Below, one piece after another: positions 1 through 64,000 of a DNA stretch of 64,000 nt; within the stretch, counting starts at the first letter, position 1; every line of letters starts with the position of its first letter. The notes under the pieces were generated by a model that saw only the letters and a list, made by a program, of their open reading frames with translations, searched no databases and was not told where the DNA came from. The stretch is from Phaeacidiphilus oryzae TH49 (GTDB taxonomy: Bacteria; Actinomycetota; Actinomycetes; Streptomycetales; Streptomycetaceae): positions 6,095,801-6,159,800 of the forward strand of contig NZ_JQMQ01000005.1 of the NCBI RefSeq assembly GCF_000744815.1. Direction: 5' to 3'. The position numbers were made by a program, and so were the translations under genes.

Positions 1-425
1 CAGGGGCTGCCGCCGGTGCCCTGGACGGCGACCGCGGCGGCCCACGGGGTGGTGGCGTTGACCAGGCGGTCGGCCACACCGCCCTCGTTGCGGATGGTGA
101 CGTACGCGTAGGCCGGGGCGCCGGGGCGGGCCGGGGCGTCCAGATGGGCCTGGCTGAGCGAGATCACCGGGCGGGTGGCCGCGCTCGGCGGGGTCGCGAC
201 CGCCGAGGCGGAGGCGTCCGAGCCCGGCAGCCGTCCCCAGACGAGGAGGAGGACGGCGGCCAGGGCCAGCACCGGCGCCTGCCAGAGCAGGGCGCGCCGG
301 GCCCGGCCCGCGCGGCGGCGGGCCGCCGCCCGCTCCAGCCGCTCGGCCTCCGCCTCCAGCTCGTCGAGGGAGAGGGCCGAGAGGTCGGTCCAGGCTGCCG
401 AGTCGTCGGGGGACGGCCTGCGCAT
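1..425 (-). CDS. PCuAC-type copper chaperone, partial (C-terminus beyond left edge)
   Basis: The first 141 residues are visible; the gene runs off the left edge. A charged N-terminus and a hydrophobic segment (about residues 47-62, ending VLLLVWGRLPG) suggest a signal anchor. The following part (LSQAHLDAP, then AYVTIRNEGGVADRLV) matches the start of the periplasmic PCuAC (DUF461) copper-chaperone fold. Family members deliver Cu(I) to cytochrome oxidase outside the membrane. The His/Met copper ligands would lie beyond the edge and cannot be checked. The ATG lies 7 nt after the stop of the upstream His-motif gene, so the two are probably one operon. Confidence 0.7.
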   Translation of the reverse strand, partial: MRRPSPDDSAAWTDLSALSLDELEAEAERLERAAARRRAGRARRALLWQAPVLALAAVLLLVWGRLPGSDASASAVATPPSAATRPVISLSQAHLDAPARPGAPAYAYVTIRNEGGVADRLVNATTPWAAAVAVQGTGGSP

Positions 426-432
426 CAGCGGG

Positions 433-1200
433 TCACTCGCCCGAGCCGGACCAGTCGAAGTTCTTGAACGGCATCACCTTGCCGACGTTCAGCTGGATGT
501 TCTCGTGCGAGGTGAGGGTGATGTCCGACGGGTTCCCGCTGATCTTCTTACCGTTCACATACGCCGTCACGGTGCCCTTGGCCGGCCCGACCTGGCTGCT
601 GCTCAGCTGCTGGCCCCACACGCCGAAGAAGTCCCCGAGGGTGTACTTCTGCTCGTTCGGCGACTCGATGTGCAGCACGCCGGTCTCGTCGTGGGTGTGG
701 AGGTAGTAGAACTTGGATCCGCCGCCCACGAAGTAGCTGCTGCCGTTGTTCTGGATCTGGTACGGCGGCACGATGCCCACGCCGTACGGCACCAGCCTCT
801 GCTGGCCGTTGACGTAGATCTGCAGGTGGGCGTGGATGTGGTAGGCGGTCTGCTCCATGTTGTTGGAGCCGACCCGGCCGTCGATGGTCTGGCCGGTGGC
901 CTCGTTCTGCGCGGTGGCCAGCAGCTGGCTGCTGACGTCGAAACTCTGCGCGCCCGGCTTCCCGCCGGTCGGCAGGCTGGTGATCTTCGTGCTGCCGCCC
1001 GAGGAGGCCGCCGAGCCGCCGCTGTTGCCGGCCAGCGAGACGCCGAGGACGGCGAGGCCGGCGACCACCACCACGGCGCCGCCGATCGAGGCGATCCGGA
1101 TGTTCCGCTTGCGCTTCGCCTCGGCGGCGCGCTGGGCGGCTATCTTCTCCTGCGCACTGCGGCGGCGCTCCGCCTTGGTGGGCTTCTTCTGCTGCGACAT
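433..1200 (-). CDS. Membrane-anchored extracytoplasmic protein with His motifs, copper-operon partner
   Basis: A 255-residue protein with a lysine-rich cytoplasmic N-terminus, one membrane segment (about residues 36-57) and a Gly/Ser-rich linker before an extracytoplasmic domain. Two His motifs stand out: HIHAH at 121-125 and HTHDETGVLHIE at 168-179. They could bind a metal such as copper, an inference strengthened by the PCuAC chaperone gene 7 nt downstream. I recognise it as a recurrent actinobacterial hypothetical family but know no established function. The start is the ATG preceded by a purine-rich stretch (GAGGACCC). Confidence 0.75.
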   Translation of the reverse strand: MSQQKKPTKAERRRSAQEKIAAQRAAEAKRKRNIRIASIGGAVVVVAGLAVLGVSLAGNSGGSAASSGGSTKITSLPTGGKPGAQSFDVSSQLLATAQNEATGQTIDGRVGSNNMEQTAYHIHAHLQIYVNGQQRLVPYGVGIVPPYQIQNNGSSYFVGGGSKFYYLHTHDETGVLHIESPNEQKYTLGDFFGVWGQQLSSSQVGPAKGTVTAYVNGKKISGNPSDITLTSHENIQLNVGKVMPFKNFDWSGSGE

Positions 1201-1261
1201 GGGTCCTCGTGGGGGAGGGGCGAGTGGATACGCACGGCGACGGCGGTCAGATTAGCCGATT

Positions 1262-1277
1262 GATCCGTGAACGGATC
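1262..1277. promoter_or_regulatory. 16-bp palindrome upstream of the copper-type operon
   Basis: GATCCGT-GA-ACGGATC is a perfect 7-bp inverted repeat with a 2-nt centre, about 62 bp upstream of the minus-strand start at 1200. It is the only clear dyad in this 149-bp intergenic stretch, so it is a candidate operator for the two-gene operon. No regulator gene is adjacent. Confidence 0.4.
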
Positions 1278-1349
1278 CATTGATGCGTAAGTGAAACCAA
1301 GCCACGAGGGTGGTGACGGTGGGCGCGGCGCCGGAAAGACCGGGGCAGG

Positions 1350-2090
1350 TCAGTAGCCGGCGGCGATGGCGATGATCTCGGCGACGGTCTTGGGGTGCGA
1401 GAGGAAGGGCGAGTGGCTGGAGTCCGGCAGCTCGTGGACCTGGCCGGCGCGGACCGAGAGCTCGCGCTGCACCGGCGTCGGCGTCGCGTTGTCCCGGCCG
1501 GTCAGCACATACGTCGAGGGGATCGTCCGCCAGGCGACGGCGTTCGGGGACTGGCGGAGCACGGTGGCCGACATCGGCCGCAGATGGCGGACCGCCTCCG
1601 CGGCGGCGGCCGGGTCGAGGTCGGCGCAGAAGAGGGTGGCCGCCCGCTCGGGCTTCACCGTCACCGTGCCGTCCTCGCCGAACTCGAGGTCGGCGGGCGG
1701 ATCGAGGATGTCCGGCCCCGGGTCGGGCACCGCGTAGCCGACCAGTGTCTCGCCCTCGTCGGCCATGTAGGCGCAGACGTAGACGAGGTGGCGGACGGCG
1801 GGGTGGCCGGCCGCGGCCTCGGTCGCGGGGATGCCGCCGTAGGAGTGGGCGACCAGCACGACGTCCCGGTAGGCGTCGAGGGTGCGGCGGATCTCGGCGG
1901 CGTCCGCGTGGAGGTCGCCCAGCGGGGCGCCGTCCGGACCGCTGCGGCAGCTGGGCAGGTCCACGGTGGTGGAGGGGATGCCGTCGCCGTCCAGCTCCTC
2001 GACCACGCGGTGCCAGGACCAGGGGCTGTGCCAGGCGCCGTGGACGAGCACCACGGTGCGGCCGGCGGGAACGCCATCGGCGGCGGCCAT
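1350..2090 (-). CDS. Alpha/beta hydrolase (esterase-like)
   Basis: A 246-residue single-domain alpha/beta-hydrolase of the small plant-esterase/salicylate-esterase type. VVLVHGAWHSPWSWHRV near residue 13 forms the oxyanion strand, the nucleophile is the Ser of VAHSYGG, and the His lies in SSHSPFLSHP near the C-terminus. The substrate cannot be told. I chose the ATG at 2090 because AAGGGAG lies 6 nt upstream; a longer frame extends to 2207, but its extra N-terminus is low-complexity Arg/Pro. It is a single gene between the copper-type operon and the CDF transporter. Confidence 0.85.
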   Translation of the reverse strand: MAAADGVPAGRTVVLVHGAWHSPWSWHRVVEELDGDGIPSTTVDLPSCRSGPDGAPLGDLHADAAEIRRTLDAYRDVVLVAHSYGGIPATEAAAGHPAVRHLVYVCAYMADEGETLVGYAVPDPGPDILDPPADLEFGEDGTVTVKPERAATLFCADLDPAAAAEAVRHLRPMSATVLRQSPNAVAWRTIPSTYVLTGRDNATPTPVQRELSVRAGQVHELPDSSHSPFLSHPKTVAEIIAIAAGY

Positions 2091-2207
2091 ACGGATCTCC
2101 CTTCCGGGGCGGGGCCGTTGCGGGCCTTCGCGGGCGCGTACCCGCGGACGGGCGGACGTGCGGACGGGCGTGGACATGCTTTCACCGGACCGGCGCCCTG
2201 TCATCAC

Positions 2208-3269
2208 TCAGGAGGAGCGGTGGGTCTCCCCGTGCGGGGCCGGGCAGTGGTCGCCGGCGCCGTCGCCCGCGCCGGGGGAGTCCTCCGGGCCGGGGGCGTC
2301 GTCCGGGGGGACCTCGCCGACGGTGAGGAGGCGCGGGGCGGCGTGGTCGACCTGAAGGGTCGTGTGGTCGATGTGCAGCTCGTCCCGAAGGGTGTGCTCC
2401 AGGCGCTGGCGCACCGCGTGGCAGTCCAGCCCGGGGGAGACCAGGACGTGGGCGGAGAGCGCGGGGAAGCCCGAGGTGATGGTCCAGATGTGCAGGTCGT
2501 GGACCTCGACCACGCCCGGCACGGCGGCCAGCGCGGAGCCCACCCGGGCCGGTTCCAGGCCCGCGGGCGCGCCCTCGAGGAAGATCTTCCATGACTCACC
2601 GACCAGGGCGTAGCCGGCCCGCAGCATCAGCGCGGCGACGATCAGGGAGGCGATCGCGTCGGCCCGGGCGAAGCCGGTCAGCATGACCACCAGACCGGAG
2701 GCGGCGGTGGCGATGAAGGCCCAGAGGTCGTTGAGGATGTGCTGGAAGGCGCCCTCGACGTTGAGGCTGGTGCGGTTGGCGCGGGAGAGCAGCCAGGCGG
2801 CGCCGATGTTGACCGCGATCCCGGCCAGCGAGGTGGCCAGCACGAGGCCGCCCTGCACGGCCGGCGGCTCGATCAGCCGGCGCACCGCCTCGATCACGAA
2901 GAGGACCACGAGCACCAGCAGGGTGATCCCGTTGATCTGCGCGGAGAGGATCTCCGCCCGCTTGAGGCCGTACGTCCAGCGGCCGCGCGCGGGGCGGGCG
3001 GCGAGCCGCATGGCGAGGAGGGCGAGGGCGATCGAGGCGGCGTCGGTGAGCATGTGGCCGGCGTCGGAGAGCAGCGCCAGCGAGTGGGCGGCGAGGCCGG
3101 CGGCGACCTCGGCCAGCATGTAGAGGACGATCAGGGAGAGGGCGCCGAGGAGGTAGCGCCGGTCGGCGTCGGCGGAGACGCCGTGCGCATGGCCGGCGTG
3201 CCCGGCGTGCCCGGCCTCGCCGTGCCCGGCGGGGCCGTCCTTGTGGTCGGGGTGTTCTCGGTGGGCCAC
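2208..3269 (-). CDS. Cation diffusion facilitator (CzcD/ZitB-like zinc exporter)
   Basis: A 353-residue CDF transporter that exchanges cytosolic Zn2+ (or Co/Cd) for protons at the inner membrane. The N-terminus is His-rich (repeated GHAGHAG), followed by six membrane helices. HSLALLSDAGHMLTDAASI supplies the helix-2 D-x3-D site, and a second HxxxD-type site (FQHILNDLWAF) lies in helix 5. The C-terminal cytoplasmic ferredoxin-like domain (VVEVHDLHIWTITSG) is typical of CzcD. I chose the GTG at 3269 because GGGAGGG lies 6 nt upstream; a GTG at 3302 is possible. Confidence 0.92.
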   Translation of the reverse strand: MAHREHPDHKDGPAGHGEAGHAGHAGHAHGVSADADRRYLLGALSLIVLYMLAEVAAGLAAHSLALLSDAGHMLTDAASIALALLAMRLAARPARGRWTYGLKRAEILSAQINGITLLVLVVLFVIEAVRRLIEPPAVQGGLVLATSLAGIAVNIGAAWLLSRANRTSLNVEGAFQHILNDLWAFIATAASGLVVMLTGFARADAIASLIVAALMLRAGYALVGESWKIFLEGAPAGLEPARVGSALAAVPGVVEVHDLHIWTITSGFPALSAHVLVSPGLDCHAVRQRLEHTLRDELHIDHTTLQVDHAAPRLLTVGEVPPDDAPGPEDSPGAGDGAGDHCPAPHGETHRSS

Positions 3270-3358
3270 CGCGGTCCCTCCCGTAGCTGCTGGGGGCACC
3301 ACCCTAGCCGATACATGAACGGCCTTTCATACTTCGAAATGGTTGTCAGTTCCGGGGC

Positions 3359-5893
3359 TCAGCGGCGGCGCATCACGGCGGGCTCGTGCCGGCGCAGCAG
3401 ACGGGACGTCAGCAGGGCGAAGCCCAGGCCCAGTACGAGGAGGACGGCGGCGTCCGCCGTCCACTGGCCCGCCGTGTGCGCCCAGAGCGGGTCGACGGAC
3501 GACGGATGCGCGGGGTCGACCGGCGGCCCGATCCGCCGCAGGTCGATGGTGGCGGCCTGGGCGGCCACCGCCCACCGGGACGGCGAGAGCCAGGCCAGCT
3601 GGGCCAGCCCCACCTGGTTGAAGACCGGGAAGACCGTTCCGGTGAAGACCACCTGGCAGACCGTCACCAGCACCAGCAGCGGCATGGTCTTCTCCGCGGT
3701 CGCCACCACCGAGGAGATCACCAGGCCGATCAGCATCGAGACCACCGCCAGCACCACCACCGCGAGCACCAGCTCGGCCTCCGCCGGCTGGACGCGCAGC
3801 CCGTGGGCGGGCATCCGCCGCCCGAAGAGCCCGATCACCGCGAGGAGCAGGCCCTGAAGCGCCGTCACCACGCCCAGCACCAGCACCTTCGAGGTGAGAT
3901 ACGCCGAGCGGGAGAGCCCGGTGGCCCGCTCCCGCTCGTAGATCACCCGCTCCTTGACCAGCTCCCGGACGGCGTTCGCCGTCCCGGTCAGGCAGGCGCC
4001 GATGGCGAGGACCAGCAGCACCGAGACGGCGTCGGTGTTCCGGTTGGGCGCGCAGCCCGGCGCGACACCGGCCTGCGAGGCCGGCCCGAAGCCGGTGGCC
4101 GCCGGCACGGCCAGCGCCAGCAGGCCCATGATCAGCGGCAGGGCGACCAGCAGCCCGACGTAGCCGCGGTCAGCGGCGATCACCGCGCAGTACCGGCGGG
4201 TGAGGGTCGCGGTCTGGGCGGGCCAGCTCTGCGGTTTGGGCGGATGCGCGGCGACCCGCGCGGGCGCCGCTCCGGCGGACCGGCCGGGCCCGCCGGAGGC
4301 GCCGCCCGGCCCGCCGGACCGCGGCGGGGACGGGGTCTGCGCCTCGATGTCGGCGGCGAACATCTGGTAGTGGATCGAGCCGCGGTAGCGTTCGGCCCAG
4401 TCCAGGTCGGGGAAGGCGTCGAAGTCCTGGAAGACGTCCGCCCAGTCGGGCCGGCCGAAGAAGCGCAGGGCCTCCTCCGGCGGTCCGAAGTAGGCGGTCC
4501 GCCCGCCCGGGGCGAGCACCAGCACCCGGTCGCAGAGGTGGAGGTTGGCGACCGAGTGGGTGACCACCGCGACCGTCCGGCCCTCGTCGGCCAGGCCGCG
4601 GAGCATCGTCATCACCTGGCGGTCCAGCCCCGGGTCGAGACCCGAGGTGGGCTCGTCGAGGAAGATCAGGGACGGCTTGGTGAGCAGCTCCAGGGCGACC
4701 GACACCCGCTTGCGCTGGCCGCCGGAGAGTGCGGTGATCCGGTTGCCGGCCCGCTCGGTGAGGGCGAGGCCGGCGAGCACCTCGTCGACCCGGCGCTCCC
4801 GCTCGGCCTCGTCGGTGTCGCCGGGGAAGCGCAGCCGGGCGGCGAAGAGCAACGCCCGGCGGACCGTCAACGGGGCGTGGAGGATGTCGTCCTGGGGGAC
4901 GAGCCCGATCCGCTGGCGGAGCTCGGCGTAGTCGGCGTACAGGTCGCGGCCGTCGTAGCGGACCTCGCCGGAGTCGGCGGGGCGGTAGCCGGTGAGGGCG
5001 CGGAGCAGGGTGGACTTCCCGGAGCCGGACGGGCCGACCACGGCGACCAGCGACTTCTCGGGCATGGCCAGGCTCACCCGGTCCAGCAGCACCTTCTGCC
5101 GCTCACCCTTGCCGACCCGGACGGTGAGGGCCCGGGCGGTGAAGGTGACCTCGCCGGTGTCGACGAACTCCTCCAGGCGGTCGCCGACCAGGCGGAAGGA
5201 GGAGTGGGCGATGCCGACCGTGTCGGCCGGGCCGATCGGGGTCCTGCGCTGGATCCGGGCGCCGTTGACGTAGGTGCCGTTGTGGCTGTCCAGGTCGGCG
5301 ATCTCGTAGCCGCCCTCGGGGGTGCGGCGGAGCTCGGCGTGGTGGCGGGAGGCGATCAGGTCGGCGACCACCAGGTCGTTGTCCGGGGCGCGGCCGATCC
5401 GCAGCACGGGGGCGGCCTGGCCGAGGTCCAGGACCATGCTGGGGCCGCGGGCGCCGACCAGGTCGGGGGCCGGCAGGCCGGGCTCCGACGCGGCGTCGAG
5501 GTCGTGGTCCAGGTCGTGGTCGGGCCCGGGGGGTCCGACGGCGACGGTGGGCGGCGAACCGGCGCCCGCCGGGGCCTCGGCGCCCGCCGCGGCCCCGGTA
5601 CGGAAGCGGAGGCGCGGGCCGTCGACGCCGGAGCCGAGCCGGACCACCGACCCTGGCGGCACGGGGACGCGGTGCACCGGGCGGCGGGCGACGAAGGTGC
5701 CGTTGGTGCTGGACAGATCGGTGAGGACCCAGGCGTCGGCGCCCGGGCCGCCGGCCGGATCGGGTTCGATCCGCGCGTGCTGCCAGGAGACGCGCGAGTC
5801 GCTGAGCACGATGTCGGACGCGGGGTCGCGGCCGACGGAGTGGGTGCGGCCGGGGACCAGTGTGTGCGGCCCCGCCTGGGTGTCGACGATCAT
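3359..5893 (-). CDS. FHA-FHA-ABC transporter (ABC-2/ABCG-type half transporter)
   Basis: An 844-residue fusion. Two FHA domains come first (about residues 15-85, with GRDPASDIVLSD and SSTNGTF; and 160-240, with GRAPDNDLVV and SHNGTYVNG), joined by an acidic linker. An ABC ATPase follows with Walker A GPSGSGKST, signature LSGGQRKR and Walker B LIFLDEPTSGLD. The last ~260 residues hold about six ABC-2 membrane helices. FHA domains bind phosphothreonine, so export may be gated by a Ser/Thr kinase; no kinase gene lies nearby. The same architecture recurs in actinobacteria; the substrate is unknown. Confidence 0.92.
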   Translation of the reverse strand: MIVDTQAGPHTLVPGRTHSVGRDPASDIVLSDSRVSWQHARIEPDPAGGPGADAWVLTDLSSTNGTFVARRPVHRVPVPPGSVVRLGSGVDGPRLRFRTGAAAGAEAPAGAGSPPTVAVGPPGPDHDLDHDLDAASEPGLPAPDLVGARGPSMVLDLGQAAPVLRIGRAPDNDLVVADLIASRHHAELRRTPEGGYEIADLDSHNGTYVNGARIQRRTPIGPADTVGIAHSSFRLVGDRLEEFVDTGEVTFTARALTVRVGKGERQKVLLDRVSLAMPEKSLVAVVGPSGSGKSTLLRALTGYRPADSGEVRYDGRDLYADYAELRQRIGLVPQDDILHAPLTVRRALLFAARLRFPGDTDEAERERRVDEVLAGLALTERAGNRITALSGGQRKRVSVALELLTKPSLIFLDEPTSGLDPGLDRQVMTMLRGLADEGRTVAVVTHSVANLHLCDRVLVLAPGGRTAYFGPPEEALRFFGRPDWADVFQDFDAFPDLDWAERYRGSIHYQMFAADIEAQTPSPPRSGGPGGASGGPGRSAGAAPARVAAHPPKPQSWPAQTATLTRRYCAVIAADRGYVGLLVALPLIMGLLALAVPAATGFGPASQAGVAPGCAPNRNTDAVSVLLVLAIGACLTGTANAVRELVKERVIYERERATGLSRSAYLTSKVLVLGVVTALQGLLLAVIGLFGRRMPAHGLRVQPAEAELVLAVVVLAVVSMLIGLVISSVVATAEKTMPLLVLVTVCQVVFTGTVFPVFNQVGLAQLAWLSPSRWAVAAQAATIDLRRIGPPVDPAHPSSVDPLWAHTAGQWTADAAVLLVLGLGFALLTSRLLRRHEPAVMRRR

Positions 5894-6030
5894 CGACGAG
5901 CCTCCCCCTGCTGCCTGCTGCGCCTCGCCGGCCCCCGGGGGCGCTGCCCGGCGTGCCGGCCCTCGCCACAGGTTGACCGATGCCCGGGGCGCGGGGCAGC
6001 GGCCGGGGGAGGGTGTGTGGTGCGGCTACG

Positions 6031-6807
6031 TCAGAGGGGGGAGGGCGGGGCCGTCGGTCCGCCGGGGTGGGTGACCGGGTCCGGAACGGGGGCCCGCAGG
6101 TAACGCTGGATCACCGGTCCCGCCCAGCCGACGAGTTGGGCCCGGCTGAGGGCGACCATCGGGGGCATCCGGATCAGCAGCCTGGTCAGCGCGAGGCCCA
6201 GCAGCTGGGAGGCGATCAGGGTGGTGCGCGCCGGTGCCTCCGCCGGGTCCGCGACCAACTGCGAGATCCATGGGGTGAGTTGGCCGCTGACGATCCGCCG
6301 GGCCTGCTCCGCGACCTCCTCGTTGGTGGCCGCCGCGCGCAGCAGGGCGGCCAGCGCCTCGCCGCTCTCGCCCTCCCACAGGCCGAGGAAGTGCGCCGCG
6401 AGGACGTGGCCGGCGCTCTCCTCCTGGATCGCGGCCGGGTCGGGCAGGCGCAGGTCGAGGGCGACGGCGGCGCCGAAGAGGCCGGCCTTGCTGCCGTAGT
6501 ACCGGATCACCATCGCCGGGTCGATCCCGGCGTCCGCGGCGATGGAGCGGATGGTGGCCCGCTCGTAGCCGTCGGCACCGAAGCGGACCCGGGCCGCGGC
6601 GAGGATCGCAGCCCGGGTGGCGTCCGAGCGGCGGGCGGTCCTGGCGGGCTTCCGGGGCTCGGCGGGCTCCCGGGACCCGGCGGGTTTCCCGGGTTCGGCG
6701 GGTTCCCGGGGCTCGGCGGGTTCCCGGGGCTCGGCGGGTTCCCGGGGCTCGGCGGACCTCCCGGGCTCGGTGGGCCGGTGCGCGGGGCGGGGGTCGGCGG
6801 GCGGCAT
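6031..6807 (-). CDS. TetR-family repressor with a PAEPRE-repeat N-terminal extension
   Basis: A 258-residue TetR-family regulator. The helix-turn-helix is at about residues 62-105 (RAAILAAARVRFGADGYERATIRSIAADAGIDPAMVIRYYGSK is the family signature region), followed by a helical ligand domain. The first ~55 residues are an unusual Pro/Glu/Arg hexapeptide repeat. It is divergent from an FAD monooxygenase. A TACAAT -10 lies 7 nt from the ATG, implying a leaderless mRNA, and operators in the shared promoter imply autoregulation and control of the monooxygenase, probably relieved by an aromatic ligand. Confidence 0.9.
   Translation of the reverse strand: MPPADPRPAHRPTEPGRSAEPREPAEPREPAEPREPAEPGKPAGSREPAEPRKPARTARRSDATRAAILAAARVRFGADGYERATIRSIAADAGIDPAMVIRYYGSKAGLFGAAVALDLRLPDPAAIQEESAGHVLAAHFLGLWEGESGEALAALLRAAATNEEVAEQARRIVSGQLTPWISQLVADPAEAPARTTLIASQLLGLALTRLLIRMPPMVALSRAQLVGWAGPVIQRYLRAPVPDPVTHPGGPTAPPSPL
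6643..6750 (-). repeat. 18-bp tandem repeat coding for PAEPRE-like hexapeptides
   Basis: About six imperfect 18-bp units lie in frame inside the tetR gene (residues 20-55, consensus E-P-R-E-P-A). The central three units are nearly identical in DNA, so copy number may vary by slippage. Being in frame, changes would lengthen a flexible tail without breaking the repressor. Confidence 0.8.
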
Positions 6808-6881
6808 GTCAACGATTGTAGGCCAACGGTCGTTGACTTGACCGCGAGCGGCGGACTACCGTGAAGTCAACACCCGTTGAC
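6808..6881. promoter_or_regulatory. Divergent promoter with two 16-bp TetR operators
   Basis: Two dyads share one design: GCCAAC-GGTC-GTTGAC at 6822-6837 and GTCAAC-ACCC-GTTGAC at 6866-6881, 44 bp apart, plus a lone GTCAAC half-site at 6808-6813. The monooxygenase promoter TTGACT (6833-6838), 18 bp, TACCGT (6857-6862) has operator 1 over its -35 and operator 2 over its start point. The tetR -10 is TACAAT on the minus strand (6815-6820). This is the expected layout for a repressor controlling both genes. Confidence 0.75.
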
Positions 6882-6913
6882 CATCGCAGCGGACCACATC
6901 AGGGGGTCGCGTC

Positions 6914-8407
6914 ATGAGCAGCACGGACACGCGGACAGTCATCGTCGGAGCCGGGCCCACCGGGCTGCTCCTCGCCGGGGACCTCGCCGAGGCGGGCGTG
7001 GAGGTCGTCCTGCTGGAGCGCCGCCCGGCCTCGGACGACAACCTCACCCGGGCCTTCGCGGTGCACGCCCGCACCATGGAGGAGCTGGACGCCCGCGGGC
7101 TCGCCGACGAGCTGATCGCCACCGGCCGCCAGGTGCGCGACCTCCAACTGCTGGGCGCCCTGCGGGTGTCGATGGAGAAGCTGCCGACCCGCTTCCCGTT
7201 CGTGCTGATCACCCCGCAGTACCAGGTGGAGCGGCTGCTCGAGCGGCGGGCGCTGGCGGCGGGGGCCCGGATCGTCCGCGGTGCCGAGGTGGTGACGCTC
7301 CGTCAGGACGCGGACGGGGTGACCCTGGAGACCGCGGGCGGGGGCGAGGGCGGCGGATCGGCGGAGACCTACCGCGCGGCGTACGTCGTCGGCACCGACG
7401 GGGTGCGGAGCACCGTACGGCGGCTGATCGGGATGCCGTTCCCCGGCGACACGGTCCTGAAGTCGGTGATCCTCGGCGACGTGCGGTTCGCGGACGCGCC
7501 GAAGGAGGTGCTCACCGTCAACGCCAACCGGCACGGGCTGGCCTTCACCGTGCCGTTCGGCGACGGCTACCACCGGGTGATCGCCTGGAACTCCGATCCG
7601 GCCCGGCAGGTCTCCGAGGACGAACCGGCCGACCCCGAGGAGCTCCGCCAGATCATGCGGTCGGTGCTCGGCACCGACTTCGGGATGGCCGACGCGCGCT
7701 GGACCGGCCGCTTCCACTCCGACGAGCGGCAGGCCCCGCAGTACCGGGCGGGCCGGGTCCTGCTGGCGGGCGACGCCGCCCACGTCCACTCCCCGGCGGG
7801 CGGGATGGGGATGAACACCGGGCTGCAGGACGCCGCCAACCTCGGCTGGAAGCTGGCGGCCGTGCTGAGCGGACGGGTCCGCGGGGAGGCGGCGGAGGAA
7901 CTCCTCGACTCGTACCAGAAGGAGCGGTGGCCGGTCGGCAAGGCGGTGCTGCGCACCTCGGGAGCGATCGTCCGGCTGGCGCTCGGGGTGTCGCACGGCG
8001 GGGTGCTGGGCGCCGGCCGGCGGCTGGCGGTCGGCGGGCTGCTGCGCACCGTCGGCGGTGTGCTGCCGACCCGGCGCGGGGCGCTGCGGGTCAGCGGCGT
8101 GTCCTTCGCCTACGGCGGCTCCGCCGACCGCAAGTCCCTGGTCGGGCGGCGGATCCCGGACCTGCGGCTGAGCGGGGACCGGCCGCGCCTCTACGAGGCG
8201 CTGCGCGGCGGCCGCTTCGTCCTGGTGACGGCGGACCCGTCGATCGCGGCGGCGGCCGGGAAGCCCGGCGACCTCCTCCGCGTCACCGCCCCGGCGGGCA
8301 GCCTGCCCGCCGGCCTCCTGGTCCGCCCGGACGGCTACGCCGCCTGGTCGGGAACCACCCCGGCCGGCCTGCGGGAGGCACTGGCCCGCGCGGGGGCGGC
8401 TTCCTGA
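6914..8407 (+). CDS. FAD-dependent aromatic monooxygenase (PheA/MhpA/RdmE class)
   Basis: A 497-residue class A flavoprotein hydroxylase. GAGPTGLLLAGDLAE at the N-terminus binds the FAD ADP moiety, VVGTDGVRSTVR is the DG motif, and GRVLLAGDAAHVHSPAGGMG is the GD motif contacting FAD ribose and NAD(P)H. The C-terminal ~100 residues are the thioredoxin-like tail of this class. It would hydroxylate an aromatic or polyketide-like substrate with O2 and NAD(P)H. Being single and divergent from a TetR repressor, it looks like substrate-induced detoxification or catabolism rather than part of a biosynthetic cluster. Confidence 0.9.
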   Translation: MSSTDTRTVIVGAGPTGLLLAGDLAEAGVEVVLLERRPASDDNLTRAFAVHARTMEELDARGLADELIATGRQVRDLQLLGALRVSMEKLPTRFPFVLITPQYQVERLLERRALAAGARIVRGAEVVTLRQDADGVTLETAGGGEGGGSAETYRAAYVVGTDGVRSTVRRLIGMPFPGDTVLKSVILGDVRFADAPKEVLTVNANRHGLAFTVPFGDGYHRVIAWNSDPARQVSEDEPADPEELRQIMRSVLGTDFGMADARWTGRFHSDERQAPQYRAGRVLLAGDAAHVHSPAGGMGMNTGLQDAANLGWKLAAVLSGRVRGEAAEELLDSYQKERWPVGKAVLRTSGAIVRLALGVSHGGVLGAGRRLAVGGLLRTVGGVLPTRRGALRVSGVSFAYGGSADRKSLVGRRIPDLRLSGDRPRLYEALRGGRFVLVTADPSIAAAAGKPGDLLRVTAPAGSLPAGLLVRPDGYAAWSGTTPAGLREALARAGAAS

Positions 8408-8517
8408 ACCCGGCACGGCACGAGCGGAGTGCCCGCCCGGCGGTGGCCGGCGTGCCTCGCCCGGCGCGCCCGGCGCGCCCGTCCGGCCCGTCCCCGTCCG
8501 GCCCGTCCCCGTCCGGC

Positions 8518-8547
8518 GCGCCCCCCGTCCCGCCGGGCGGGGGGCGC
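8518..8547. terminator. G/C hairpin between convergent genes
   Basis: GCGCCCCCCG at 8518-8527 pairs perfectly with CGGGGGGCGC at 8538-8547 across a 10-nt loop that can itself pair CCC/GGG. It lies between the monooxygenase stop (8407) and the GNAT stop (8570) and probably ends transcription from both sides. Upstream (8480-8517) is a short direct repeat of a CGTCCGGCCC-type unit. Confidence 0.6.
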
Positions 8548-8569
8548 CCGTCTCGCCCGGGGCGGCTCG

Positions 8570-9292
8570 TCAGCGGGCGGGCTCGTGGTTGATCCGGCTG
8601 GTGGGGAGGGGGGAGGCGGGCCGGCCCGGGGTCTGTTCCACGGGCCGGACCAGGGCGCGGCCGGTGCGCTCCTCGGCGTCCGCCGCCACCGCGCCGGCGC
8701 CTGCCACCTCTCCCGCCGCCGCCTCGCCGGTCTCGCCGGGGGCGGGGGTGCGGCCGATGTCCTGCCAGCCCCAGGCGCGGCAGGCGTCCAGCAGCGGGCG
8801 GTCCGCCTCGTCGACCACGATCGCCGCCATCGCACCCCGACGGGTGCCGGTGAGGAGTTGGTCGTGGAGGTGCTCGGCCACCCCGTGCCGCTGGAACCGG
8901 GGGTGCACCAGGAACTGCACGATGCCGAACACCTGCCCTGCCGCGGTGAGTTGCTCCACCTCCGGCGGCAGGCCGTCGTCCATCGGCGGCCACCAGGAGC
9001 CGTCCCGGCCCAGCGGATAGCCGTAGACGCAGCCGACCAGGCGGGCCGGCTGGCCCAGGTTCGCGGTCTCGGCGACCTGCATCGCGAAGCCCTCCCGGCG
9101 GACGTCCGCGGTCAGCCGGTCGATGAACTCCTCGCGGTGGGCGAACTCCTGCCCCGGGGTACGCGGGCAGCACTCCACGAAGAGGTCCGCCAGGGCGTCG
9201 CGGTGGTCGTCCGCCTGCCACCGGTCCAGCGGGCGGAACCGCACGTCCTCCACGTCGCTGCGGATCAGGTGATGGGGGCGTCCCAGCACCAT
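8570..9292 (-). CDS. GNAT-family acetyltransferase
   Basis: A protein of about 240 residues with a GNAT core. FGIVQFLVHPRFQRHGVAEHLHDQLL (residue ~120 on) contains the beta4 strand and the R/Q-x-x-G/A-type acetyl-CoA loop (QRHGVA), followed by DRPLLDACRAWGWQDIG. The last ~50 residues are Ala/Glu-rich and probably disordered. The substrate is unknown. The ATG is chosen because AAGGAGGA lies just upstream; the divergent neighbour is the YigZ-type gene. Confidence 0.8.
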   Translation of the reverse strand: MVLGRPHHLIRSDVEDVRFRPLDRWQADDHRDALADLFVECCPRTPGQEFAHREEFIDRLTADVRREGFAMQVAETANLGQPARLVGCVYGYPLGRDGSWWPPMDDGLPPEVEQLTAAGQVFGIVQFLVHPRFQRHGVAEHLHDQLLTGTRRGAMAAIVVDEADRPLLDACRAWGWQDIGRTPAPGETGEAAAGEVAGAGAVAADAEERTGRALVRPVEQTPGRPASPLPTSRINHEPAR

Positions 9293-9434
9293 GGCTCCTC
9301 CTTCGTCGTCGCGTCTGCTTGCCGCTCTCCGCTCGTCTGCCCCCGCCCGGCGCCCGCACTCCGCCGAGAGGGGCCGGAGAGGGGCCCGGAGGGGCCGGAG
9401 GCCGCGGCGGCAGGCTGCGCATAGGGTCGTGGGC

Positions 9435-10097
9435 ATGGAGCAGGAGCAACCGCCGGTGCTGACCGTCGCCGGGCCCGGACGGCACGAGACCGAGGTGAAG
9501 CGCTCGCGCTTCATCTGCTCGCTGGCGCGGGTCGCCGACGAGGCCGCGGCCCAGGAGTTCATCGCCCGGGTGCGCAAGGAGTTCTGGGACGCCCGGCACA
9601 ACTGCACCGCCTTCGTGGTGGGCGAGGCGCCGCCGAGGGAGCGGTCCAACGACGACGGCGAGCCGGCCGGGACGGCGGGCGCGCCGATGCTGGAGGTGCT
9701 GCGCCGGCGCGGCCTCACCGACACGGTCGCGGTGGTCACCCGCTACTTCGGCGGGGTGCTGCTCGGCGCCGGCGGCCTGGTGCGGGCGTACGGCGGGGCG
9801 GTCTCCGAGGCGCTGGACGCGGTGGGGGTGGTCGAGCGGCGGCCGGTCGCGCTCCTCGCGGTGGAGGTCGACCACACCAGGGCGGGGCGGCTGGAGAACG
9901 AGCTGCGGGCGGTCGGCCGGGAGGTCCGGGACGTCTCCTACGGGGCGTCCGGGGCGCGCTTCGAGGTCGGCGTCCCGGAGCCGGAGACGGCCGCCTTCGA
10001 AGCCTGGCTGGCCGAGGCCACCGGCGGCGCCGCGGCCGCCGAGCGGATCGGCACGGTACGGGTGGACGTGCCGCTGGGGACGCCCCGGCGGGGCTAG
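9435..10097 (+). CDS. YigZ/IMPACT family protein (UPF0029)
   Basis: A 220-residue member of the YigZ/IMPACT family: the N-terminal domain has the family signature (KRSRFICSLARV, then RHNCTAFVVG, NDDGEPAGTAGAPML and VVTRYFGGVLLGAGGLVRAYGGA), and a smaller ferredoxin-like C-terminal domain follows. The biochemical role is unsettled; eukaryotic IMPACT modulates the translation kinase GCN2. TAGGGT lies 7 nt before the ATG (9422-9427), implying a leaderless transcript. Confidence 0.92.
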   Translation: MEQEQPPVLTVAGPGRHETEVKRSRFICSLARVADEAAAQEFIARVRKEFWDARHNCTAFVVGEAPPRERSNDDGEPAGTAGAPMLEVLRRRGLTDTVAVVTRYFGGVLLGAGGLVRAYGGAVSEALDAVGVVERRPVALLAVEVDHTRAGRLENELRAVGREVRDVSYGASGARFEVGVPEPETAAFEAWLAEATGGAAAAERIGTVRVDVPLGTPRRG

Positions 10098-10267
10098 TCC
10101 GGCTGCGCCCCGGCCATCCGAATAGCGGGACGCGTTGTGACTATCCAACAAAACTCGGTGGATGAATCGATCGGAGCGGTTGTCCTGAAGCGGGCGATCC
10201 CGCTGGCAGAGTGGGCCTGGCAGTGAAAGCTGCGGCAGTACGGCTGATTCGAAGGGGACGAGCCATC

Positions 10268-11518
10268 GTGGAGAGCACACAGCGCCAGATCGGTCGGGGC
10301 ATCCAGGACTGCGATGTCGTCGTCACCGGGGTGGGCGCCACCACCCCCCTCGGTGCCGACGCGCCGTCGACCTGGCAGGGGCTGCTGACCGGCGAGTCCG
10401 GGGTGGTCGCGCTGGAGGAGGACTGGGCCGAGCAGCTGCCCGTGCGGATCGCCGCCCGGCTGCGCCAGGAGCCCACCGAGGTGCTGGAGCGGGTGGAGGC
10501 CCGGCGCCTCGACCGCAGCGAGCAGATCGCCCTGATCTCGGCCCGCGAGGCCTGGCAGGACGCGGGGCGGCCGGAGGTCGCGCCCGAGCGGCTGGCGGTG
10601 GTCATCGGCACCGGGACCGGCGGCGTCACCTCGCTGCTCGGCCAGGACGACGTGCTGGAGGAGCGCGGTCCGCGCCGGGTCTCCCCGCACACAGTCACCA
10701 TGATGATGGCCAACGGCCCGGCCGCCTGGGTCTCCATCGACCTCGGCGCGAAGGGCGGGGCGCGGACCACGGTGAGCGCCTGCTCCTCGGGGGCCGAGGC
10801 GCTGGCGCTGGCCCACGACCTGATCCGGCTGGGGCGGGCGGACGTCGTCGTCGCCGGCGGCACCGAGGCGTCCGTGCAGCCGCTGCCGATCGCGGCGTTC
10901 GCGCAGCTCACCGCGCTCTCCAAGCGGAACGACGACCCGGCGGGCGCGTCCCGGCCGTTCGACGCCGGGCGGGACGGCTTCGTGCTGGGCGAGGGCGCGG
11001 TGGCCCTGGTGCTGGAGCGCGGCGACAGGGCGCGGGAGCGCGGCGCGCGGGCGTACGCGGAGCTGGCCGGCTCGGGGATCACCTCCAACGCCGTCCACAT
11101 CACCGCTTCCGACGTGGACGGGCAGGCCCGGGCGATGCGGATGGCGATGGAGGACGGGGGGCTGCGGCCGGAGGACATCGGGCTGGTGCACGCCCACGCG
11201 ACGGCGACTCCGCAGGGCGACGTGGAGGAGGCGGACGCCATCGCGGAGGCGGTCGGGCTGCATCCCGCGGTGAGTGCGATCAAGTCCAACACCGGCCATC
11301 TGCTGGGCGCCTCCGGCGCGTTGACGGCGCTGGCGACGGTGTACGGGCTGCGGGACGGGGTGGCGCCGGCGATCCTGAACCTGCGCGAGGTCGATCCGGC
11401 GGTGAAGCTGGATCTGGTCACCGGCGCGGCTCGGGAGCGGGGCTTCGGCGCGGCACTGGCCAACTCCTTCGGCTTCGGCGGCCACAACGTGTCGCTGGCG
11501 TTCCGCCGGGTGGACTGA
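10268..11518 (+). CDS. Beta-ketoacyl-ACP synthase II (FabF-like)
   Basis: A 416-residue condensing enzyme of the FabF/KAS II type with the full catalytic set: Cys172 in TVSACSSGAEAL, His312 in HAHATATPQGD, and Lys341/His346 in KSNTGHLLGASGA. The C-terminal GFGGHN loop is present. It would extend acyl-ACP with malonyl-ACP. It has no adjacent ACP or other fab genes, so it is probably an accessory KAS rather than the housekeeping enzyme. The GTG at 10268 follows AAGGGGA; an upstream GTG at 10211 has a poorer context. Confidence 0.88.
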   Translation: MESTQRQIGRGIQDCDVVVTGVGATTPLGADAPSTWQGLLTGESGVVALEEDWAEQLPVRIAARLRQEPTEVLERVEARRLDRSEQIALISAREAWQDAGRPEVAPERLAVVIGTGTGGVTSLLGQDDVLEERGPRRVSPHTVTMMMANGPAAWVSIDLGAKGGARTTVSACSSGAEALALAHDLIRLGRADVVVAGGTEASVQPLPIAAFAQLTALSKRNDDPAGASRPFDAGRDGFVLGEGAVALVLERGDRARERGARAYAELAGSGITSNAVHITASDVDGQARAMRMAMEDGGLRPEDIGLVHAHATATPQGDVEEADAIAEAVGLHPAVSAIKSNTGHLLGASGALTALATVYGLRDGVAPAILNLREVDPAVKLDLVTGAARERGFGAALANSFGFGGHNVSLAFRRVD

Positions 11519-11535
11519 CCGGGTCGTGGCGGGCC

Positions 11536-11560
11536 GGTCGCGCGGTTTCCCGTGCCCCTT
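11536..11560 (-). repeat. Single diverged copy of the Streptomyces intergenic GGGGCGCGGGGAACTGCGCG element
   Basis: On the minus strand the core reads GGGGCACGGGAAACCGCGCG, three changes from the core of the tandem array at 14.7-15.1 kb. It lies in the 195-bp gap after the KAS gene. From memory this element is common between Streptomyces genes; its role is unknown. Confidence 0.6.
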
Positions 11561-11622
11561 GTCGCGTTGCTCGCATTGCTCGTTGGGCACGCCCGGGCGC
11601 CCGGCGGGTGGCTGCAGGAGTA

Positions 11623-11652
11623 TTGACCCCCTGTCGGCGGCGGAATCAGACT
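11623..11652 (+). promoter_or_regulatory. Sigma-70-like promoter for the amidohydrolase/acyl-CoA ligase operon
   Basis: TTGACC at 11623-11628 and CAGACT at 11647-11652 are 18 bp apart, giving a start point near 11660 and a leader of about 55 nt before the ATG at 11714. No dyad overlaps it. Confidence 0.45.
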
Positions 11653-11713
11653 CGAAGCGCTGGACGTGATCATCCCGGACGCACCATGGCGCGCGCAGGG
11701 GAGTCGAGAGCCG

Positions 11714-12712
11714 ATGAGCACTGTGGAGACCGTTCGAGGCCCGGTCGACACCGCCGAGTTGGGGCCGACGCTGATGCATGAGCACGTCTTCGTGCTCTCC
11801 ACCGAGCATGTGCAGAACTACGGCGCCGGCGACTGGTGGGACGAGGAGGAGCGCGTCGCGGACGCCGTACGGCAGCTGAAGGCCGTGCGGGACAGGGGGA
11901 TCCGCACCCTCGTGGACCCCACGGTGTGGGGGCTCGGCCGCTACATCCCGCGGGTGCGGCGCGTCGCCGAGCAGGTGGACGGGCTGAACGTCATCGCCGC
12001 CACCGGGCTCTACAGCTTCCACGAACTCCCGCACCAGTACGCCAACCGCGGCCCCGGGCTGCTGATCGACAGCGACGTCGACCCGATGGCCGAGGACTTC
12101 GTCCGGGACCTCACCCGGGGGATCGGCGACACCGGCGTCCGCGCCGCCTTCCTCAAGTGCGTGGTGGAGGCGGACGGCCTGGTCCCGGGGGTGGAGCGGA
12201 TCGCCCGCGCGGTGGCCCACGCCCACCGGGAGACCGGAGCGCCGATCACCGTCCACACCAACGCCCGCCGCGAGACGGGCCGGCTGGCCGCGGACTTCTT
12301 CGCCAAGGAGGGCGTCGACCTGACCAAGGTGGTGATCGGCCACGCGGGGGACAGCAACGACCTGGGGTACCTCACCGAACTCGCCGACCGGGGCGTGCTG
12401 CTGGGCATGGACCGGTTCGGCCTGGACGGCTACAACGGCACCGAGGACCGGATCAGTACCATCCTCGCCCTCGCCGAGCGGGGCTACGCCGACCGCATGG
12501 TGCTGTCGCACGACGCCGCCTGCTTCATCGACTACTTCGGCCGGCCGGAGGAGCGCGCGGAGGCGCTCCAGCGGTTCGCGCCCAACTGGCACTTCAACCA
12601 CATCAGCGACGACGTGCTGCCGGCGCTGCGCGAGCGCGGGCTCGGCGAGGACGCCATCCGGACGATGATGGTGGACAACCCCCGGCGGTACTTCGGCGGT
12701 GAGGGCGCATGA
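11714..12712 (+). CDS. Phosphotriesterase-family metal-dependent hydrolase
   Basis: A 332-residue amidohydrolase-superfamily barrel of the phosphotriesterase/parathion-hydrolase-related type. The complete binuclear metal set is visible: HxH at His22/His24, a Lys148 (FLKCVVE) suited to carbamylation, His181 (TVHTNA), His210 (IGHAGDS) and Asp267 (LSHDAAC). Natural substrates in this family are mostly lactones and esters rather than organophosphates. Its stop overlaps the next start (ATGA), so it is coupled to the acyl-CoA ligase. A lactone-opening step feeding CoA activation of the resulting acid is one reading, but it is inference. Confidence 0.88.
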   Translation: MSTVETVRGPVDTAELGPTLMHEHVFVLSTEHVQNYGAGDWWDEEERVADAVRQLKAVRDRGIRTLVDPTVWGLGRYIPRVRRVAEQVDGLNVIAATGLYSFHELPHQYANRGPGLLIDSDVDPMAEDFVRDLTRGIGDTGVRAAFLKCVVEADGLVPGVERIARAVAHAHRETGAPITVHTNARRETGRLAADFFAKEGVDLTKVVIGHAGDSNDLGYLTELADRGVLLGMDRFGLDGYNGTEDRISTILALAERGYADRMVLSHDAACFIDYFGRPEERAEALQRFAPNWHFNHISDDVLPALRERGLGEDAIRTMMVDNPRRYFGGEGA

Positions 12713-14322
12713 GCGGCGGCGCGGGCGGAGCGGGCGGAGCGGGGAGTACGTCGATCTTCGACACCAGCGGCGTGCGACGGGGTGACGACGAGGTGCTGCA
12801 CTACAGCGGACTGCCGGAGAGCCTGGTCGCGATGCTGGCCGCGCAGGTGGCGGAACGGCCGGATCAGGAGGCGGTGGTCGAACTGCCCGACCCGGACCCC
12901 GAAGTGGGCGGTGAGCGGGTGGCGCTGACCTACCGTCAGCTCTGGGACCGGGCGCAGCGGGTCGCCGGCGGGCTGCGGGCGGAGGGGATCCGGCGCGGCG
13001 ACCGGGTGGCGATCCGGCTGGGCAACGGCATCCCGTGGGTGCTGGCCTTCTGGGGCGTGCAGCTCGCCGGCGCGCTCGCGGTCCCGGTGAACATGCGCTT
13101 CAGCGAGGACGAGGCGCGCTACGTGGTGGAGGACAGCGGGGCGGCGTACGTCGTGGCGGAGGGCGCGAGGGGCGCGGAAGGCGCCGGGGGCGTCGCGCTG
13201 CCGGACGGGCCGCCGTACCGGGAGGAGGGGCTGGGCCCCGCCGATCCGGCGGCGATCTTCTACACCAGCGGCACCACCGGCTTTCCCAAGGGCGCGGTGA
13301 CCACCCACGAGAACTTCCTCTCCAACTGCGAGACCTGCCGCCGGGTGATGGACTACGGCGGCGGAGCCGGGGAGAGCCGGCAGCCGGGGCTGCGGACGCT
13401 GGTCTCCGTGCCGCTGTTCCATGTCACCGGCTGCAACAGCCAGTTGCTCTTTCTCGCGCACATCGGCGGCACCACCGTGATCATGCCGCGGTTCGAGGTG
13501 AAGGCGTTTCTCCGGGCGATCGAGGAGGAACGGATCAATCTGGTCACCTCCGTTCCGGCGATCTACTGGCTGGCGCTGAACCGGCCGGAGTTCGCGCGGA
13601 CGGACGTCTCCTCGGTCACGAAGATCAGTTACGGCGGGGCGCCGATCGCGCCGGAACTCGTGGGACGGATACGGAAGGCCTTTCCGGCCGCCCGGGTGGG
13701 CAACGGATTCGGATTGACCGAGACCTCCAGTGTCGCCACCTTCCTCCCCCATGAATTCGCCGACCACGCCGACTCGGTGGGCTTCGCGGCGCCGGTGTGC
13801 GAGCTGCGGGTGGTGGACGCGGGGCCGGACGGGGTGGGGGAGTTGCTGGTACGCGGACCCAATGTGGTGGCCGGCTACTGGAACAAGCCGGAGGCCACGG
13901 AGGCGGCGTTCCTGCCGGGCGGCTGGCTGCGTACGGGGGACCTGGCGCGGGTGGACGAGCGGGGACTGGTGCGGATCGTGGACCGGGCGAAGGACATGAT
14001 CAACCGGGGTGGCGAGAACGTCTACTGCGTGGAGGTGGAGAACGCGCTGGCCGGTGCGCCGGGGGTGCAGGAGGCGGCGGTCGTGGGGGTGCCGGACGAG
14101 GTGATGGGGGAGAAGGTCGGCGCGGTGCTGGTTCCCCTGCCGGGGGCGGAAGTTGACGTCCCGGCGGTGCTGGCGCATCTGCGCGGGCTGATCGCGGACT
14201 TCAAGCTGCCGGAGTATGTGGCGATTCGGGAGGAACCGCTGCCGCGGAATCCGGGCGGCAAGATCCTTAAGCGACCGTTGCGCGAATCCGGGGAGCTGGA
14301 CTGGGTCTCGACGGGTAAGTAG
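12709..14322 (+). CDS. Acyl-CoA synthetase (class I adenylate-forming, FadD-like)
   Basis: A 537-residue AMP-binding enzyme. The P-loop is YTSGTTGFPKGAVTTHEN, the A5 motif is NGFGLTETSS, the hinge region is WLRTGDLARVDERG, and the catalytic Lys sits in NPGGKILKR at the C-terminus. It activates a carboxylic acid with ATP and loads CoA. It is translationally coupled to the phosphotriesterase-like hydrolase (4-bp overlap), so both probably act on one substrate. The chain length cannot be read. It contains some codons rare in this DNA (an ATA near 13668). Confidence 0.9.
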   Translation: MSGGAGGAGGAGSTSIFDTSGVRRGDDEVLHYSGLPESLVAMLAAQVAERPDQEAVVELPDPDPEVGGERVALTYRQLWDRAQRVAGGLRAEGIRRGDRVAIRLGNGIPWVLAFWGVQLAGALAVPVNMRFSEDEARYVVEDSGAAYVVAEGARGAEGAGGVALPDGPPYREEGLGPADPAAIFYTSGTTGFPKGAVTTHENFLSNCETCRRVMDYGGGAGESRQPGLRTLVSVPLFHVTGCNSQLLFLAHIGGTTVIMPRFEVKAFLRAIEEERINLVTSVPAIYWLALNRPEFARTDVSSVTKISYGGAPIAPELVGRIRKAFPAARVGNGFGLTETSSVATFLPHEFADHADSVGFAAPVCELRVVDAGPDGVGELLVRGPNVVAGYWNKPEATEAAFLPGGWLRTGDLARVDERGLVRIVDRAKDMINRGGENVYCVEVENALAGAPGVQEAAVVGVPDEVMGEKVGAVLVPLPGAEVDVPAVLAHLRGLIADFKLPEYVAIREEPLPRNPGGKILKRPLRESGELDWVSTGK

Positions 14323-14487
14323 GCCCGCTATTCCGCGAGCCGCGCAAGCGGAAATGGACGGCTGTGCGAGTGTCTCCCGCGGTCGCATGGGTGTGCGGGT
14401 TATCCTTGCTGTCTCGCGAGCCGACCGATCAGCGGGAGCTGGGTCCGGCTCGCGGCAATTCAGCACGGTTTCTCAACGGGGGGCTTC

Positions 14488-14667
14488 ATGACGGCGCAGC
14501 CGCAGTACAACGACCCACTGACCCGCCAACTCGCAGGATTGCTACGCGAGTTGCAGTCCCAGGTGGCCGACGCCCCGCAGTCCCCCCCGCCACCACCGAC
14601 AACCGACACACCGCCCCCTCCCCACCCGGAGCAATCCCCCAACTCCCACTTGATCGCCGCAGCGTAG
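14488..14667 (+). CDS. 59-residue Pro-rich small protein
   Basis: The sequence starts MTAQPQYNDPLTRQLAGLLRE and continues with a short amphipathic helix, then a Pro/Thr-rich tail ending LIAAA. GGGGGG lies 7 nt upstream of the ATG. Its N-terminal half has ordinary amphipathic composition and non-GC-saturated codons (TTG, CTA, GCA) unlike the noise frames around it, which argues that it is real. The stop codon abuts the first copy of the tandem repeat array. No function is known to me; it resembles short conserved Streptomyces hypothetical proteins. Confidence 0.5.
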   Translation: MTAQPQYNDPLTRQLAGLLRELQSQVADAPQSPPPPPTTDTPPPPHPEQSPNSHLIAAA

Positions 14668-15075
14668 CCGCACGCTCCAGAGGCGCGGGAAACTGCGCGG
14701 CCGCCCACGGCGATGCCGCACGCGGCGACGAACCCTCGGCTTGCACCCGCGTCGCCGCCGCAGCGGCGCCGCCGCGCGCTCAAGGGGCGCGGGGAACTGC
14801 GCGGCCAACCCACGACGATGCCGCACTCGGCGACGAACCCTCGGGTCGCACCCGCTTAGCCGCCGCAGCGGCGCAGCCGCGCCTGAGGGGCGCGGGGAAC
14901 TGCGCGGCCAACCCACCACGGCGCCGCACTCGGCGACGAACCCTCGGGTTGCACCCGCTTAGCCGCCGCAGCGGCGCAGCCGCGCTCAAGGGGCGCGGGG
15001 AACTGCGCGGTCAGCTCACCACGGCGCCGCACTCGGCAACCGCCCTTGCGTTGCACCCGCTTCGCCGCCGCAGCC
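14667..15075 (+). repeat. Four-copy ~104-bp tandem intergenic repeat (GGGGCGCGGGGAACTGCGCG array)
   Basis: Four units of 103-109 bp run head to tail. Each has a GCCGC-CGCA-GCGGC hairpin, then GGGGCGCGGGGAACTGCGCG, a variable part starting CCAACCCA, and GGCGACGAACCCTCGG before a GCACCCGCTTAG-type end. Cores lie near 14680, 14785, 14888 and 14991; units two to four are nearly identical and the ends are degenerate. The array sits between the small Pro-rich gene and the convergent GNAT gene. No spacer diversity or array-associated gene suggests CRISPR. Confidence 0.85.
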
Positions 15076-15104
15076 GCGCCCGCGCCCCCCGCCCCCGCGA
15101 GCCG

Positions 15105-15896
15105 CTAGCTCCCCGGAGTGAAGACGTACGGAGTGGTCGTAGTGATCGGCTGGAAGCCCAAGCGGGTGAGGATAGGGGCGCTGTCGGCCGAGGCGTCCAC
15201 CTGCAGGTAGCGGGTGGGGCAGCGGCGCGCCCGGTGAGCGACCAGCGCGCGGTAGATGCCGCGCCCGCGCCACGCGGCCAGCGTCGAGCCGCCCCAGAGC
15301 CCGGCGAAGTCCGTCTTCGGCTTCACGGCCAGCCACGCCGCGGACACCGTCCGCCCCGTCGCGTCGTCCTCCGCGGCGAGGACGGTGAAGAGGTCGGGCC
15401 CCGCGGTCAGGCGGCCGTAGAGGTCGTCGGCCATCCAGGACATGTCCATGCCCCAGACCTCGCTCTCCATCGCCGCGACCCGCTCCGTCCCCTCCCGGTC
15501 GGTGACCTGACGGATCGTCACCCCCGCCGGCTCCGGCACGTCCCGCGCCGCCTGCTCGGCCGTCTCGGCGACCAGCACCGTCTCCGGCTCCTCCGGCACG
15601 AAGCCCGCCGCGCGCAGCCGCTCCGGCAGGTCGGCCGGCTGGTCGTGGCCGCGGATCTTCCACTCGGCGCTCTCGCCGCGCTCGGTGAAGTACGCGCACT
15701 GCCGGGCGATCAGCGCGTCCAGCTCCGCGCCCCGCACCCCGCCGAGGTCGGCCGGCGCGGTGAGGAAGCCGCGGAAGAGCCCGGTGACCCGCAGCAGCGG
15801 CCCGTCCCGCTCCTCGCGGACGCCGGCCGGCAGCGGATCGGGACCGCCGCGCAGCTGGGCGTCGTAGGCGGCGAGGAGTTCGGAGGTGGTCGTCAT
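15105..15896 (-). CDS. GNAT-family acetyltransferase (two-domain)
   Basis: A 263-residue acetyltransferase. The C-terminal GNAT core includes VSAAWLAVKPKTDFAGLWGG, then TLAAWRGRGIYRALVAHRAR, whose RGRGIY is the acetyl-CoA pyrophosphate loop, and ends DSAPILTRLGFQPITTTTPYVF. The N-terminal ~110 residues are an additional helical region. The substrate is unknown. TAGGCT on the minus strand lies 7 nt before the ATG (15904-15909), so the mRNA is probably leaderless. Its divergent neighbour is the secreted phosphoesterase. Confidence 0.85.
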   Translation of the reverse strand: MTTTSELLAAYDAQLRGGPDPLPAGVREERDGPLLRVTGLFRGFLTAPADLGGVRGAELDALIARQCAYFTERGESAEWKIRGHDQPADLPERLRAAGFVPEEPETVLVAETAEQAARDVPEPAGVTIRQVTDREGTERVAAMESEVWGMDMSWMADDLYGRLTAGPDLFTVLAAEDDATGRTVSAAWLAVKPKTDFAGLWGGSTLAAWRGRGIYRALVAHRARRCPTRYLQVDASADSAPILTRLGFQPITTTTPYVFTPGS

Positions 15897-15956
15897 GGCT
15901 GTGAGCCTAAGCAGCGGCGCAAGCGGTTTTCCCCCGCGCCGGCGCGCCGGGTGCGC

Positions 15957-15996
15957 GGACACCCGCAGGACACCTGGGCGTCGGATCGGCGACACC
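15957..15996 (+). promoter_or_regulatory. PHO-box-like direct repeats upstream of the secreted phosphoesterase
   Basis: GGACACC (15957), GGACACC (15968), a degenerate CGTCGGA (15979) and CGACACC (15990) are spaced exactly 11 bp apart. The Streptomyces PhoP box is known as 11-bp direct repeats with a GTTCACC core; these units agree at four or five of seven positions. The downstream gene is a phosphoesterase, which fits phosphate control, but the match is partial. Confidence 0.4.
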
Positions 15997-16042
15997 TGTG
16001 CGCCATCTGTCGCATCGTCAGCTTCCGTACCACCATGTGCTC

Positions 16043-17551
16043 ATGACACAGATGACCCGGAAGACCAGGAGGAGGTACGCCTGGGCCGGCGCCCTCGGCA
16101 CCGCCGCCCTCCTGGCGTCCGCGCTCGGCGCGACGGCCGGCAGCGCGCCGGCCAGCGCGGAGGCGCCCGCGGCGCAGCCCGCGTTCCATCCGCCGAGGAT
16201 CAAGCACGTCTGGCTGATCATCCTGGAGAACAAGTCGTACGAGGCCGCCTTCACCGGTCTCAACCAGAACAGCTATCTGTGGAAGACCCTCCCGCGCTAC
16301 GGCGAGCTGCTGCGCCAGTACTACGGCACCGGCCACTACAGCGAGGACAACTACCTCTCCCTGATAGCGGGCCAGGCGCCGACCCCGGACACCCAGCAGG
16401 ACTGCCCGACATACGTGGACACCAAGCCGGGCACCCCCGCCGAGGACGGCCAGGTCAACGCGAGCTCCGGCTGCGTCTACCCGTCCTACGTCAAGACGCT
16501 CTACAACCAGCTGGACGCCAAGCGCCTCAGCTGGAAGGAGTACGAGCAGGACATGGGCAAGGACGCCGGCCGGGAGGACCCGTACCACTGCGGGATCCCC
16601 GGCGACCCCTCCGGCTCCGGCGTCCCCGACCCCGGTTCGGCGACCGCCACCGACCAGTACGTCCCCAAGCACAACCCGGCGGCCTGGTTCCACGCCGTCA
16701 CCGACAACCCGCGGGACTGCGCCGACGTGGCCCCGCTGGACGGCCTCCCGGCGACCGCCGGCCACCCGGCGGTCAGCGGCCTCGCGCAGGACCTGAGGAG
16801 CGAGGCGACCACGCCCGCCTTCTCCTGGATCACCCCGGACAACTGCTCGGACGCCCACGACGCGACCTGCAAGGGCGACAACCTCTCCGGCGACCCGAAC
16901 GACCACCAGGGCGGCCTCTACGCCGCCGACCTGTTCCTGCAGAAGGTCGTCCCGGAGATCATGGCCTCGCCCGCGTTCCAGGACGACGGGATGATCGACA
17001 TCACCTTCGACGAGGCGTTCCCGCCGTACAAGCTCTACGGCAACTCGATCGCGGACTACACCGGCAACTCCGACCCGGCGCTGAACGTGCCGACGGACAC
17101 CTCGCAGTCGATCGTCGCCTGCTGCAACGAGCTCCCCGGGCCGAACACCCCGCAACCCGGCGACCAGGCCTTCGGCCAGGACACCACCCCCGGCGGCGGG
17201 ATCACCGGATCGCTGCTGATCTCCCGCTTCATCAAGCCCGGCACCATCAGCGACCAGCCGTACAACCACTACTCCTGGCTGCGCTCGATGGAGGACCTGT
17301 ACGGGATCACCAGCGGCGGCACGGACGGACGGGGGCACCTCGGCTACGCCGGGATGGACGGGCTGCGCCCGTTCGGGCCGGACGTCTACAACAACCCGGG
17401 CGGCCGTGCGATGCCGCCGGCGGCGATGGGCAGCCGAGGCGTGTACCGCGCGGTCCAGACCCTGCCGCAGGACCAACCGGCCGTCGTACGGCCGGCGTTC
17501 ACCGGGCCGCAGGCGGCGACCGAGAGCCTGCGGAAGGGCTCGGCGCGGTGA
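16043..17551 (+). CDS. Secreted phosphoesterase (PF04185-like, acid phosphatase/phospholipase C type)
   Basis: A 502-residue exported protein. An N-terminal RKTRRRY-type positive patch, a hydrophobic stretch (LGTAALLASALGA) and an ASA-like cleavage region make a signal peptide of about 37 residues. The mature part opens with HVWLIILENKSYEAAFTG, the metal-binding start of the PF04185 phosphoesterase family, and later has YSEDNYLSLIAGQ and MIDITFDEAF. The family hydrolyses phosphomonoesters or phospholipids outside the cell. It is followed by a coupled lipoprotein gene (GTGA overlap), so they likely work together. Confidence 0.88.
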   Translation: MTQMTRKTRRRYAWAGALGTAALLASALGATAGSAPASAEAPAAQPAFHPPRIKHVWLIILENKSYEAAFTGLNQNSYLWKTLPRYGELLRQYYGTGHYSEDNYLSLIAGQAPTPDTQQDCPTYVDTKPGTPAEDGQVNASSGCVYPSYVKTLYNQLDAKRLSWKEYEQDMGKDAGREDPYHCGIPGDPSGSGVPDPGSATATDQYVPKHNPAAWFHAVTDNPRDCADVAPLDGLPATAGHPAVSGLAQDLRSEATTPAFSWITPDNCSDAHDATCKGDNLSGDPNDHQGGLYAADLFLQKVVPEIMASPAFQDDGMIDITFDEAFPPYKLYGNSIADYTGNSDPALNVPTDTSQSIVACCNELPGPNTPQPGDQAFGQDTTPGGGITGSLLISRFIKPGTISDQPYNHYSWLRSMEDLYGITSGGTDGRGHLGYAGMDGLRPFGPDVYNNPGGRAMPPAAMGSRGVYRAVQTLPQDQPAVVRPAFTGPQAATESLRKGSAR

Positions 17552-18198
17552 GCCGAGGCCCGATACCCGCCCGCGCCCGGCCGCAGCCGAGGGCCCGGGC
17601 GGGGGCCCGGTCGCGAGTCCGGCCGCGGGCCCGCTCGCGGCCCCGCGCGCTGGCCGCCGCCGGGCTGGCCGCGCTGGCCGGGCTGGCGCTCCTCGCCACC
17701 GGATGCTCCGCCAGCGCCCCCGGCCCGGCGGGGGCACCCCGCTCCCCGGCCGGTGCCGCGGGGGCCGCGGGTGCCGCCCGTACCGAGCGCGAGCTGGGCC
17801 GGGTGCCGATCCCGACCGCGCCGGCCACCCCGCTCCAGCCCACCGCCTCGCCGGGCCGCGCCCAACTGGTGGCGATGGGCGTCCGGGTGCACGTCGTACT
17901 GGGCGCGCTGGGCGGCACCATCACCGCGCTGGGGCCCGAGTTCGCCGCCGGGAGCAGCATGGACCGCCGGGCCGGCCGGGTCACCGTGCGCACCACCGGG
18001 CCCGGACTCCGGGTCTGCGCGGGGGAGTTCGCCTTCCACGACGAGCTCGGCAGGAGGGTGCCGGTGCACACCGTCGGCCCGTCCTGCGGTGCCGCCGTCA
18101 CCCTCGCCGGAACCTTCGACTCCGGTCACACCACCCTCACCTGGACCAGGGCCCGACTCACCGTGGTCACCTGGGACTTCGAGGTGGAGTTGGACTGA
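17548..18198 (+). CDS. Lipoprotein of unknown function, coupled to the phosphoesterase
   Basis: A 216-residue protein starting at a GTG that overlaps the phosphoesterase stop (GTGA). The very Arg-rich N-terminus leads into LAALAGLALLATGC, a clear lipobox with Cys near residue 52. The mature domain (about residues 90-216) is rich in beta strands and contains two Cys (VCAGEFAFHD and GPSCGAAV) that could form a disulfide. I do not recognise the family. Its position suggests it is a surface partner of the phosphoesterase. Confidence 0.75.
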   Translation: MSRGPIPARARPQPRARAGARSRVRPRARSRPRALAAAGLAALAGLALLATGCSASAPGPAGAPRSPAGAAGAAGAARTERELGRVPIPTAPATPLQPTASPGRAQLVAMGVRVHVVLGALGGTITALGPEFAAGSSMDRRAGRVTVRTTGPGLRVCAGEFAFHDELGRRVPVHTVGPSCGAAVTLAGTFDSGHTTLTWTRARLTVVTWDFEVELD

Positions 18199-18296
18199 AG
18201 GAGGGGATCGGCGGCAGGCCGCGCGTTGCCCGCCGGTGATTTGTTCGTTTCCAAATGGATTCGAGGGTTCCGCGCTCTTGTGCGGAGGTCCAACCT

Positions 18297-18308
18297 GCAG
18301 CATGCTGC
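18297..18308. promoter_or_regulatory. 12-bp perfect palindrome before the M20 hydrolase operon
   Basis: GCAGCATGCTGC is a perfect dyad ending 6 nt before the ATG at 18315, where a bound regulator or an RNA hairpin would block initiation. No regulator gene lies directly beside it. Confidence 0.35.
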
Positions 18309-18314
18309 CTGCGC

Positions 18315-19577
18315 ATGACCATCCGCGAAGACGCCGGCGCACTGGCGCCGGAACTGGTCCAGCTCCGCCATGAGCTGCACCGACATCCGGAAGTCGGGCT
18401 CGAACTACCGCGCACCCAGGACCGGGTGCTGGCCGCGCTGGACGGCCTGCCGCTGGACATCACCACCGGGCAGGGGCTGAGCTCGGTCACCGCCGTCCTC
18501 CGGGGCGGCGCCCGGAACGCGGGCGCGGGGGCCCCGGTGGCCGAGCCGCTCGCCGTGCTGCTGCGCGGCGACATGGACGCGCTGCCGGTCACCGAGGCCA
18601 CCGGCGCCGCGTACGCCTCCGGCACCGGAGACACGATGCACGCCTGCGGCCACGACCTCCACACCGCCATGCTGGTCGGCGCCGCCCGGCTGCTCTCCGC
18701 CCGGCGGGAGAGCCTGCCGGGCGACGTGGTCCTCATGTTCCAGCCGGGCGAGGAGGGTTGGGACGGCGCCGGGCGCATGATCGACGAGGGGGTGCTGGAC
18801 GCCGCCGGTCCGCGGGTCGCGGCCGGCTACGGGCTGCATGTCACCGCGGCGGGGCTGCCCCGCGGGGTGGTCGGCTGCCGTCCCGGGCCGATCCTCTCCG
18901 CCTCGGACGCGCTGACCGTCACGGTGCGCGGCAGCGGCGGCCACGGCTCGAAGCCGCACCGGGCCAAGGATCCGGTGCCGGTCGCCGCCGAGATGGTCAC
19001 CGCGCTGCAGACGCTGGTGACCCGGCAGCACGACATCTTCGACCCGGTGGTCCTCAGCGTGGGGGTGCTGCGGGCCGGCACCCGGCGCAACATCATCCCG
19101 GACACCGCCGTGCTGGAGTGCACCGTCCGCAGCTACTCGGCGGCGGCCCGGGCACGGATGAAGGACGGCGCGGTCGCGCTGCTGCGCGGGATCGCCTCCG
19201 CCCACGGGGTGGAGGCCGACATCGACTACCACGCCGAGTACCCGGTCACCGTCAACGACGGCGCACAGGCCGCGTTCCTCGCCGACACCGCGCGCGAGGT
19301 ACTGGGCGAGGAGCGGTATGTCGACCTGCCGCACCCGGTGTCCGCCTCCGAGGACTTCTCCCGGGTGCTGGCGGCGGTGCCCGGCAGTTTCGCCATGCTC
19401 GGCGCCGTCCCCGAGGGCGCCGACCCGGAGCGGACGGCCGACAACCACTCGCCGTACGCCGTCTTCGACGACGCGGTGCTGGCGGACGGCGCCGCACTGC
19501 TGGCCGAACTCGCCGTCCGCAGACTGGGGCTGACGGCCGATCAGAGAGAGACCGAGGAGGTGTGCGCAGATGGCTGA
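18315..19577 (+). CDS. M20-family metal-dependent amidohydrolase (N-acyl amino acid/hippurate hydrolase type)
   Basis: A 420-residue M20D-type peptidase/amidohydrolase. RHELHRHPEVGLELPRTQ opens it, LLRGDMDALPVTEATG carries the first metal Asp, MHACGHDLHTAMLVGAA carries the Cys/His metal motif, and FQPGEEGWDGAGRMIDEG carries the Glu pair. A dimerisation domain (GSGGHGSKPHRAKDP) is inserted. Such enzymes cleave N-acyl amino acids or related amides. The stop overlaps the DUF3311 start by 8 bp, and a Na+/solute symporter follows, so the operon likely imports and hydrolyses the same compound. Confidence 0.92.
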   Translation: MTIREDAGALAPELVQLRHELHRHPEVGLELPRTQDRVLAALDGLPLDITTGQGLSSVTAVLRGGARNAGAGAPVAEPLAVLLRGDMDALPVTEATGAAYASGTGDTMHACGHDLHTAMLVGAARLLSARRESLPGDVVLMFQPGEEGWDGAGRMIDEGVLDAAGPRVAAGYGLHVTAAGLPRGVVGCRPGPILSASDALTVTVRGSGGHGSKPHRAKDPVPVAAEMVTALQTLVTRQHDIFDPVVLSVGVLRAGTRRNIIPDTAVLECTVRSYSAAARARMKDGAVALLRGIASAHGVEADIDYHAEYPVTVNDGAQAAFLADTAREVLGEERYVDLPHPVSASEDFSRVLAAVPGSFAMLGAVPEGADPERTADNHSPYAVFDDAVLADGAALLAELAVRRLGLTADQRETEEVCADG

Positions 19578-19881
19578 GCGGAGCAGGGGCCGGGACGCCC
19601 TTCTGCTGCTGCCGGCGATACCGGCGGTGGCACTGCTGGCGACCCCGTGGCTGCCGTTCGTCGATACGGCGAAGCTGTGGCTGGGGTTGCCGTCGATGAT
19701 GGTGTGGCCGTCGATCTGGGTGTTCCTGATCGTCCCGGCGCTGGCCGCGGTCGAGTGGGGGCGCACCCGGCATCTGGACGCCGAGCGCGCCGAGCCGGAC
19801 GCCGGCCGGGGCGGCCGGAGCGGGCCTGGCGGCCTGGGCGGCCCGGCCGGACCGAACGGAGCCGAGGAGGCCGGCGCATGA
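19570..19881 (+). CDS. DUF3311-like small membrane protein, symporter partner
   Basis: A 103-residue protein with two membrane segments (about residues 11-30 and 40-62) containing WLPFVDTAKLWLGLPSMMVW and VFLIVPALA, followed by a Gly-rich cytoplasmic tail. Small DUF3311 proteins are regularly encoded immediately before SSS-family symporters and are thought to be accessory subunits. It overlaps both neighbours (8 bp with the hydrolase, ATGA with the symporter), which implies tight translational coupling. Confidence 0.85.
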   Translation: MAERSRGRDALLLLPAIPAVALLATPWLPFVDTAKLWLGLPSMMVWPSIWVFLIVPALAAVEWGRTRHLDAERAEPDAGRGGRSGPGGLGGPAGPNGAEEAGA

Positions 19882-21338
19882 GCACAGTCCTGACGGTGAC
19901 GCTGGTCGGCATGGTGGTGATCGCCGCCATCGGCTTCCTGGGCCGGCGCAAGCCGGACGGGGACCTCTCCGGCTGGGCGACGGGCGGGCGCAGGTTCGGC
20001 TCGCTGACGATGTGGTTCCTCCAGGCCGGGGAGACCTTCACCACCTTCACCTTCCTCGGCATGGCAGGCCTCGCCTTCACCAACGGCGTCGCCGCGACCT
20101 ACGCCATCCCCTACATCCCGCTGGGCACCATCGCCCTCTACTTCATCGGCCCGCGGGTCTGGCGGCTCGGCCGCCGGCACCGGTACGTGACCCAGGGCGA
20201 CTACTTCGAGCAGCGCTACGACTCCAAGGGGCTCAGCACCCTGGTGGCCGTGGTCGGCGTGGTCTTCATGCTGCCGTACCTCCAGCTGCAGATCACCGGG
20301 CTGGGCGAGATCGTCCTGCTGGTCACCCACAACGGGACCTCCGGCACCTGGGGGATGGTGATCGGCACCGTCCTCACCGCCGCCTTCGTCCTCTGGGCCG
20401 GCATCCGCGGGGCCGCCACCACCTCGTACTTCAAGGACGCGATCATGCTGGTCGCGGTGGTCGTGGTGGCCGTCGCCCTGCCGCTGCACTTCACCGGCGG
20501 CATCGGCCACGCCTTCCACGAGATCGCCGCCCGCCACCCGGAGATGCTCAGCCTCCAGGCCGGCGACCACGACCGGGCCTGGTGGTTCAGCAGCATGCTG
20601 TCCAGCACCATCGGCGCCGGCTTCCTCTGCTTCCCGTTCGTCTGGCCGGGGCTGCTGAGCGCGGGCGACGAGCGTGGGCTGCGCCGCAACTGGGTCTTCG
20701 GCCCGCTCTACCAGATCGCCCTGATCATGCCGCTGGTCGTCGGCTTCGTCGCGATCCTGGTGCTGGCCAAGGGCACGGACGGGAACGCGGCGCTGCTCAC
20801 CCTCACCGGGAAGGCGCTGCCGCAGTGGCTGGTCGGCGTGATCGCGGTGGGCGGCTCGGCGGCGGCGATGGTGCCGGCCGCGGTGATGTCCCTCGGGATG
20901 TCGACCGCGGTGGCGCGGAACATCGTCCGGATCCGGCGGCCGCGGGCGCAGATGCTGGTGAACCATGTCACGGTGCTGGTGGTGCTCGGGCTCGCGCTGG
21001 TGCTCCAGCTGGTGCGGCCGGGCGCGCTGGCCAATCTGCTGCTCCTCACCTACAGCGGGATCGTCCAGGTCGCGCCCGGCCTGGTCGCCGGACTGCGGGA
21101 GCGGCCGCTGCTGCACAAGGCCTCGGTGATCGCCGGGATCGTGGCCGGCGTGGCCGTGGTGGTCTGGCTCACCTTCTGGAAGGTGGACGTGGGCAACGTC
21201 AACGCCGGGATCGTCGGCCTGGGCGCCAACCTGGTGGTGGCCGCGGCCGTCCAGCTGCTGGTGCGGCGGCGGCCGGTGCCGGCCGAGACGGCCGGCGAGA
21301 AGACCGGCGCCGAGCGGTCGGCGGTGCCGGCGAACTGA
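19878..21338 (+). CDS. Sodium:solute symporter (SSS family)
   Basis: A 486-residue integral membrane transporter with about 13 helices. GWATGGRRFGSLTMWFLQAGETFTTFTFLG is the SSS helix-1/2 region, and GDYFEQRYDSKGLS is the conserved loop found after helix 3. Na+ drives uptake of an organic solute. Operon partners are DUF3311 and an M20 amidohydrolase, so the substrate is probably an acylated amino acid or a small carboxylate; this is inferred from context only. Confidence 0.93.
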   Translation: MSTVLTVTLVGMVVIAAIGFLGRRKPDGDLSGWATGGRRFGSLTMWFLQAGETFTTFTFLGMAGLAFTNGVAATYAIPYIPLGTIALYFIGPRVWRLGRRHRYVTQGDYFEQRYDSKGLSTLVAVVGVVFMLPYLQLQITGLGEIVLLVTHNGTSGTWGMVIGTVLTAAFVLWAGIRGAATTSYFKDAIMLVAVVVVAVALPLHFTGGIGHAFHEIAARHPEMLSLQAGDHDRAWWFSSMLSSTIGAGFLCFPFVWPGLLSAGDERGLRRNWVFGPLYQIALIMPLVVGFVAILVLAKGTDGNAALLTLTGKALPQWLVGVIAVGGSAAAMVPAAVMSLGMSTAVARNIVRIRRPRAQMLVNHVTVLVVLGLALVLQLVRPGALANLLLLTYSGIVQVAPGLVAGLRERPLLHKASVIAGIVAGVAVVVWLTFWKVDVGNVNAGIVGLGANLVVAAAVQLLVRRRPVPAETAGEKTGAERSAVPAN

Positions 21339-21446
21339 CGGGCGGAGGCCCGCCCTGCGGCGCTGGGGCGCGGCGGGACAGGCCGCGACAGGCCGGGGCG
21401 GGACGCCGGGCGGGGGCCGGGTCCCGCCCCGGCCTCGTCGGAGTGC

Positions 21447-21459
21447 TCAGCTATGCTGA
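21447..21459. promoter_or_regulatory. MarR autoregulatory dyad over the -10 box
   Basis: TCAGC-TAT-GCTGA is a perfect 5-bp inverted repeat. It overlaps TATGCT (21452-21457), which lies 6 nt before the ATG of the marR gene, so the transcript is probably leaderless and blocked when the regulator binds. Confidence 0.5.
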
Positions 21460-21463
21460 AGAC

Positions 21464-22027
21464 ATGTCCGCTGCGGAGACCCCCACCAGCCCCCTGTCCC
21501 GCCGCCGGCCCCCGGCCCCCGAGGCGCCCGCCCGGCGGGTCGACCCGGACGCCGCCGAGCTGCGGAACAGCGTGATGCGGCTGGCCCGCCGGCTGCGCGG
21601 GGAGCGGGAGCGGGGCGAGCTGAGCCTCGGCATGCTCTCCGTGCTCGGCCGCCTGGAGCGCGACGGCGCCGTCACCACCAGCGAGCTGGCCGGCTTCGAA
21701 CGGGTCACCCCGCAGTCGATGACCAGGACGGTCGGCCGGCTGGTCGACCTCGGCCTGGTCGAGCGCAGCCCGGACCCGGCCGACGGCCGGCAGACGCTGC
21801 TGCACATCACCCGGCGCGGACGCGAGTTGATCCTCCAGGACCGCGAGCGCCGGGACGCCTGGCTGGCCCGGACGATGGCCGCGAACCTCACCGACGTCGA
21901 GCGCGACCTGCTGCTGCTGGCCGGCCGCCTGCTGGACCGGCTGGCCGAGGCGCCGGACCCGGCGGCCCGTGCCGCGGCCGCGGCCCCGGCCGCGGGAACG
22001 GCCGAGGACCCAGCCGCGGACGGATGA
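21464..22027 (+). CDS. MarR-family transcriptional regulator
   Basis: A 187-residue MarR-type winged-helix protein. LGMLSVLGRLERDGAVTTSELA and RVTPQSMTRTVGRLVDLGLVERSPDPADGRQTLLHITRRGREL cover the recognition helix and the wing with the conserved D-x-R-D/Q signature. The N-terminal ~25 residues and the Ala-rich C-terminus are probably disordered. It precedes an MFS transporter on the same strand by 72 bp, the usual arrangement for a drug-responsive repressor and its exporter. Confidence 0.92.
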   Translation: MSAAETPTSPLSRRRPPAPEAPARRVDPDAAELRNSVMRLARRLRGERERGELSLGMLSVLGRLERDGAVTTSELAGFERVTPQSMTRTVGRLVDLGLVERSPDPADGRQTLLHITRRGRELILQDRERRDAWLARTMAANLTDVERDLLLLAGRLLDRLAEAPDPAARAAAAAPAAGTAEDPAADG

Positions 22028-22099
22028 GCCCGTAGGCCCGCAGAACACCGAGCTAGACCCCGAAGAGCGCCGAGCGCGCTTCCCCAGGACGGAACGATC

Positions 22100-23617
22100 G
22101 TGACCCCCCGCCGTGACACACCGCCGGCCGCCGCCGGTGCCGACCTCCTCGCCGAGACCCGGACCGGAGACGGTCGCCTGCCCACCCAGACCTGTAGCAA
22201 TGCTGCTGATCGTTCAGCGGTTGCTCCGCCACCGCAGCGCCCTCAGCTGCCGAGGCGGATGGTCGGGCCGATCGCCTTCGGCACCATCCTCCAGCCGCTG
22301 AACTCCTCGATGATCGCGGTCGCCCTGGTCGGGATCCAGGCGCACTTCGGGGCCGGCTCGGCGGCGGTCTGGCTGGTCTCCGGGCTCTATCTGGCGACGG
22401 CCGTCGCCGCCCCGGCGGCCGGCCGGCTGGCCGACGCCCTCGGCCCGCGGAGGGTGTCGCTCGCCGGGCTGGTGCTGATCGCCCTCGCCTCGCTGGCCGC
22501 GCCGTTCGCGCCGAGCGTCGGGGTGCTGGTGCTGTGCCGGGTGGTGATCGGGATCGGCACGGCCGCGCAGTACCCGTGCGGCGTGGCGATGGTGCGCCGG
22601 GCCGCGGACAGCCTGCGGGCCCAGTCGCAGAACGCGCTGGCGATGCTCGCCGTCTGCTCGCAGGTGATGGTCGCCCTCGGCCCGACGCTGGGCGGCGTGC
22701 TGGTCGGGGTGCTGGGCTGGTCCGGGATCTTCTGGGTGAACGTGCCGCTGGCCGTGGTCGGCGGGATCGCCATCCTGCTGTGGGCGCCGGCCGACCCGCC
22801 GCGCGAGGAGCGGGTGGCCGGACGGGTGTCCGGCGTCGGCACGGTGGGTGCGCTCGACCTCCCCGGGATGCTCCTCTTCGTGGGCACCATGGGGCTGCTG
22901 ATGTACTGGCTGCTCTCGCTGGCCGGCCCGGTCCGCTGGTGGGCGCTCGGCGGGTCGGCGGTCCTCGGCCTGCTGACCGTGCTGCGCTCGCTGCGGGCAC
23001 CGGTGCCGTTCCTGGACCTGCGGCTGCTGGCCGACCGGGAGTTGAGCTTCACCTACGTCCGCACCGTCGCCACCTACACCGCGTACTACGGGATCTTCTA
23101 CGGGCTCCCGCAGTGGCTGGAGGAGTCCCGCGGGCTGCACGCCTCGGTGGCCGGGATGGTGATGCTGCCGCTGGCGCTGACGGGCATCTGCTCCACGATC
23201 ACCGCCACCCGGCTGCAGAAGGTGCGCGGGCCGCGGCCGCTGCTGCTGATCGGGGCGGGGATGCTGACGGTCGGCGGGGTGCTGCTGACGCTGCCGACGC
23301 CGGACACGCCGGTGTGGCTGCTGGTGCTCCTCTGCGTGGTGCTGGGCCTTCCCAACGGCTACAACTCGATGGCCAACCAGAACCTGGTCTACCAGGCCGC
23401 GCCGGCCCGGCAGGCGGGCGCGGCGTCCGGGATCTACCGGACCTCGCAGTACATCGGCGCGAATCTGGCCTCGGCGATGCTGGGGCTGCTGGTCGGCACC
23501 CACGCGACCGCGTCGGGCCTCCACCGCGAGGGCCTCGGCATCGCCGCGATCTGCGCGGTGCTCACCCTGTGCGCGCTGGTCGGCCTGCGCAAGGCCCGCC
23601 GCCCGCAGGCGGCCTGA
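22100..23617 (+). CDS. MFS multidrug transporter (14-TM DHA2-like)
   Basis: A 505-residue major facilitator with a ~50-residue hydrophilic N-terminus, then FGTILQPLNSSMIAVALVGIQ as helix 1. GRLADALGPRRVSLAGL is motif A, and RVVIGIGTAAQYPCGVAMVRR is the motif B/C region. It probably exports a toxic compound by proton antiport under control of the upstream MarR protein. I used the GTG after a GGACGGAACG purine stretch; translation could also begin further inside the hydrophilic tail. Confidence 0.85.
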   Translation: MTPRRDTPPAAAGADLLAETRTGDGRLPTQTCSNAADRSAVAPPPQRPQLPRRMVGPIAFGTILQPLNSSMIAVALVGIQAHFGAGSAAVWLVSGLYLATAVAAPAAGRLADALGPRRVSLAGLVLIALASLAAPFAPSVGVLVLCRVVIGIGTAAQYPCGVAMVRRAADSLRAQSQNALAMLAVCSQVMVALGPTLGGVLVGVLGWSGIFWVNVPLAVVGGIAILLWAPADPPREERVAGRVSGVGTVGALDLPGMLLFVGTMGLLMYWLLSLAGPVRWWALGGSAVLGLLTVLRSLRAPVPFLDLRLLADRELSFTYVRTVATYTAYYGIFYGLPQWLEESRGLHASVAGMVMLPLALTGICSTITATRLQKVRGPRPLLLIGAGMLTVGGVLLTLPTPDTPVWLLVLLCVVLGLPNGYNSMANQNLVYQAAPARQAGAASGIYRTSQYIGANLASAMLGLLVGTHATASGLHREGLGIAAICAVLTLCALVGLRKARRPQAA

Positions 23618-23727
23618 CACCCCGTCACCTGAGCGCCGTCCGACACGCACTCTGGCGCTTCCGGTGATGGCGAGTCACCATGGCTACGGTTCGGGACAAA
23701 CGCGCCGACCCGGAGGGGGCTGCTGCG

Positions 23728-23907
23728 ATGCGACTGGGCAAGGCCATAGCCGTGGGACATGCTGTCGAGCGCGCCGAGAGCGCGGAGATCACCGAGATTC
23801 CGGACACATCCGAGAATACCACCCAGGAGACCGTCACCGCTGCCGAGGCCGCGCCCGCCCCGCGGGCCGACGCACCCTCGGAGACGGTAAGCGCCGCGGC
23901 GGGGTGA
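23728..23907 (+). CDS. Small acidic protein coupled to a Cys-rich protein
   Basis: A 59-residue protein starting MRLGKAIAVGHAVERAES, with a short helical N-terminus then a Glu/Thr/Ala-rich, probably disordered tail. The ATG at 23728 follows GGAGGGGG; an ATG at 23680 would add 16 residues. Its TGA overlaps the GTG of the next gene (GTGA), which argues strongly that it is translated. I recall similar 50-60 residue proteins in other Streptomyces, function unknown. TACGGT near 23685 is a possible -10. Confidence 0.6.
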   Translation: MRLGKAIAVGHAVERAESAEITEIPDTSENTTQETVTAAEAAPAPRADAPSETVSAAAG

Positions 23908-24650
23908 GTCGGCTGCGGCCCTTTCGGGTCCGGCTGCCGAAGGAGAACCCGGAGACGCCGCCGACCGGCTGGAAGGCGGCCTTCCCGATGCTGTCCGCGG
24001 ACGGCAGGCGGGTCGGGTTCCGCGGTCTCACCCTCGGCGCCGGAGTCGTCTACGCACCGTTCGACGACGCGCGCTGCGTGTACGGAAGGCGGCACCGGCC
24101 GCCGGTCCGCGGCTGCGGCTGCGGTTTCTACTGCCTCCACGACGCCGCCGAGGCCTTCGCGCTGACCTGCGCCACCGAGTACCGGGACGCCGCCGTCCTC
24201 CAGGTCTCGGTGCTCGGCGACTACATCAGATATCAGCGAGGTATCCGCTCCCAGCAGCAGAAGGTCCGCCGGGTGCTGGTCGGGCGCTGCCCCTGCGGCC
24301 GCCCGGCCGAGGCCTTCGTGGACGCCGGCACCGGGGTGCCCGGCTGGCGCGGCCTGGTCGGCGCCTGCGCGGGCTGCGCCGGGCGGCGCCAGGCGCTGCC
24401 GTTCGCCGAGTACGGCCGGCTGGCCGGCGGCGGCCTCGTCGCGGCCTGCGACGACCGGATGGCGCCCCCGCCCGCGCAGGCGGTGCTCGGCGGCGGAGCC
24501 GGGACCGGCTATCTGCCGCTGCCGCCCGAACTGGCCGGGGCGGGCGGCGCCGACGAGGTGCTGCCGCAGCTCGCCGCCGAGGCGGTGCTGCTCCAGGCCC
24601 GTCTGGACTGGCTGCAGGAGCAGTTGGCGAAACTGACGGATCGACCGTGA
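23904..24650 (+). CDS. Cys-rich protein of unknown function (possible zinc binding)
   Basis: A 248-residue protein read from a GTG overlapping the preceding stop. It has clustered Cys residues: C-x(12)-GCGCGFYCLH near residue 60, RCPCGRPAEAF near 130, and ACAGCAGRRQ near 155. These resemble zinc-ribbon pairs. The C-terminus is a helix (EAVLLQARLDWLQEQLAKL) suited to coiled-coil contact. No catalytic motif is seen. Its fixed coupling to a small acidic protein suggests a two-component unit whose job is unknown. Confidence 0.75.
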   Translation: MSRLRPFRVRLPKENPETPPTGWKAAFPMLSADGRRVGFRGLTLGAGVVYAPFDDARCVYGRRHRPPVRGCGCGFYCLHDAAEAFALTCATEYRDAAVLQVSVLGDYIRYQRGIRSQQQKVRRVLVGRCPCGRPAEAFVDAGTGVPGWRGLVGACAGCAGRRQALPFAEYGRLAGGGLVAACDDRMAPPPAQAVLGGGAGTGYLPLPPELAGAGGADEVLPQLAAEAVLLQARLDWLQEQLAKLTDRP

Positions 24651-24770
24651 AGCGAAGCGGCGCGCCCCGGTTTCCTGTGAATCGGCGCGTCGGGGGATTC
24701 ATGCGCTCAGCCGCGGTGTTCTGATCGTTGCGGACGTATGTCCGTCTCGGGTTGGGGAAGGCGGTGGGCG

Positions 24771-25835
24771 ATGACGGAACTCGATCGCGACACTGGCGGA
24801 GGCGCGGGCGGCGCCGGCGGAATCGGCGGCCCGGGCGGCGCCGTCCCGGGCACGAGCCCGCAGGTGATGACGGTGCCGGCGGCGGACGGCGCGCGGCTGG
24901 CGGTGCGGGTGGACGGCGATCCGGAGGCCCCGGTGACCGTGCTCCTCAGCCACGGCTGGACGCTGACCGCCGCCGGCTGGGGCCCGCACATCGCGGCGCT
25001 GGCGGCGCGCGAGGGACCGCCGCTCCGGATCGTCAGTTTCGACCAGCGCGGCCACGGTTTCTCCGACCGTGGCACCGCGCCCATCGACCTGCCGGTCTTC
25101 GGCGCGGATCTGGCGGCGGTCCTCGAGGCGTGCTGCCGGCCCGGTGGCAGCACGGTGGTGGTCGGCCATTCACTGGGCGCCATGGCGCTGCTGGCCTGTG
25201 CCGCCGAGCGGCCCGAACTCTTCGGCGGGCCGGACGGGTTGGTCTCCGGGGCGGTGCTGGTCTCGGCCTCGGCCGGCGGGCCGCTGCCGGAGCCCTCGGC
25301 CGGGGCCGCCGAGTCCGGACGCCGGGCGGCGCTGCGGGAGCGGGTGGGACGGCTGGAGACCGCACTGGTGGAGGCGGTGCTGAACCGGGAGTGGGCGGCC
25401 CGGGCGGCGCACCGGCTGCTGACCGGGCCGGCGGCGCATCCGCGGACACTGCCGCTGTGGCGGCTGGCCTTCGGCGACGGGCCGGACGCCGAGCTGGCCC
25501 GGCGCAGCGCCGAGGACTTCCGTGAGACGCCGGTCAGCGACATCGCCGACTACTGGCACGCCTTCGCCCGGCACGACTGCACCGGCCGGATCGGCGCCCT
25601 CGGCCGGGTGCCGGTACGGATCCTGGTGGGCGCCGAGGACCGGTTCGCGACGCCGGCCGAGTCGGCGGCGATCGCGGCCGAGCTGCCCTCCGCGGAGCTG
25701 AACATGGTCCCCGGCTACGGCCACGACCTGCCGTACGACCGGCCCGACCTGGTGGTCCGGGCCGTGGACGGGGTGGTGGGGGAACTGATGTCCGGGGATA
25801 GGTTGGGGGGCATCAGGCCCGGCCCGGAGGGCTGA
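24771..25835 (+). CDS. Alpha/beta hydrolase
   Basis: A 354-residue alpha/beta-hydrolase. VLLSHGWTLTAAGWGP gives the HG oxyanion motif, FDQRGHGFSD follows, GHSLGAMALLA holds the nucleophilic Ser, VGAEDRFATP the Asp, and GYGHDLPYDRP the His. The first ~30 residues are a Gly-rich low-complexity leader. Substrate unknown; similar enzymes are esterases, epoxide hydrolases or haloperoxidase-like. The ATG at 24771 follows GGGGAAGG; 24738 is an alternative. Confidence 0.88.
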   Translation: MTELDRDTGGGAGGAGGIGGPGGAVPGTSPQVMTVPAADGARLAVRVDGDPEAPVTVLLSHGWTLTAAGWGPHIAALAAREGPPLRIVSFDQRGHGFSDRGTAPIDLPVFGADLAAVLEACCRPGGSTVVVGHSLGAMALLACAAERPELFGGPDGLVSGAVLVSASAGGPLPEPSAGAAESGRRAALRERVGRLETALVEAVLNREWAARAAHRLLTGPAAHPRTLPLWRLAFGDGPDAELARRSAEDFRETPVSDIADYWHAFARHDCTGRIGALGRVPVRILVGAEDRFATPAESAAIAAELPSAELNMVPGYGHDLPYDRPDLVVRAVDGVVGELMSGDRLGGIRPGPEG

Positions 25836-25893
25836 TCCGGCGATCGGCGCCGGCATCGGCCCGGGCCGGCGGCGCGAGGGGCGAGCGTAGGCG

Positions 25894-27438
25894 ATGGCGG
25901 CGGAGGGGCGGGGCGGGCAGCGGGCGCGGACACCCGGCTGGCGGGCGGTCGCCCTGCTGGTCGCGGGCGCGTTCTTCATGGAGAACCTGGACGGCACGAT
26001 CATCTCGACCGCCGCCCCGCGGATGGCCGTGTCGCTCGCCGTCCGGCCCGCCGACATCAACGTGGCCATGACCGCGTACCTGCTGACCGTCGCGGCCTGC
26101 ATCCCGGCCAGCGGCTGGGCGGTGGACCGGTTCGGGGCGCGGCGGGTGTTCACCGCGGCGGTGGGCGTCTTCACCCTGGCCTCCGCGCTCTGCACCCTCA
26201 GCGGCGGCCTCGGCGAGCTGACCGCGGCCCGGGTGGTGCAGGGGATCGGCGGGGCGATGATGGTGCCGGTCGGCCGGCTGGTCGTGCTGCGGGACACCGA
26301 GAAGTCCGAACTGCTGGCCGCGGTGGCCTATCTGACCTGGCCGGCGCTGCTGGCCCCGGTGATCGCCCCGACCCTGGGCGGGCTGCTCTCGGCGTACGCG
26401 TCCTGGCGGTGGATCTTCGCGCTGAACCTGCCGCTGGGCGCGGCGGCGCTGATCGCCGCGTTCCGGCTGATGCCGCGCCGAGACCCCGGGCCCGCCACCG
26501 GCGCCGGCCCCGACGTCGGCGCCGCCTCAGCCGGAGCGGGCGGGGCGGACCGGCTGGACTGGGCCGGCTTCGGCTACTCCGGCGCCGGCCTGGCCATCGG
26601 CCTGTACGGGGTCGAGGGCCTCGGCGGCACGCCGATCGACTGGACCCGCACCGGGCCGGCGCTGGCGGCGGGCGCCCTGCTGCTCGGGCTGGCGGTCCGC
26701 CACCTCGCCCGCGCCGAGCGGCCGCTGGTCGACCTGCGGGTGATGCGGCTGCACTCGGCCCGGGTGTCCAACCTCGGCGGCTCGCTCTTCCGCACCGCGA
26801 TCAGCGCGGTGCCGTTCCTGCTGCCGCTCCTCTTCGAGCTGGGCTACGGCTGGAGCCCGACGGCGGCCGGGCTGATGCTGATGGCGGTCTTCGCGGGGAA
26901 CATCGGCATCAAGCCGCTCACCTCGCCGATCCTCCGGCGCTGGGGCTTCAAACGGGTGCTGGTGGGCAGCAACCTGGCGGCCGCGGGCAGCATCGCCCTG
27001 TGCGCCGGACTCGGGCCGCACACCCCGCTCGCGGCCACCGCGGCCGTACTCTTCGCCGGGGGCGTCTTCCGCTCGATCGGCTTCACCGCGTACAACGGGG
27101 TGGCCTTCGCCGAGGTGCCGGCCGCCCAGATGTCCGCGGCCAACACCCTGAACGCGACCCTCCAGCAGCTCGCGGGCGGGGTGGGGGTGGCCGCGGGGGC
27201 GCTGGCGCTGCGCGCCGGGCAGGCGGTGTCGGACGGGCATCCGGCCGGCGGGGCCGTCGGCCTGGCGCCGTTCCGGATCGCCTTCCTGCTGGTCGCCCTG
27301 CTGCCGCTGGTCGGCGCGGTGGAGGTGGCCCGGCTCAACTCCCGTACCGGGGCGACCGTCACCGGCCACGCCGAGCGCGCCAGGCCGGCCGGGAGCGACG
27401 CTAGATTGGCCACCACCGATCCAGGCGAAGGAAGTTGA
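25894..27438 (+). CDS. DHA2-family MFS exporter (EmrB/QacA-like)
   Basis: A 514-residue 14-helix drug:H+ antiporter. FFMENLDGTIISTAAP is the DHA2 motif D1, VDRFGARRVFTAAV is motif A, and ARVVQGIGGAMMVPVGR is the motif B region. It ends 3 bp before the PLP-enzyme gene, so the two may be co-transcribed, although no functional link is obvious. Confidence 0.9.
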   Translation: MAAEGRGGQRARTPGWRAVALLVAGAFFMENLDGTIISTAAPRMAVSLAVRPADINVAMTAYLLTVAACIPASGWAVDRFGARRVFTAAVGVFTLASALCTLSGGLGELTAARVVQGIGGAMMVPVGRLVVLRDTEKSELLAAVAYLTWPALLAPVIAPTLGGLLSAYASWRWIFALNLPLGAAALIAAFRLMPRRDPGPATGAGPDVGAASAGAGGADRLDWAGFGYSGAGLAIGLYGVEGLGGTPIDWTRTGPALAAGALLLGLAVRHLARAERPLVDLRVMRLHSARVSNLGGSLFRTAISAVPFLLPLLFELGYGWSPTAAGLMLMAVFAGNIGIKPLTSPILRRWGFKRVLVGSNLAAAGSIALCAGLGPHTPLAATAAVLFAGGVFRSIGFTAYNGVAFAEVPAAQMSAANTLNATLQQLAGGVGVAAGALALRAGQAVSDGHPAGGAVGLAPFRIAFLLVALLPLVGAVEVARLNSRTGATVTGHAERARPAGSDARLATTDPGEGS

Positions 27439-27441
27439 CGC

Positions 27442-28401
27442 GTGATCGAGATCGCGGACATCGAGGCGGCGGCCGAGCTGATCGACGGCCACATCCTGCG
27501 TACCCCGACGCTGGCCAGCCCGGGGCTGACCGGGCTGCTCGGCGTGCCGGTGACCGCCAAGCTGGAACTGCTCCAGCGCACCGGATCCTTCAAGGCCCGC
27601 GGGGCCACCGCCAAGCTGCGCTCGCTCAGCGCCGCCGACCGGTCGGCCGGGGTGGTCGCGGTGAGCGGCGGCAACCACGCGATCGCGGTGGCGGTGATGG
27701 CCCAGGCGCTGGACGTGAAGGCGACCGTGGTGATGCCGCGCACGGCGCCGGCGCGGGCGGTGGACATCGCCCGGGAGGCCGGTTCCACGGTGCGGCTGAC
27801 GGACGACATGCCGTCCGCCTTCGCCCTGGTGGACCAGCTCAGGGCGGAGGGGCTGACCCTGGTCCACCCCTTCGACGATCCGGTGGTGATCGCCGCCCAG
27901 GGCACGGTCGGCCTCGAACTCGCGGAGGACGCGGGGGAGTTGACCGACGTCCTGGTCAGCATCGGCGGGGGCGGGCTGATCGCCGGGGTGGCGGCGGCGC
28001 TGCGGGCGCGGCGGCCGGGGCTGCGGATCTGGGGGGTGGAGACCGCGGGCGCGGAGGCCATGTCGCAGGCGCTGTCGGCGGGCGGGCCGCTGGCGGTGCG
28101 GCTCTCCTCGATCGTCACCACCCTCAGCGCGCCCAGCGCCTCCGCGCTGACCTACCGGCATGTCGCGGAGCTGGTCGAGGAGGTCCTGGTGGTCTCCGAC
28201 GCCGAGGCCGTGCGGGGCACCCTCGAACTGGCGGAGCACGCCAAGGTGTGGGCGGAGCCCGCCGCCGGCTGCCTGCTGCCGGCCGCCCGCCGGGTCGTCG
28301 AGCGGGTGGGCCCGGGCGTCCGCCTCGGCCTGGTGCTGTGCGGCGGCAACGCCACCACCGATGACGTCCTGGCCTGGGCGGAGCGCTTCGGCCTGCGCTG
28401 A
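27442..28401 (+). CDS. Threonine/serine dehydratase-like PLP enzyme (fold type II)
   Basis: A 319-residue fold-type II PLP enzyme. The Schiff-base Lys is in TGSFKARGA (near residue 50), SGGNHAIAVA binds the substrate carboxylate, and SIGGGGLIAGVA is the phosphate-binding Gly loop. CGGNATTDD near the C-terminus is as in IlvA/serine racemase. It lacks the regulatory ACT domain, so it resembles catabolic threonine dehydratase or serine racemase; which one cannot be settled. It would turn Thr/Ser into 2-oxo acid and ammonia. The start is the GTG or ATG just after GGAAG. Confidence 0.9.
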   Translation: MIEIADIEAAAELIDGHILRTPTLASPGLTGLLGVPVTAKLELLQRTGSFKARGATAKLRSLSAADRSAGVVAVSGGNHAIAVAVMAQALDVKATVVMPRTAPARAVDIAREAGSTVRLTDDMPSAFALVDQLRAEGLTLVHPFDDPVVIAAQGTVGLELAEDAGELTDVLVSIGGGGLIAGVAAALRARRPGLRIWGVETAGAEAMSQALSAGGPLAVRLSSIVTTLSAPSASALTYRHVAELVEEVLVVSDAEAVRGTLELAEHAKVWAEPAAGCLLPAARRVVERVGPGVRLGLVLCGGNATTDDVLAWAERFGLR

Positions 28402-28460
28402 CGGCGGGGACCGCCGCGTCGCCCCGAGCGGGAGGGGGCCGGGCGCCGAGCCGGGCCCGC

Positions 28461-28484
28461 CGGGTGGAGACCGGAATCCACCCG
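28461..28484. terminator. Hairpin after the PLP-enzyme gene
   Basis: CGGGTGGA (28461-28468) pairs perfectly with TCCACCCG (28477-28484) around an 8-nt loop, 60 bp after the dehydratase stop. There is no T-run, as is usual for actinomycete terminators. Confidence 0.5.
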
Positions 28485-28549
28485 CCCCGGGGGCCCCTCC
28501 CACCCGTGGGTTGATGTGGCGGGGGAGGCCGGAGGGCGACGCTCATGGC

Positions 28550-29071
28550 ATGAGCTTCTCCGACTGGTTGATCGACCTCGCCCTCATCGGACTGGTGGTG
28601 CTGCAGCTGCGCGCCCGCCGGCTGACCGTGCGCTCGCTGCTGCTGCCGGTGGCACTCGTCTGCTGGGCCGGATTCCACTACCTCCACGCCGTTCCGACCT
28701 CCGGCGACGACCTGCTGCTGATCGTCCCGGCCACGCTGGCCGGGCTGGCCCTGGGCGTCGGCGCCGGCGTGCTGACCAGGGTCTACCGGGGCGACGACGC
28801 CGTCCTGGCCCGCGCGACCGCCGCCGCGGCCGTGCTGTGGGTGCTCGGCGTCGGCGTCCGGCTGGCCTTCCAGGTCTACTCGACCCACGGCGGCGCCCCG
28901 TCCATCGGCCGCTTCTCCGTCGACCACCAGATCAGCGCGGACGCCTGGGCGCCCGCGCTGGTCCTGATGGCCTTCGGCGAGGTGCTGGCCCGCACGGCTG
29001 TCGTATGGCTCCGCGGGGCCGCGGTCCGCCGCACCGCCGGCGGGCGGCCGGAGCGGGTGCTCTCCGCCTGA
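28550..29071 (+). CDS. Four-TM membrane protein of unknown function
   Basis: A 173-residue hydrophobic protein with membrane segments at about residues 5-20, 27-45, 55-75 and 85-105, plus a possible amphipathic C-terminal helix. LQLRARRLTVRSLLLPVAL is reminiscent of CcdC/DUF1453 proteins, but the match is weak. No catalytic residues are apparent. GGAGG lies 14 nt upstream of the ATG, a little far. Confidence 0.65.
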   Translation: MSFSDWLIDLALIGLVVLQLRARRLTVRSLLLPVALVCWAGFHYLHAVPTSGDDLLLIVPATLAGLALGVGAGVLTRVYRGDDAVLARATAAAAVLWVLGVGVRLAFQVYSTHGGAPSIGRFSVDHQISADAWAPALVLMAFGEVLARTAVVWLRGAAVRRTAGGRPERVLSA

Positions 29072-29120
29072 CACACCCGGGGGGCGGGCGCTGACCGCCC
29101 TCAGAACCCGCTCGCCCAGA

Positions 29121-30074
29121 ATGGTGGGTATGCGCATCGGAAAGCTGGGATCCAGGAGCGGGGCCGGAGCAGGGGCGAGGACGGCGGTGGCGGCGGTGGC
29201 AGCGGTCCTGGGGCTCGGGCTGGGGCTGGCCGGCTGCTCCGGCGGGGGGCCGGCCGAGCCCGCCTCGGTCAGCTCCTCGCTCAGCGCCCAGGCGGGGGCG
29301 CGGCCCGCGGCCGTCCCGCCGCGCCCGGACCATGTGGTGGTCGTCGTCGAGGAGAACCACTCCCGCAGCCAGATCCTCGGCGGCAAGGACGCCCCGTACC
29401 TGACCTCACTGGCCGCGCAGGGCGCCTCGTTCAGCGACTCCTACGCGGTGGCCCACCCCAGCCAGCCCAACTACCTGGCGCTCTTCTCCGGTTCCCTGCA
29501 GGGCCTCACCGACGACTCCTGCCCCCACAGCTTCACCGGGGCCAACCTCGCCTCCGAACTGAGCGCCGCCGGACGGGACTTCGCCGGGTACGCCGAGTCC
29601 ATGCCGCGCCCCGGCTACCCCGGTTGCGGCCGGGGCGACTACGCCCGCAAGCACGTGCCGTGGGCGAACTACCCGGCCCTGCCGGCGAAGACGGTGAGCC
29701 GCACCTTCGCGCAGTGGCCGAGCGGCGACTACGCCCGGCTGCCCACCGTCTCCTTCGTCGTCCCGAACCTCCAGCACGACATGCACGACGGCTCCGTCCG
29801 GCAGGGCGACGACTGGCTGCGCGCCCACCTCTCCGGCTACGCGGAGTGGGCCAGGACCCACCATAGCCTGCTGGTGGTCACCTGGGACGAGGACGAGGGC
29901 ACCTCGACCAACCGCATCCCCACCCTCGTCGTCGGCCAGGACGTCCGCCCCGGGAGCTACCCCGAACTGGTGGACCACTACCGGCTGCTGCGCACCCTGG
30001 AGGCGATGTACGCCCTCCCCGCCCTCGGCGAGAGCGCCCACCGCAGCCCGATCACGGACATCTGGACCCACTGA
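29121..30074 (+). CDS. Lipoprotein phosphoesterase (acid-phosphatase type)
   Basis: A 317-residue exported protein. AAVLGLGLGLAGCSGG is a lipobox with Cys near residue 39. HVVVVVEENHSRSQILG starts the metal-binding phosphoesterase domain (PF04185-related), SQPNYLALFSGSL matches the nucleophile region, and VTWDEDEG the second metal cluster. It would be anchored on the outer face of the membrane and hydrolyse phosphomonoesters. The ATG at 29130 is an alternative start. It is a shorter relative of the phosphoesterase at 16 kb. Confidence 0.85.
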   Translation: MVGMRIGKLGSRSGAGAGARTAVAAVAAVLGLGLGLAGCSGGGPAEPASVSSSLSAQAGARPAAVPPRPDHVVVVVEENHSRSQILGGKDAPYLTSLAAQGASFSDSYAVAHPSQPNYLALFSGSLQGLTDDSCPHSFTGANLASELSAAGRDFAGYAESMPRPGYPGCGRGDYARKHVPWANYPALPAKTVSRTFAQWPSGDYARLPTVSFVVPNLQHDMHDGSVRQGDDWLRAHLSGYAEWARTHHSLLVVTWDEDEGTSTNRIPTLVVGQDVRPGSYPELVDHYRLLRTLEAMYALPALGESAHRSPITDIWTH

Positions 30075-30084
30075 CCCCGGCCGT

Positions 30085-30765
30085 TCAGCGCGGCCAGGCC
30101 CGCCGGCCCAGGTTGATCACCTGGAGCTGGCGGCGCGCGGTGGCCGTGATCCGCTCGCGGTCGGCCGGGTCCGCCGCGTCCAGGAGGCGGGCGGCGGTCA
30201 GCACCATGTGGTCGACGTAGAGGTCGGCCAGCATCCGGAGGTCCTCCCGGGACCAGCCGGCGGTGTCCGGCAGCCCGGACAGGTAGTCGACCAGGTCGTC
30301 GGCGAAGTCGCCGAGCCGGTCCGCGATCGCCTCCCGCACCTCGCGGACCCCGCCCTGCCACTCCCGGGTGACGAACCTGAAGTGGGCCGGGTTCTGGGCG
30401 ACATGACGGGCCGTCACGTCCACCGTGCGGTCGATCACCACGGTGGCGTCCTCCGGCGCGTCCGCGTTCCTCAGGTCGCGGACCAGGCCGCGGAGCGGTA
30501 CGAAGGCCTCCTCGACCAGGGCCACGCCGAGCTCGGAGAGGCTCGCGAAGTGCCGGTAGAAGGCGGTCGGGGTGAGCCCGGCCGCGCGGGTCACCTCGCG
30601 CAGGCCGAGGCTGCTCAGGGACTGGTGGTCGAGCAGCCGCAGCCCGGCGTCCAGCAGTGACTGGCGGGTCTGCTGCTTCTGCTCCTGCCGGGTGTGGCGG
30701 GTGTGGCCGGTGGGACGGGTGGAGGCCGACCTCGTCGTCGGCGCGGGTGGGGAAGTGTGGCGCAT
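30085..30765 (-). CDS. TetR-family regulator
   Basis: A 226-residue TetR-family protein. The HTH spans about residues 30-75 (RQSLLDAGLRLLDHQSLSSLGLREVTRAAGLTP then TAFYRHFASLSELGVAL), and the C-terminal domain resembles that of fatty-acid responsive FabR-like regulators (REWQGGVREVREAIADRL). Convergent with the phosphoesterase (11 bp apart) and divergent from two small membrane-protein genes. The ATG at 30765 is preferred over 30795 because the latter would run through the operator region. Confidence 0.88.
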   Translation of the reverse strand: MRHTSPPAPTTRSASTRPTGHTRHTRQEQKQQTRQSLLDAGLRLLDHQSLSSLGLREVTRAAGLTPTAFYRHFASLSELGVALVEEAFVPLRGLVRDLRNADAPEDATVVIDRTVDVTARHVAQNPAHFRFVTREWQGGVREVREAIADRLGDFADDLVDYLSGLPDTAGWSREDLRMLADLYVDHMVLTAARLLDAADPADRERITATARRQLQVINLGRRAWPR

Positions 30766-30777
30766 GTCATTCAGTAA

Positions 30778-30849
30778 ACAACTGTTCTCCAGCATGCGCG
30801 AGGGGCGGGGCCGCGATAGTGTGGAGTCGTTCGGTGCACAACTGTTCTC
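30778..30849. promoter_or_regulatory. Direct repeats ACAACTGTTCTC in the tetR divergent promoter
   Basis: The 12-mer ACAACTGTTCTC occurs at 30778-30789 and 30838-30849, exactly 60 bp apart. Each contains an ACA-AC-TGT dyad core; the first is flanked by CAGT-N5-ACTG. One copy lies just upstream of the tetR start and the other just upstream of the small membrane gene, the expected layout for autoregulation plus control of the divergent operon. Confidence 0.55.
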
Positions 30850-30876
30850 TGAATATGCGATGGGGAGGGGATCGGG

Positions 30877-31050
30877 ATGGCCATTCTGGTCGTGCTGCTG
30901 GCCCTCGGTTCGATGCTGTGGGGAGCGGCCTCCTACCTCAGCCCGAGCGCGCTCGGCATCGGCGCTGCTGTGGTGGGGACCTGGCTGCTCGGCTTCGTGG
31001 TCCGGGAGCGGATCCGGATCGCCCGGACGCGGAAGGCGGCGAGCGAATGA
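30877..31050 (+). CDS. Small 57-residue membrane protein
   Basis: The sequence MAILVVLLALGSMLWGAASY starts one hydrophobic helix; a second (IGAAVVGTWLLGFVV) follows, then a basic tail (RERIRIARTRKAASE). GGGGAGGGG lies 6 nt upstream, a strong ribosome site. Its stop overlaps the next start (ATGA). Function unknown; it is the first gene of the operon facing the TetR gene. Confidence 0.7.
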   Translation: MAILVVLLALGSMLWGAASYLSPSALGIGAAVVGTWLLGFVVRERIRIARTRKAASE

Positions 31051-31325
31051 GCGGCGTCACCACCCTCGGGGCCCCGAAGGCCCGCCAGCGCGAGCGCGAC
31101 GAGACCGCGGTGGCCTCGTTCGTCCTCGGCCTGCTGGGGTTGTTCTTCTTCAACGTGGTGCTCGGCCCGCTGGCGGTCGTCCTCGGCTCGGTCAGCCTCT
31201 TCCGGGGCACCCGCCGGCGCGCCCGCGCCCTGCTCGGCATCGCCCTCGGCGTCGCCGACCTGGTGGTCCTGGGCGTCCTGATGGCCGCCCACCACGGCGG
31301 CTTCGTCTGGCACTTCGGCGTCTGA
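31047..31325 (+). CDS. DUF4190-like small membrane protein
   Basis: A 92-residue protein with two membrane helices: ASFVLGLLGLFFFNVVLGPLAVVLG and LLGIALGVADLVVLGVLM, the hallmark spacing of DUF4190 domains. It is coupled to the preceding 57-residue membrane protein and probably forms a small complex with it, controlled by the divergent TetR protein. No biochemical role is established for this family. Confidence 0.75.
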   Translation: MSGVTTLGAPKARQRERDETAVASFVLGLLGLFFFNVVLGPLAVVLGSVSLFRGTRRRARALLGIALGVADLVVLGVLMAAHHGGFVWHFGV

Positions 31326-31339
31326 TCCGGGACGCGACG

Positions 31340-31384
31340 GACTCGGTCCGGTGCGGCGGTACTCCCGCCGCACCGGACCGAGTC
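31340..31384. terminator. 20-bp perfect bidirectional terminator
   Basis: A perfect 20-bp stem (31340-31359 with 31365-31384, starting GACTCGGTCC) closes a 5-nt loop TACTC between two convergent genes. It is the longest perfect hairpin I found and should stop transcription from both directions. Confidence 0.85.
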
Positions 31385-31409
31385 GTCTCCGGGCCCGGCC
31401 GGGCGCCGG

Positions 31410-31946
31410 TCAGTCGGTGGCCAGGGTGGTCCGGTGCTCGTGGGAGAGCACCAGATAGCCCTGGGCGTTGAGCTTGATGTGGGCCAGGTCGTCCTCGGTG
31501 AGGGGGCGGCGGACCTTGGCGGGGACGCCCGCCACCAGGGAGCCCGGGGGGACCACGGCGTTCTGCGGGACCACCGCGCCCGCGGCGACCAGGGAGCCGG
31601 CGCCGATGACGGCGCCGTTGAGGACGGTGGCGCCCATGCCCACCAGGACGTCGTCCTCCACCGTGCAGCCGTGGAGCACGGCGTTGTGGCCGACCGAGAC
31701 CCGCTCGCCGACCGTGCAGGGGAAGCCCGGGTCGGCGTGGACGGTGCTGTTGTCCTGGATGTTGGAGTCCGCGCCGATGGTGATCTGCTCGGTGTCCCCG
31801 CGCAGGACGGTGTGGTACCAGACGCTCGCGCCCGCGGCCAGGCGGACCCGGCCCAGGACCACGGAGGTCGGCGCGGTGAAGGCGCCCGGGTCCACCTCCG
31901 GGGAGTGTCCCGACACCGCTGCGATCAGTCCGCTGTGCTCCGCCAT
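31410..31946 (-). CDS. Gamma-type carbonic anhydrase-family protein (left-handed beta-helix)
   Basis: A 178-residue hexapeptide-repeat protein of the gamma-CA/YrdA/CaiE-like group. Metal-ligand His residues are visible in NSTVHADPG and VGHNAVLHGC, and the repeats run from residue 25 to 140. A C-terminal helix (TEDDLAHIKLNAQGYL) caps the helix. Members are trimeric zinc proteins; many lack proven carbonic anhydrase activity. It is a single gene; upstream (31947-32096) I see only a promoter-length gap. Confidence 0.9.
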   Translation of the reverse strand: MAEHSGLIAAVSGHSPEVDPGAFTAPTSVVLGRVRLAAGASVWYHTVLRGDTEQITIGADSNIQDNSTVHADPGFPCTVGERVSVGHNAVLHGCTVEDDVLVGMGATVLNGAVIGAGSLVAAGAVVPQNAVVPPGSLVAGVPAKVRRPLTEDDLAHIKLNAQGYLVLSHEHRTTLATD

Positions 31947-32096
31947 GGGGGCCGCCCTGCCTTCCCGTCCGGGATCTTCCTTGATCGTGGATCGTGTGCG
32001 GCCACCGTAAGGGGAGGGGGCGGCGGGACGGCAAGCGGGTGGGGGGCCGGCGGCCGGTCCGGCGTGCGGGCCGGTGCCGGGGCCGGCGTCCGGCGG

Positions 32097-34838
32097 TCAG
32101 CCGGAGGCGGACGGCAGCGGCTGCTCGGCCCAGATGACCTTGCCGGTGTGGGTGTAGCGGGTCCCCCAGCGGTGGGCGAGCTGGGCGACCAGGAACAGGC
32201 CGCGGCCGCCCTCGTCGGTGCTCCGGGCCCGGCGCAGCCGCGGCGAGGTGGCGCTGCCGTCGGTGACCTCGCAGATCAGCGTGCGGTCCCGGAGGAGCCG
32301 CAGCCGGACCGGGCCGGCGGTGTACCGGATGGCGTTGGTGACCAGCTCGCTCACCATCAGCTCGGTGGTGAACACCAGCTCGTCCAGCCCCCAGTCGTGC
32401 AGCCGCCGGGCGGCCTCGGCGCGGATCCCGCCGACCGCCGCCGCGTCCATCGGGACGTCCCAGACGGCCAGGTGGTCCGCGTCGGTGCGGCGGGTGCGGG
32501 CGACCAGCAGGGCGGCGTCGTCCAGCGCCCTGGCCGGCCGCAGCCTGCGCTGCAGCTCGTCCCGGACGGCGGCGGGCGGGCGGCCGGCCAGCGAGGCCAG
32601 CGCCTCGCGCAGGGCCTCCTCGCCGTCGGCCGTGGTCGCGGAGCCGGCGGTGAGGCCGTCGGTGTAGAGGACCAGGGTGGTGCCCTCGGGGAGGGTGAGG
32701 TCGACGCTCTCGTACGGTGATCCGCCGTTGCCGAGGGGCGGGCCGGTGGGCAGCCGGGGGAGGACGGCGGTGCCGTCCGGGTACAGCAGGGCGGGGGCGC
32801 GGTGCCCCGCGGAGGCCATCGTGCACTGCCCGGTGACCGGGTCGTGGACGACGTAGAGGCAGGTGGCGCCGGTGGCCGGGGCGATGCCGGCCTCCGCGGA
32901 CTCCGAGGGGTCGGCGAGGGCGTCGAGCTGGCCGATCAGCTCGTCCGGCGGCAGGTCCAGGGTGGAGAAGTTGCGGATCGCGGTGCGCAGCCGGCCCATG
33001 GTGGCCGCCGCGTGCAGCCCGTGCCCCGCGACCTCGCCGACCACCAGCGCGATCCGCCCGCCGGAGAGCGGCAGGGCGTCGTACCAGTCCCCGCCGACCC
33101 CGCCGCGGTCGCTGGCCGGCTGGTAGCCATGGGCCAGTTCGGCCGCGCGGAGGTCGGGGAGGGAACCCGGCAGCAGGCTCTGCTGGAGGGTGAGCGCGAG
33201 GGTGCTCTCCCGGGTGTAGCGGCGGGCGTTGTCCAGGGCCACGGCGGCGCGGCCGACCAGCTCGCCGAGCAGGGCGACGTCGTCCTCCTGGAACGGCCCG
33301 CGCTCCGGCCCGCGCCGGAAGGAGGCCAGTCCGAGGACGGTGCCGCGGGCCCGGATCGGCACCTCGACGCACGAGCCGCCGTCCGGGGCGGGCCGGACGG
33401 CCGGCTGGTCCGGGAACGGCGCCGGCGGCAGCGCGGGCCGCTGGGCCCCGACCTCGACCCCGGCCCGGGCCCGGCGGCGCGGGCACGCCGCGGCCCGGCG
33501 GAGCACCGGGGCCTCCTCGATCGGGGCCGGTCCCTCCGGCGCCGGGGGCTCGCCGCCGTCCAGCACCCAGTCCCACAGGTCGACCGTGCACTCCTCGGCC
33601 GGCCCCGGCGTCGCGATCTCGGCCAGTTCCTGGGCGGTGCGGTCGACTTCGAGGGTGGTGCCGATCCGCGAGCCGGCCTGGCAGAGCAGCGCGAGCCGGC
33701 GCCGCGCGGCCACCGCGAGGCGGGCCGCGGTGGCGTCGCCGATCAGCACCGCGGCGGCGGGGACGGGCAGCCGGTCGGCGGCGTCCCCGTCCGGGGCGGG
33801 GGAGCCGGGACGTGGACCGGGACCGGCCGCGGGCTCCTCCTCCGGCCCGCCCGGCCGCGTCCGCTCCGGCGCACTGGGGCGCGGGCGGGGGGTCAGGCGC
33901 GGACGCGGCTTCGGGTCCGTCTCCCAGCCCGCGAACGGGAAGTGCGCCTCCACGACCAGCGTTTCCACCGCCCCGGCCGCGCCCGGGGTACGGGCCCGGC
34001 GGCAGTGGAGCGCCGCGGTCCGCCCGCCGGAGAGGGTCACCTGCCGCAACCCGGCCCGGCCGAGCGAGATCAGCTCCGCGGCGGCGTCCCGCAGGGTCGC
34101 CCGGTCCCCGAGGGAGAGCGCCGAGCAGTCGTCGAGGGAGACCCGGGGGGTGGTCAGCACCGCCGCCAGCAGCGCCTGTTCCCGTGCCGAGTACTGGGCC
34201 AGCAGCCGGCCCTCGATCTCCAGCACGGCGCCGCCGACGATCTTCGGCATCATCGGATGCCGGTCGGAGTTCCAGCAGGTGAGGTCGAGGATGCCGAGGA
34301 TCTCCCCGCTCAGCGGGTCCCGCACCGGGGCCCCCGCGCAGGCGAAGTCCCGCAGCCGCTCCACGAAGTGCTCGGTGCTGAGCACCGCGAACGGCCGGCG
34401 CTCGGTGAGGGCGGTGCCGATGCCGTTGGTGCCGGCGTGGTCCTCGGCGTAGCTGAAGCCGGGGGCCAGCCGCACGGCGTCCAGATGCCGGTTGAGCCCG
34501 GCGCAGCCGGCCAGCCGCAGGCGCACCCGGGCGGTCTCGTCGGTCAGCACGATGCCGACCCGGGCGCCGGCGAGCCGGGTGTGCAGCCGGTCGACGACCG
34601 GGGCGGCGGCGCGCAGCAGATGGTCCTCCGGGTCCAGGTCGGTGAGGCCGCGGTAGGGCGGCTCGTGCCGGCCGGGATCGAGCTCCAGGCCGTGGCAGCG
34701 GGCCCAGGAGTCCCGGATGGCCGGGCGGGGGAGCCCGGCCGGGGCCGGGCCGTCCTGCGCGCGCCGCAGGAACGCCGCCGGTGCCGTCCGGCTCCCGGTC
34801 AGGGTGGCAGCGCTACCGCCGCCCCAATCGCCCGGCAT
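32097..34838 (-). CDS. GAF-GAF-SpoIIE phosphatase-HATPase signalling protein
   Basis: A 913-residue multidomain sensor. The first GAF (about 60-215) resembles AcoR-type activator sensors (EDHAGTNGIGTAL, GAPVRDPLSGEILG). A Pro/Arg-rich linker follows, then a second GAF (about 350-530), a PP2C/SpoIIE phosphatase (GGDWYDALPL, AGHGLHAA, DDAALLV) and an RsbW-like ATPase (ELVTNAIRY, DEGGRGLFLV). It could dephosphorylate an anti-anti-sigma factor and bind or phosphorylate it in one chain. The usual VGDVxGHG motif reads VGEVAGHG. GGGAGGG lies 4 nt before the ATG. Confidence 0.9.
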   Translation of the reverse strand: MPGDWGGGSAATLTGSRTAPAAFLRRAQDGPAPAGLPRPAIRDSWARCHGLELDPGRHEPPYRGLTDLDPEDHLLRAAAPVVDRLHTRLAGARVGIVLTDETARVRLRLAGCAGLNRHLDAVRLAPGFSYAEDHAGTNGIGTALTERRPFAVLSTEHFVERLRDFACAGAPVRDPLSGEILGILDLTCWNSDRHPMMPKIVGGAVLEIEGRLLAQYSAREQALLAAVLTTPRVSLDDCSALSLGDRATLRDAAAELISLGRAGLRQVTLSGGRTAALHCRRARTPGAAGAVETLVVEAHFPFAGWETDPKPRPRLTPRPRPSAPERTRPGGPEEEPAAGPGPRPGSPAPDGDAADRLPVPAAAVLIGDATAARLAVAARRRLALLCQAGSRIGTTLEVDRTAQELAEIATPGPAEECTVDLWDWVLDGGEPPAPEGPAPIEEAPVLRRAAACPRRRARAGVEVGAQRPALPPAPFPDQPAVRPAPDGGSCVEVPIRARGTVLGLASFRRGPERGPFQEDDVALLGELVGRAAVALDNARRYTRESTLALTLQQSLLPGSLPDLRAAELAHGYQPASDRGGVGGDWYDALPLSGGRIALVVGEVAGHGLHAAATMGRLRTAIRNFSTLDLPPDELIGQLDALADPSESAEAGIAPATGATCLYVVHDPVTGQCTMASAGHRAPALLYPDGTAVLPRLPTGPPLGNGGSPYESVDLTLPEGTTLVLYTDGLTAGSATTADGEEALREALASLAGRPPAAVRDELQRRLRPARALDDAALLVARTRRTDADHLAVWDVPMDAAAVGGIRAEAARRLHDWGLDELVFTTELMVSELVTNAIRYTAGPVRLRLLRDRTLICEVTDGSATSPRLRRARSTDEGGRGLFLVAQLAHRWGTRYTHTGKVIWAEQPLPSASG

Positions 34839-35020
34839 GGAACCCTCCCGCTCCCCGCGTGACTCCGCGCTTCCGGCTTCTCGGTGCTTACCGGAAGGTA
34901 TTGCTCAGGAGGCCGGCGTGCGGCCGGAGTCCGGGACAGAGCCCGCTTATGCCACCCTTGCGGGTGAATCTCGCGGTCCCTGCCGGAGATCCGGCGGCAT
35001 CGGGGAGGGTTCCGCCGCGG

Positions 35021-36907
35021 CTACACCTCGAGGGTGACGTCGTAGGTGCGCAGCCACTCGTTCATCCCGAGCACCAACTCCCCCGCGTTCCGCAGGAGTT
35101 CGCCCGGGAGCTCGGCGACCGCCCGCTCCGCGGCCGGCACGTCGAGGAGTTCGCGCACCGGGGCCGAGCGGTCGGCGAGGGTGTCCCGCAGCTCCTCCCG
35201 CACCGCCTCGCCGAAGCGCGGGTCCTGGGTGCTCGGGTACGGGCTCTTCACCCGCTCGGCCACCGAGTCCGGCAGGACGTCCCGGGCGGCGGCCCGGAGC
35301 AGCGACTTCTCCCGGCCGTCGAAGGTCTTCAGCTCCCACGGCGTGTTGAAGACGTACTGCACCAGCCGGTGGTCGCAGAACGGCACCCGGACCTCAAGGC
35401 CGGTGGCCATGCTGGTGCGGTCCTTGCGGTCGAGGAGGATCTGCACGAAGCGGGTCAGGTGGAGGTAGCCGATCTCGCGCATCCGGGCGGCGAGGCCGGT
35501 CTCGCCGGGCAGCCGCGGCACCTCCGCCAGGGCCTCGCGGTACCGGGCGTCCTGATACCCCGCCAGGTCGAGCGAGGAGAGGAGGCCCGGGGCGAAGAGC
35601 CCCTCCCGGGGGAGCGGCCGGGTGCCGTCCGGCTCGACGTGCCCGCCGAAGCCGCCGCGGATGGCGTGCAGCCAGGGGAAGGTGTCCGAGCGCACCGCCT
35701 CCGGGTCGTGGAACCAGGCGTAGCCGCCGAAGACCTCGTCCGCGGACTCGCCGGAGAGGGCCACCGTGGTCTGCCGGCGGATCGCCCGGAAGAGGAGGTA
35801 GAGCGAGGTGTCCGCCTCGCCGAGGCCGATCGGGAGGTCGCGGGCGCGCAGCACGGCGGCCCGGTGCCGGCGGTCCATCAGGTCCTCGACGGACAGCACG
35901 ATGTCGCTGTGGTCGGCGGCGACATGCTCGGCGAGGGCGTGGGCGTACGGGCCGTCGGGGGTGCCGCGGAGGGCGTCCGGCCGGAAGTTCTCGGTCTGGC
36001 CGACGAAGTCGACGGAGAAGGAGCGCACCGGGCCGTTCCCCTCGGACGCCAGCCCCCTGGCCGCCAGTGCGGTGATCACCGAGGAGTCCAGTCCCCCGGA
36101 GAGGAGGGTGCACAGCGGCACGTCGGCGATCAGCTGCCGGGCCACGATGTCGTCCAGCAGCTCGCGGACGTGGGCGACGGTCCGCTCCCGGCTGTCGGTG
36201 TGCTCGGTGGACTCCAGTCCCCAGTACCGGCGTTCGGTGAGCTGGCCGCGGCGGACCCGGAGGGTGTGCCCGGGCTTGAGCTCGCGCATCCCGCGGTAGA
36301 CGCCGTGGCCGGGGGTCTTGGTGAAGGAGAGGAGCTCGGCCAGGCCTTCGCTGTCGACCACGGCCTTCACGTCCGGGTGGGCGAGGATCGCCTTGGGCTC
36401 GGAGCCGAAGAGCACCCCGTCCTGGGTGGGGAGGTAGTAGAGCGGTTTGATCCCCATCCGGTCGCGGACCAGGAGCAGTTCCTCGCTCCGCGGGTCCCAC
36501 AGCGCGAACGCGTACATCCCGTTGAGCCGCTCGGTGAAGGCCTCGCCCCACTCCAGGTAGGCGTGGAGGCACACCTCGGTGTCGCTGGCGGTGCGGAAGC
36601 GGTGGCCGAGGGCGGCCAGTTCGGCGCGCAGCTCGCGGTAGTTGTAGATCTCGCCGCTGTAGGTGGTGGCGAGGACGGTGCGGCCGTCGGCCTCCACCGT
36701 CATCGGCTGCCGGCCGCCGTCGAGGTCGATGACGGCGAGGCGGCGGTGGCCGAGGGCGACGTGCCGGTCCAGCCAGACGCCGGAGGCGTCCGGGCCGCGG
36801 CAGGCCATCGTCTCGGTCATCTCGTCGATCACGCCGCGGGCCGAGCCGGTCTGCGTGGGTGCCGTGTGGTCGGAGGCATAGCCGACCCATCCAGCGATAC
36901 CGCACAT
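35021..36907 (-). CDS. asnB: Asparagine synthase (glutamine-hydrolysing)
   Basis: A 628-residue class B asparagine synthetase. The ATG is fixed by MCGIAGWVG, since Cys2 becomes the N-terminal nucleophile of the glutaminase domain (to about residue 200, with RGPD and GHRRLAVIDL). The synthetase domain has the PP-loop LLSGGLDSS and, later, SGESADEVFGGY. It turns aspartate, glutamine and ATP into asparagine, glutamate and AMP. AAGGA lies 9 nt upstream. Its promoter region is shared with the divergent BNR-repeat gene. Confidence 0.95.
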   Translation of the reverse strand: MCGIAGWVGYASDHTAPTQTGSARGVIDEMTETMACRGPDASGVWLDRHVALGHRRLAVIDLDGGRQPMTVEADGRTVLATTYSGEIYNYRELRAELAALGHRFRTASDTEVCLHAYLEWGEAFTERLNGMYAFALWDPRSEELLLVRDRMGIKPLYYLPTQDGVLFGSEPKAILAHPDVKAVVDSEGLAELLSFTKTPGHGVYRGMRELKPGHTLRVRRGQLTERRYWGLESTEHTDSRERTVAHVRELLDDIVARQLIADVPLCTLLSGGLDSSVITALAARGLASEGNGPVRSFSVDFVGQTENFRPDALRGTPDGPYAHALAEHVAADHSDIVLSVEDLMDRRHRAAVLRARDLPIGLGEADTSLYLLFRAIRRQTTVALSGESADEVFGGYAWFHDPEAVRSDTFPWLHAIRGGFGGHVEPDGTRPLPREGLFAPGLLSSLDLAGYQDARYREALAEVPRLPGETGLAARMREIGYLHLTRFVQILLDRKDRTSMATGLEVRVPFCDHRLVQYVFNTPWELKTFDGREKSLLRAAARDVLPDSVAERVKSPYPSTQDPRFGEAVREELRDTLADRSAPVRELLDVPAAERAVAELPGELLRNAGELVLGMNEWLRTYDVTLEV

Positions 36908-37321
36908 GGTGTGGCGGTCCTTCCTGAAGGTCGGGGCGCGGCCGTGTCCCGTACGGCCGCGTCTCCGGGCGGACACGCTAGGGGCCGATGGGTGTAAGAG
37001 GCAACGGTCTGTCTACGGAACGTCATGTTCCCGCCAGGTGGCCCGGCTTGGGTTTGGCTTTACCCGGTGCTGGGCGTCCGTGGAGGTTCTCGGGTGGCGC
37101 CGGGGCGGCCCCCGGACGGCGTGTCGCGCGGCTCCGGGCTCCGGCCCCGGATCACATGTCAGTGCCGGGTGTGAGACTGCCACCGAGAACCCGCCGGGCG
37201 ATGCGGCCGGGCGATGAGTCGGCGGCCCCGGCGCAGTCCCCACAGGAGACGGACGCATCAGCTTCATCGACATCGGACACCTGGAACACCCGAGACCACT
37301 CGAAGAGGAGAGCCGGCCCCC
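36908..37321. other. 414-bp divergent intergenic region
   Basis: This stretch separates asnB (minus) from the BNR-repeat gene (plus). I see no convincing gene: the frames crossing it are Arg/Pro-rich and continue as noise through the downstream gene. It must contain both promoters, but I could not define matched -35/-10 boxes, a strong dyad or a riboswitch-like fold. Confidence 0.6.
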
Positions 37322-38428
37322 ATGACCGAAAACCTGCTCTGTATCGGCACCAAGAAGGGCCTCTTCCTGGCCCGCAGCCGGGACCGCAAGAACTGGGTGC
37401 TCGACGAGGACCCGTACTTCCCGATGAGCGCGGTGTACGCCACGGCGATCGACCTGCGCGGCGGGCGGCCGAGGGTGTTCGCCTCCGTCGACCACCCCGT
37501 CTTCGGCCCGGCCGTCCTCCACTCCGACGACCTCGGCCGGACCTGGTCGGAGGCGACCGAGAAGGGCATCCGCTTCCCCGAGGGGTACGACGCCTCGGTC
37601 GAGCGGGTCTGGCAGCTCCGCCCCGACGAGGCCGACCGGCCGGGGGTGGTCTGGGCCGGCGCCGAGCCCAGCTCGCTGTGGCGGTCGGAGGACGGCGGTG
37701 AGACCTTCGCCCTGGTCGAGGCGCTGTGGAACCACCCGCACCGGCCGGAGTGGCAGCCCGGCTTCGGCGGCCAGGCGATCCACACGATCATCCCGGACCG
37801 GGACGACCCGCGGACGGTGGTGGTCGCCATGTCCACCGGCGGCGTCTACCGCACCGAGGACGGCGGGCGCAGCTGGCACCCGTCCAACGCCGGGATCCGC
37901 GCCGCCTTCATGCCGGAGGGCCAGCAGTACCCCGAGTTCGGGCAGTGCGTCCACAAGATCGCCGCGGACGCCGAGCGGCGCGACCGCTTCTACCTGCAGA
38001 ACCACGGCGGGGTCTACCGCTCCGACGACGGCGGCCGCAGCTGGTCCTCGATCGCCGAGGGGCTGCCGGCCGACTTCGGCTTCGCGGTGGCGGCGCATCC
38101 GCGGCGCGGTGGGACGGTCTTCCTCTTCCCCCTCCAGGCCGACATCGACCGCTTCCCGGCGGGGCGGCACTGCCGGGTCTACCGCTCGCGCGACGCCGGC
38201 GGCAGCTGGCAGCCGCTGACCGAGGGCCTGCCGGACGAGCCGGACTTCGGCATCGTGCTCCGCGACGCGCTGTGCGTGGACAACGCGGACGCGGCGGGCG
38301 TCGCCGGGGTCTACTTCGGCAACCGCAGCGGCGAGGTCTACGCCAGCCCCGACGAGGGCGACCACTGGGTCGGCGTCGCCAGCCACCTCCCGGACGTCCT
38401 GTGCGTGCGGGCGGCGGTGCTGAGCTGA
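37322..38428 (+). CDS. BNR/sialidase-type beta-propeller protein
   Basis: A 368-residue protein built from repeated Asp-box motifs (S/T-x-D-x-G-x-x-W/F): HSDDLGRTW, RSEDGGETF, RTEDGGRSW, RSDDGGRSW, RSRDAGGSW and ASPDEGDHW, spaced to form a six- or seven-bladed propeller. It starts MTENLLCIGTKKGLFL with no signal peptide, so it is cytoplasmic. Annotated relatives are called exo-alpha-sialidase or glycosyl hydrolase, but no sialidase catalytic set is apparent here, so enzyme activity is doubtful. Confidence 0.85.
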   Translation: MTENLLCIGTKKGLFLARSRDRKNWVLDEDPYFPMSAVYATAIDLRGGRPRVFASVDHPVFGPAVLHSDDLGRTWSEATEKGIRFPEGYDASVERVWQLRPDEADRPGVVWAGAEPSSLWRSEDGGETFALVEALWNHPHRPEWQPGFGGQAIHTIIPDRDDPRTVVVAMSTGGVYRTEDGGRSWHPSNAGIRAAFMPEGQQYPEFGQCVHKIAADAERRDRFYLQNHGGVYRSDDGGRSWSSIAEGLPADFGFAVAAHPRRGGTVFLFPLQADIDRFPAGRHCRVYRSRDAGGSWQPLTEGLPDEPDFGIVLRDALCVDNADAAGVAGVYFGNRSGEVYASPDEGDHWVGVASHLPDVLCVRAAVLS

Positions 38429-38482
38429 TCCGGGGCGGATCGGCGGGGGTGCGCTACAGCGTCTGACGTAGCGCAAACGGGG

Positions 38483-38509
38483 CGGGGGCGTGGCTGCTGT
38501 GCGCCCCCG
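38483..38509. terminator. Hairpin after the BNR-repeat gene
   Basis: CGGGGGCG (38483-38490) pairs perfectly with CGCCCCCG (38502-38509) across an 11-nt loop, 55 bp after the stop codon. A TAGCCT that could be the -10 of the next unit lies ~30 bp downstream. Confidence 0.55.
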
Positions 38510-38619
38510 GTCACTCGCCGGGCGGGTGCGGCGGCGCTAGCCTGCGGACAGTCGGCCCGTTCATCGGTCAAGTCAGCTTGTACGACGGGCCGTTCGCCGC
38601 CGCACGGGGGTGGTGTGCG

Positions 38620-39186
38620 ATGAGGCGAATGTGGGGACCGGCTCTCGCGGCGATGCTCCTCGCCGCCGGGTCGGCGGTCGCGGCCTGCAGTGGCGCGGTG
38701 CCCGCGCAGCCGGGCGGCGGCGCGGGCGCGACGATCGCCACCCCTGGCCCGAGCGCGTCCGCGAGCGGGGCGGGATCGGGGTCGCCGCCCCCGCCGGGTG
38801 CGAGCGGTGCCGGGGGCGCCGGCGGCGGTTCCGACTCGGCCGGCGGTGGTCCGGGTGGTGGTTCCGGCGGTGGTGCCGTCGGCGGGGGCGTCGCCGGGGG
38901 CAACGGCGCCGGGGGCAACGGCGGCGGGGGGTCCGGCCCCGGTCCGGTGATCCCGCCGGTGGCCGTCTCCTCCCCGGGCACCCCGGTCGCCGGCGGCTGC
39001 AACGGCCTCAGCGGCACCTGCACCCCGATCGTCTCCTGTCCGCCCACCGCCGAGGGCCCCAGCCCGAGCGGCCCGGTGCCCCCTGGCTGCCCCGAGCCCG
39101 ATCCGGCCCCGAATCCGAACCCGGGGCCGGCTGACCCGGCTCCGGTCCCGGACACCTCGGTCTCCTCCTCGGCCCTCAGCTCGTGA
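38620..39186 (+). CDS. Gly/Pro-rich lipoprotein
   Basis: A 188-residue protein with a signal peptide and lipobox (MLLAAGSAVAACSG, Cys near residue 22). The mature part is low-complexity Gly/Ser/Pro, interrupted by a small Cys-containing segment (GGCNGLSGTCTPIVSCPPT) that may form disulfides. It is probably a surface-anchored stalk or spacer. Its stop overlaps the GTG of the next membrane gene, so they are coupled. The ATG follows a GGGGGTGG stretch. Confidence 0.7.
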   Translation: MRRMWGPALAAMLLAAGSAVAACSGAVPAQPGGGAGATIATPGPSASASGAGSGSPPPPGASGAGGAGGGSDSAGGGPGGGSGGGAVGGGVAGGNGAGGNGGGGSGPGPVIPPVAVSSPGTPVAGGCNGLSGTCTPIVSCPPTAEGPSPSGPVPPGCPEPDPAPNPNPGPADPAPVPDTSVSSSALSS

Positions 39187-40112
39187 CCGGCCCCGAGCCG
39201 GAGGTCCGCGTCCCGCTGCGCCGGGTCGCGGCCGGGCTGGTCCGCCAGGTCGCCGCGCTGGCCTCGTTCGTCGCCGCGCTGATGTTCTACGCCGGGGTGA
39301 TGTACGAGAGCGGCTACTACGGCCACTTCCATCTGGACGTCTTCGCGCTGGACTTCGGCTTTCCGGAGTTCATCGTGGCCAGCCTCCACCTGATCCGGCT
39401 GCCCGCGGTGGCCATCGCGGTGCTGGTGCTGCTGGCCCCCCGGCTGCCCGGGTTCGTGGAACGGCATCCGGAGCCCGAGGAGGCCCGGTGGCTGCGGCGG
39501 CGCATCCACTTCGGCTACGGCTGGGCCGCCCACGGCTGGCGGTCCCTCGCCCACGGGTACGCGGGGGTGGTGCTGCTGGGCGTGCTCCTCCTGCTGGCCT
39601 GGAACGAACTGGGCGGCTATGCGTGGGTCGCGCCGCTGACCATCGCCGCCGGCCTGCTGCTCGGGGAGACCGGCAGCGCCCAGCCGGTGCCGGCCGCCCA
39701 GCCGGTGCCGGCCGTCCGTCCGGCCGGGCCCGCCCCGGCGGGCCCCCGGGCGCGGGCCGCCGCCCTCTCCTCCACCAGTCTCGCGGTGCTCGGGGTCGGG
39801 CTGCTCCTGGTCTGGGTGGTGGCGCTGACCGCGGGGCGGCTCGGCGCCCACGACGCGGTGGTGACGGAACGTCACCTGGACCGCGAGACCGCCGTCGTGA
39901 TCTACAGCCGGGACCTCCTCGGCTTTCCGCTCAACACCCCCGAGGACCTCGGCCGGCTCTCCGCTTTCCGCTACCGCTACACCGGCTTCCGGCTGATCCT
40001 GCAACGCGGCGACCGCTACTACCTGGTCCCGCTCGGCTGGCGGCACGACCGAGACCCGGTCTCCATCCTCCAGCAGAGCGACACCCTCCGGGTCGACCTG
40101 CTGCCGGGCTAG
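39183..40112 (+). CDS. Multi-TM membrane protein of unknown function
   Basis: A 309-residue protein with about four helices (near residues 20-42, 62-85, 120-145 and 195-218) and a soluble C-terminal domain of ~85 residues (ETAVVIYSRDLLGFPLNTPEDL to the end). A loop holds a PAAQPVPAVRPAGPAPAGP-type Pro/Ala stretch. It starts at the GTG overlapping the lipoprotein stop. I do not recognise a family; with the lipoprotein it may form a cell-envelope pair. Confidence 0.7.
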   Translation: MTGPEPEVRVPLRRVAAGLVRQVAALASFVAALMFYAGVMYESGYYGHFHLDVFALDFGFPEFIVASLHLIRLPAVAIAVLVLLAPRLPGFVERHPEPEEARWLRRRIHFGYGWAAHGWRSLAHGYAGVVLLGVLLLLAWNELGGYAWVAPLTIAAGLLLGETGSAQPVPAAQPVPAVRPAGPAPAGPRARAAALSSTSLAVLGVGLLLVWVVALTAGRLGAHDAVVTERHLDRETAVVIYSRDLLGFPLNTPEDLGRLSAFRYRYTGFRLILQRGDRYYLVPLGWRHDRDPVSILQQSDTLRVDLLPG

Positions 40113-40149
40113 CGCCTCCGGCCGCCCCGGTCCGCGCCGTCTCTCCAAG

Positions 40150-40200
40150 CAACTGTCATGGAACCGTAGTTGACGGCCCATCAGGGTCCTGGGGCAGCAT
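40150..40200 (+). promoter_or_regulatory. P450 promoter with CAACT/AGTTG dyad
   Basis: TTGACG (40170-40175) and CAGCAT (40195-40200) are 19 bp apart, placing the start point at the GTG at 40207. CAACT (40150) and AGTTG (40168) form a spaced dyad over the -35. ACTGTCATGG near 40153 also occurs at the 44.3-kb operator. Confidence 0.35.
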
Positions 40201-40206
40201 GTTCGA

Positions 40207-41601
40207 GTGACTGCTGCCGCCGTTCCCGCCCCCGTCCCCGCGCCCGCCGACGTCCCGGTGACCAGGGGGCCCCGGGGCTGGCCCCTGATCGGGAGCCTGC
40301 CCGAGTTCTCCCGTGACCCGCTGGCCTTCTTCTGCCGGCTGCGCGACCAGGGGGACTGGGTGGAGTGGCGGCTGGGGCCGCAGCGCAACATCCTCCTCTC
40401 CCGCCCGGAGCAGGTGAACGAGGTACTCGGCGGGATGGAGCAGGTGTTCACCCGGAACGAGCTCGGCTGGGCCTTCCGCCGGGTGATGGGGGACAGCGTG
40501 GTGGTCAGCCGCGGGGCGGACTGGCGGCGCAAGCGCGCCCTGGTGCAGCCCGCCGTCCGGCCCCGCCAGGTGAAGGCCTACGCCGACACCATGGTCTCCT
40601 GCGCCCACGCGCTGGCGGAGGGCTGGCGGCCCGGCGAGCGGATCGACGTCCAGCGGGAGATGACCGCGCTCACCCGGCGGATCGCCGTCCGCACCATCTT
40701 CGGCGTCGAGACCGAGGGCCGCGAGGAGGTCATCGCCCAGGCGATGGCCGACTCCCAGGAGGAGATCGGCGCGGAGCTCCGCGGCGCCACCATGTATCTG
40801 CCGCCGTGGGTGCCGACCTCCGGCAGGGCCCGGCTGAAGGACGCGGTGGCCAGGCTGGACGAGGAGATCGAACGGGTGGTGGCCGAGCACAGGGCGGCCG
40901 AGGCCCGCCGGGACGGCGCCGAACGCGACGACCTGCTCAGCCGGCTGCTGGCGGCCCGGGACGAGGAGGGCGTCCCGCTCAGCGGCAAGGAGCTCCGGGA
41001 CGAGGCGGTGACCTTCTACATCGGCGGCCACGAGACCACCTCCACCGCGCTGACCTGGCTCTGGTACCTCCTCTCCCGCTCGCCGGAGGCCCGCGAGCGG
41101 CTGGACGCCGAGCTGGCCGAGGTGCTGGACGGCGGCGAGCGGCTGCCGGAGTTCGCCGACTACCCGCGCCTGACCTGGACCCAGCAGCTGGTCAAGGAGG
41201 CGCTGCGGCTGTACCCGCCGATCTGGCTGGCCACCTCGGTCGCGCTGGACGGGGCCTCGGTCGGGGGCCGGCCGATCGCGCCCGGGACGCATGTGTGGAG
41301 CAGCATGTGGTCGGTCCAGCGGGACCCCCGCTGGTTCGCCCGGCCGGACGAGTTCCGCCCCGAGCGCTGGGACCCGGACGCCGGCCCGGGGGAGACCACC
41401 GACCACGCCTGGTACCCCTTCGGCGGCGGCCAGCGGACCTGCCTGGGCGCGCGGTTCGCCCAGGTGGAGGCGGTGCTGATCGTCGCCGTGCTGGCCCGGC
41501 GGTTCCGGCTGGAGACCGGTCCCGAGGTGCGGCCCGCCCCCGTCCCGCGGCTGACCCTCCAGCCGTCCACCCCGATCCCGGCGACGCTGGCGGGGGTCTG
41601 A
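40207..41601 (+). CDS. Cytochrome P450
   Basis: A 464-residue bacterial P450. The I-helix oxygen motif is GGHETTS, the K-helix ExxR is KEALR, and the heme loop is FGGGQRTCLG with the ligand Cys412. The N-terminus is short and soluble-like. The long A-helix and the WLWYLLSRSPEARERL segment resemble class II-like hydroxylases of fatty acids or terpenes more than macrolide P450s. No ferredoxin gene is adjacent. A GTG start with no clear Shine-Dalgarno suggests leaderless translation. Confidence 0.93.
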   Translation: MTAAAVPAPVPAPADVPVTRGPRGWPLIGSLPEFSRDPLAFFCRLRDQGDWVEWRLGPQRNILLSRPEQVNEVLGGMEQVFTRNELGWAFRRVMGDSVVVSRGADWRRKRALVQPAVRPRQVKAYADTMVSCAHALAEGWRPGERIDVQREMTALTRRIAVRTIFGVETEGREEVIAQAMADSQEEIGAELRGATMYLPPWVPTSGRARLKDAVARLDEEIERVVAEHRAAEARRDGAERDDLLSRLLAARDEEGVPLSGKELRDEAVTFYIGGHETTSTALTWLWYLLSRSPEARERLDAELAEVLDGGERLPEFADYPRLTWTQQLVKEALRLYPPIWLATSVALDGASVGGRPIAPGTHVWSSMWSVQRDPRWFARPDEFRPERWDPDAGPGETTDHAWYPFGGGQRTCLGARFAQVEAVLIVAVLARRFRLETGPEVRPAPVPRLTLQPSTPIPATLAGV

Positions 41602-41651
41602 CGGGAAGCTGACGGGGCGTCGGCCATCCGCCCGGCCCGGCATAAGCCGCA

Positions 41652-41670
41652 TATCGGACTCGATCCGATA
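41652..41670. promoter_or_regulatory. 19-bp perfect dyad before the MHS transporter
   Basis: TATCGGA-CTCGA-TCCGATA is a perfect 7-bp inverted repeat. It abuts a TAGATT -10-like box (41669-41674) and lies 16 bp before the start, so it is a good operator candidate. No regulator gene lies beside it. Confidence 0.5.
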
Positions 41671-41686
41671 GATTGCGCTTCCATGG

Positions 41687-43261
41687 ATGCGCAGTGCGGA
41701 CCCGGCGGACCGGGGGAGCCTGGCGGAACCGGCGGCGCCGGGGGGCGCGGGTGAGCGCAGCCTCGGCCGTTCCGGCGGCCCCGCCCCCGCCCCCGGCTCC
41801 GCGCTGCCGGCCCGCTCGCTGGTGGTGGCCGGCCTCTCGACGGTCGTCGAGTGGTACGACTTCACGCTGTACCTGTACATGGCCACGATCATGGCCAGGG
41901 TCTTCTACCGGGGCGACGAGTCCTCGGTGCTGATCACCCTGGCCGTCTTCGCGGTGGCATACGTCCTCCGGCCGCTGGGGGCGGTCTTCTTCGGCCGGAT
42001 CGGTGACCGGGTCGGGCGCCGCCGGGTGCTGCTGGCCTCGATGGCGGTGATGTGCGGGGCGATGTGGGCCACCGCGGTGCTGCCCACCTACCGGCAGGTC
42101 GGCATCGCCGCCGGCGGGCTGCTCTTCCTGATGCGGTGCGTGATGGGCTTCTCCGTCGGCGGCGAATACAACACCGTGCTGACCTATCTCGTCGAGGGAG
42201 CCGAGGAGCGCAGGCGCGGACTGGTGGCCTCGCTGGCCTCGGCAGGCAGCGAGATCGGCGGCCTCCTCGCGGTCGGCGCCGCCGCCGCGACCGCGGCACT
42301 GGTTCCGGACGGCGACATGGACACCTGGGGCTGGCGGCTGCCCTATGCCTTCGGCGCACTGCTGGCCACCGGCACGCTGCTGGCCCGGCGCGGAATGGCG
42401 GAGTCCCCGGACTACGCCCCGCAGCCGGGCGGGACCCCGGCCGCTCCGGCGGGCCCGGCCGCCCCGGCGGCGGTCGACGGAGGCCCGCGGGCCGGCGAGG
42501 AATCCTCGCGGGCCTTCCCAACGGCCCCCGAAGCGCCTGAAGCCGCCGAGACCGCCGAAGCCGCCGAAGCCCCCGAGGCCCCGGCCGCCCCGGCCGCCGC
42601 CCCAACGGCCCGCCCGCCGCGCAGCACCCGAGCCCTCCCGGCACTGCTTCGCGCCGACTGGAAGCCGATCTCCCGCGCCTTCGTGATGTCCGCCGTCGGC
42701 TCGGTCACCTACTACGGCGGCGTCACTTATGTGACCACCTTCCTCACCCAGGACGCCGGGTTCTCCGAGGCGGACTCGCTGTGGCTGTCGACCGGCGCCT
42801 CGGCGGTGGTGATCGCCGCCACGCCGCTGGCCGGCGGGCTCGGCGACCGGTTCGGCCGCCGCCCGCTGCTGACCGCGATCACCGCACTGGCGGTGCTGCT
42901 GCCGGTGTCGATGTTCGCGCTGATGGCGAGCGGGGCGGCGGCCGCGGCACTGCTCGGCGCCTGTGTGCTGGCCGCCATCGCGGGGGCGTTCAGCGCGGTC
43001 GCAGCCTCCGCCGGGCCCGAGCTCTTCCCGACCGCGGACCGCCTCACCGGGCTCGCGCTCGGCAACGCCACCGCCACGGCGGTCTTCGGCGGGGTGACCC
43101 CGTACATCTCGGAGTGGCTGGTGCACGCCACCGGCTGGGATCTGGCGCCGGGCGCCTTCACCGCCGCCGTCGCCCTCCTCGCCCTGCCCGTGCTGTGGCT
43201 GATGCCGGAGACGGCGCCGCTGCGGGTCCGCGCCCGGCGCGAGCGGCTTCAGGCGAAGTAG
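41687..43261 (+). CDS. MHS-family MFS transporter (metabolite:H+ symporter)
   Basis: A 524-residue major facilitator of the ShiA/KgtP/ProP type. GLSTVVEWYDFTLYLYMAT is the classical MHS helix-1 motif, and FGRIGDRVGRRRVLLASM is motif A. Twelve helices are split by a long cytoplasmic Ala/Glu/Pro loop (residues ~250-310, repeats of A-E-A-P). It likely imports an organic acid or osmolyte. It ends inside the convergent epimerase gene (13-bp overlap). The start (ATG 41687) is weakly supported; the first ~45 residues are low complexity. Confidence 0.85.
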   Translation: MRSADPADRGSLAEPAAPGGAGERSLGRSGGPAPAPGSALPARSLVVAGLSTVVEWYDFTLYLYMATIMARVFYRGDESSVLITLAVFAVAYVLRPLGAVFFGRIGDRVGRRRVLLASMAVMCGAMWATAVLPTYRQVGIAAGGLLFLMRCVMGFSVGGEYNTVLTYLVEGAEERRRGLVASLASAGSEIGGLLAVGAAAATAALVPDGDMDTWGWRLPYAFGALLATGTLLARRGMAESPDYAPQPGGTPAAPAGPAAPAAVDGGPRAGEESSRAFPTAPEAPEAAETAEAAEAPEAPAAPAAAPTARPPRSTRALPALLRADWKPISRAFVMSAVGSVTYYGGVTYVTTFLTQDAGFSEADSLWLSTGASAVVIAATPLAGGLGDRFGRRPLLTAITALAVLLPVSMFALMASGAAAAALLGACVLAAIAGAFSAVAASAGPELFPTADRLTGLALGNATATAVFGGVTPYISEWLVHATGWDLAPGAFTAAVALLALPVLWLMPETAPLRVRARRERLQAK

Positions 43262-44178
43262 TGGCCCTTGTCGAGGTCCGCCAGCAGGCCCGGCTGGGTG
43301 GGCCGCCAGCCGGTCAGCTCGCGGCTGAGGGTGCTGGACGCCGGCTGGTCCTGGGCGAGCACCATGGCCAGCCAGCCGAAGTGGGCCTGCGCCTCCTCCG
43401 GCGGGACGGCGGCGGTCGGGAGGTCCAGGTGGCGGCCGATCACCTCGGCGATCTCGCGCAGCGGAACGCCCTCGTCGGCGACCGCGTGGAGGGTGGATCC
43501 TGCCGGGGCCTCCTCCAGGGCGATCCGGAACATGTGCGCCGAGTCCAGGCGGTGGACGGCCGGCCAGCGGTTGCCGCCGTCGCCGTAGTAGCCGGCCACG
43601 CCCTTGTCCCGGGCGGTCTGCACCAGGGTGGCGACGAAGCCCTTGTCGCCCTCGCCGTGGTTGGTCCGCGGCAGGCGGACCACGGAGGAGCGGACCCCGT
43701 GGTCGGCCAGCGAGAGCACCCATTCGGCGGTGGCCATCCGGCCGACCGGCCCGGCGGCCTGCGGCGGCACGGCGTCCAGCGGCGGGACGGCGTGCCCGTC
43801 CCGCTCGGTCGCCGTCCGGCCGGCCTCGACCGGGGTGCCGGAGGCCAGGACGAACGGCTTGCCGCTGCCGGCCAGCGGCTCGCCGAGCGCCTCGACGGCC
43901 CGCCGGTCGGCCTCCACCGCGCCCTTGAAGTCGCCCTGGGCGAAGGCGAGCTCGTGGTTGAAGGCGAGATGGATCACCCCGTCGGCGGACTCGGCCGCGG
44001 CGCGGAGGGTGTCCAGGTCGTCGAGGCTGCCGCGGACCGGCTCGACGCCGGCCGCGCGCAGGGCCTGGGCGGAGGAGTCGGAGCGGGCCAGCCCGAGTAC
44101 CTGGTGGCCGCCCTCGACGAGATCGGGGACCACGGCGGAGCCGATCCAGCCGGACGCGCCGGTGACGAATACACGCAT
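43249..44178 (-). CDS. NAD-dependent epimerase/dehydratase (atypical SDR)
   Basis: A 309-residue extended/atypical SDR. GASGWIGSAVVPDLVEGGHQV is the N-terminal Rossmann motif with TGxxGxxG spacing, and ARSD binds the cofactor ribose. It lacks a clear YxxxK catalytic pair, so it may be a flavin or NADP-binding reductase or a binding protein of the YbjT type. GGAGG is 7 nt upstream of the ATG. It has a strong promoter with two palindromic sites but no adjacent regulator. Confidence 0.85.
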   Translation of the reverse strand: MRVFVTGASGWIGSAVVPDLVEGGHQVLGLARSDSSAQALRAAGVEPVRGSLDDLDTLRAAAESADGVIHLAFNHELAFAQGDFKGAVEADRRAVEALGEPLAGSGKPFVLASGTPVEAGRTATERDGHAVPPLDAVPPQAAGPVGRMATAEWVLSLADHGVRSSVVRLPRTNHGEGDKGFVATLVQTARDKGVAGYYGDGGNRWPAVHRLDSAHMFRIALEEAPAGSTLHAVADEGVPLREIAEVIGRHLDLPTAAVPPEEAQAHFGWLAMVLAQDQPASSTLSRELTGWRPTQPGLLADLDKGHYFA

Positions 44179-44256
44179 GTGAAGGACCTCCTGAGTACGC
44201 ACTGCCCCGGGCCCACTGTGGGGGCCGCCCGGAGGGGCGGCAACAACGGGCCAGCC

Positions 44257-44310
44257 ATGACAGCGACTGACATCGAAGCCAGCCTAGCATCCGATGTCAG
44301 CGACTGTCAT
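44257..44310 (-). promoter_or_regulatory. Epimerase promoter with two ATGWCAGCGACTGWCAT operators
   Basis: ATGACAGCGACTGACAT (44257-44273) and ATGTCAGCGACTGTCAT (44294-44310) share a 17-bp consensus and are 37 bp apart. The minus-strand promoter is ATGACA (44305-44310), 18 bp, TAGGCT (44281-44286). One site covers the -35 and the other the start point, a typical repressor layout. Confidence 0.65.
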
Positions 44311-44338
44311 GGTCTGTCGGAGGGTCCTTCGGCGGTGG

Positions 44339-46144
44339 TCACTCCTCCTTGGCCGGCACCTCCGGCACGGGCAGCAGCAGCTGCCCGAAGGCCCCCTTCG
44401 GCACCGCCGGCCACCGCGGCGCCACCGGCGCCAGCCGGCGGTAGGCCGCACCCGGCGCCGGCCGGGGGTCCTCCTCGCCCGCGTTCGGCCACAGCGCCAT
44501 CGCCCGCTCCGCCTGCGCCGTGATGGTCAGGGCCGGGTTCACCCCGAGGTTCGCGGAGACCGCGGCGCCGTCCACCACGCTGATCCCCGGATGCCCGTAG
44601 AGGCGGTGGTAGGGGTCGACCACGCCGTCCTCCGGCGAGGCGCCGATCGGGCAGCCGCCCAGGAAGTGCGCGGTGAGCGGCCGGCCGGTCAGCTCGCCGA
44701 TGTTGGTGCCGGCGAAGCCGTTGATCCGCTCGGCCAGCGCCCGGGCCGCCTCCGCGCCCTGCGGGATGTGCACCGGGTTGGGCTCGCCGTGCCCCTGGAC
44801 GGCGGTGAGGAGGCCCTTCTTGAAGCCCCTGGGCTTGCGCAGGGTGCGCAGCGAGTTGTCCCGGGTCTGCATCACCAGGCCGATGATGGTGTGCTCGGAC
44901 CACCCGCGGGTGGTGATCGTCCGCCCCACCATCACCGGATGCCGCGCGAACGCCCAGGCCGCCGCCAGCGGCTTCGGCAGCCGCCCGCCCACCCGGTACT
45001 GCGGCACGCAGATCAGCGCCATCAGGTTGGAGCCCTTGCCGTAGCGGACGTTCTCGATGTGGGTGTGCTCGTCGGGGTGGATGGAGGAGGTGATCGCCAC
45101 GCCCTTGGTGAAGTCCAGTTCCGCGTCCCGGCCCCAGCGCGCGCGGTAGCGGCGTGGGAAGGTCAGCGCGCCGACCAGGGACTCGGAGTTGGTGCGGGTC
45201 AGCTCGCCCAGCCGGCGGGAGAGCCGGGGGAGCACGCCCTCGTCCGCCATCCGGTGCAGCAGCGTCTGGGTGCCGTAGGTGCCGGCCGCCAGCACCACCC
45301 ACCGCGCGGTGAACACCCTTACCGGGCCACTTCGCTGACGGTCCGTCGGCACGGTGTGGACGGCGAGGGTGCCGTCCGCCCGCTCCTCCAGCCGGGTCGC
45401 GGTGGTCATCGGGTGGATCACCGCGCCGCCGCGCTCGGCGAGGTGGAGGTAGTTCTCGTTGAGGGTGTTCTTGGCGCCGCGCCGGCAGCCGGTCATGCAC
45501 TCCCCGCACTCCACGCAGGCCCGGCGGCTCGGGCCGGCCCCGCCGAAGTACGGATCGGCCACCTCCGCGCCCGCGGCGGCCCTGGCCCCGGCCGCGCCGC
45601 CGGCGTCCCGGCCGTCGCCGAAGAAGACCCCGACCGGGGTGGCGTGGAAGGTCCCGCCGACGCCCATCGACTCGGCCGCCGCCCGCAGATGCTCGTCCGC
45701 GACGGTGGTGGTCGGGTTGAGGCGGGCGCCCAGCATCCGCTGCGCCTGGTCGTAGTAGGGGGCCAACTCCTGCTGCCAGTCGGTGATCCCGGCCCACTGG
45801 CGGTCCTGGAAGAACTCCCGTGGCGGCACGTACAGGGTGTTGGCGTAGTTGAGCGAGCCGCCGCCGACGCCCGCGCCGGCCAGCACCATCGCCTTGCCCA
45901 GCAGGTGGATCCGCTGGATTCCGTACATCCCCAGCCGCGGTGCCCAGAGGTAGTCGCGCAGCGCGAAGGAGTTCTTCGGCAGCTCCTCCCGGGCGAAGCG
46001 GCGGCCGGCCTCCAGTACGCCGACCCGGTAGCCCTTCTCGGTCAGCCGCAGCGCGGCGACCGCTCCGCCGAAGCCGGAGCCGACCACCACGACGTCGTAG
46101 TCCGGGCCCTGCCCGCCCGGGGAGTCGGTTCGATCGCCGGTCAT
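44339..46144 (-). CDS. GMC oxidoreductase, cholesterol-oxidase-like (ChoD type)
   Basis: A 601-residue FAD oxidoreductase. GSGFGGAVAALRL (22-34) and VLEAGRRF bind FAD, GAGVGGGSLNYANTLYVPP is the GMC flavin loop, and the C-terminus has GGCPIGASPEDGVVDPYHRLYGHPG with NLGVNPALTITAQAER. A Cys cluster C210-x2-C213-x2-C216-x3-C220 could hold an Fe-S cluster. Related proteins act on sterols or long alcohols. It overlaps the acyl-CoA synthetase gene by one base, implying one operon and a shared lipid substrate. Confidence 0.88.
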   Translation of the reverse strand: MTGDRTDSPGGQGPDYDVVVVGSGFGGAVAALRLTEKGYRVGVLEAGRRFAREELPKNSFALRDYLWAPRLGMYGIQRIHLLGKAMVLAGAGVGGGSLNYANTLYVPPREFFQDRQWAGITDWQQELAPYYDQAQRMLGARLNPTTTVADEHLRAAAESMGVGGTFHATPVGVFFGDGRDAGGAAGARAAAGAEVADPYFGGAGPSRRACVECGECMTGCRRGAKNTLNENYLHLAERGGAVIHPMTTATRLEERADGTLAVHTVPTDRQRSGPVRVFTARWVVLAAGTYGTQTLLHRMADEGVLPRLSRRLGELTRTNSESLVGALTFPRRYRARWGRDAELDFTKGVAITSSIHPDEHTHIENVRYGKGSNLMALICVPQYRVGGRLPKPLAAAWAFARHPVMVGRTITTRGWSEHTIIGLVMQTRDNSLRTLRKPRGFKKGLLTAVQGHGEPNPVHIPQGAEAARALAERINGFAGTNIGELTGRPLTAHFLGGCPIGASPEDGVVDPYHRLYGHPGISVVDGAAVSANLGVNPALTITAQAERAMALWPNAGEEDPRPAPGAAYRRLAPVAPRWPAVPKGAFGQLLLPVPEVPAKEE

Positions 46145-48141
46145 CAGCCGTTCCCCTCTCCGGCGTAGAGGCCCGCCACGTCCTCGGCGAACCGGCTGCT
46201 CACCTCGTGCCGCTTGACCTTCAGGGACGGGGTGAGGAGGCCGTTCTCCACCGTCCACTCGGCGTCCAGGATCCGGAAGCGGCGGATCGACTCGGCGCGG
46301 GAGACCGACTGGTTGGCGTAGTCCACCGCGGCCTGCACGTCGGCCAGCATCTCCGGGTCCTCGCGCAGCTCGGCGAGGGGCGTGTCCACCGGGCGCCTCC
46401 GGTGCGCCAGCCAGTGCCGGACGGCCTCCGGCTCCAGGGTGATCAGCGCCGAGATGTACTTCCTCCCGTCGCCGACCACCATCACCTGGCCGATCGGCGG
46501 GCGGCTGCGCAGCCGGTCCTCCAGCTGGCCGGGGGAGACGTTCTTGCCGCCGCTGGTGATCAGGATGTCCTTCTTGCGGCCGACGATGGTGAGGTAGCCG
46601 TCCTCGTCCAGCTCGCCCAGGTCGCCGGTGGCGAACCACTCCTGACTGTCCGTCAGCTCACGGGAGGCCTTGGTGGCGTCCTCGTTGCGCCAGTACTCGC
46701 GGGACACGATGCCGCCGCTGATCAGCACCTCGCCGTCGGCCGCGATCCGGACCGCCGTGCCGGGGACCGGGAGGCCGACCGTGCCCAGCCGGGGTTCGAG
46801 CGGCGGGGTGACGGTGGCCGCGGCCGTGGTCTCGGTCAGGCCGTAGCCCTCGTAGACCAGCAGCCCGCAGCCGAAGAAGAAGAGGCTGAGCCGGGGGTCC
46901 AGGGCCGAGCTGCCGCTGATCGCGTACCGGACCCGGCCGCCCAGCTCCTTCCGCACCCGCCGGTAGACCAGCAGGTCGTAGAGGCGGTGGGCGAGCCGGA
47001 GGCCGGGGCCCGGCCCGGCGCCGCGGCCCAGCAGCCGGTCCAGCTCGGCGCGGGCGTACTCCACCGCGATCCGGTCGGCCCGGACGAACGAGGAGCCCCG
47101 GCCGAGCTTCTCGGCCGTCTGCCGGGCGGTGTCGTGCACCTTCTCGAAGAAGTACGGGACGGCGACCAGGAAGGTGGGCCGGAAGGCCTTCAGCTCCGGG
47201 CGCAGCTCGTCCGGCCGGATGCTCGGGTAGAGGCCGACGGTGATCCGGCCGAGGAGGCAGGCGATCACCAGGGCGCGGCCCAGTACGTGGGCCATCGGCA
47301 GGAACATCAGGGTGCTCGGCTGCTCGCTCGTCACCGCTCTGAAGACCGGCAGCAGCAGCTCGATCACGTTCGCGGCCTCGGCCCGCAGGTTGCCGTGGGT
47401 GAGGACGCAGCCCTTGGGGCGGCCGGTGGTCCCGGAGGTGTAGATCAGAGTGGCGATGGTGTCGGGGGTCAGCGCCGCCCGGCGTTCGGTGAGCCGCGCG
47501 TCGGGTATCGCGGCGCCGGCCTCCGCGAGGCCGGGCAGTGCGGGCGGGGTCCCGGTGTTCCGCCCGGGGTCGATGACCCGCACCGGGATCGGCGAGGCGT
47601 CGGCCTCGGCCGAGGTCTCGGCGGCCGCGGTGGCGCCCTCCTCGGCGACCGCGGCCTGTTCGGCGTTCTCCGCGAAGAGCAGCACCGCCTCGGAGTCCTG
47701 GACGATCCAGGCCACCTGCTCGGCCGAGGAGGTCGGGTAGATCGGGACCACCTGCCCGCCGGCCGCCCAGACCGCGAAGTCCAGCACCGCCCACTCGTAG
47801 CGGGTGCGGGACATCACCGCCACCCGCGCGCCCGGCTCCAGGCCCTCGGCGATCAGTCCGCGGGCGGTGTCGGCCACGTCCCGGGCGAAGACCTCGGCGC
47901 TGACCGGCCGCCAACTGCCCGGTCCCACCTGGCGTTCGAGGGCGGTCGCGGCGGGGTCGCCGGCGGCGTTGGCGAACGGCAGGTCGGCGAGGCTGCCGGA
48001 GTCGGACGGCGGGACCAGCGGGGGCACCCGGGCCTCCCGCACTCTGCCGTCCGGGTCCCGCCGGAGCTCCGCCCGGGCCCGGCCGGCCAGCTCCGGCCGG
48101 GATCTGGCGGCCCGGAGGTCGTTGAAGAAGGTGCTGCCCAT
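46144..48141 (-). CDS. Long-chain acyl-CoA synthetase (FadD15-like)
   Basis: A 665-residue AMP-binding acid:CoA ligase. YTSGTTGRPKGCVLTHGN is the P-loop, YEGYGLTETTAA the A5 motif, WFATGDLGELDEDGYL the hinge region and GRKKDILITSGGKNVSPG the C-terminal linker of long-chain FAA1/FadD15 enzymes. It activates a long-chain acid for CoA loading. It feeds the GMC oxidoreductase gene downstream (TGATG overlap) and lies next to the thiolase gene, fitting a lipid-degradation block. Confidence 0.92.
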   Translation of the reverse strand: MGSTFFNDLRAARSRPELAGRARAELRRDPDGRVREARVPPLVPPSDSGSLADLPFANAAGDPAATALERQVGPGSWRPVSAEVFARDVADTARGLIAEGLEPGARVAVMSRTRYEWAVLDFAVWAAGGQVVPIYPTSSAEQVAWIVQDSEAVLLFAENAEQAAVAEEGATAAAETSAEADASPIPVRVIDPGRNTGTPPALPGLAEAGAAIPDARLTERRAALTPDTIATLIYTSGTTGRPKGCVLTHGNLRAEAANVIELLLPVFRAVTSEQPSTLMFLPMAHVLGRALVIACLLGRITVGLYPSIRPDELRPELKAFRPTFLVAVPYFFEKVHDTARQTAEKLGRGSSFVRADRIAVEYARAELDRLLGRGAGPGPGLRLAHRLYDLLVYRRVRKELGGRVRYAISGSSALDPRLSLFFFGCGLLVYEGYGLTETTAAATVTPPLEPRLGTVGLPVPGTAVRIAADGEVLISGGIVSREYWRNEDATKASRELTDSQEWFATGDLGELDEDGYLTIVGRKKDILITSGGKNVSPGQLEDRLRSRPPIGQVMVVGDGRKYISALITLEPEAVRHWLAHRRRPVDTPLAELREDPEMLADVQAAVDYANQSVSRAESIRRFRILDAEWTVENGLLTPSLKVKRHEVSSRFAEDVAGLYAGEGNG

Positions 48142-48288
48142 GTGCGGCTCCTCGTACTCGCGTCGTTGCGGGGGATCGGTGCCGTGGGTGGTGCTGCGAT
48201 GCTGCTGTTCCGGTACTCCGTGGGGGCGCGGAGGTGACGGACGTGGCCGGGGGCCGGAGGCCGGGGGCCGTGCGGCCGCCCGGCCGCG

Positions 48289-49632
48289 TCAGGTGCTGAG
48301 GACCGCCGTGACGCCCTGGCCGCCGGCCGCGCAGACGGAGATCAGGCCCCTGAGCCGGCGGCCGGTCCCGTTCCGCCGCTCCTCCGCCGCCTTCTCGTGG
48401 AGGGCCTTGGCGAGGGTGGCGACGATCCTGCCGCCGGTGGCGGCGAACGGGTGGCCGGCGGCGAGCGAGGAGCCCGCCACGTTGAGCCGCTCCCGGTCCA
48501 CGGTACCCAGCGGCTCGTCCCGGCCGAGCCGCTCGCGGCAGAACTCCGGGCTCTCCCAGGCGGCCAGGGTGGCCAGCACCTGGGAGGCGAAGGCCTCGTG
48601 GATCTCGTAGAGGTCGAGGTCGCCCAGCTTGAGGCCGAGGTCGTCGAGGAGCGGCGGGACGGCGTAGGCGGGGGCCATCAGCAGCCCGTCCGCGCGGTGC
48701 TCGCCGGCGGTGAAGTCCACCGCGGCGGTGCGGGCGTGCTCGACGTACGCCAGGACGGGGAGCCCGCGCTCGGCGGCCCACTCCTCACTCGCCAGCAGGA
48801 CGGTGGAGGCGCCGTCGGTGAGCGGGGTGGAATTGCCGGCGGTCATGGTGGGCCCGGCGCCGGCGAGGTCCTTGCCGTAGACCGGCTTGAGCCGGGCCAG
48901 CGACTCCACCGTGCTGGCCGGGCGGAGGTTCTGATCGCGGGTCAGTCCGCGGAACGGGGTGACCAGGTCGTCCAGGAAGCCCCGGTCGTAGGCGGCGGCG
49001 AGCCGCCGGTGGCTGGCGGCGGCCAGCGCGTCCTGGTCCGCGCGGGAGATCCCCCAGGCGGCGGCGGTCCGGGCGGCGTGTTCGCCCATCGAGAGGCCGG
49101 TGCGCGGCTCGGAGTTGCGGGGGATGTCGGGGACCAGGTGGCCGGGGCGGAGGCCGGCCAGCGCGCGCAACCGGGCGCCGGTGCCGCGGGCCCGGCGGGC
49201 GGCGAGGAGGATCCGGCGCAGCTGGTCGTTGACGCCGAGCGGCGCGTCGCTGGTGGTGTCCACCCCGCCGGCGACGCCGCTGTCGATCTGGCCGAGGGCG
49301 ATCTTGTTGGCGATCAGCACCACCGCCTCCAGCCCGGTGCCGCAGGCCTGCTGGAGGTCGTAGGCGGGGGTGCGGGAGTCCAGGGTGCTGCCGAGGACGG
49401 TCTCCCGGGCGAGGTTGAAGTCCCGGCTGTGCTTGAGCACCGCTCCGGCGGCGAACTCGCCGAGCCGCTGCCCGGCCAGGCCGAACCGCTCGGCGAGACC
49501 GTCCAGGGCGGCGGTCAGCATCTCCTGGTTGCCCGCGGTCGCGTACGGGCCGTCGGCGCGGGCGAAGGGGATGCGGTTGCCGCCGACGATCGCTACCCGG
49601 CGCACGGCCGCCGGGCGTTCGGTCCCCGTCAT
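48289..49632 (-). CDS. Acetyl-CoA acyltransferase (thiolase), FadA2/FadI-like
   Basis: A 447-residue thiolase. The acyl-accepting Cys97 is in QQACGTGLEA, the catalytic His is in AGSSLAAGHPFAATGGR, and the second Cys is in SVCAAGGQG. It performs the last beta-oxidation step, splitting 3-ketoacyl-CoA. It is divergent from the FabG4-like reductase, the gene order known from mycobacterial fadA2/fabG4/htdX. It is the likely thiolase for the chain activated by the FadD15-like enzyme. Confidence 0.9.
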   Translation of the reverse strand: MTGTERPAAVRRVAIVGGNRIPFARADGPYATAGNQEMLTAALDGLAERFGLAGQRLGEFAAGAVLKHSRDFNLARETVLGSTLDSRTPAYDLQQACGTGLEAVVLIANKIALGQIDSGVAGGVDTTSDAPLGVNDQLRRILLAARRARGTGARLRALAGLRPGHLVPDIPRNSEPRTGLSMGEHAARTAAAWGISRADQDALAAASHRRLAAAYDRGFLDDLVTPFRGLTRDQNLRPASTVESLARLKPVYGKDLAGAGPTMTAGNSTPLTDGASTVLLASEEWAAERGLPVLAYVEHARTAAVDFTAGEHRADGLLMAPAYAVPPLLDDLGLKLGDLDLYEIHEAFASQVLATLAAWESPEFCRERLGRDEPLGTVDRERLNVAGSSLAAGHPFAATGGRIVATLAKALHEKAAEERRNGTGRRLRGLISVCAAGGQGVTAVLST

Positions 49633-49654
49633 GAAGTCACTCCGTTCGACTCTC

Positions 49655-49707
49655 TTGCCGTTCCGGCCCCAGGTACTTACTCTGGCGTAAACTTACTAGT
49701 CCGTAAG
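49655..49707. promoter_or_regulatory. FabG4 promoter with tandem TTAC-N6-GTAA operators
   Basis: TTGCCG (49655-49660), 17 bp and TACTCT (49678-49683) make a good promoter for the reductase. TTAC-TCTGGC-GTAA (49677-49690) covers the -10, and CTTAC-TAGTCC-GTAAG (49692-49707) covers the start point and the GGAG ribosome site. Centres are about 17 bp apart. The thiolase start lies 45 bp to the left, so one repressor could silence both directions. Confidence 0.7.
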
Positions 49708-49718
49708 GAGAAAGCAAT

Positions 49719-51116
49719 ATGCCGGACCGGCCGGATCGCACCTCCGACCGCTACCTGCGGTGGACCCGGAGCCCGGCGGGCGCCTTCCTCGCGAAGCGGG
49801 TGGGCCTGCCCGTGCCGACCACCCTCCGCAGGCAGCGCCCGGGCGACCCCGACCTCCGCGGCCCGGTACTCCTCGGCTTCGCCGGAGGCGACGACGGTAC
49901 GCCCACCGGACGGTTCGTCAAAACCCTTCCTGAGCTGTTGACTTCACTGGGTTCGGAGGCGGGCGGGGAGGCCCGGCCGGTCGACGAGCACCCGGAGCCG
50001 GCCGCGCTGGTCTTCGACGCGACCGGGATCACCGACCCGTCCGGACTCGCCGACCTCTACGCCTTCGTCCACCCGCGGATCCGCAGCCTCGCCCGCTGCG
50101 GGCGGCTGATCGTCCTCGGCACCCCGCCCGAACTCGCCGACGGACCGGCCGAGTCGGCGGCCCAGCGGGCGCTTGAGGGCTTCGTCCGCTCGGCCGGCAA
50201 GGAGCTCCGGCGCGGGTCCACCGCGCATCTGCTGCTGGTGGAACCCGGGGCGGAGGAGGGGGTGGAGTCCGCGCTGCGGTTCGCGCTCTCCGCGCGCTCG
50301 GCGTACGTCTCCGGGCAGGTGCTGCGCATCGGGGCGGCCGCGCGCTCGTCGGCCGCCCCCGCGGACCGGAGCCGGCCGCTGGACGGGCGTACCGCGCTGG
50401 TCACCGGCGGCTCCCGGGGGATCGGCGAGGCCGTCGCGGAGACCCTGGCCCGGGACGGAGCCAGGGTCGTGGTGCTCGACGTGCCCGCCCAGGAGGCGGC
50501 GGCGAAGGCGGTGGCCGAGCGGATCGGCGGTTCCGCGTCGGCCCTGGCGCTGGACATCACCGCGGCCGACGCGTCCCGGCGGCTCGCCGAGCACTTCGGC
50601 CCCGGCGGCCTCGACGTGCTGGTGCACAACGCCGGCATCATCCGGGACCGCACCCTGGCCAGGATGTCCAGGGCCGAGTGGGACGCGGTGATCGGCGTCA
50701 ACCTCTCCGCCCCGCAGCGGATCACCGGGGCCCTGCTGGCGGACGGCACCCTGGCGGACGCGGCCCGGGTGGTCTGCACCGCCTCGATCAGCGGCATCGC
50801 CGGCAACGTCGGACAGGCCAACTACGCGGCCAGCAAGGCGGGTCTGATCGGCCTGGTCGGCGCGCTCGGCCGGGACCGGCGGACGCTGGAGCGCGGGATC
50901 ACCGTCAACGCCGTCGCCCCCGGCTTCATCGAGACCTCGATGACCGCCTCCATCCCGCTCTTCGTCCGCGAGGCCGGCCGCCGGATGACCAGCCTCAACC
51001 AGGGCGGCCTGCCGGTGGACGTGGCCGAGGCGGTGGCCTTCCTGGCCGCGCCCGGCAGCGGGGCGATCACCGGTCAGGTGCTGCGGGTCTGCGGCCAGGC
51101 CCTGCTCGGCGCGTGA
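49719..51116 (+). CDS. High-molecular-weight 3-oxoacyl reductase (FabG4-like)
   Basis: A 465-residue two-domain reductase. Residues ~1-215 are a flavodoxin-like N-terminal domain specific to HMwFabG; residues ~221-465 are a classical SDR with TGGSRGIG (229-236), Ser356, Tyr369 and Lys373. Mycobacterial FabG4 reduces or oxidises 3-ketoacyl-CoA with NADH. It starts the operon FabG4-HtdX-SCP2-ACAD and divergently faces the thiolase. AAGGAG lies 7 nt upstream. Confidence 0.92.
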   Translation: MPDRPDRTSDRYLRWTRSPAGAFLAKRVGLPVPTTLRRQRPGDPDLRGPVLLGFAGGDDGTPTGRFVKTLPELLTSLGSEAGGEARPVDEHPEPAALVFDATGITDPSGLADLYAFVHPRIRSLARCGRLIVLGTPPELADGPAESAAQRALEGFVRSAGKELRRGSTAHLLLVEPGAEEGVESALRFALSARSAYVSGQVLRIGAAARSSAAPADRSRPLDGRTALVTGGSRGIGEAVAETLARDGARVVVLDVPAQEAAAKAVAERIGGSASALALDITAADASRRLAEHFGPGGLDVLVHNAGIIRDRTLARMSRAEWDAVIGVNLSAPQRITGALLADGTLADAARVVCTASISGIAGNVGQANYAASKAGLIGLVGALGRDRRTLERGITVNAVAPGFIETSMTASIPLFVREAGRRMTSLNQGGLPVDVAEAVAFLAAPGSGAITGQVLRVCGQALLGA

Positions 51117-51147
51117 CGGCCCCAAGGCAAGGAGCGAACCGGATCCG

Positions 51148-52116
51148 ATGACCGAACTCACCTCCCCACCCGGCCTGTTGGGCGCGTACGCCCGGGCGCT
51201 GCTGCCGAAGCCGGCGCCGGGCTCCGCGCCGAAGCCCGTGCCGGGATCCGCGCCGGCCGCCGGCTCCGGCCGCCCCGAGCCGCGGCTCCGGCTGCGCGAC
51301 CGGCCGGTGGACCGCCGCCGACTGGCCCGCTACCGCGAGCTCTGCGGCTTCCCGGCCGACTCCGGCGCCCTCCCCGTCACCTATCCGCATCTGGAGGCCT
51401 TCCCCCTCTCCATGGCGCTGATGGCCCGCCGGGACTTCCCGCTGCCGCTGCTCGGGCTGGTGCACATCGGCAACACCGTCCAGCGGCTGCGCCCGATCGG
51501 CCCCGAGGAGCGGCTGGACTACCAGGTCACCGTCGCGGCCCCGCGACCCCACCCGAAGGGCACCTCGGTGGAGGTCACGGCGGAGGCCTCGGCCGGCTCG
51601 GGCGCGGTCGCCTGGCGGTCCGTCAGCACCTACCTCCGGCGCGGGAGTCGTCCCGGTGACGCCGCCGCGGCCGCCGGGCCCGCCGGCCGGAAGCCCGCCG
51701 AGCCGGACCCGGTCGTCCCCGATGCAGTCGACCCCGACCTGGACGAGGACTGGCGGCTGCCCTCCGGACTCGGCCGGGCGTACGCCGCCGTCTCGGGCGA
51801 CCGCAACCCCATCCACCTCCACCCCCTCACCGCCCGCCTCTTCGGCTTCCCCCGGCACATCGCCCACGGGATGTGGACCAAGGCACGCTGCCTGGCCGCG
51901 CTGGAGGGCGCCGGACTGCTGCCCGAGGGCCCGTACGAGGCGCGGGTGGAGTTCCGTGCGCCGGTGCTGCTGCCGGCGCACGTCCGGTTGCGCGCGGACG
52001 CCGAGGGCTTCCGGCTCACCGGTACGGGTGACCGACCGCGCACCCATCTGCGCGGAACAATCGGCCGTCCCGGCGCCGGTGCCCCGGCCCGTCCGGGGCA
52101 GGCGCCGTCCAGTTGA
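51148..52116 (+). CDS. MaoC-family 3-hydroxyacyl dehydratase (HtdX-like)
   Basis: A 322-residue double hot-dog protein. The C-terminal hydratase-2 motif is visible (YAAVSGDRNPIHLHPLTARLFGF), giving the Asp/His catalytic pair, with a degenerate hot-dog domain in the N-terminal half. HtdX acts on 3-hydroxyacyl-CoA thioesters. Gene order matches htdX beside fabG4 in mycobacteria. A Pro/Ala repeat near residue 22 is an extra low-complexity insert. Confidence 0.88.
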   Translation: MTELTSPPGLLGAYARALLPKPAPGSAPKPVPGSAPAAGSGRPEPRLRLRDRPVDRRRLARYRELCGFPADSGALPVTYPHLEAFPLSMALMARRDFPLPLLGLVHIGNTVQRLRPIGPEERLDYQVTVAAPRPHPKGTSVEVTAEASAGSGAVAWRSVSTYLRRGSRPGDAAAAAGPAGRKPAEPDPVVPDAVDPDLDEDWRLPSGLGRAYAAVSGDRNPIHLHPLTARLFGFPRHIAHGMWTKARCLAALEGAGLLPEGPYEARVEFRAPVLLPAHVRLRADAEGFRLTGTGDRPRTHLRGTIGRPGAGAPARPGQAPSS

Positions 52117-52148
52117 CCCGTCGTCATCCCGCTTCAGGAGCACCCCAG

Positions 52149-52616
52149 ATGAGCACCCCACTCGCCCAGGAACTCGCCGGGCTCGACTTCTCGGCCATCT
52201 CCCCGGAGGAGTTCGCCGGAATCGTCAAGGGCCGGTCAGGCAAGGAGATCGGCGAGGTGATGCGGGGCGAGCTGCGCGCCCGCATCATCGACGCGGTCTT
52301 CGCGCGGACCGGCGACCGCTTCCGGCCGGAGGCGGCCGGCTCGCTCAGGGCTCTCGTCCGCTGGAAGATCACCGGCGGTGAGGGCGAGGAGACCGTCTAC
52401 GAGACCGACATCGCGGACGGCGTCTGCGAGGTGCGAGCCGGGCGCGGCGACGGCACCCCGCGCACCACGCTGACCATGGGCGACGCCGAGTTCCTGAAGC
52501 TCTTCTCCGGGAACACCAGCCCGATCACCCTCTTCATGACCCGCAGGCTCAAGGTCGCCGGCGATGTCGCGCTGGCCTCCGGACTGGCCCGCTACTTCGA
52601 CATCCCCAAGCCCTGA
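52149..52616 (+). CDS. SCP2-like sterol-carrier domain protein
   Basis: A 155-residue protein with an SCP2 fold (about residues 45-150), with VCEVRAGRGDGTPRTTLTMGDAEFLKLFSGNTSPITLFMTRRLKVAGDVALA as the hallmark region. SCP2 domains bind fatty acyl-CoA or sterols in a hydrophobic tunnel and may present substrate to beta-oxidation enzymes. CAGGAG lies 8 nt upstream of the ATG at 52149. It sits between the hydratase and the dehydrogenase, consistent with a carrier role. Confidence 0.9.
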   Translation: MSTPLAQELAGLDFSAISPEEFAGIVKGRSGKEIGEVMRGELRARIIDAVFARTGDRFRPEAAGSLRALVRWKITGGEGEETVYETDIADGVCEVRAGRGDGTPRTTLTMGDAEFLKLFSGNTSPITLFMTRRLKVAGDVALASGLARYFDIPKP

Positions 52617-52641
52617 CCGCCGACCACCACCAGGACGCCCC

Positions 52642-53853
52642 ATGCCCTTCAGCCTCGACCTGACCGAGGAGCAGACCGACCTCCGCGACTGGGTGCACGG
52701 CTTCGCCGCCGACGTGGTCCGCCCGGCCGCCGCCGAGTGGGACGAACGCGAGGAGACCCCCTGGCCGATCATCAAGGAGGCGGCGCGGATCGGCCTCTAC
52801 GGCTTCGAGTCGCTGGCCGAGATGTTCGGCGACCCGACCGGGCTCTCCCTGCAGATCGCCAACGAGGAGCTGTTCTGGGGGGACGCCGGGATCGGCATGG
52901 CGCTCTTCGGCACCTCCCTCGCGGTCGCCGGGATCTTCGCCTCCGGCACCCCCGACCAACTCGCCGAGTGGGTCCCGCAGTGCTTCGGCGACGAGGACGA
53001 CCCCAAGGTGGCGGCGTTCTGCGTCTCGGAGCCGCAGGCCGGCTCGGACGTCTCGGCGATGCGCACCCGGGCCCGCTACGACGAGGCGAAGGACGAGTGG
53101 GTCCTCAACGGCCAGAAGGCCTGGATCACCAACGGCGGGATCGCCGAGATCCACGTCGTGGTCGCCTCGGTGGAGCCGGAGCTGGGCTCGCGCGGGCAGG
53201 CCGCCTTCGTCGTGCCGCCGGGCACGACGGGCCTGGCCGGCAACCGGAAGATCCGGAAGCTGGGGCTGAAGGCCTCGCACACCGCCGACGTCTTCCTGGA
53301 CGACGTCCGGGTCCCCGGCCACTGCCTGCTGGGCGGCAAGGAGCGGCTGGACCGCCGGCTGGCCAAGGCCAGGGAGGGCGGCAGCTCCTCCGGGCAGGCC
53401 GCGATGGCCACCTTCGAGGTCAGCCGTCCCACCGTGGGCGCGCAGGCGCTCGGCATCGCGCGCGCGGCCTACGAGTACGCCCTCGAGTACGCGGGGCAGC
53501 GGGAGGCCTTCGGCCGCCCGATCGTGGACAACCAGGCGATCGCCTTCGCCCTCGCCGACCTGCGCACCGAGATCGAGGCGGTCCGGCTGCTGATCTGGCA
53601 GGCCGCCTGGATGGCCCGCAACGACAAGGTGTTCACGGCCGGCCAGGGCTCGATGTCCAAGCTGCGGGCCGGCGAACTGGCCGTCCGGGCCTCCGAGAAG
53701 GCGGTGCAGATCCTCGGCGGCGCCGGCTACAGCCGCGAGCACCCGGTGGAGCGGATGTACCGGGACGCGAAGATATATACGATCTTCGAGGGCACCAGCG
53801 AGATCCAGCGGCTGGTCATCGCCCGGGCCATCACCGGGCGCCCGCTGCGCTGA
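52642..53853 (+). CDS. Acyl-CoA dehydrogenase
   Basis: A 403-residue acyl-CoA dehydrogenase. CVSEPQAGSDVSAMRTRA is the FAD/substrate signature, WVLNGQKAWITNGG follows, and the catalytic Glu is in YTIFEGTSEIQR near the C-terminus. It makes the alpha-beta double bond that the HtdX-like hydratase would hydrate. The codons for the catalytic loop use ATA and TAT (53772-53777), unusual in this DNA. It is the last gene of the operon; the convergent GAF-ANTAR gene ends 13 bp away. Confidence 0.93.
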   Translation: MPFSLDLTEEQTDLRDWVHGFAADVVRPAAAEWDEREETPWPIIKEAARIGLYGFESLAEMFGDPTGLSLQIANEELFWGDAGIGMALFGTSLAVAGIFASGTPDQLAEWVPQCFGDEDDPKVAAFCVSEPQAGSDVSAMRTRARYDEAKDEWVLNGQKAWITNGGIAEIHVVVASVEPELGSRGQAAFVVPPGTTGLAGNRKIRKLGLKASHTADVFLDDVRVPGHCLLGGKERLDRRLAKAREGGSSSGQAAMATFEVSRPTVGAQALGIARAAYEYALEYAGQREAFGRPIVDNQAIAFALADLRTEIEAVRLLIWQAAWMARNDKVFTAGQGSMSKLRAGELAVRASEKAVQILGGAGYSREHPVERMYRDAKIYTIFEGTSEIQRLVIARAITGRPLR

Positions 53854-53866
53854 GCCGGCGTCCCGG

Positions 53867-54610
53867 TCAGTTCCAGGTCGACGCGGGCAGCCGGTCGGTG
53901 AGCACCTCCCGGGCCAGGTCGGTCAGCGGCTTGTCGTGGGCGACGGCGTAGGCCCGCAACCGCAGCAGGGCCTGGTCCGTGGTGATGCGGAGGCGCTCGG
54001 CGAGGAATCCGGTGGCCTGGTGGATGGCGGCGTGGTGGAGGCCGGGAGGGTGCCGGCCGTGGTCCTCGCCGGCCGCCGGGATGTTCAGCAGCAGCGGGAC
54101 CAGGGCCGCGGCCAGCCGCTCCAGTCCGCGCATCCGGGCGGGGGACAGGCCGCCGGCGGTGGTGCGGTAGGCCGTCAGCACCCCGATCGTCGCGGCACCG
54201 ACGCTCAGCGGGAGGGCGGTCAGGGCCCGTAGCCGGGTGCGGGCCGCCGCGGGCAGGAAGACCGGCCAGCGGCCGGGGGCGGCGGTCGCCACATCGGGCT
54301 CCTCCACGCGGACGCCGCTGCGCTGCACCTCGGCGCCCGGGCCGTCACCCAGGGCGAACTGAAGCTCGTTCAGCTCGGTGCCGAGACCCCGCGGCGGGTC
54401 GCTCCAGACCAGCTCCAGCCGGCCTTCCCGGGTGGTCCCGTCGACGGTCAGCGCGGCCACCCCGAACAGCTCGGCGGTGCCGGCGGGGACGGCGTCCTCC
54501 AGGCTGCGGCCGGCGCGCGCGGCCAGGTCGAGGGCGGTGAGGAGGGCGGCGCGGCCCGAGGCGGGCGCCCGGGAGCGTCCGGGCCCGTCGGCCCGGTCGG
54601 CATAGGCCAT
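53867..54610 (-). CDS. GAF-ANTAR RNA-binding antiterminator regulator
   Basis: A 247-residue protein with a GAF-like N-terminal domain (about residues 20-165) and a C-terminal ANTAR domain (about 185-245: HHAAIHQATGFLAERLRITTDQALLRLRAYAVAHDKPL). ANTAR domains bind paired RNA hairpins and prevent termination. The GAF ligand and the target RNA are unknown. A 61-residue gene lies 2 bp upstream on the same strand, suggesting a functional pair. Confidence 0.88.
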   Translation of the reverse strand: MAYADRADGPGRSRAPASGRAALLTALDLAARAGRSLEDAVPAGTAELFGVAALTVDGTTREGRLELVWSDPPRGLGTELNELQFALGDGPGAEVQRSGVRVEEPDVATAAPGRWPVFLPAAARTRLRALTALPLSVGAATIGVLTAYRTTAGGLSPARMRGLERLAAALVPLLLNIPAAGEDHGRHPPGLHHAAIHQATGFLAERLRITTDQALLRLRAYAVAHDKPLTDLAREVLTDRLPASTWN

Positions 54611-54612
54611 GG

Positions 54613-54798
54613 TCACCGCCTCGATTCGGGATCGAGGGGGTCCCTGCCGCCCGGTGCCGGGGCGGTGGGAAGGCCGGGGGAAGGGACCGTGGCAGCGGTC
54701 GGGTCGTGCGGCAGGTCGGGGATGTCGAGGTCGTCCTGCCTGGCAACCAGGTCCGCGACGGCCTCGGCGACGAAGACGTCGCGCGGGGAAGTGGGCAT
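54613..54798 (-). CDS. 61-residue small acidic protein upstream of GAF-ANTAR
   Basis: The protein begins MPTSPRDVFVAEAVADLVARQ and includes an Asp-rich stretch (DDLDIPDLPHD), then a Pro-rich tail. GGAG lies 7 nt upstream of the ATG. Its stop is 2 bp before the GAF-ANTAR start. The N-terminal half looks like an amphipathic helix. I know no family; the tight spacing suggests co-expression with the ANTAR regulator. Confidence 0.55.
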   Translation of the reverse strand: MPTSPRDVFVAEAVADLVARQDDLDIPDLPHDPTAATVPSPGLPTAPAPGGRDPLDPESRR

Positions 54799-55157
54799 GA
54801 AGGGCTCCAGCCCTTGCCTCCCGCACGGGCACAGCGGGCCGGGACACGGCGAAGCGCATGCCGATCGCCGGGGGAGGCAAGCTCTCACCGGGGGCGGTGG
54901 CCGGGAACGGCCGATGTGGTGCCCGCTGACGGGGGGTGGCGAGCTCGCCTCGATCCCGGTGAAGACCCGTCCAAAGCGCCGCTGCGGCCGTTTCCTCACG
55001 GCCCGGGCGACTCCACGGTGCTCTGCCAAGCTACCGCATGGCAGGGTCGTTCGGGGCCGGGCGCCCGGCCCGTTCCGCGGCGGACGGGGCCCGCTTGCGG
55101 CACGCGGGGAAGCAAGCCGCCACTGGGCCGGACGGTTACCCAACCGGCTTGCGGGTG
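54799..55157. other. Divergent intergenic region, no gene seen
   Basis: This 359-bp stretch separates the 61-residue minus-strand gene from the plus-strand unit at 55.2 kb. Open frames crossing it are Arg/Pro-rich noise. I see GGTTACC-type short repeats near 55132 but no strong dyad. Confidence 0.5.
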
Positions 55158-55213
55158 TACTCTCCGCATACCGGCAGTCAGCCGGTGACCCTCTCTCGCT
55201 TGGACGAGAGGAG
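55158..55213 (+). promoter_or_regulatory. Promoter and two-hairpin 5' leader before the 119-aa gene
   Basis: TACTCT (55158-55163) would start RNA near 55170. There, ACCGGC-AGTCA-GCCGGT (55170-55186) and CTCTCG-N6-CGAGAG (55193-55210) form two successive hairpins. The second's right arm runs into the AGAGGAG ribosome site, so it could mask it. Confidence 0.4.
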
Positions 55214-55217
55214 CGGC

Positions 55218-55577
55218 ATGCCCGTAGATCGCATCCCTCAGGCGATGATTCTCGACTTCCTCCACGACGACGTCGTGTGGTCCCCGACCGAGGACGACGT
55301 ACGCCGTCTGCTGGTCGCCCTGGTGTGGGCCAACCACGGGTTCCTGTCCCCGCGGACGGTGGACAGCCTGCTGGTCTGGGCGACGGAGTGGCTGCTTCGG
55401 GCGGCGCCCGAGGAGACGCCCCGGGCGTACCGCGAGCATCGCGCCCTGCTGAACTTCCTTCGCCAGCAAGGGATGCTGTCCCGCAGGCGCCCCTCGTCGG
55501 AGGCGGCGGCGCCGCTGCCGGCCGCCCTGCGAGGCGCGCCCGGGCGGGAGCCCGTCAGCTGCTCGGGGCGTGGCTGA
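55218..55577 (+). CDS. 119-residue protein of unknown function
   Basis: The protein begins MPVDRIPQAMILDFLHDDV and has a helical core with DDVRRLLVALVWANHGFLSPRTV and LLVWATEWLLRAAPEETPRAYREHRALLNFLRQQG. No transmembrane or catalytic motif is evident. GAGAGGAG is 5 nt upstream. The last 23 bp overlap the convergent VOC gene. Two hairpins in the leader suggest RNA-level control. I do not recognise a family. Confidence 0.65.
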   Translation: MPVDRIPQAMILDFLHDDVVWSPTEDDVRRLLVALVWANHGFLSPRTVDSLLVWATEWLLRAAPEETPRAYREHRALLNFLRQQGMLSRRRPSSEAAAPLPAALRGAPGREPVSCSGRG

Positions 55578-55935
55578 GGTCGACCACGCAGAAGACGTTG
55601 TCGTCGGGGTCGGCCAGGACGACGAAGTCCGGCTCGCGCGGATAGCTGTCCCAGTGCGGGTCCTTGGCGCCGAGCGCGAGCAGCCGCTGGACCTCCGTCC
55701 GCTGCTCGTCGGCGGATTCCACGAAGAGGTCGAGGTGGAGGCGGGGGTGGTGTTCGGCGGGGGACTCGCTGCGCAGCAGGCCGAGGGCCGGGCCGGAGCC
55801 GTCGCGGTGGCTGAGGGTCCGCCAGTTCTCGTTCTGCCACTCGCCGGTGGGCACCAGATCGAGCGCGGCGGACCAGAAGGCGGCGGCACGTTCGAGGTCG
55901 GTCACGCCGAGCACGGGGATTCCGAGTCTGAGCAT
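55555..55935 (-). CDS. VOC-superfamily glyoxalase-like protein
   Basis: A 126-residue single-domain VOC protein (LGIPVLGVTDLERAAAFWSAAL, then HLDLFVESADEQRTEV and VVLADPDDNVFCVVD). Paired beta-alpha-beta-beta-beta modules would place metal ligands at His and Glu/Asp. Function unknown; relatives include glyoxalases and antibiotic-binding proteins. TAGCAT lies 6 nt before the ATG, implying a leaderless mRNA. Its 3' end overlaps the convergent 119-aa gene. Confidence 0.85.
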   Translation of the reverse strand: MLRLGIPVLGVTDLERAAAFWSAALDLVPTGEWQNENWRTLSHRDGSGPALGLLRSESPAEHHPRLHLDLFVESADEQRTEVQRLLALGAKDPHWDSYPREPDFVVLADPDDNVFCVVDLSHAPSS

Positions 55936-55996
55936 CCCCCGATGCTAGGGGCCGGGTTCCTCCCCCGTCGGAACCGCGCCGCCTCCGGCGCGCCGG

Positions 55997-56200
55997 TCAG
56001 CCGAAATGCGCCCAGTGGACGGCGATGATCAGCAGCACCCCGGCGGAGGCGAAGGCCAGGCCGGCGATGACCGTCCGGCCGGTCTGCATCCGCATCCGCG
56101 GGAACTGCGCCGCCGCCAGCCAGATCCCCCCGAACACCAGTAGCAGTCCGGCGATCTCGGCGAGCCGCAGCCCGGTGTGGTGCGCCATGGCGAGGTCCAT
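55997..56200 (-). CDS. Small two-TM membrane protein
   Basis: A 67-residue protein with two hydrophobic helices (LRLAEIAGLLLVFGGIWLAA and VIAGLAFASAGVLLIIAVHW), with no signal beyond the first helix. It could begin at 56227 or 56188 instead. It is a single gene between VOC and GNAT. Function unknown. Confidence 0.55.
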   Translation of the reverse strand: MDLAMAHHTGLRLAEIAGLLLVFGGIWLAAAQFPRMRMQTGRTVIAGLAFASAGVLLIIAVHWAHFG

Positions 56201-56420
56201 GGCCCCATCGTCCCGCCGGGCCCCCATGCCGTCGACCCAGCCGCCCTCCCGGGGCGTTGAGTCGTCGTGGATCGCCTGTTGGCACGGCCCCGCCAGAGTG
56301 GACCCCGTCGCCGCCGGCCGGCCCGCCACGGGGGAGCGGGACGGCCGGCGGCCTCGGGCGGGGGTGCGGCGGCGGCCCGCGAAGAACCCCCGGTTCGGCG
56401 CCGGCGATAGGTTGCCGGTC

Positions 56421-56966
56421 ATGACGGAAGCAGACACCGAGGCACTCTTCCCCTGGCCGCCCGCCCCGCTCAGGACCGAGCGGCTGGTCCTCCGCGAACC
56501 GGAGTCCCGCGACCGTGCGGCGTTCGTCGAACTCCTCACCTCTGCCGAGGTCAACGCCTATGTCGGCGGCCCGCGTCCGCGCGCGGAGTGCGAGCGCACG
56601 CTGCCCGCGACGCCCGGCCGGCGCCCCGGCCTCTTCGTGGTCGAGCTGGACGGGGCGATGATCGGCACCGTGGAGCTCGACCGGCGCGCCCCGGACACCC
56701 GCAGCGAGGTCCGGCCGGAGGCGGGGGAGGCCGAGCTCGGCTACCTCTTCCTGCCGGAGGCCTGGGGGCGGGGCTACGCCGCCGAGGCGTGCGCGGCGGT
56801 GCTCGGCTGGTACGCCGAGGTGGCTCCCGGGGAGCCGGTGGTGCTCTGCACGCAGACCGCCAACGCCCGGTCGATGCGCCTCGCCGCGAGGCTGGGATTC
56901 ATCGAGGCGCACCGGTACACGGCCTGGGGCGCCGAGCAGTGGATGGGGCTGCGGTCCCCGCTCTGA
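56421..56966 (+). CDS. GNAT-family acetyltransferase (RimJ/RimL type)
   Basis: A 181-residue acetyltransferase of the Acetyltransf_3 type: LRTERLVLREPESRD near the N-terminus, ELGYLFLPEAWGRGYAAEACAAVL as the acetyl-CoA loop (GRGYA), then TANARSMRLAARLGF. TAGGTT lies 7 nt before the ATG, implying a leaderless mRNA. It could acylate an N-terminus or a small molecule. Confidence 0.88.
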   Translation: MTEADTEALFPWPPAPLRTERLVLREPESRDRAAFVELLTSAEVNAYVGGPRPRAECERTLPATPGRRPGLFVVELDGAMIGTVELDRRAPDTRSEVRPEAGEAELGYLFLPEAWGRGYAAEACAAVLGWYAEVAPGEPVVLCTQTANARSMRLAARLGFIEAHRYTAWGAEQWMGLRSPL

Positions 56967-56984
56967 CCCCGGTCCCGGCGAGGG

Positions 56985-58655
56985 TCAGCGCCGACCCGGG
57001 GCCAGGTAGACGATGTAGCTCCGCTGGCCGGGGGTGCCGGGGACGGGGTGGCGGGTCCAGTGGGGGCCGGACCGGGCGGTGGCGTAGGGCGGGACGGGGT
57101 CGGCGGGGTAGAGGAGGAGGGCGGTGGGTTCGCCGGTCGAGCGGGCGAGCAGCGCGGCCTGGGTGATGTCGGCGTCGTTGCCGGTGGTCTCGGCGGAGGA
57201 GCAGCGGGCGTAGTAGCCGAGCGGCTCGGCGTCCTCGCCGGTGAGGAGGCAGTGGCCGGGGGTGAGGCCCAGCCGGTGGAGCGCGGCGGCGACCCGCGCG
57301 TCGTCGGCGTGCTGGGCGGTGGTGGCCCGGGCCTGGCGGTACAGCACCAGGTACTGGCTGCCCAGTTGCGCGGCCAGGCCGAGGGCCAGCGCGGCGGCGG
57401 CCAGGGCGCGCCCGCGCCGGGTGGGCGCACCGGTCACCAGCCGGGCGAGCAGCGTCGCCGCCGGTATCGCCAGCAGCGCGTACGCGGGCAGCAGGAAGCG
57501 CGGCGCAGAGTAGGTGATCCCGAAGAGATAGGGGCAGGCCACCGTGAGCCCGCAGAGCGCGGGCAGCAGCGCCGGGGCCGTCCGCCCGGCCCGGCGGGCC
57601 GCCAGCACCCCGCCCGCCACCAGCAGGGGAAGCAGCAGCCACCAGGCGGTCAGGGCCGGCGGCGAGTGGTCCCAGCCGACCGTGCAGGGGCGGCAGAGCG
57701 TCGGCCCGTCCAGCGAGCGCAGCACGTCGCCGACGGCCCAGTGGAGTCCGAGGCCGCCCTCGTTGGCGCTGGACAGGTGCAGCCGCTCGCCGATGCCGCC
57801 GAACCGGGCGTACGCCTCGGCGATCCACTCGGCGGCGCCCGCGAGCAGCCCGCCGCCGACCGCGAGGAGCGGCGGCCCGCAGCGGCGGCGGCGCAGCAGG
57901 ACGGCCGCGACCGGGAGCGGGAGGGCCAGGAACGCGGCATCGCTCGGCCGCATCAGCGCGGCCAGCGCGAGCGCTGCGGCCAGGCCGGCCAGCGGCGCCC
58001 GCCGTGCGGGACCGGCCGCGCCCGCCGCGGTGAGGAAGCAGCCGACCGCGGCCAGCCCGCCGAAGGCGATCCAGAGGTTGGGCATCGCCTGCGGGCCGTA
58101 GTACTCGGCGATCCAGAGGGTGCCGAAGAGGAGCCCCGCCAGCGCGGTCACCCGGGTGTCCAGCAGCCGGCGCCAGGCGCACAGGGCGAGGAGCAGCCCC
58201 GCGCCGGAGAGCACCGCCAGATAGACCCGCAGCGCGGAGGTCGAGTCGGTCACCGCCGCGAGCGGGGCGACCAGGAGGGTGATCCCACGGGCCCGCGGGG
58301 CGCTGAAGAACTCGGCGGGGATCTGCGGGGCGACCTGGCTGACATAGACCGTCTCGTCCCAGCCGAGGCCCATCGAGACCGGTACGAAGGCCAGTTGGGA
58401 GGTGGTGAAGAGGGCGGCGACCGCGACCAGCCACCACAGCGAACCGCCGCCGGCGCCGTCGGGACCGGAGCCGGAACCCCCGGAGCCCGGGTCGCCGGCG
58501 GCGCCGCGGTCCGGCTCCGTCCGCCGCCCGTCACTCGGGAGGCCGGAGCCGGAGCCGGCGGGAACGACGAGGTTGGCGCTGATGGGAGGGGCCCTTCCTG
58601 GACCTGGAGCCGCGGCACGCGCTCGGCGCCTGACCGCGACACCCTCTCCCATCAA
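56985..58655 (-). CDS. GT-C-type membrane glycosyltransferase (GT39/ArnT-like)
   Basis: A 556-residue protein with a ~70-residue disordered N-terminus and about 11 membrane helices. An early WDE motif (GLGWDETVYVSQVAP) in the first extracytoplasmic loop is the acidic site of GT-C transferases using polyprenyl-phosphate sugars. A soluble C-terminal domain of ~100 residues follows (residues ~450-556). Acceptor unknown. A small membrane gene ends 34 bp upstream on the same strand. Confidence 0.8.
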   Translation of the reverse strand: MMGEGVAVRRRARAAAPGPGRAPPISANLVVPAGSGSGLPSDGRRTEPDRGAAGDPGSGGSGSGPDGAGGGSLWWLVAVAALFTTSQLAFVPVSMGLGWDETVYVSQVAPQIPAEFFSAPRARGITLLVAPLAAVTDSTSALRVYLAVLSGAGLLLALCAWRRLLDTRVTALAGLLFGTLWIAEYYGPQAMPNLWIAFGGLAAVGCFLTAAGAAGPARRAPLAGLAAALALAALMRPSDAAFLALPLPVAAVLLRRRRCGPPLLAVGGGLLAGAAEWIAEAYARFGGIGERLHLSSANEGGLGLHWAVGDVLRSLDGPTLCRPCTVGWDHSPPALTAWWLLLPLLVAGGVLAARRAGRTAPALLPALCGLTVACPYLFGITYSAPRFLLPAYALLAIPAATLLARLVTGAPTRRGRALAAAALALGLAAQLGSQYLVLYRQARATTAQHADDARVAAALHRLGLTPGHCLLTGEDAEPLGYYARCSSAETTGNDADITQAALLARSTGEPTALLLYPADPVPPYATARSGPHWTRHPVPGTPGQRSYIVYLAPGRR

Positions 58656-58689
58656 CCTGACATCCGGGTGAGCGGAAGGTCGGAAACTC

Positions 58690-58944
58690 TTATCGAACGA
58701 ATATCCTTACCCAGCTCATCCCTTCGCCGGCGCGGTGGGCGTCGCTGCGCGACTCCACGCCCGGGAGCCGGTGCGGGACCAGCTCCGGGGCGTTCGCCGT
58801 GCCGTTCGGCGAGGCCGCCACCCACAGCGCCCAGCCGGCGCAGAGCGCCGCGAGGCCGACCCAGAAGCCGATCCACCGCCAGCGCGCCAGCCCGCGCCGA
58901 CGCGGGCCCCTTCCACCGGCCGGGGTGGCGAGACGACGACGCAT
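58690..58944 (-). CDS. 84-residue single-TM small protein
   Basis: The N-terminus is Arg-rich (MRRRLATPAGGRGPRRRGL) and a hydrophobic helix follows (WIGFWVGLAALCAGWALWVAA), then a hydrophilic tail. AGGAGG is 11-12 nt upstream. It probably lies in an operon with the glycosyltransferase downstream and may be its partner. Real but low-information; codon position bias is consistent. Confidence 0.5.
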   Translation of the reverse strand: MRRRLATPAGGRGPRRRGLARWRWIGFWVGLAALCAGWALWVAASPNGTANAPELVPHRLPGVESRSDAHRAGEGMSWVRIFVR

Positions 58945-59102
58945 GAGGGGGCGCCTCCTGGAGCGGGCGGCGGGCAGACAGGTTCCGTTCCGTCACTGTT
59001 GGTGACGGTTATCACGCAACGTATCCGCGCTCCCGCTCGTACCTCGACCCCGGCTCGGCTGAACAGGTGTCAGCGAGCCCCGGCGGCCCCGGCCTGCGGC
59101 GC

Positions 59103-59444
59103 TCAGTCCGCGGTTCCGGCGGTGTCCGCCGAGTCGGCGGTGTTCGCGCAGCCGGCCACCCGGTACACGTGCTCCACGCGCGGAGCCCCGTCGAAGTACC
59201 GGCCGACCAGCTCGCGCCAGCGGGCGAAGCCCTCGGAACCCCGGAAGTCGACGGTGTGGGCCTCGACGGACTCCCACCCCACGACCAGCCGGTAGCGGGA
59301 GGGGAACTCCACGCTGCGCCGGAGCTGCACGCCCAGGCAGCCCTTCGCCGCCTCGAAGAGCGGCTGCGCCTCGGCGTACGCCGCTTCGAAGGCCTTCTCC
59401 TCGCCGGCGACGACGTCGATCTCGGCGATCTCCCACACGCTCAT
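59103..59444 (-). CDS. Antibiotic biosynthesis monooxygenase (ABM) domain protein
   Basis: A 113-residue protein with the ABM ferredoxin-like fold: MSVWEIAEIDVVAGEEKAFEAAYAEAQPLFEAAKGCLGVQLRRSVEFPSRY covers the first beta-alpha-beta, then VVGWESVEAHTVDFRGS. Members are dimeric, cofactor-free oxygenases or heme-degrading enzymes. The last ~16 residues (ADSADTAGTAD) are an acidic low-complexity tail. Upstream, 59445-59560, is a divergent gap with a TGATGATCGATGATCA near-palindrome. Confidence 0.82.
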   Translation of the reverse strand: MSVWEIAEIDVVAGEEKAFEAAYAEAQPLFEAAKGCLGVQLRRSVEFPSRYRLVVGWESVEAHTVDFRGSEGFARWRELVGRYFDGAPRVEHVYRVAGCANTADSADTAGTAD

Positions 59445-59560
59445 GGCTGCACGGTCCTTTGCTGCTCCGGGGACGGGACTGATGATCGATGATCAGCGGA
59501 TTGCGATGCTACGTCGTGCCGCGTCGCGACCGACACGGGCTCCGGCGGAGACTGGGGGGC

Positions 59561-59953
59561 ATGACGGTCAAGCTGAGGATGCAGGTGAAGCGGATCTACG
59601 ACGAGCCCGGGGAGGACGACGGCCGCCGCGTGCTGGTGGACAGGCTCTGGCCGCGCGGGATCTCCAAGGACCGGGCCGAGCTCGACGACTGGGCGAAGGA
59701 GCTCGCGCCCAGCAGCGAGCTGCGCGCCTGGTACCACCAGGACCGGGAGCAGCGCTACGACGAGTTCGCCGAGCGCTACCGCCAGGAGCTGGACACCCGC
59801 GAGCAGAATGAGCGCCTGGACTCGCTGCTCGACTCCGCCGACGACCCCGGGGTCCTCACCCTCCTCACTGCGGTCAAGGAGGACGACGAGCCCCGCAGCC
59901 ACGTCCCGATCCTCCTGGCGGTGCTCCAGGAGGCGGCGACGGGGGAGAAGTAG
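59561..59953 (+). CDS. DUF488 family protein
   Basis: A 130-residue DUF488 protein. It includes VKRIYDEPGEDDGRRVLVDRLWPRGISKDRAELDDWAKELAPSSELRAWYHQD, the hallmark of the YeaO-like group. The family is widespread and uncharacterised. GGGGGG is 1-2 nt upstream of the ATG and GGAG lies further back. Immediately after the stop is a 10-bp tandem repeat and the convergent Lrp gene. Confidence 0.92.
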   Translation: MTVKLRMQVKRIYDEPGEDDGRRVLVDRLWPRGISKDRAELDDWAKELAPSSELRAWYHQDREQRYDEFAERYRQELDTREQNERLDSLLDSADDPGVLTLLTAVKEDDEPRSHVPILLAVLQEAATGEK

Positions 59954-59957
59954 CATC

Positions 59958-60017
59958 AGCGGCCTGAAGCGGCCTGAAGCGGCCTGAAGCAACCCGAGGC
60001 GGCCCGAGGCGGCCCGG
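59958..60017 (+). repeat. Six 10-bp tandem units between convergent genes
   Basis: AGCGGCCTGA is repeated three times exactly, then three variants follow (AGCAACCCGA, GGCGGCCCGA, GGCGGCCCGG). The array fills the 68-bp gap between the DUF488 stop and the Lrp stop. It cannot form a strong hairpin, and its role is unknown. Confidence 0.8.
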
Positions 60018-60021
60018 CCCC

Positions 60022-60486
60022 TCATCCCTCCATCGGCTCGTCCGCGGTGATCGGCCGTCGGGGGAGGGGGCTGGAGTAGACGACGCTGGTGGTGATCGCG
60101 CCGAGGCTCGCGATCCGGCCGGTGACCTGCTCCAGATGGCGCATGGAGCGGGCGACGATCTTGAGGATGAAGCAGTCCTCGCCGGTCACGTGGTGGGCCT
60201 CGATGACCTCCGGGGTGGTGTCCAGGAGGTCGTGGAAGGGCTTGTAGTTGCCGTGCGGATAGCGCAGCCGGGCGAAGGCCATCACGGTGAGGCCGAGCCG
60301 CTCCGGGTCCACGACGGCGGAGTAGCCGGCGATGATCCCGCTCTCCTCCAGTCGGCGGACCCGCTCGGTGACGGCGCTGGCGGACATCGAGACGGTGCGG
60401 GCGAGTTCGGTGTAGCCGGCCCGGCCGTGCTTCTGCAGGGCGTCGAGGATGCGGAGATCGGTGGCGTCCGGGGAAACGGCGGTCAT
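60022..60486 (-). CDS. Lrp/AsnC-family transcriptional regulator
   Basis: A 154-residue Lrp/AsnC protein: HTH at residues ~10-50 (LDALQKHGRAGYTELARTVSMSASAVTERVRRLEESGII), linker, then the RAM domain (FARLRYPHGNYKPFHDLLDTTPEVIEAHHVTGEDCFILKIVA). It probably senses an amino acid. It is divergent from the rhodanese gene and is the likely regulator of it, as in many actinomycetes where these two genes are paired. Confidence 0.92.
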   Translation of the reverse strand: MTAVSPDATDLRILDALQKHGRAGYTELARTVSMSASAVTERVRRLEESGIIAGYSAVVDPERLGLTVMAFARLRYPHGNYKPFHDLLDTTPEVIEAHHVTGEDCFILKIVARSMRHLEQVTGRIASLGAITTSVVYSSPLPRRPITADEPMEG

Positions 60487-60566
60487 GCCGGGAATCTGCC
60501 GGGGAATCGGCGCCGGATCAAGGGGTTCGGCGTGTGATCTCCGTTCCGCGTCGGGGAGCGGGGCCG

Positions 60567-60572
60567 TAGCGT
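60567..60572 (+). promoter_or_regulatory. -10 box of the rhodanese gene (leaderless)
   Basis: TAGCGT lies 7 nt before the ATG at 60580, so the start codon is at or near the first transcribed base. No clear -35 was found. Confidence 0.4.
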
Positions 60573-60579
60573 TTCCGGC

Positions 60580-61056
60580 ATGACGATCACAGCTGCCAGT
60601 CCCGCCCTGCGGACCCCGCCCGCGGCGCCCGCCGAGGCCGCCGCCTTCTTCGCCTCGCGCCTCGCCTTCCAGGCCGACGTCGCCGACGTGCAGGCCTCAG
60701 TGGCCTCCGGCCGCCCCGGCTTCGTCCTGGTGGACTCGCGCGGCCAGGAGGCCTGGGACCAGGGCCACGTCCCCGGTGCCGTCCACCTTCCCACCGCCGA
60801 GATCCCGGAGCGGGCCGCCGAACTCCTCGACCCCGCCGTACCGGTGATCACCTACTGCTGGGGCCCCGGCTGCGACGGAGCCACCCGCGCGGCCCTCGCC
60901 CTGGCCCAACTCGGGTACCGGGTCAAGGAGATGATCGGGGGCATCGAGTACTGGACCCGGGAGGGCTTCCCGGTCGAGACGGCGACCGCCGGCGTCCGCG
61001 CCCGGCCGGCGGACCCGCTCGTCGCCCCGACCGGTGGGGACGGCTGCGGCTGCTGA
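60580..61056 (+). CDS. Rhodanese-like sulfurtransferase with a C-terminal CGC tail
   Basis: A 158-residue rhodanese domain protein. VDSRGQEAWDQGHVPGAVHLP is the N-terminal motif. The active-site loop is CWGPGCDGATR with Cys93 as the sulfur acceptor and Cys98 five residues on. The chain ends GDGCGC, an added Cys pair. It would move sulfane sulfur or detoxify thiols. It is divergent from an Lrp/AsnC regulator; the sulfur-linked leader region at 62 kb lies a gene away. Confidence 0.92.
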   Translation: MTITAASPALRTPPAAPAEAAAFFASRLAFQADVADVQASVASGRPGFVLVDSRGQEAWDQGHVPGAVHLPTAEIPERAAELLDPAVPVITYCWGPGCDGATRAALALAQLGYRVKEMIGGIEYWTREGFPVETATAGVRARPADPLVAPTGGDGCGC

Positions 61057-61096
61057 GCGCTGCGACCGCCGAGGGGCGGCGGCGTCGCCGGGCGCC

Positions 61097-61924
61097 TCAG
61101 CGGCGCTCGTAGGGGATCTGCTCGCCGGCCTCGATCGGCAGCGGGAGGCGGTTCTCGGCGGGCGGCAGGGGGCAGGTGGCGAAGTCGGTGTAGGCGCAGG
61201 GGAGGTTGACCGCCCGGTTGAAGTCCAGCACCACCGTGCCGTCGGCGGCGGGCGCGGGGATGGAGAGCGAGCGGTTGGCGGCGTAGGTGGTCACCCCCGA
61301 GGTGGCGTCGGTGAAGAGCACCAGCAGGCTGCCGGGGGCGTGGCCGTCGAACGCGGTCAGGCTCAACTCCTGTCCTTCCAGGGTGAATTCGATCCGCCCC
61401 GGGGCCTGGTAGACGTGCTGGAGGCCCTCGACCGCCGCGCCGACGGTGGTCGGGCGCGGCTCGTCGAACGGCGTGTACCGGCCGGTCACCGCCCAGCGGG
61501 GGTCGGGGGCGTAGGCGGGGGTGCCGCGGTAGTCGGCGCGCAGGGGGTGGTCCGGGTGGCGGGGGCGGACGATGTCCTGGCCGCCGCGGCGGGCGACCTC
61601 GATCACCGCGTCGCCCCAGACCGCCTGGACGCCGCCGCGCTCGGGGACGGGCCCGAAGGCGTGCCGGCCGCGGACGGGGGCGCCGTCGACGAGGAGCTCC
61701 TCGCCTTCGCCGAGCTCCACGACGACGCCCTCGTCGTCCGTGGACCAGAGGCCGGGGGCGCCGGGGATGGGCTGCGGCTCGGCCGTCGGCCAGTGGAGGC
61801 CGGTGACGGCGAGGAAGCCGTGGGCGTCGGCACGGACCTCCTCGTGGCGGCGGTGCCAGGCCTCCCAGTCGGCGGCGAAGGCGGTGGCGGGGGCGGCGGT
61901 GGCGGAAACCTGATGAGTGGTCAT
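61097..61924 (-). CDS. DUF1684 domain protein
   Basis: A 275-residue DUF1684 protein: FAADWEAWHRRHEEVRADAHGFLAVTGLHW, GRYTPFDEPRPTTVGAAVEG, and DFNRAVNLPCAYTDFATCPLPPAENRLPLPIEAGE near the C-terminus are typical. The family is uncharacterised and widespread in actinobacteria and bacteroidetes. GGGAAG lies 5-6 nt upstream. A Cys-leader-like element 117 bp upstream on the same strand may control it. Confidence 0.9.
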   Translation of the reverse strand: MTTHQVSATAAPATAFAADWEAWHRRHEEVRADAHGFLAVTGLHWPTAEPQPIPGAPGLWSTDDEGVVVELGEGEELLVDGAPVRGRHAFGPVPERGGVQAVWGDAVIEVARRGGQDIVRPRHPDHPLRADYRGTPAYAPDPRWAVTGRYTPFDEPRPTTVGAAVEGLQHVYQAPGRIEFTLEGQELSLTAFDGHAPGSLLVLFTDATSGVTTYAANRSLSIPAPAADGTVVLDFNRAVNLPCAYTDFATCPLPPAENRLPLPIEAGEQIPYERR

Positions 61925-62040
61925 GAGTCTTCCCTGGAGGTGGGGTTGATGACGCGATGGGGGCCGGGGCCGAGGCCTTGGGTCTCCGGCCGGAGGGCCT
62001 GCGGCCGGGCAGGAGCTCGTGCCGGTGGTGGCGGGGCCGG

Positions 62041-62112
62041 TCAGGGCCGACAGAGCGAGGCGGCGACACGGAGGAGATCGACGTGCCGGCGGGAGCGGAG
62101 GCGGAGGGGGCA
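62041..62112 (-). CDS. Cys-type leader peptide, start apparently displaced by a frameshift
   Basis: The C-terminal 16 residues RRHVDLLRVAASLCRP followed by a stop match the actinobacterial putative leader-peptide consensus (R-R-H-V/I-D-L-x-R-x-x-S-x-x-C-R). No ATG or GTG is in frame nearby. A GTG at 62113-62111 is one base out of frame, because the five-G run at 62106-62110 is one longer than needed; with one fewer base it would give a 23-residue leader. This may be a sequencing error or a decayed leader. Confidence 0.45.
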   Translation of the reverse strand, partial: CPLRLRSRRHVDLLRVAASLCRP

Positions 62113-62547
62113 CCGGGGGCGATCGTCGCCGGGGCTGAACGCCGCACCGCCACTGCCATCGCCTTCACCGCCCTCACCGTTCGGCCCGCCGAATCGGGCG
62201 CCGTCGAGACGTGCAACCCCGGGCCGCCGCGAGCCATTCCACGCTGCCGCTGCCGCTGCGCCGCCGATGCCGGACGCGATCGAAAGGTAGGCACGGCGGC
62301 CGAGGGCTGTCAACGGCGGGTGCCCGGGCGCGAGCCGGGGCCGCCTTGCTGCTCAACGCGTGCTTGACGGCCCGGCGGAGGGTGTTCAGACTGGTCCGGA
62401 CGGTCACGACAGTCAGCGCCCGCCGCCACGGCGGGTAATCGGCCCCGGCCCGCTGACGGGCAACCCTTCCACCGCGACGGGGTGCCCCGGGTGACGACCG
62501 GGTTCCGCCGAAGCGGCGGGGCAAGCGCGACGACGGGATCGGTGGAG

Positions 62548-62670
62548 ATGGCCGGCAGGGGCAGCGGCAGGGCTCGTGAAGCCCGCAGGCCACTCGTCCG
62601 TTCGGTCCTCACCCGCCGCCTCCACATCGATCTGCTGCGGGTCTGCAGCGCGTTCGGCAGAGCGGGCTGA
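62548..62670 (+). CDS. Cys-type leader peptide, plus strand
   Basis: A 40-residue open frame ends VLTRRLHIDLLRVCSAFGRAG, again the leader-peptide signature but with the usual final Cys replaced (Cys is at RVC instead). The ATG at 62548 is preceded by GGTGGAG directly, so the true start is uncertain. Two small hairpins follow the stop and the GST-like gene lies 195 bp downstream. Confidence 0.5.
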   Translation: MAGRGSGRAREARRPLVRSVLTRRLHIDLLRVCSAFGRAG

Positions 62671-62702
62671 CGCCGAGCTCCGGCGGCGCACCCCGTCCGG
62701 GG
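62671..62702 (+). promoter_or_regulatory. Hairpins directly after the plus-strand leader
   Basis: CGCCG-AGCTC-CGGCG (62671-62685) and CCCC-GTCC-GGGG (62691-62702) follow the leader stop immediately and could act in attenuation of the downstream gene. Confidence 0.35.
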
Positions 62703-62864
62703 CACAGCGCCGCTCCGGCCACCGTCACCACCACCGCCTCGGCGTCGGCCGCCTCGGCCTGAGCGGCAGCCGCAGTCGCGCCCCGCCCCATGCCCCCACC
62801 TCGTCCTCGCGCCTCCTCGGCGGCCGACAGCGCCGCCGGGACGCGCCCTGCCCTGGAGAGAGCC

Positions 62865-63665
62865 ATGCCCGAGTCCCTGCTCGACGCCGCCTCGTCCACC
62901 GCCCGCTTCCGCGACCGGATCGGCGCCGGCGACGCCCCCGACCCCCACCGCTACCAGCTCTACCTGCGCCTCGGCTGTCCGGGCTCACTCCGGGTCTCGA
63001 TCACCCTCGAACTGCTGGGCCTCCACGAGGCCATCGCCACCACGCCGCTGACCCCCGCGTCGAAGACCGTCACCGCGGACCAGGCGCTGCTCCGCCGCGC
63101 CTACGAGTCCACCCAGCACCACTACGCCGGCCCCCTCAGTGTCCCCGCGCTCTGCGACCGCTGGAGCGGGCGGGTGGTGAGCAACCATGTGCCGGACATC
63201 CTGGACGACCTCGCGGACCGTTTCGCCGCCGCCGCTCCGAAGCCCCAGGGCGGCGGGCGCGTCCTGCCGCTCCGCCCGGCCGCGCTGGCCGGCGACATAG
63301 CCGAACTGCGGACCCTCCTCGACGGGTCCGTCACCCAGTCGGCCCGCCGGGCCGCCCTCGCTCAGGGGACGCGCCGCCGCGAGGAGGCGCTGCGGACGCT
63401 GCTGGGCGCCCTGGACGAACTCGACCGCCGCCTCGCCGCCCACGGTCAGGAGTACGCGCTCGGCAGCGAACTCACCGCCGCGGACGTCGACTTGTGGTCG
63501 GCCCTGGTCGGCCTGCGCACCGCCAGGCTGAGCCGCCGCGGGGGCGACGGCGCCGACACCGAGGCGGCCAGGAGGACCATCGACGGCCACCACCGCCTCT
63601 GGTCCTACGTCGACCGGGTCACCGCCGCCCACCCGGCCTTCCGGGCCGCCGCGCGGGCGAACTGA
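62865..63665 (+). CDS. Glutathionyl-hydroquinone-reductase-like (ECM4/Xi-class) GST-fold protein
   Basis: A 266-residue GST-fold protein. YQLYLRLGCPGSLRVSI replaces the YqjG/ECM4 motif ACPWAHR, keeping the catalytic Cys-Pro but losing the Trp. VPALCDRWSGRVVSNHVPDILDDL matches the cis-Pro region. The C-terminal helical domain includes ELTAADVDLWSALVGLRT. Actinomycetes use mycothiol rather than glutathione, so the thiol partner is uncertain. GGAGAG is 5 nt upstream. It lies downstream of a Cys-type leader. Confidence 0.85.
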   Translation: MPESLLDAASSTARFRDRIGAGDAPDPHRYQLYLRLGCPGSLRVSITLELLGLHEAIATTPLTPASKTVTADQALLRRAYESTQHHYAGPLSVPALCDRWSGRVVSNHVPDILDDLADRFAAAAPKPQGGGRVLPLRPAALAGDIAELRTLLDGSVTQSARRAALAQGTRRREEALRTLLGALDELDRRLAAHGQEYALGSELTAADVDLWSALVGLRTARLSRRGGDGADTEAARRTIDGHHRLWSYVDRVTAAHPAFRAAARAN

Positions 63666-63672
63666 GTACTCG

Positions 63673-64000
63673 TCAACTTCCTTGTGGCACACGCAGTGCC
63701 GCCGCGACCGAGCGGAAGAACGCGGCATGGGCGGCGGCGCTGCACGGCGTCTCCGGGCTCCACGGCACCACCCGGGCCGCCGAGGTCAGCTCCGTCCAGC
63801 CCGGGGAGTCGCTCGGGCTGGGCGCGGCGTTGACCCGGGTGTCGGCGAGGATGACCGCCGCCCGGTCGGCCCACTCCGCCGCGGCCGACCAGGTGGTCTC
63901 CGCCCAGCTCGCGCCCGGGCCCGGCGGCGGCTCCGGCAGCAGGACGCCGAGCTCGGAGAGCCGGTGGAGCTCCGGCCAGGAGTGCGGCCGGGCCGCGTAG
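63673..64000 (-). CDS. Iron-siderophore-type ABC substrate-binding protein, partial C-terminus
   Basis: Only the last ~108 residues are present; the gene continues beyond the right edge. The read-through ends with RPHSWPELHRLSELGVLLPEPPPG, WAETTWSAAAEWADRAAVILAD, and VVPWSPETPCSAAAHAAFFRSVAAALR, the pattern of the class III (Fe3+-siderophore/B12) periplasmic binding domain. It would deliver iron chelate to an ABC permease. Its stop lies only 7 bp from the convergent GST-like stop. Confidence 0.75.
   Translation of the reverse strand, partial: YAARPHSWPELHRLSELGVLLPEPPPGPGASWAETTWSAAAEWADRAAVILADTRVNAAPSPSDSPGWTELTSAARVVPWSPETPCSAAAHAAFFRSVAAALRVPQGS

Follow-up and report, generated by a model that had tools for sequence, protein, structure and literature searches.

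Cys-rich leader ORFs of mycobacteria were reportedly described by Canestrari in 2020. Leader peptides without terminators were noted before cys genes in 2005 (PMC1262725), and also in mycobacteria (PMC4633059). Like the locus analysed here, these mycobacterial leaders comprise a short ORF before sulfur genes and no evident terminator, but the leader peptide described below has no Cys run, conserves Arg, His and Asp, and is coupled to a riboswitch. Members of the family NF042934 (cis_reg_atten) have an RRxH[IV]DLxR core, a stop a few codons later and a position before sulfur genes, all of which are shared by this locus. SAM-IV riboswitches (RF00634; Weinberg 2008, as cited in passages of PMC8269248 and PMC9481103) resemble the present element in having a full aptamer above the gathering score, directly 3' of a promoter and linked to a sulfur gene in an actinomycete. 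However, known SAM-IV riboswitches stand alone, for example before a cysteine desulfurase (PMC8079986), whereas at the present locus aptamer and gene are separated by a conserved, translated leader peptide; PMC8079986 lists both SAM-IV and leader peptides, but not in front of the same genes. The SAM-II leader of metA in Sinorhizobium meliloti (PMC9373788) is similar in that a SAM riboswitch adjoins a ribosome-binding site and AUG other than the gene's own start and exerts control at a distance, but its AUG1 is in frame with metA, it has no separate conserved peptide, and it belongs to another riboswitch class. Tandem riboswitch logic gates (PMC9481103, PMC5912903) likewise have two sensors per leader, with NOR-like logic possible; the passages searched of the review PMC9481103 mention no peptide partner, and SAM-IV occurs there in the reference list only. 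Within the literature searched, known riboswitch logic gates pair aptamer with aptamer, whereas the second sensor proposed here would be a translated peptide.

The window, a 64-kb stretch of DNA, contains in the gap between a GST-like gene and a DUF1684 gene what are probably two divergent leaders under sulfur control, the plus-strand one composite and the minus-strand one broken. It seems likely that a two-input leader, responding to SAM and to a peptide-sensed signal, controls a sulfur-scavenging thiol enzyme here, beside a broken divergent leader. The features, with the evidence for each, are:

61097 to 61924, minus strand: DUF1684 gene, 275 aa (Pfam PF07920)
62041 to 62159, minus strand: disrupted divergent leader peptide (alignment with 14 divergent leaders)
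62284 to 62313, minus strand: putative divergent promoter TTGACA-N18-TACCTT (likeness to the site of one relative)
62364 to 62392, plus strand: promoter TTGACG-N17-CAGACT (directly 5' of the riboswitch; block kept in relatives)
62402 to 62533, plus strand: SAM-IV riboswitch aptamer, RF00634 (covariance-model score, full model)
62548 to 62670, plus strand: leader peptide (LP) ORF MAGRGSGRAREARRPLVRSVLTRRLHIDLLRVCSAFGRAG, 40 aa (homologous loci and pN/pS)
62865 to 63665, plus strand: GST-like gene with predicted Xi-class fold, 266 aa, ribosome-binding site CTGGAGAGAGCC (GST_C_2, phmmer, AlphaFold/Foldseek)

LP-type C-termini occur just twice in the window, both in the gap and at the two stops where the initial annotation had placed them: the plus-strand peptide ends in LTRRLHIDLLRVCSAFGRAG (stop ending at 62670) and the minus-strand peptide in RSRRHVDLLRVAASLCRP (stop ending at 62041). 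Dinucleotide shuffles of the gap did not yield even one such motif (0/3000). In NCBIfam, NF042934 ("putative leader peptide") was the top match of both copies, with 24.9–25.8 bits for the plus copy and 22.9 bits for the minus copy, yet both scores lie just below the curated cut-off of 27 bits; an orthologous LP at the same gene reaches 31.8 bits, above it. The view that these are leader peptides of the sulfur type is supported, and the genome has further copies before sulfur genes. The SAM-IV riboswitch, which had been overlooked, is the sole Rfam element at gathering score in the window; matches to Rfam microRNAs were discarded as chance hits (E > 1).

The minus-strand leader matches the divergent leaders of 14 named relatives (ending in VRLYSRQHIDLLRVAGALCRP); in the cases with mapped downstream genes, these encode NtaA/DmoA-type monooxygenases. 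The spacing between the plus-strand and the divergent leader is about 510 nt in several relatives and 523 nt in the window. Each leader has its own counterparts in relatives; the divergent pair is therefore an old arrangement, and the duplication that had been suggested is not supported. The start region of the minus leader (ATG at 62159, behind AGGGCGGTGAAGGCG) is one base out of frame with its C-terminus RRHVDLLRVAASLCRP. From this ATG to the His codon at 62085 there are 74 nt, whereas the 14 aligned leaders have whole codons, typically about 25, so that the suspected frameshift is real relative to relatives; candidate sites of the break are the C-runs at 62106–62110 and 62115–62119. The putative divergent promoter is very similar to TTGACACGCCCTCGGTGCCGTGCCTACGGT, which precedes the divergent leader in Actinacidiphila glaucinigra (L167); no other relative was found to have the site. 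A TTG start of the minus ORF at 62313 was rejected, being the –35 hexamer of this promoter. The minus leader is the apparent counterpart of the leader driving the FMN-monooxygenase operons of relatives, and here faces DUF1684 with its frame either lost or interrupted by a sequencing error. There is a real, if minor, chance that it still works, the break being an error of sequencing or assembly within a C-run, with DUF1684 under an intact leader: one base would bring the distance to the His codon back to the usual value of about 25 codons, the core is kept, and the promoter resembles that of L167, but the assembly reads otherwise, and DUF1684 orthologues are mostly without a leader directly upstream, many being inside operons. 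The leader here may therefore be the relic of a lost operon. For the same reason, a leader specific to DUF1684 was rejected.

The plus-strand riboswitch scored 68.9 bits (gathering score 38) over positions 1–116 of the RF00634 covariance model, and 103 bits with a family-specific model that was partly built from the window sequence. Of 40 aligned loci, about 90% have a TTGACG...ACACT block before SAM-IV, and most of the loci that lack SAM-IV have it before the LP; a generic sigma-70 scan gave no hit. Transcription presumably starts at the 5' edge of SAM-IV, and the aptamer of the window would bind SAM and switch expression off. The distance from the aptamer end to the LP start is about 15 nt in the window and about 36 nt in most relatives, and in many loci the LP starts at a near-fixed distance 3' of SAM-IV, with a conserved GGGAYCGGTGGAGATG block. 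The ATG at 62548 is preceded by GGGATCGGTGGAG, a block shared with relatives. Anti-Shine-Dalgarno pairing 3' of SAM-IV is not conserved. Pairing of GGUCUC (3' of SAM-IV) with GGGACC (5' of the LP), seen by eye in several relatives, was rejected; it is absent in L142, L162, L180, L193 and the window. Divergent SAM-IV pairs, about 100–250 nt apart, occur in L104 (9127–10722), L098 (9146–9562) and L149/L150/L151; one member lies in the GST leader and the other faces away, in L104 towards a cystine-type ABC operon. L104 has a third SAM-IV directly 3' of the GST ORF.

GTDB genomes were scanned for the GST-like gene, and 80 homologous loci were obtained, spanning Streptomyces, Actinacidiphila, Embleya, Yinghuangia, Streptacidiphilus and Streptantibioticus. 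Among the 76 loci with at least 700 nt of upstream DNA, to which the count was restricted, the LP is present upstream of the GST-like gene in 67, compared to 24 of 747 other genes at the same loci. The plus copy is thus strongly kept upstream of its gene; a lack of conservation in related genomes, which the initial annotation had named as evidence against the leaders, was not observed. SAM-IV was detected upstream of 39 of the 80 GST-like genes by the family-specific covariance model, and in all 39 the LP comes after it, while 28 loci keep the LP without SAM-IV. In contrast, no LP followed SAM-IV in any of 28 other SAM-IV loci sampled from family genomes, most of which precede a gene with a cysteine-desulfurase-like product; the composite leader is therefore specific to the GST-like gene among those examined. 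The second SAM-IV of the own genome (L009) also stands before a cysteine-desulfurase-like gene, without an LP. In dozens of named Streptomycetaceae species, riboswitch and peptide are paired in a fixed order, and the peptide sequence is kept even without cysteine.

In the maximum-likelihood tree of GST proteins, one clade of 47 rows has SAM-IV+LP in most members, and the other, of 34 rows, mostly has the LP only. The window falls in the former, inside a subset with 96/91 support, although its protein forms a long branch, which makes this placement less sure. Two loci inside the SAM-IV clade, L172 and L177, have promoter and LP but no SAM-IV. The promoter block is common to both sets, lying directly 5' of SAM-IV in one and of the LP in the other. 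Since promoter and LP also occur without SAM-IV, the riboswitch behaves as a putative module placed between promoter and peptide; a single gain or several losses would both fit.

Within the LP core RxHIDLLR, pN was 0.063 and pS 0.462 (pN/pS 0.137; 51 distinct sequences, picked by motif and thus biased toward low pN), as against a pN/pS of 1.09 in the stretch N-terminal to it. Synonymous codons vary, with six codons for one invariant Arg, two for Asp and three for Ala. Such synonymous freedom beside amino-acid constancy argues for translation of the LP and for selection at the level of the peptide, not of the RNA. The plus copy is, like NF042934 members, a short conserved ORF upstream of a gene that is sulfur-linked by its neighbours in relatives. 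Both copies had been regarded as imperfect; however, the minus copy alone is frame-disrupted, and the "missing final Cys" of the plus copy is no defect, as orthologous LPs at the GST-like gene usually end alike.

A classical pair of cysteine attenuators, in which Cys codons near each stop would stall the ribosome at low Cys-tRNA and thereby open the downstream gene, the riboswitch being incidental, appears doubtful. The position in RV-C/S-SA is occupied by Cys in 34 and by Ser in 22 of 62 distinct LPs, and by Cys in the window; the same NCBIfam family precedes cysO-cysM and cysteine dioxygenase in the own genome, and Cys-rich leaders lie upstream of mycobacterial cys genes (PMC1262725, PMC4633059). 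Yet invariance is seen at R, H, D and the second R but not at Cys, and 21 of the 67 LPs, and thus many members linked to the GST-like gene, have no Cys from five residues before the His to the stop (HIDLLRVSSAY at the end), with the rest of the LP kept; moreover, no terminator was found in the gap. Of the "small cysteine-responsive regulon" and the attenuator initially proposed, the sulfur-type leader and the further copies before sulfur genes stand, but a purely cysteine-responsive control does not agree with these Cys-free peptides, nor with a plus-strand mRNA that appears to start with SAM-IV.

The GST-like ORF starts 194 nt 3' of the LP stop, and this distance ranges from about 80 to over 200 nt among loci. 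No intrinsic terminator was found in the gap, a hairpin 5' of the GST start and ribosome-binding site pairs in most sequences with no covariation beyond shuffles, and RNAalifold detected nothing there. Having neither a terminator nor a covarying hairpin to link peptide and gene speaks against the two-input reading. That the LP is a mere coupling or re-initiation device loading ribosomes, with SAM-IV as the sole sensor, would suit the near-fixed SAM-IV-to-LP distance in many loci with its conserved block and the control of translation at a distance by SAM-II in S. meliloti metA (PMC9373788), but is improbable given the 28 loci that keep the LP without SAM-IV, the selection on its sequence and not just its presence, and the variable distance to the GST start.

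The GST-like protein has a GST_C_2 domain and phmmer matches to Xi GSTs/YqjG. Its AlphaFold model (pLDDT 86.6) predicts an Xi-class fold, the best Foldseek matches being annotated Xi GST/GHR structures of the PDB (E about 1e-12, TMq about 0.7). Cys38 is invariant in 19 homologues, in a CPGSLR/CPxSLR motif that differs from the CPWAxR-type of Xi-class GST/glutathionyl-hydroquinone reductase. Neighbours of the gene in relatives encode NtaA/DmoA and other LLM (FMN-dependent) monooxygenases, a flavin reductase, a cystine-type ABC transporter and a GNAT acetyltransferase. This set is reminiscent of the S-(2-succino)cysteine (scm) pathway of Bacillus subtilis, which likewise uses an acetyltransferase and an FMN monooxygenase (PMC12757645). 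As the GST gene of relatives lies beside or inside operons for FMN-dependent monooxygenases and cystine-type ABC transporters, its product likely frees or uses thiols from S-substituted compounds.

Both genes flanking the gap look sulfur-linked, because DUF1684 orthologues, too, belong to FMN-monooxygenase operons, contrary to the initial annotation, in which they had been described as not usually listed as sulfur-controlled. FMN-monooxygenase/flavin-reductase partners occur within 1.5 kb of DUF1684 orthologues in 20 of 29 loci. In L104, whose gene order equals that of L154 (Actinacidiphila oryziradicis), GST, four LLM monooxygenases, flavin reductase and DUF1684 form one co-directional run. 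A leader subtype, FSRRHIDF.RTAGALCP, precedes flavin reductase-DUF1684 in L220 and L230, which supports a sulfur role for this DUF1684 clade. The composite leader connects sulfur scavenging with DUF1684 and with a family of Xi-type GSTs that is unstudied.

Of the possible readings, a NOR-like two-input leader agrees best with this anatomy. Transcription would start at the 5' edge of SAM-IV, and the 40-codon LP would begin just after the aptamer. High SAM would shut the leader at the riboswitch, which adjoins the ribosome-binding site of the LP, or by termination. At low SAM the ribosome would translate the LP, and a second signal would then decide on expression of the downstream gene; we infer this signal to be the supply of sulfur amino acids, or a ligand that the nascent chain, RRxHIDLLRVxSA, senses. 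The GST-like gene would be fully on only under sulfur shortage. It is a tentative idea, and a somewhat unlikely one, that the SAM-IV module was inserted between a promoter and a sensor peptide that both predate it, forming a natural two-input gate whose nascent chain reads a sulfur signal with no need for Cys codons. If the two-input reading is true, soil bacteria would integrate two sulfur signals before a thiol-handling enzyme is turned on. The composite leader also makes testable what the widespread, unexplained "putative leader peptides" of actinobacteria sense.

In the own genome (7.8 Mb), a strict LP pattern matched 4 places and a relaxed one 20, whereas the reversed controls matched 0 and 5, respectively; both lists rest on DNA patterns and give minimal counts. 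At least five more LPs are present, before cysO-cysM, an SsuE-like FMN reductase, two FMN monooxygenases, and the genes of a cysteine dioxygenase and a rhodanese. The monooxygenase operon of this genome is located on another contig (C4) and is thus separate from GST and DUF1684. In this monooxygenase/ABC operon (L289, 8297–13876, on the 0.89-Mb contig C4), a leader-like ORF ending in VNTEQPLVIRGHIDFGRVWSAACCR lies on the opposite strand, ahead of genes for an FMN monooxygenase, a GNAT protein and ABC proteins. Within the window, a rhodanese-like protein (PF00581) with a C-terminal GCGC is encoded at 60580–61056 on the plus strand, two genes from the leader; no LP or riboswitch was found in front of it, so that it is at most a candidate member of the sulfur unit. 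An Lrp/AsnC-type regulator gene (60022–60486, minus strand) is divergent from it. The LP before the cysteine dioxygenase and rhodanese genes (L291, 4873–5824, about 1.338 Mb on contig C5) ends in MATRTRLIRRLHVDLQRVSTAACTAY; for a leader of this family, a position in front of a gene for cysteine degradation is unusual.
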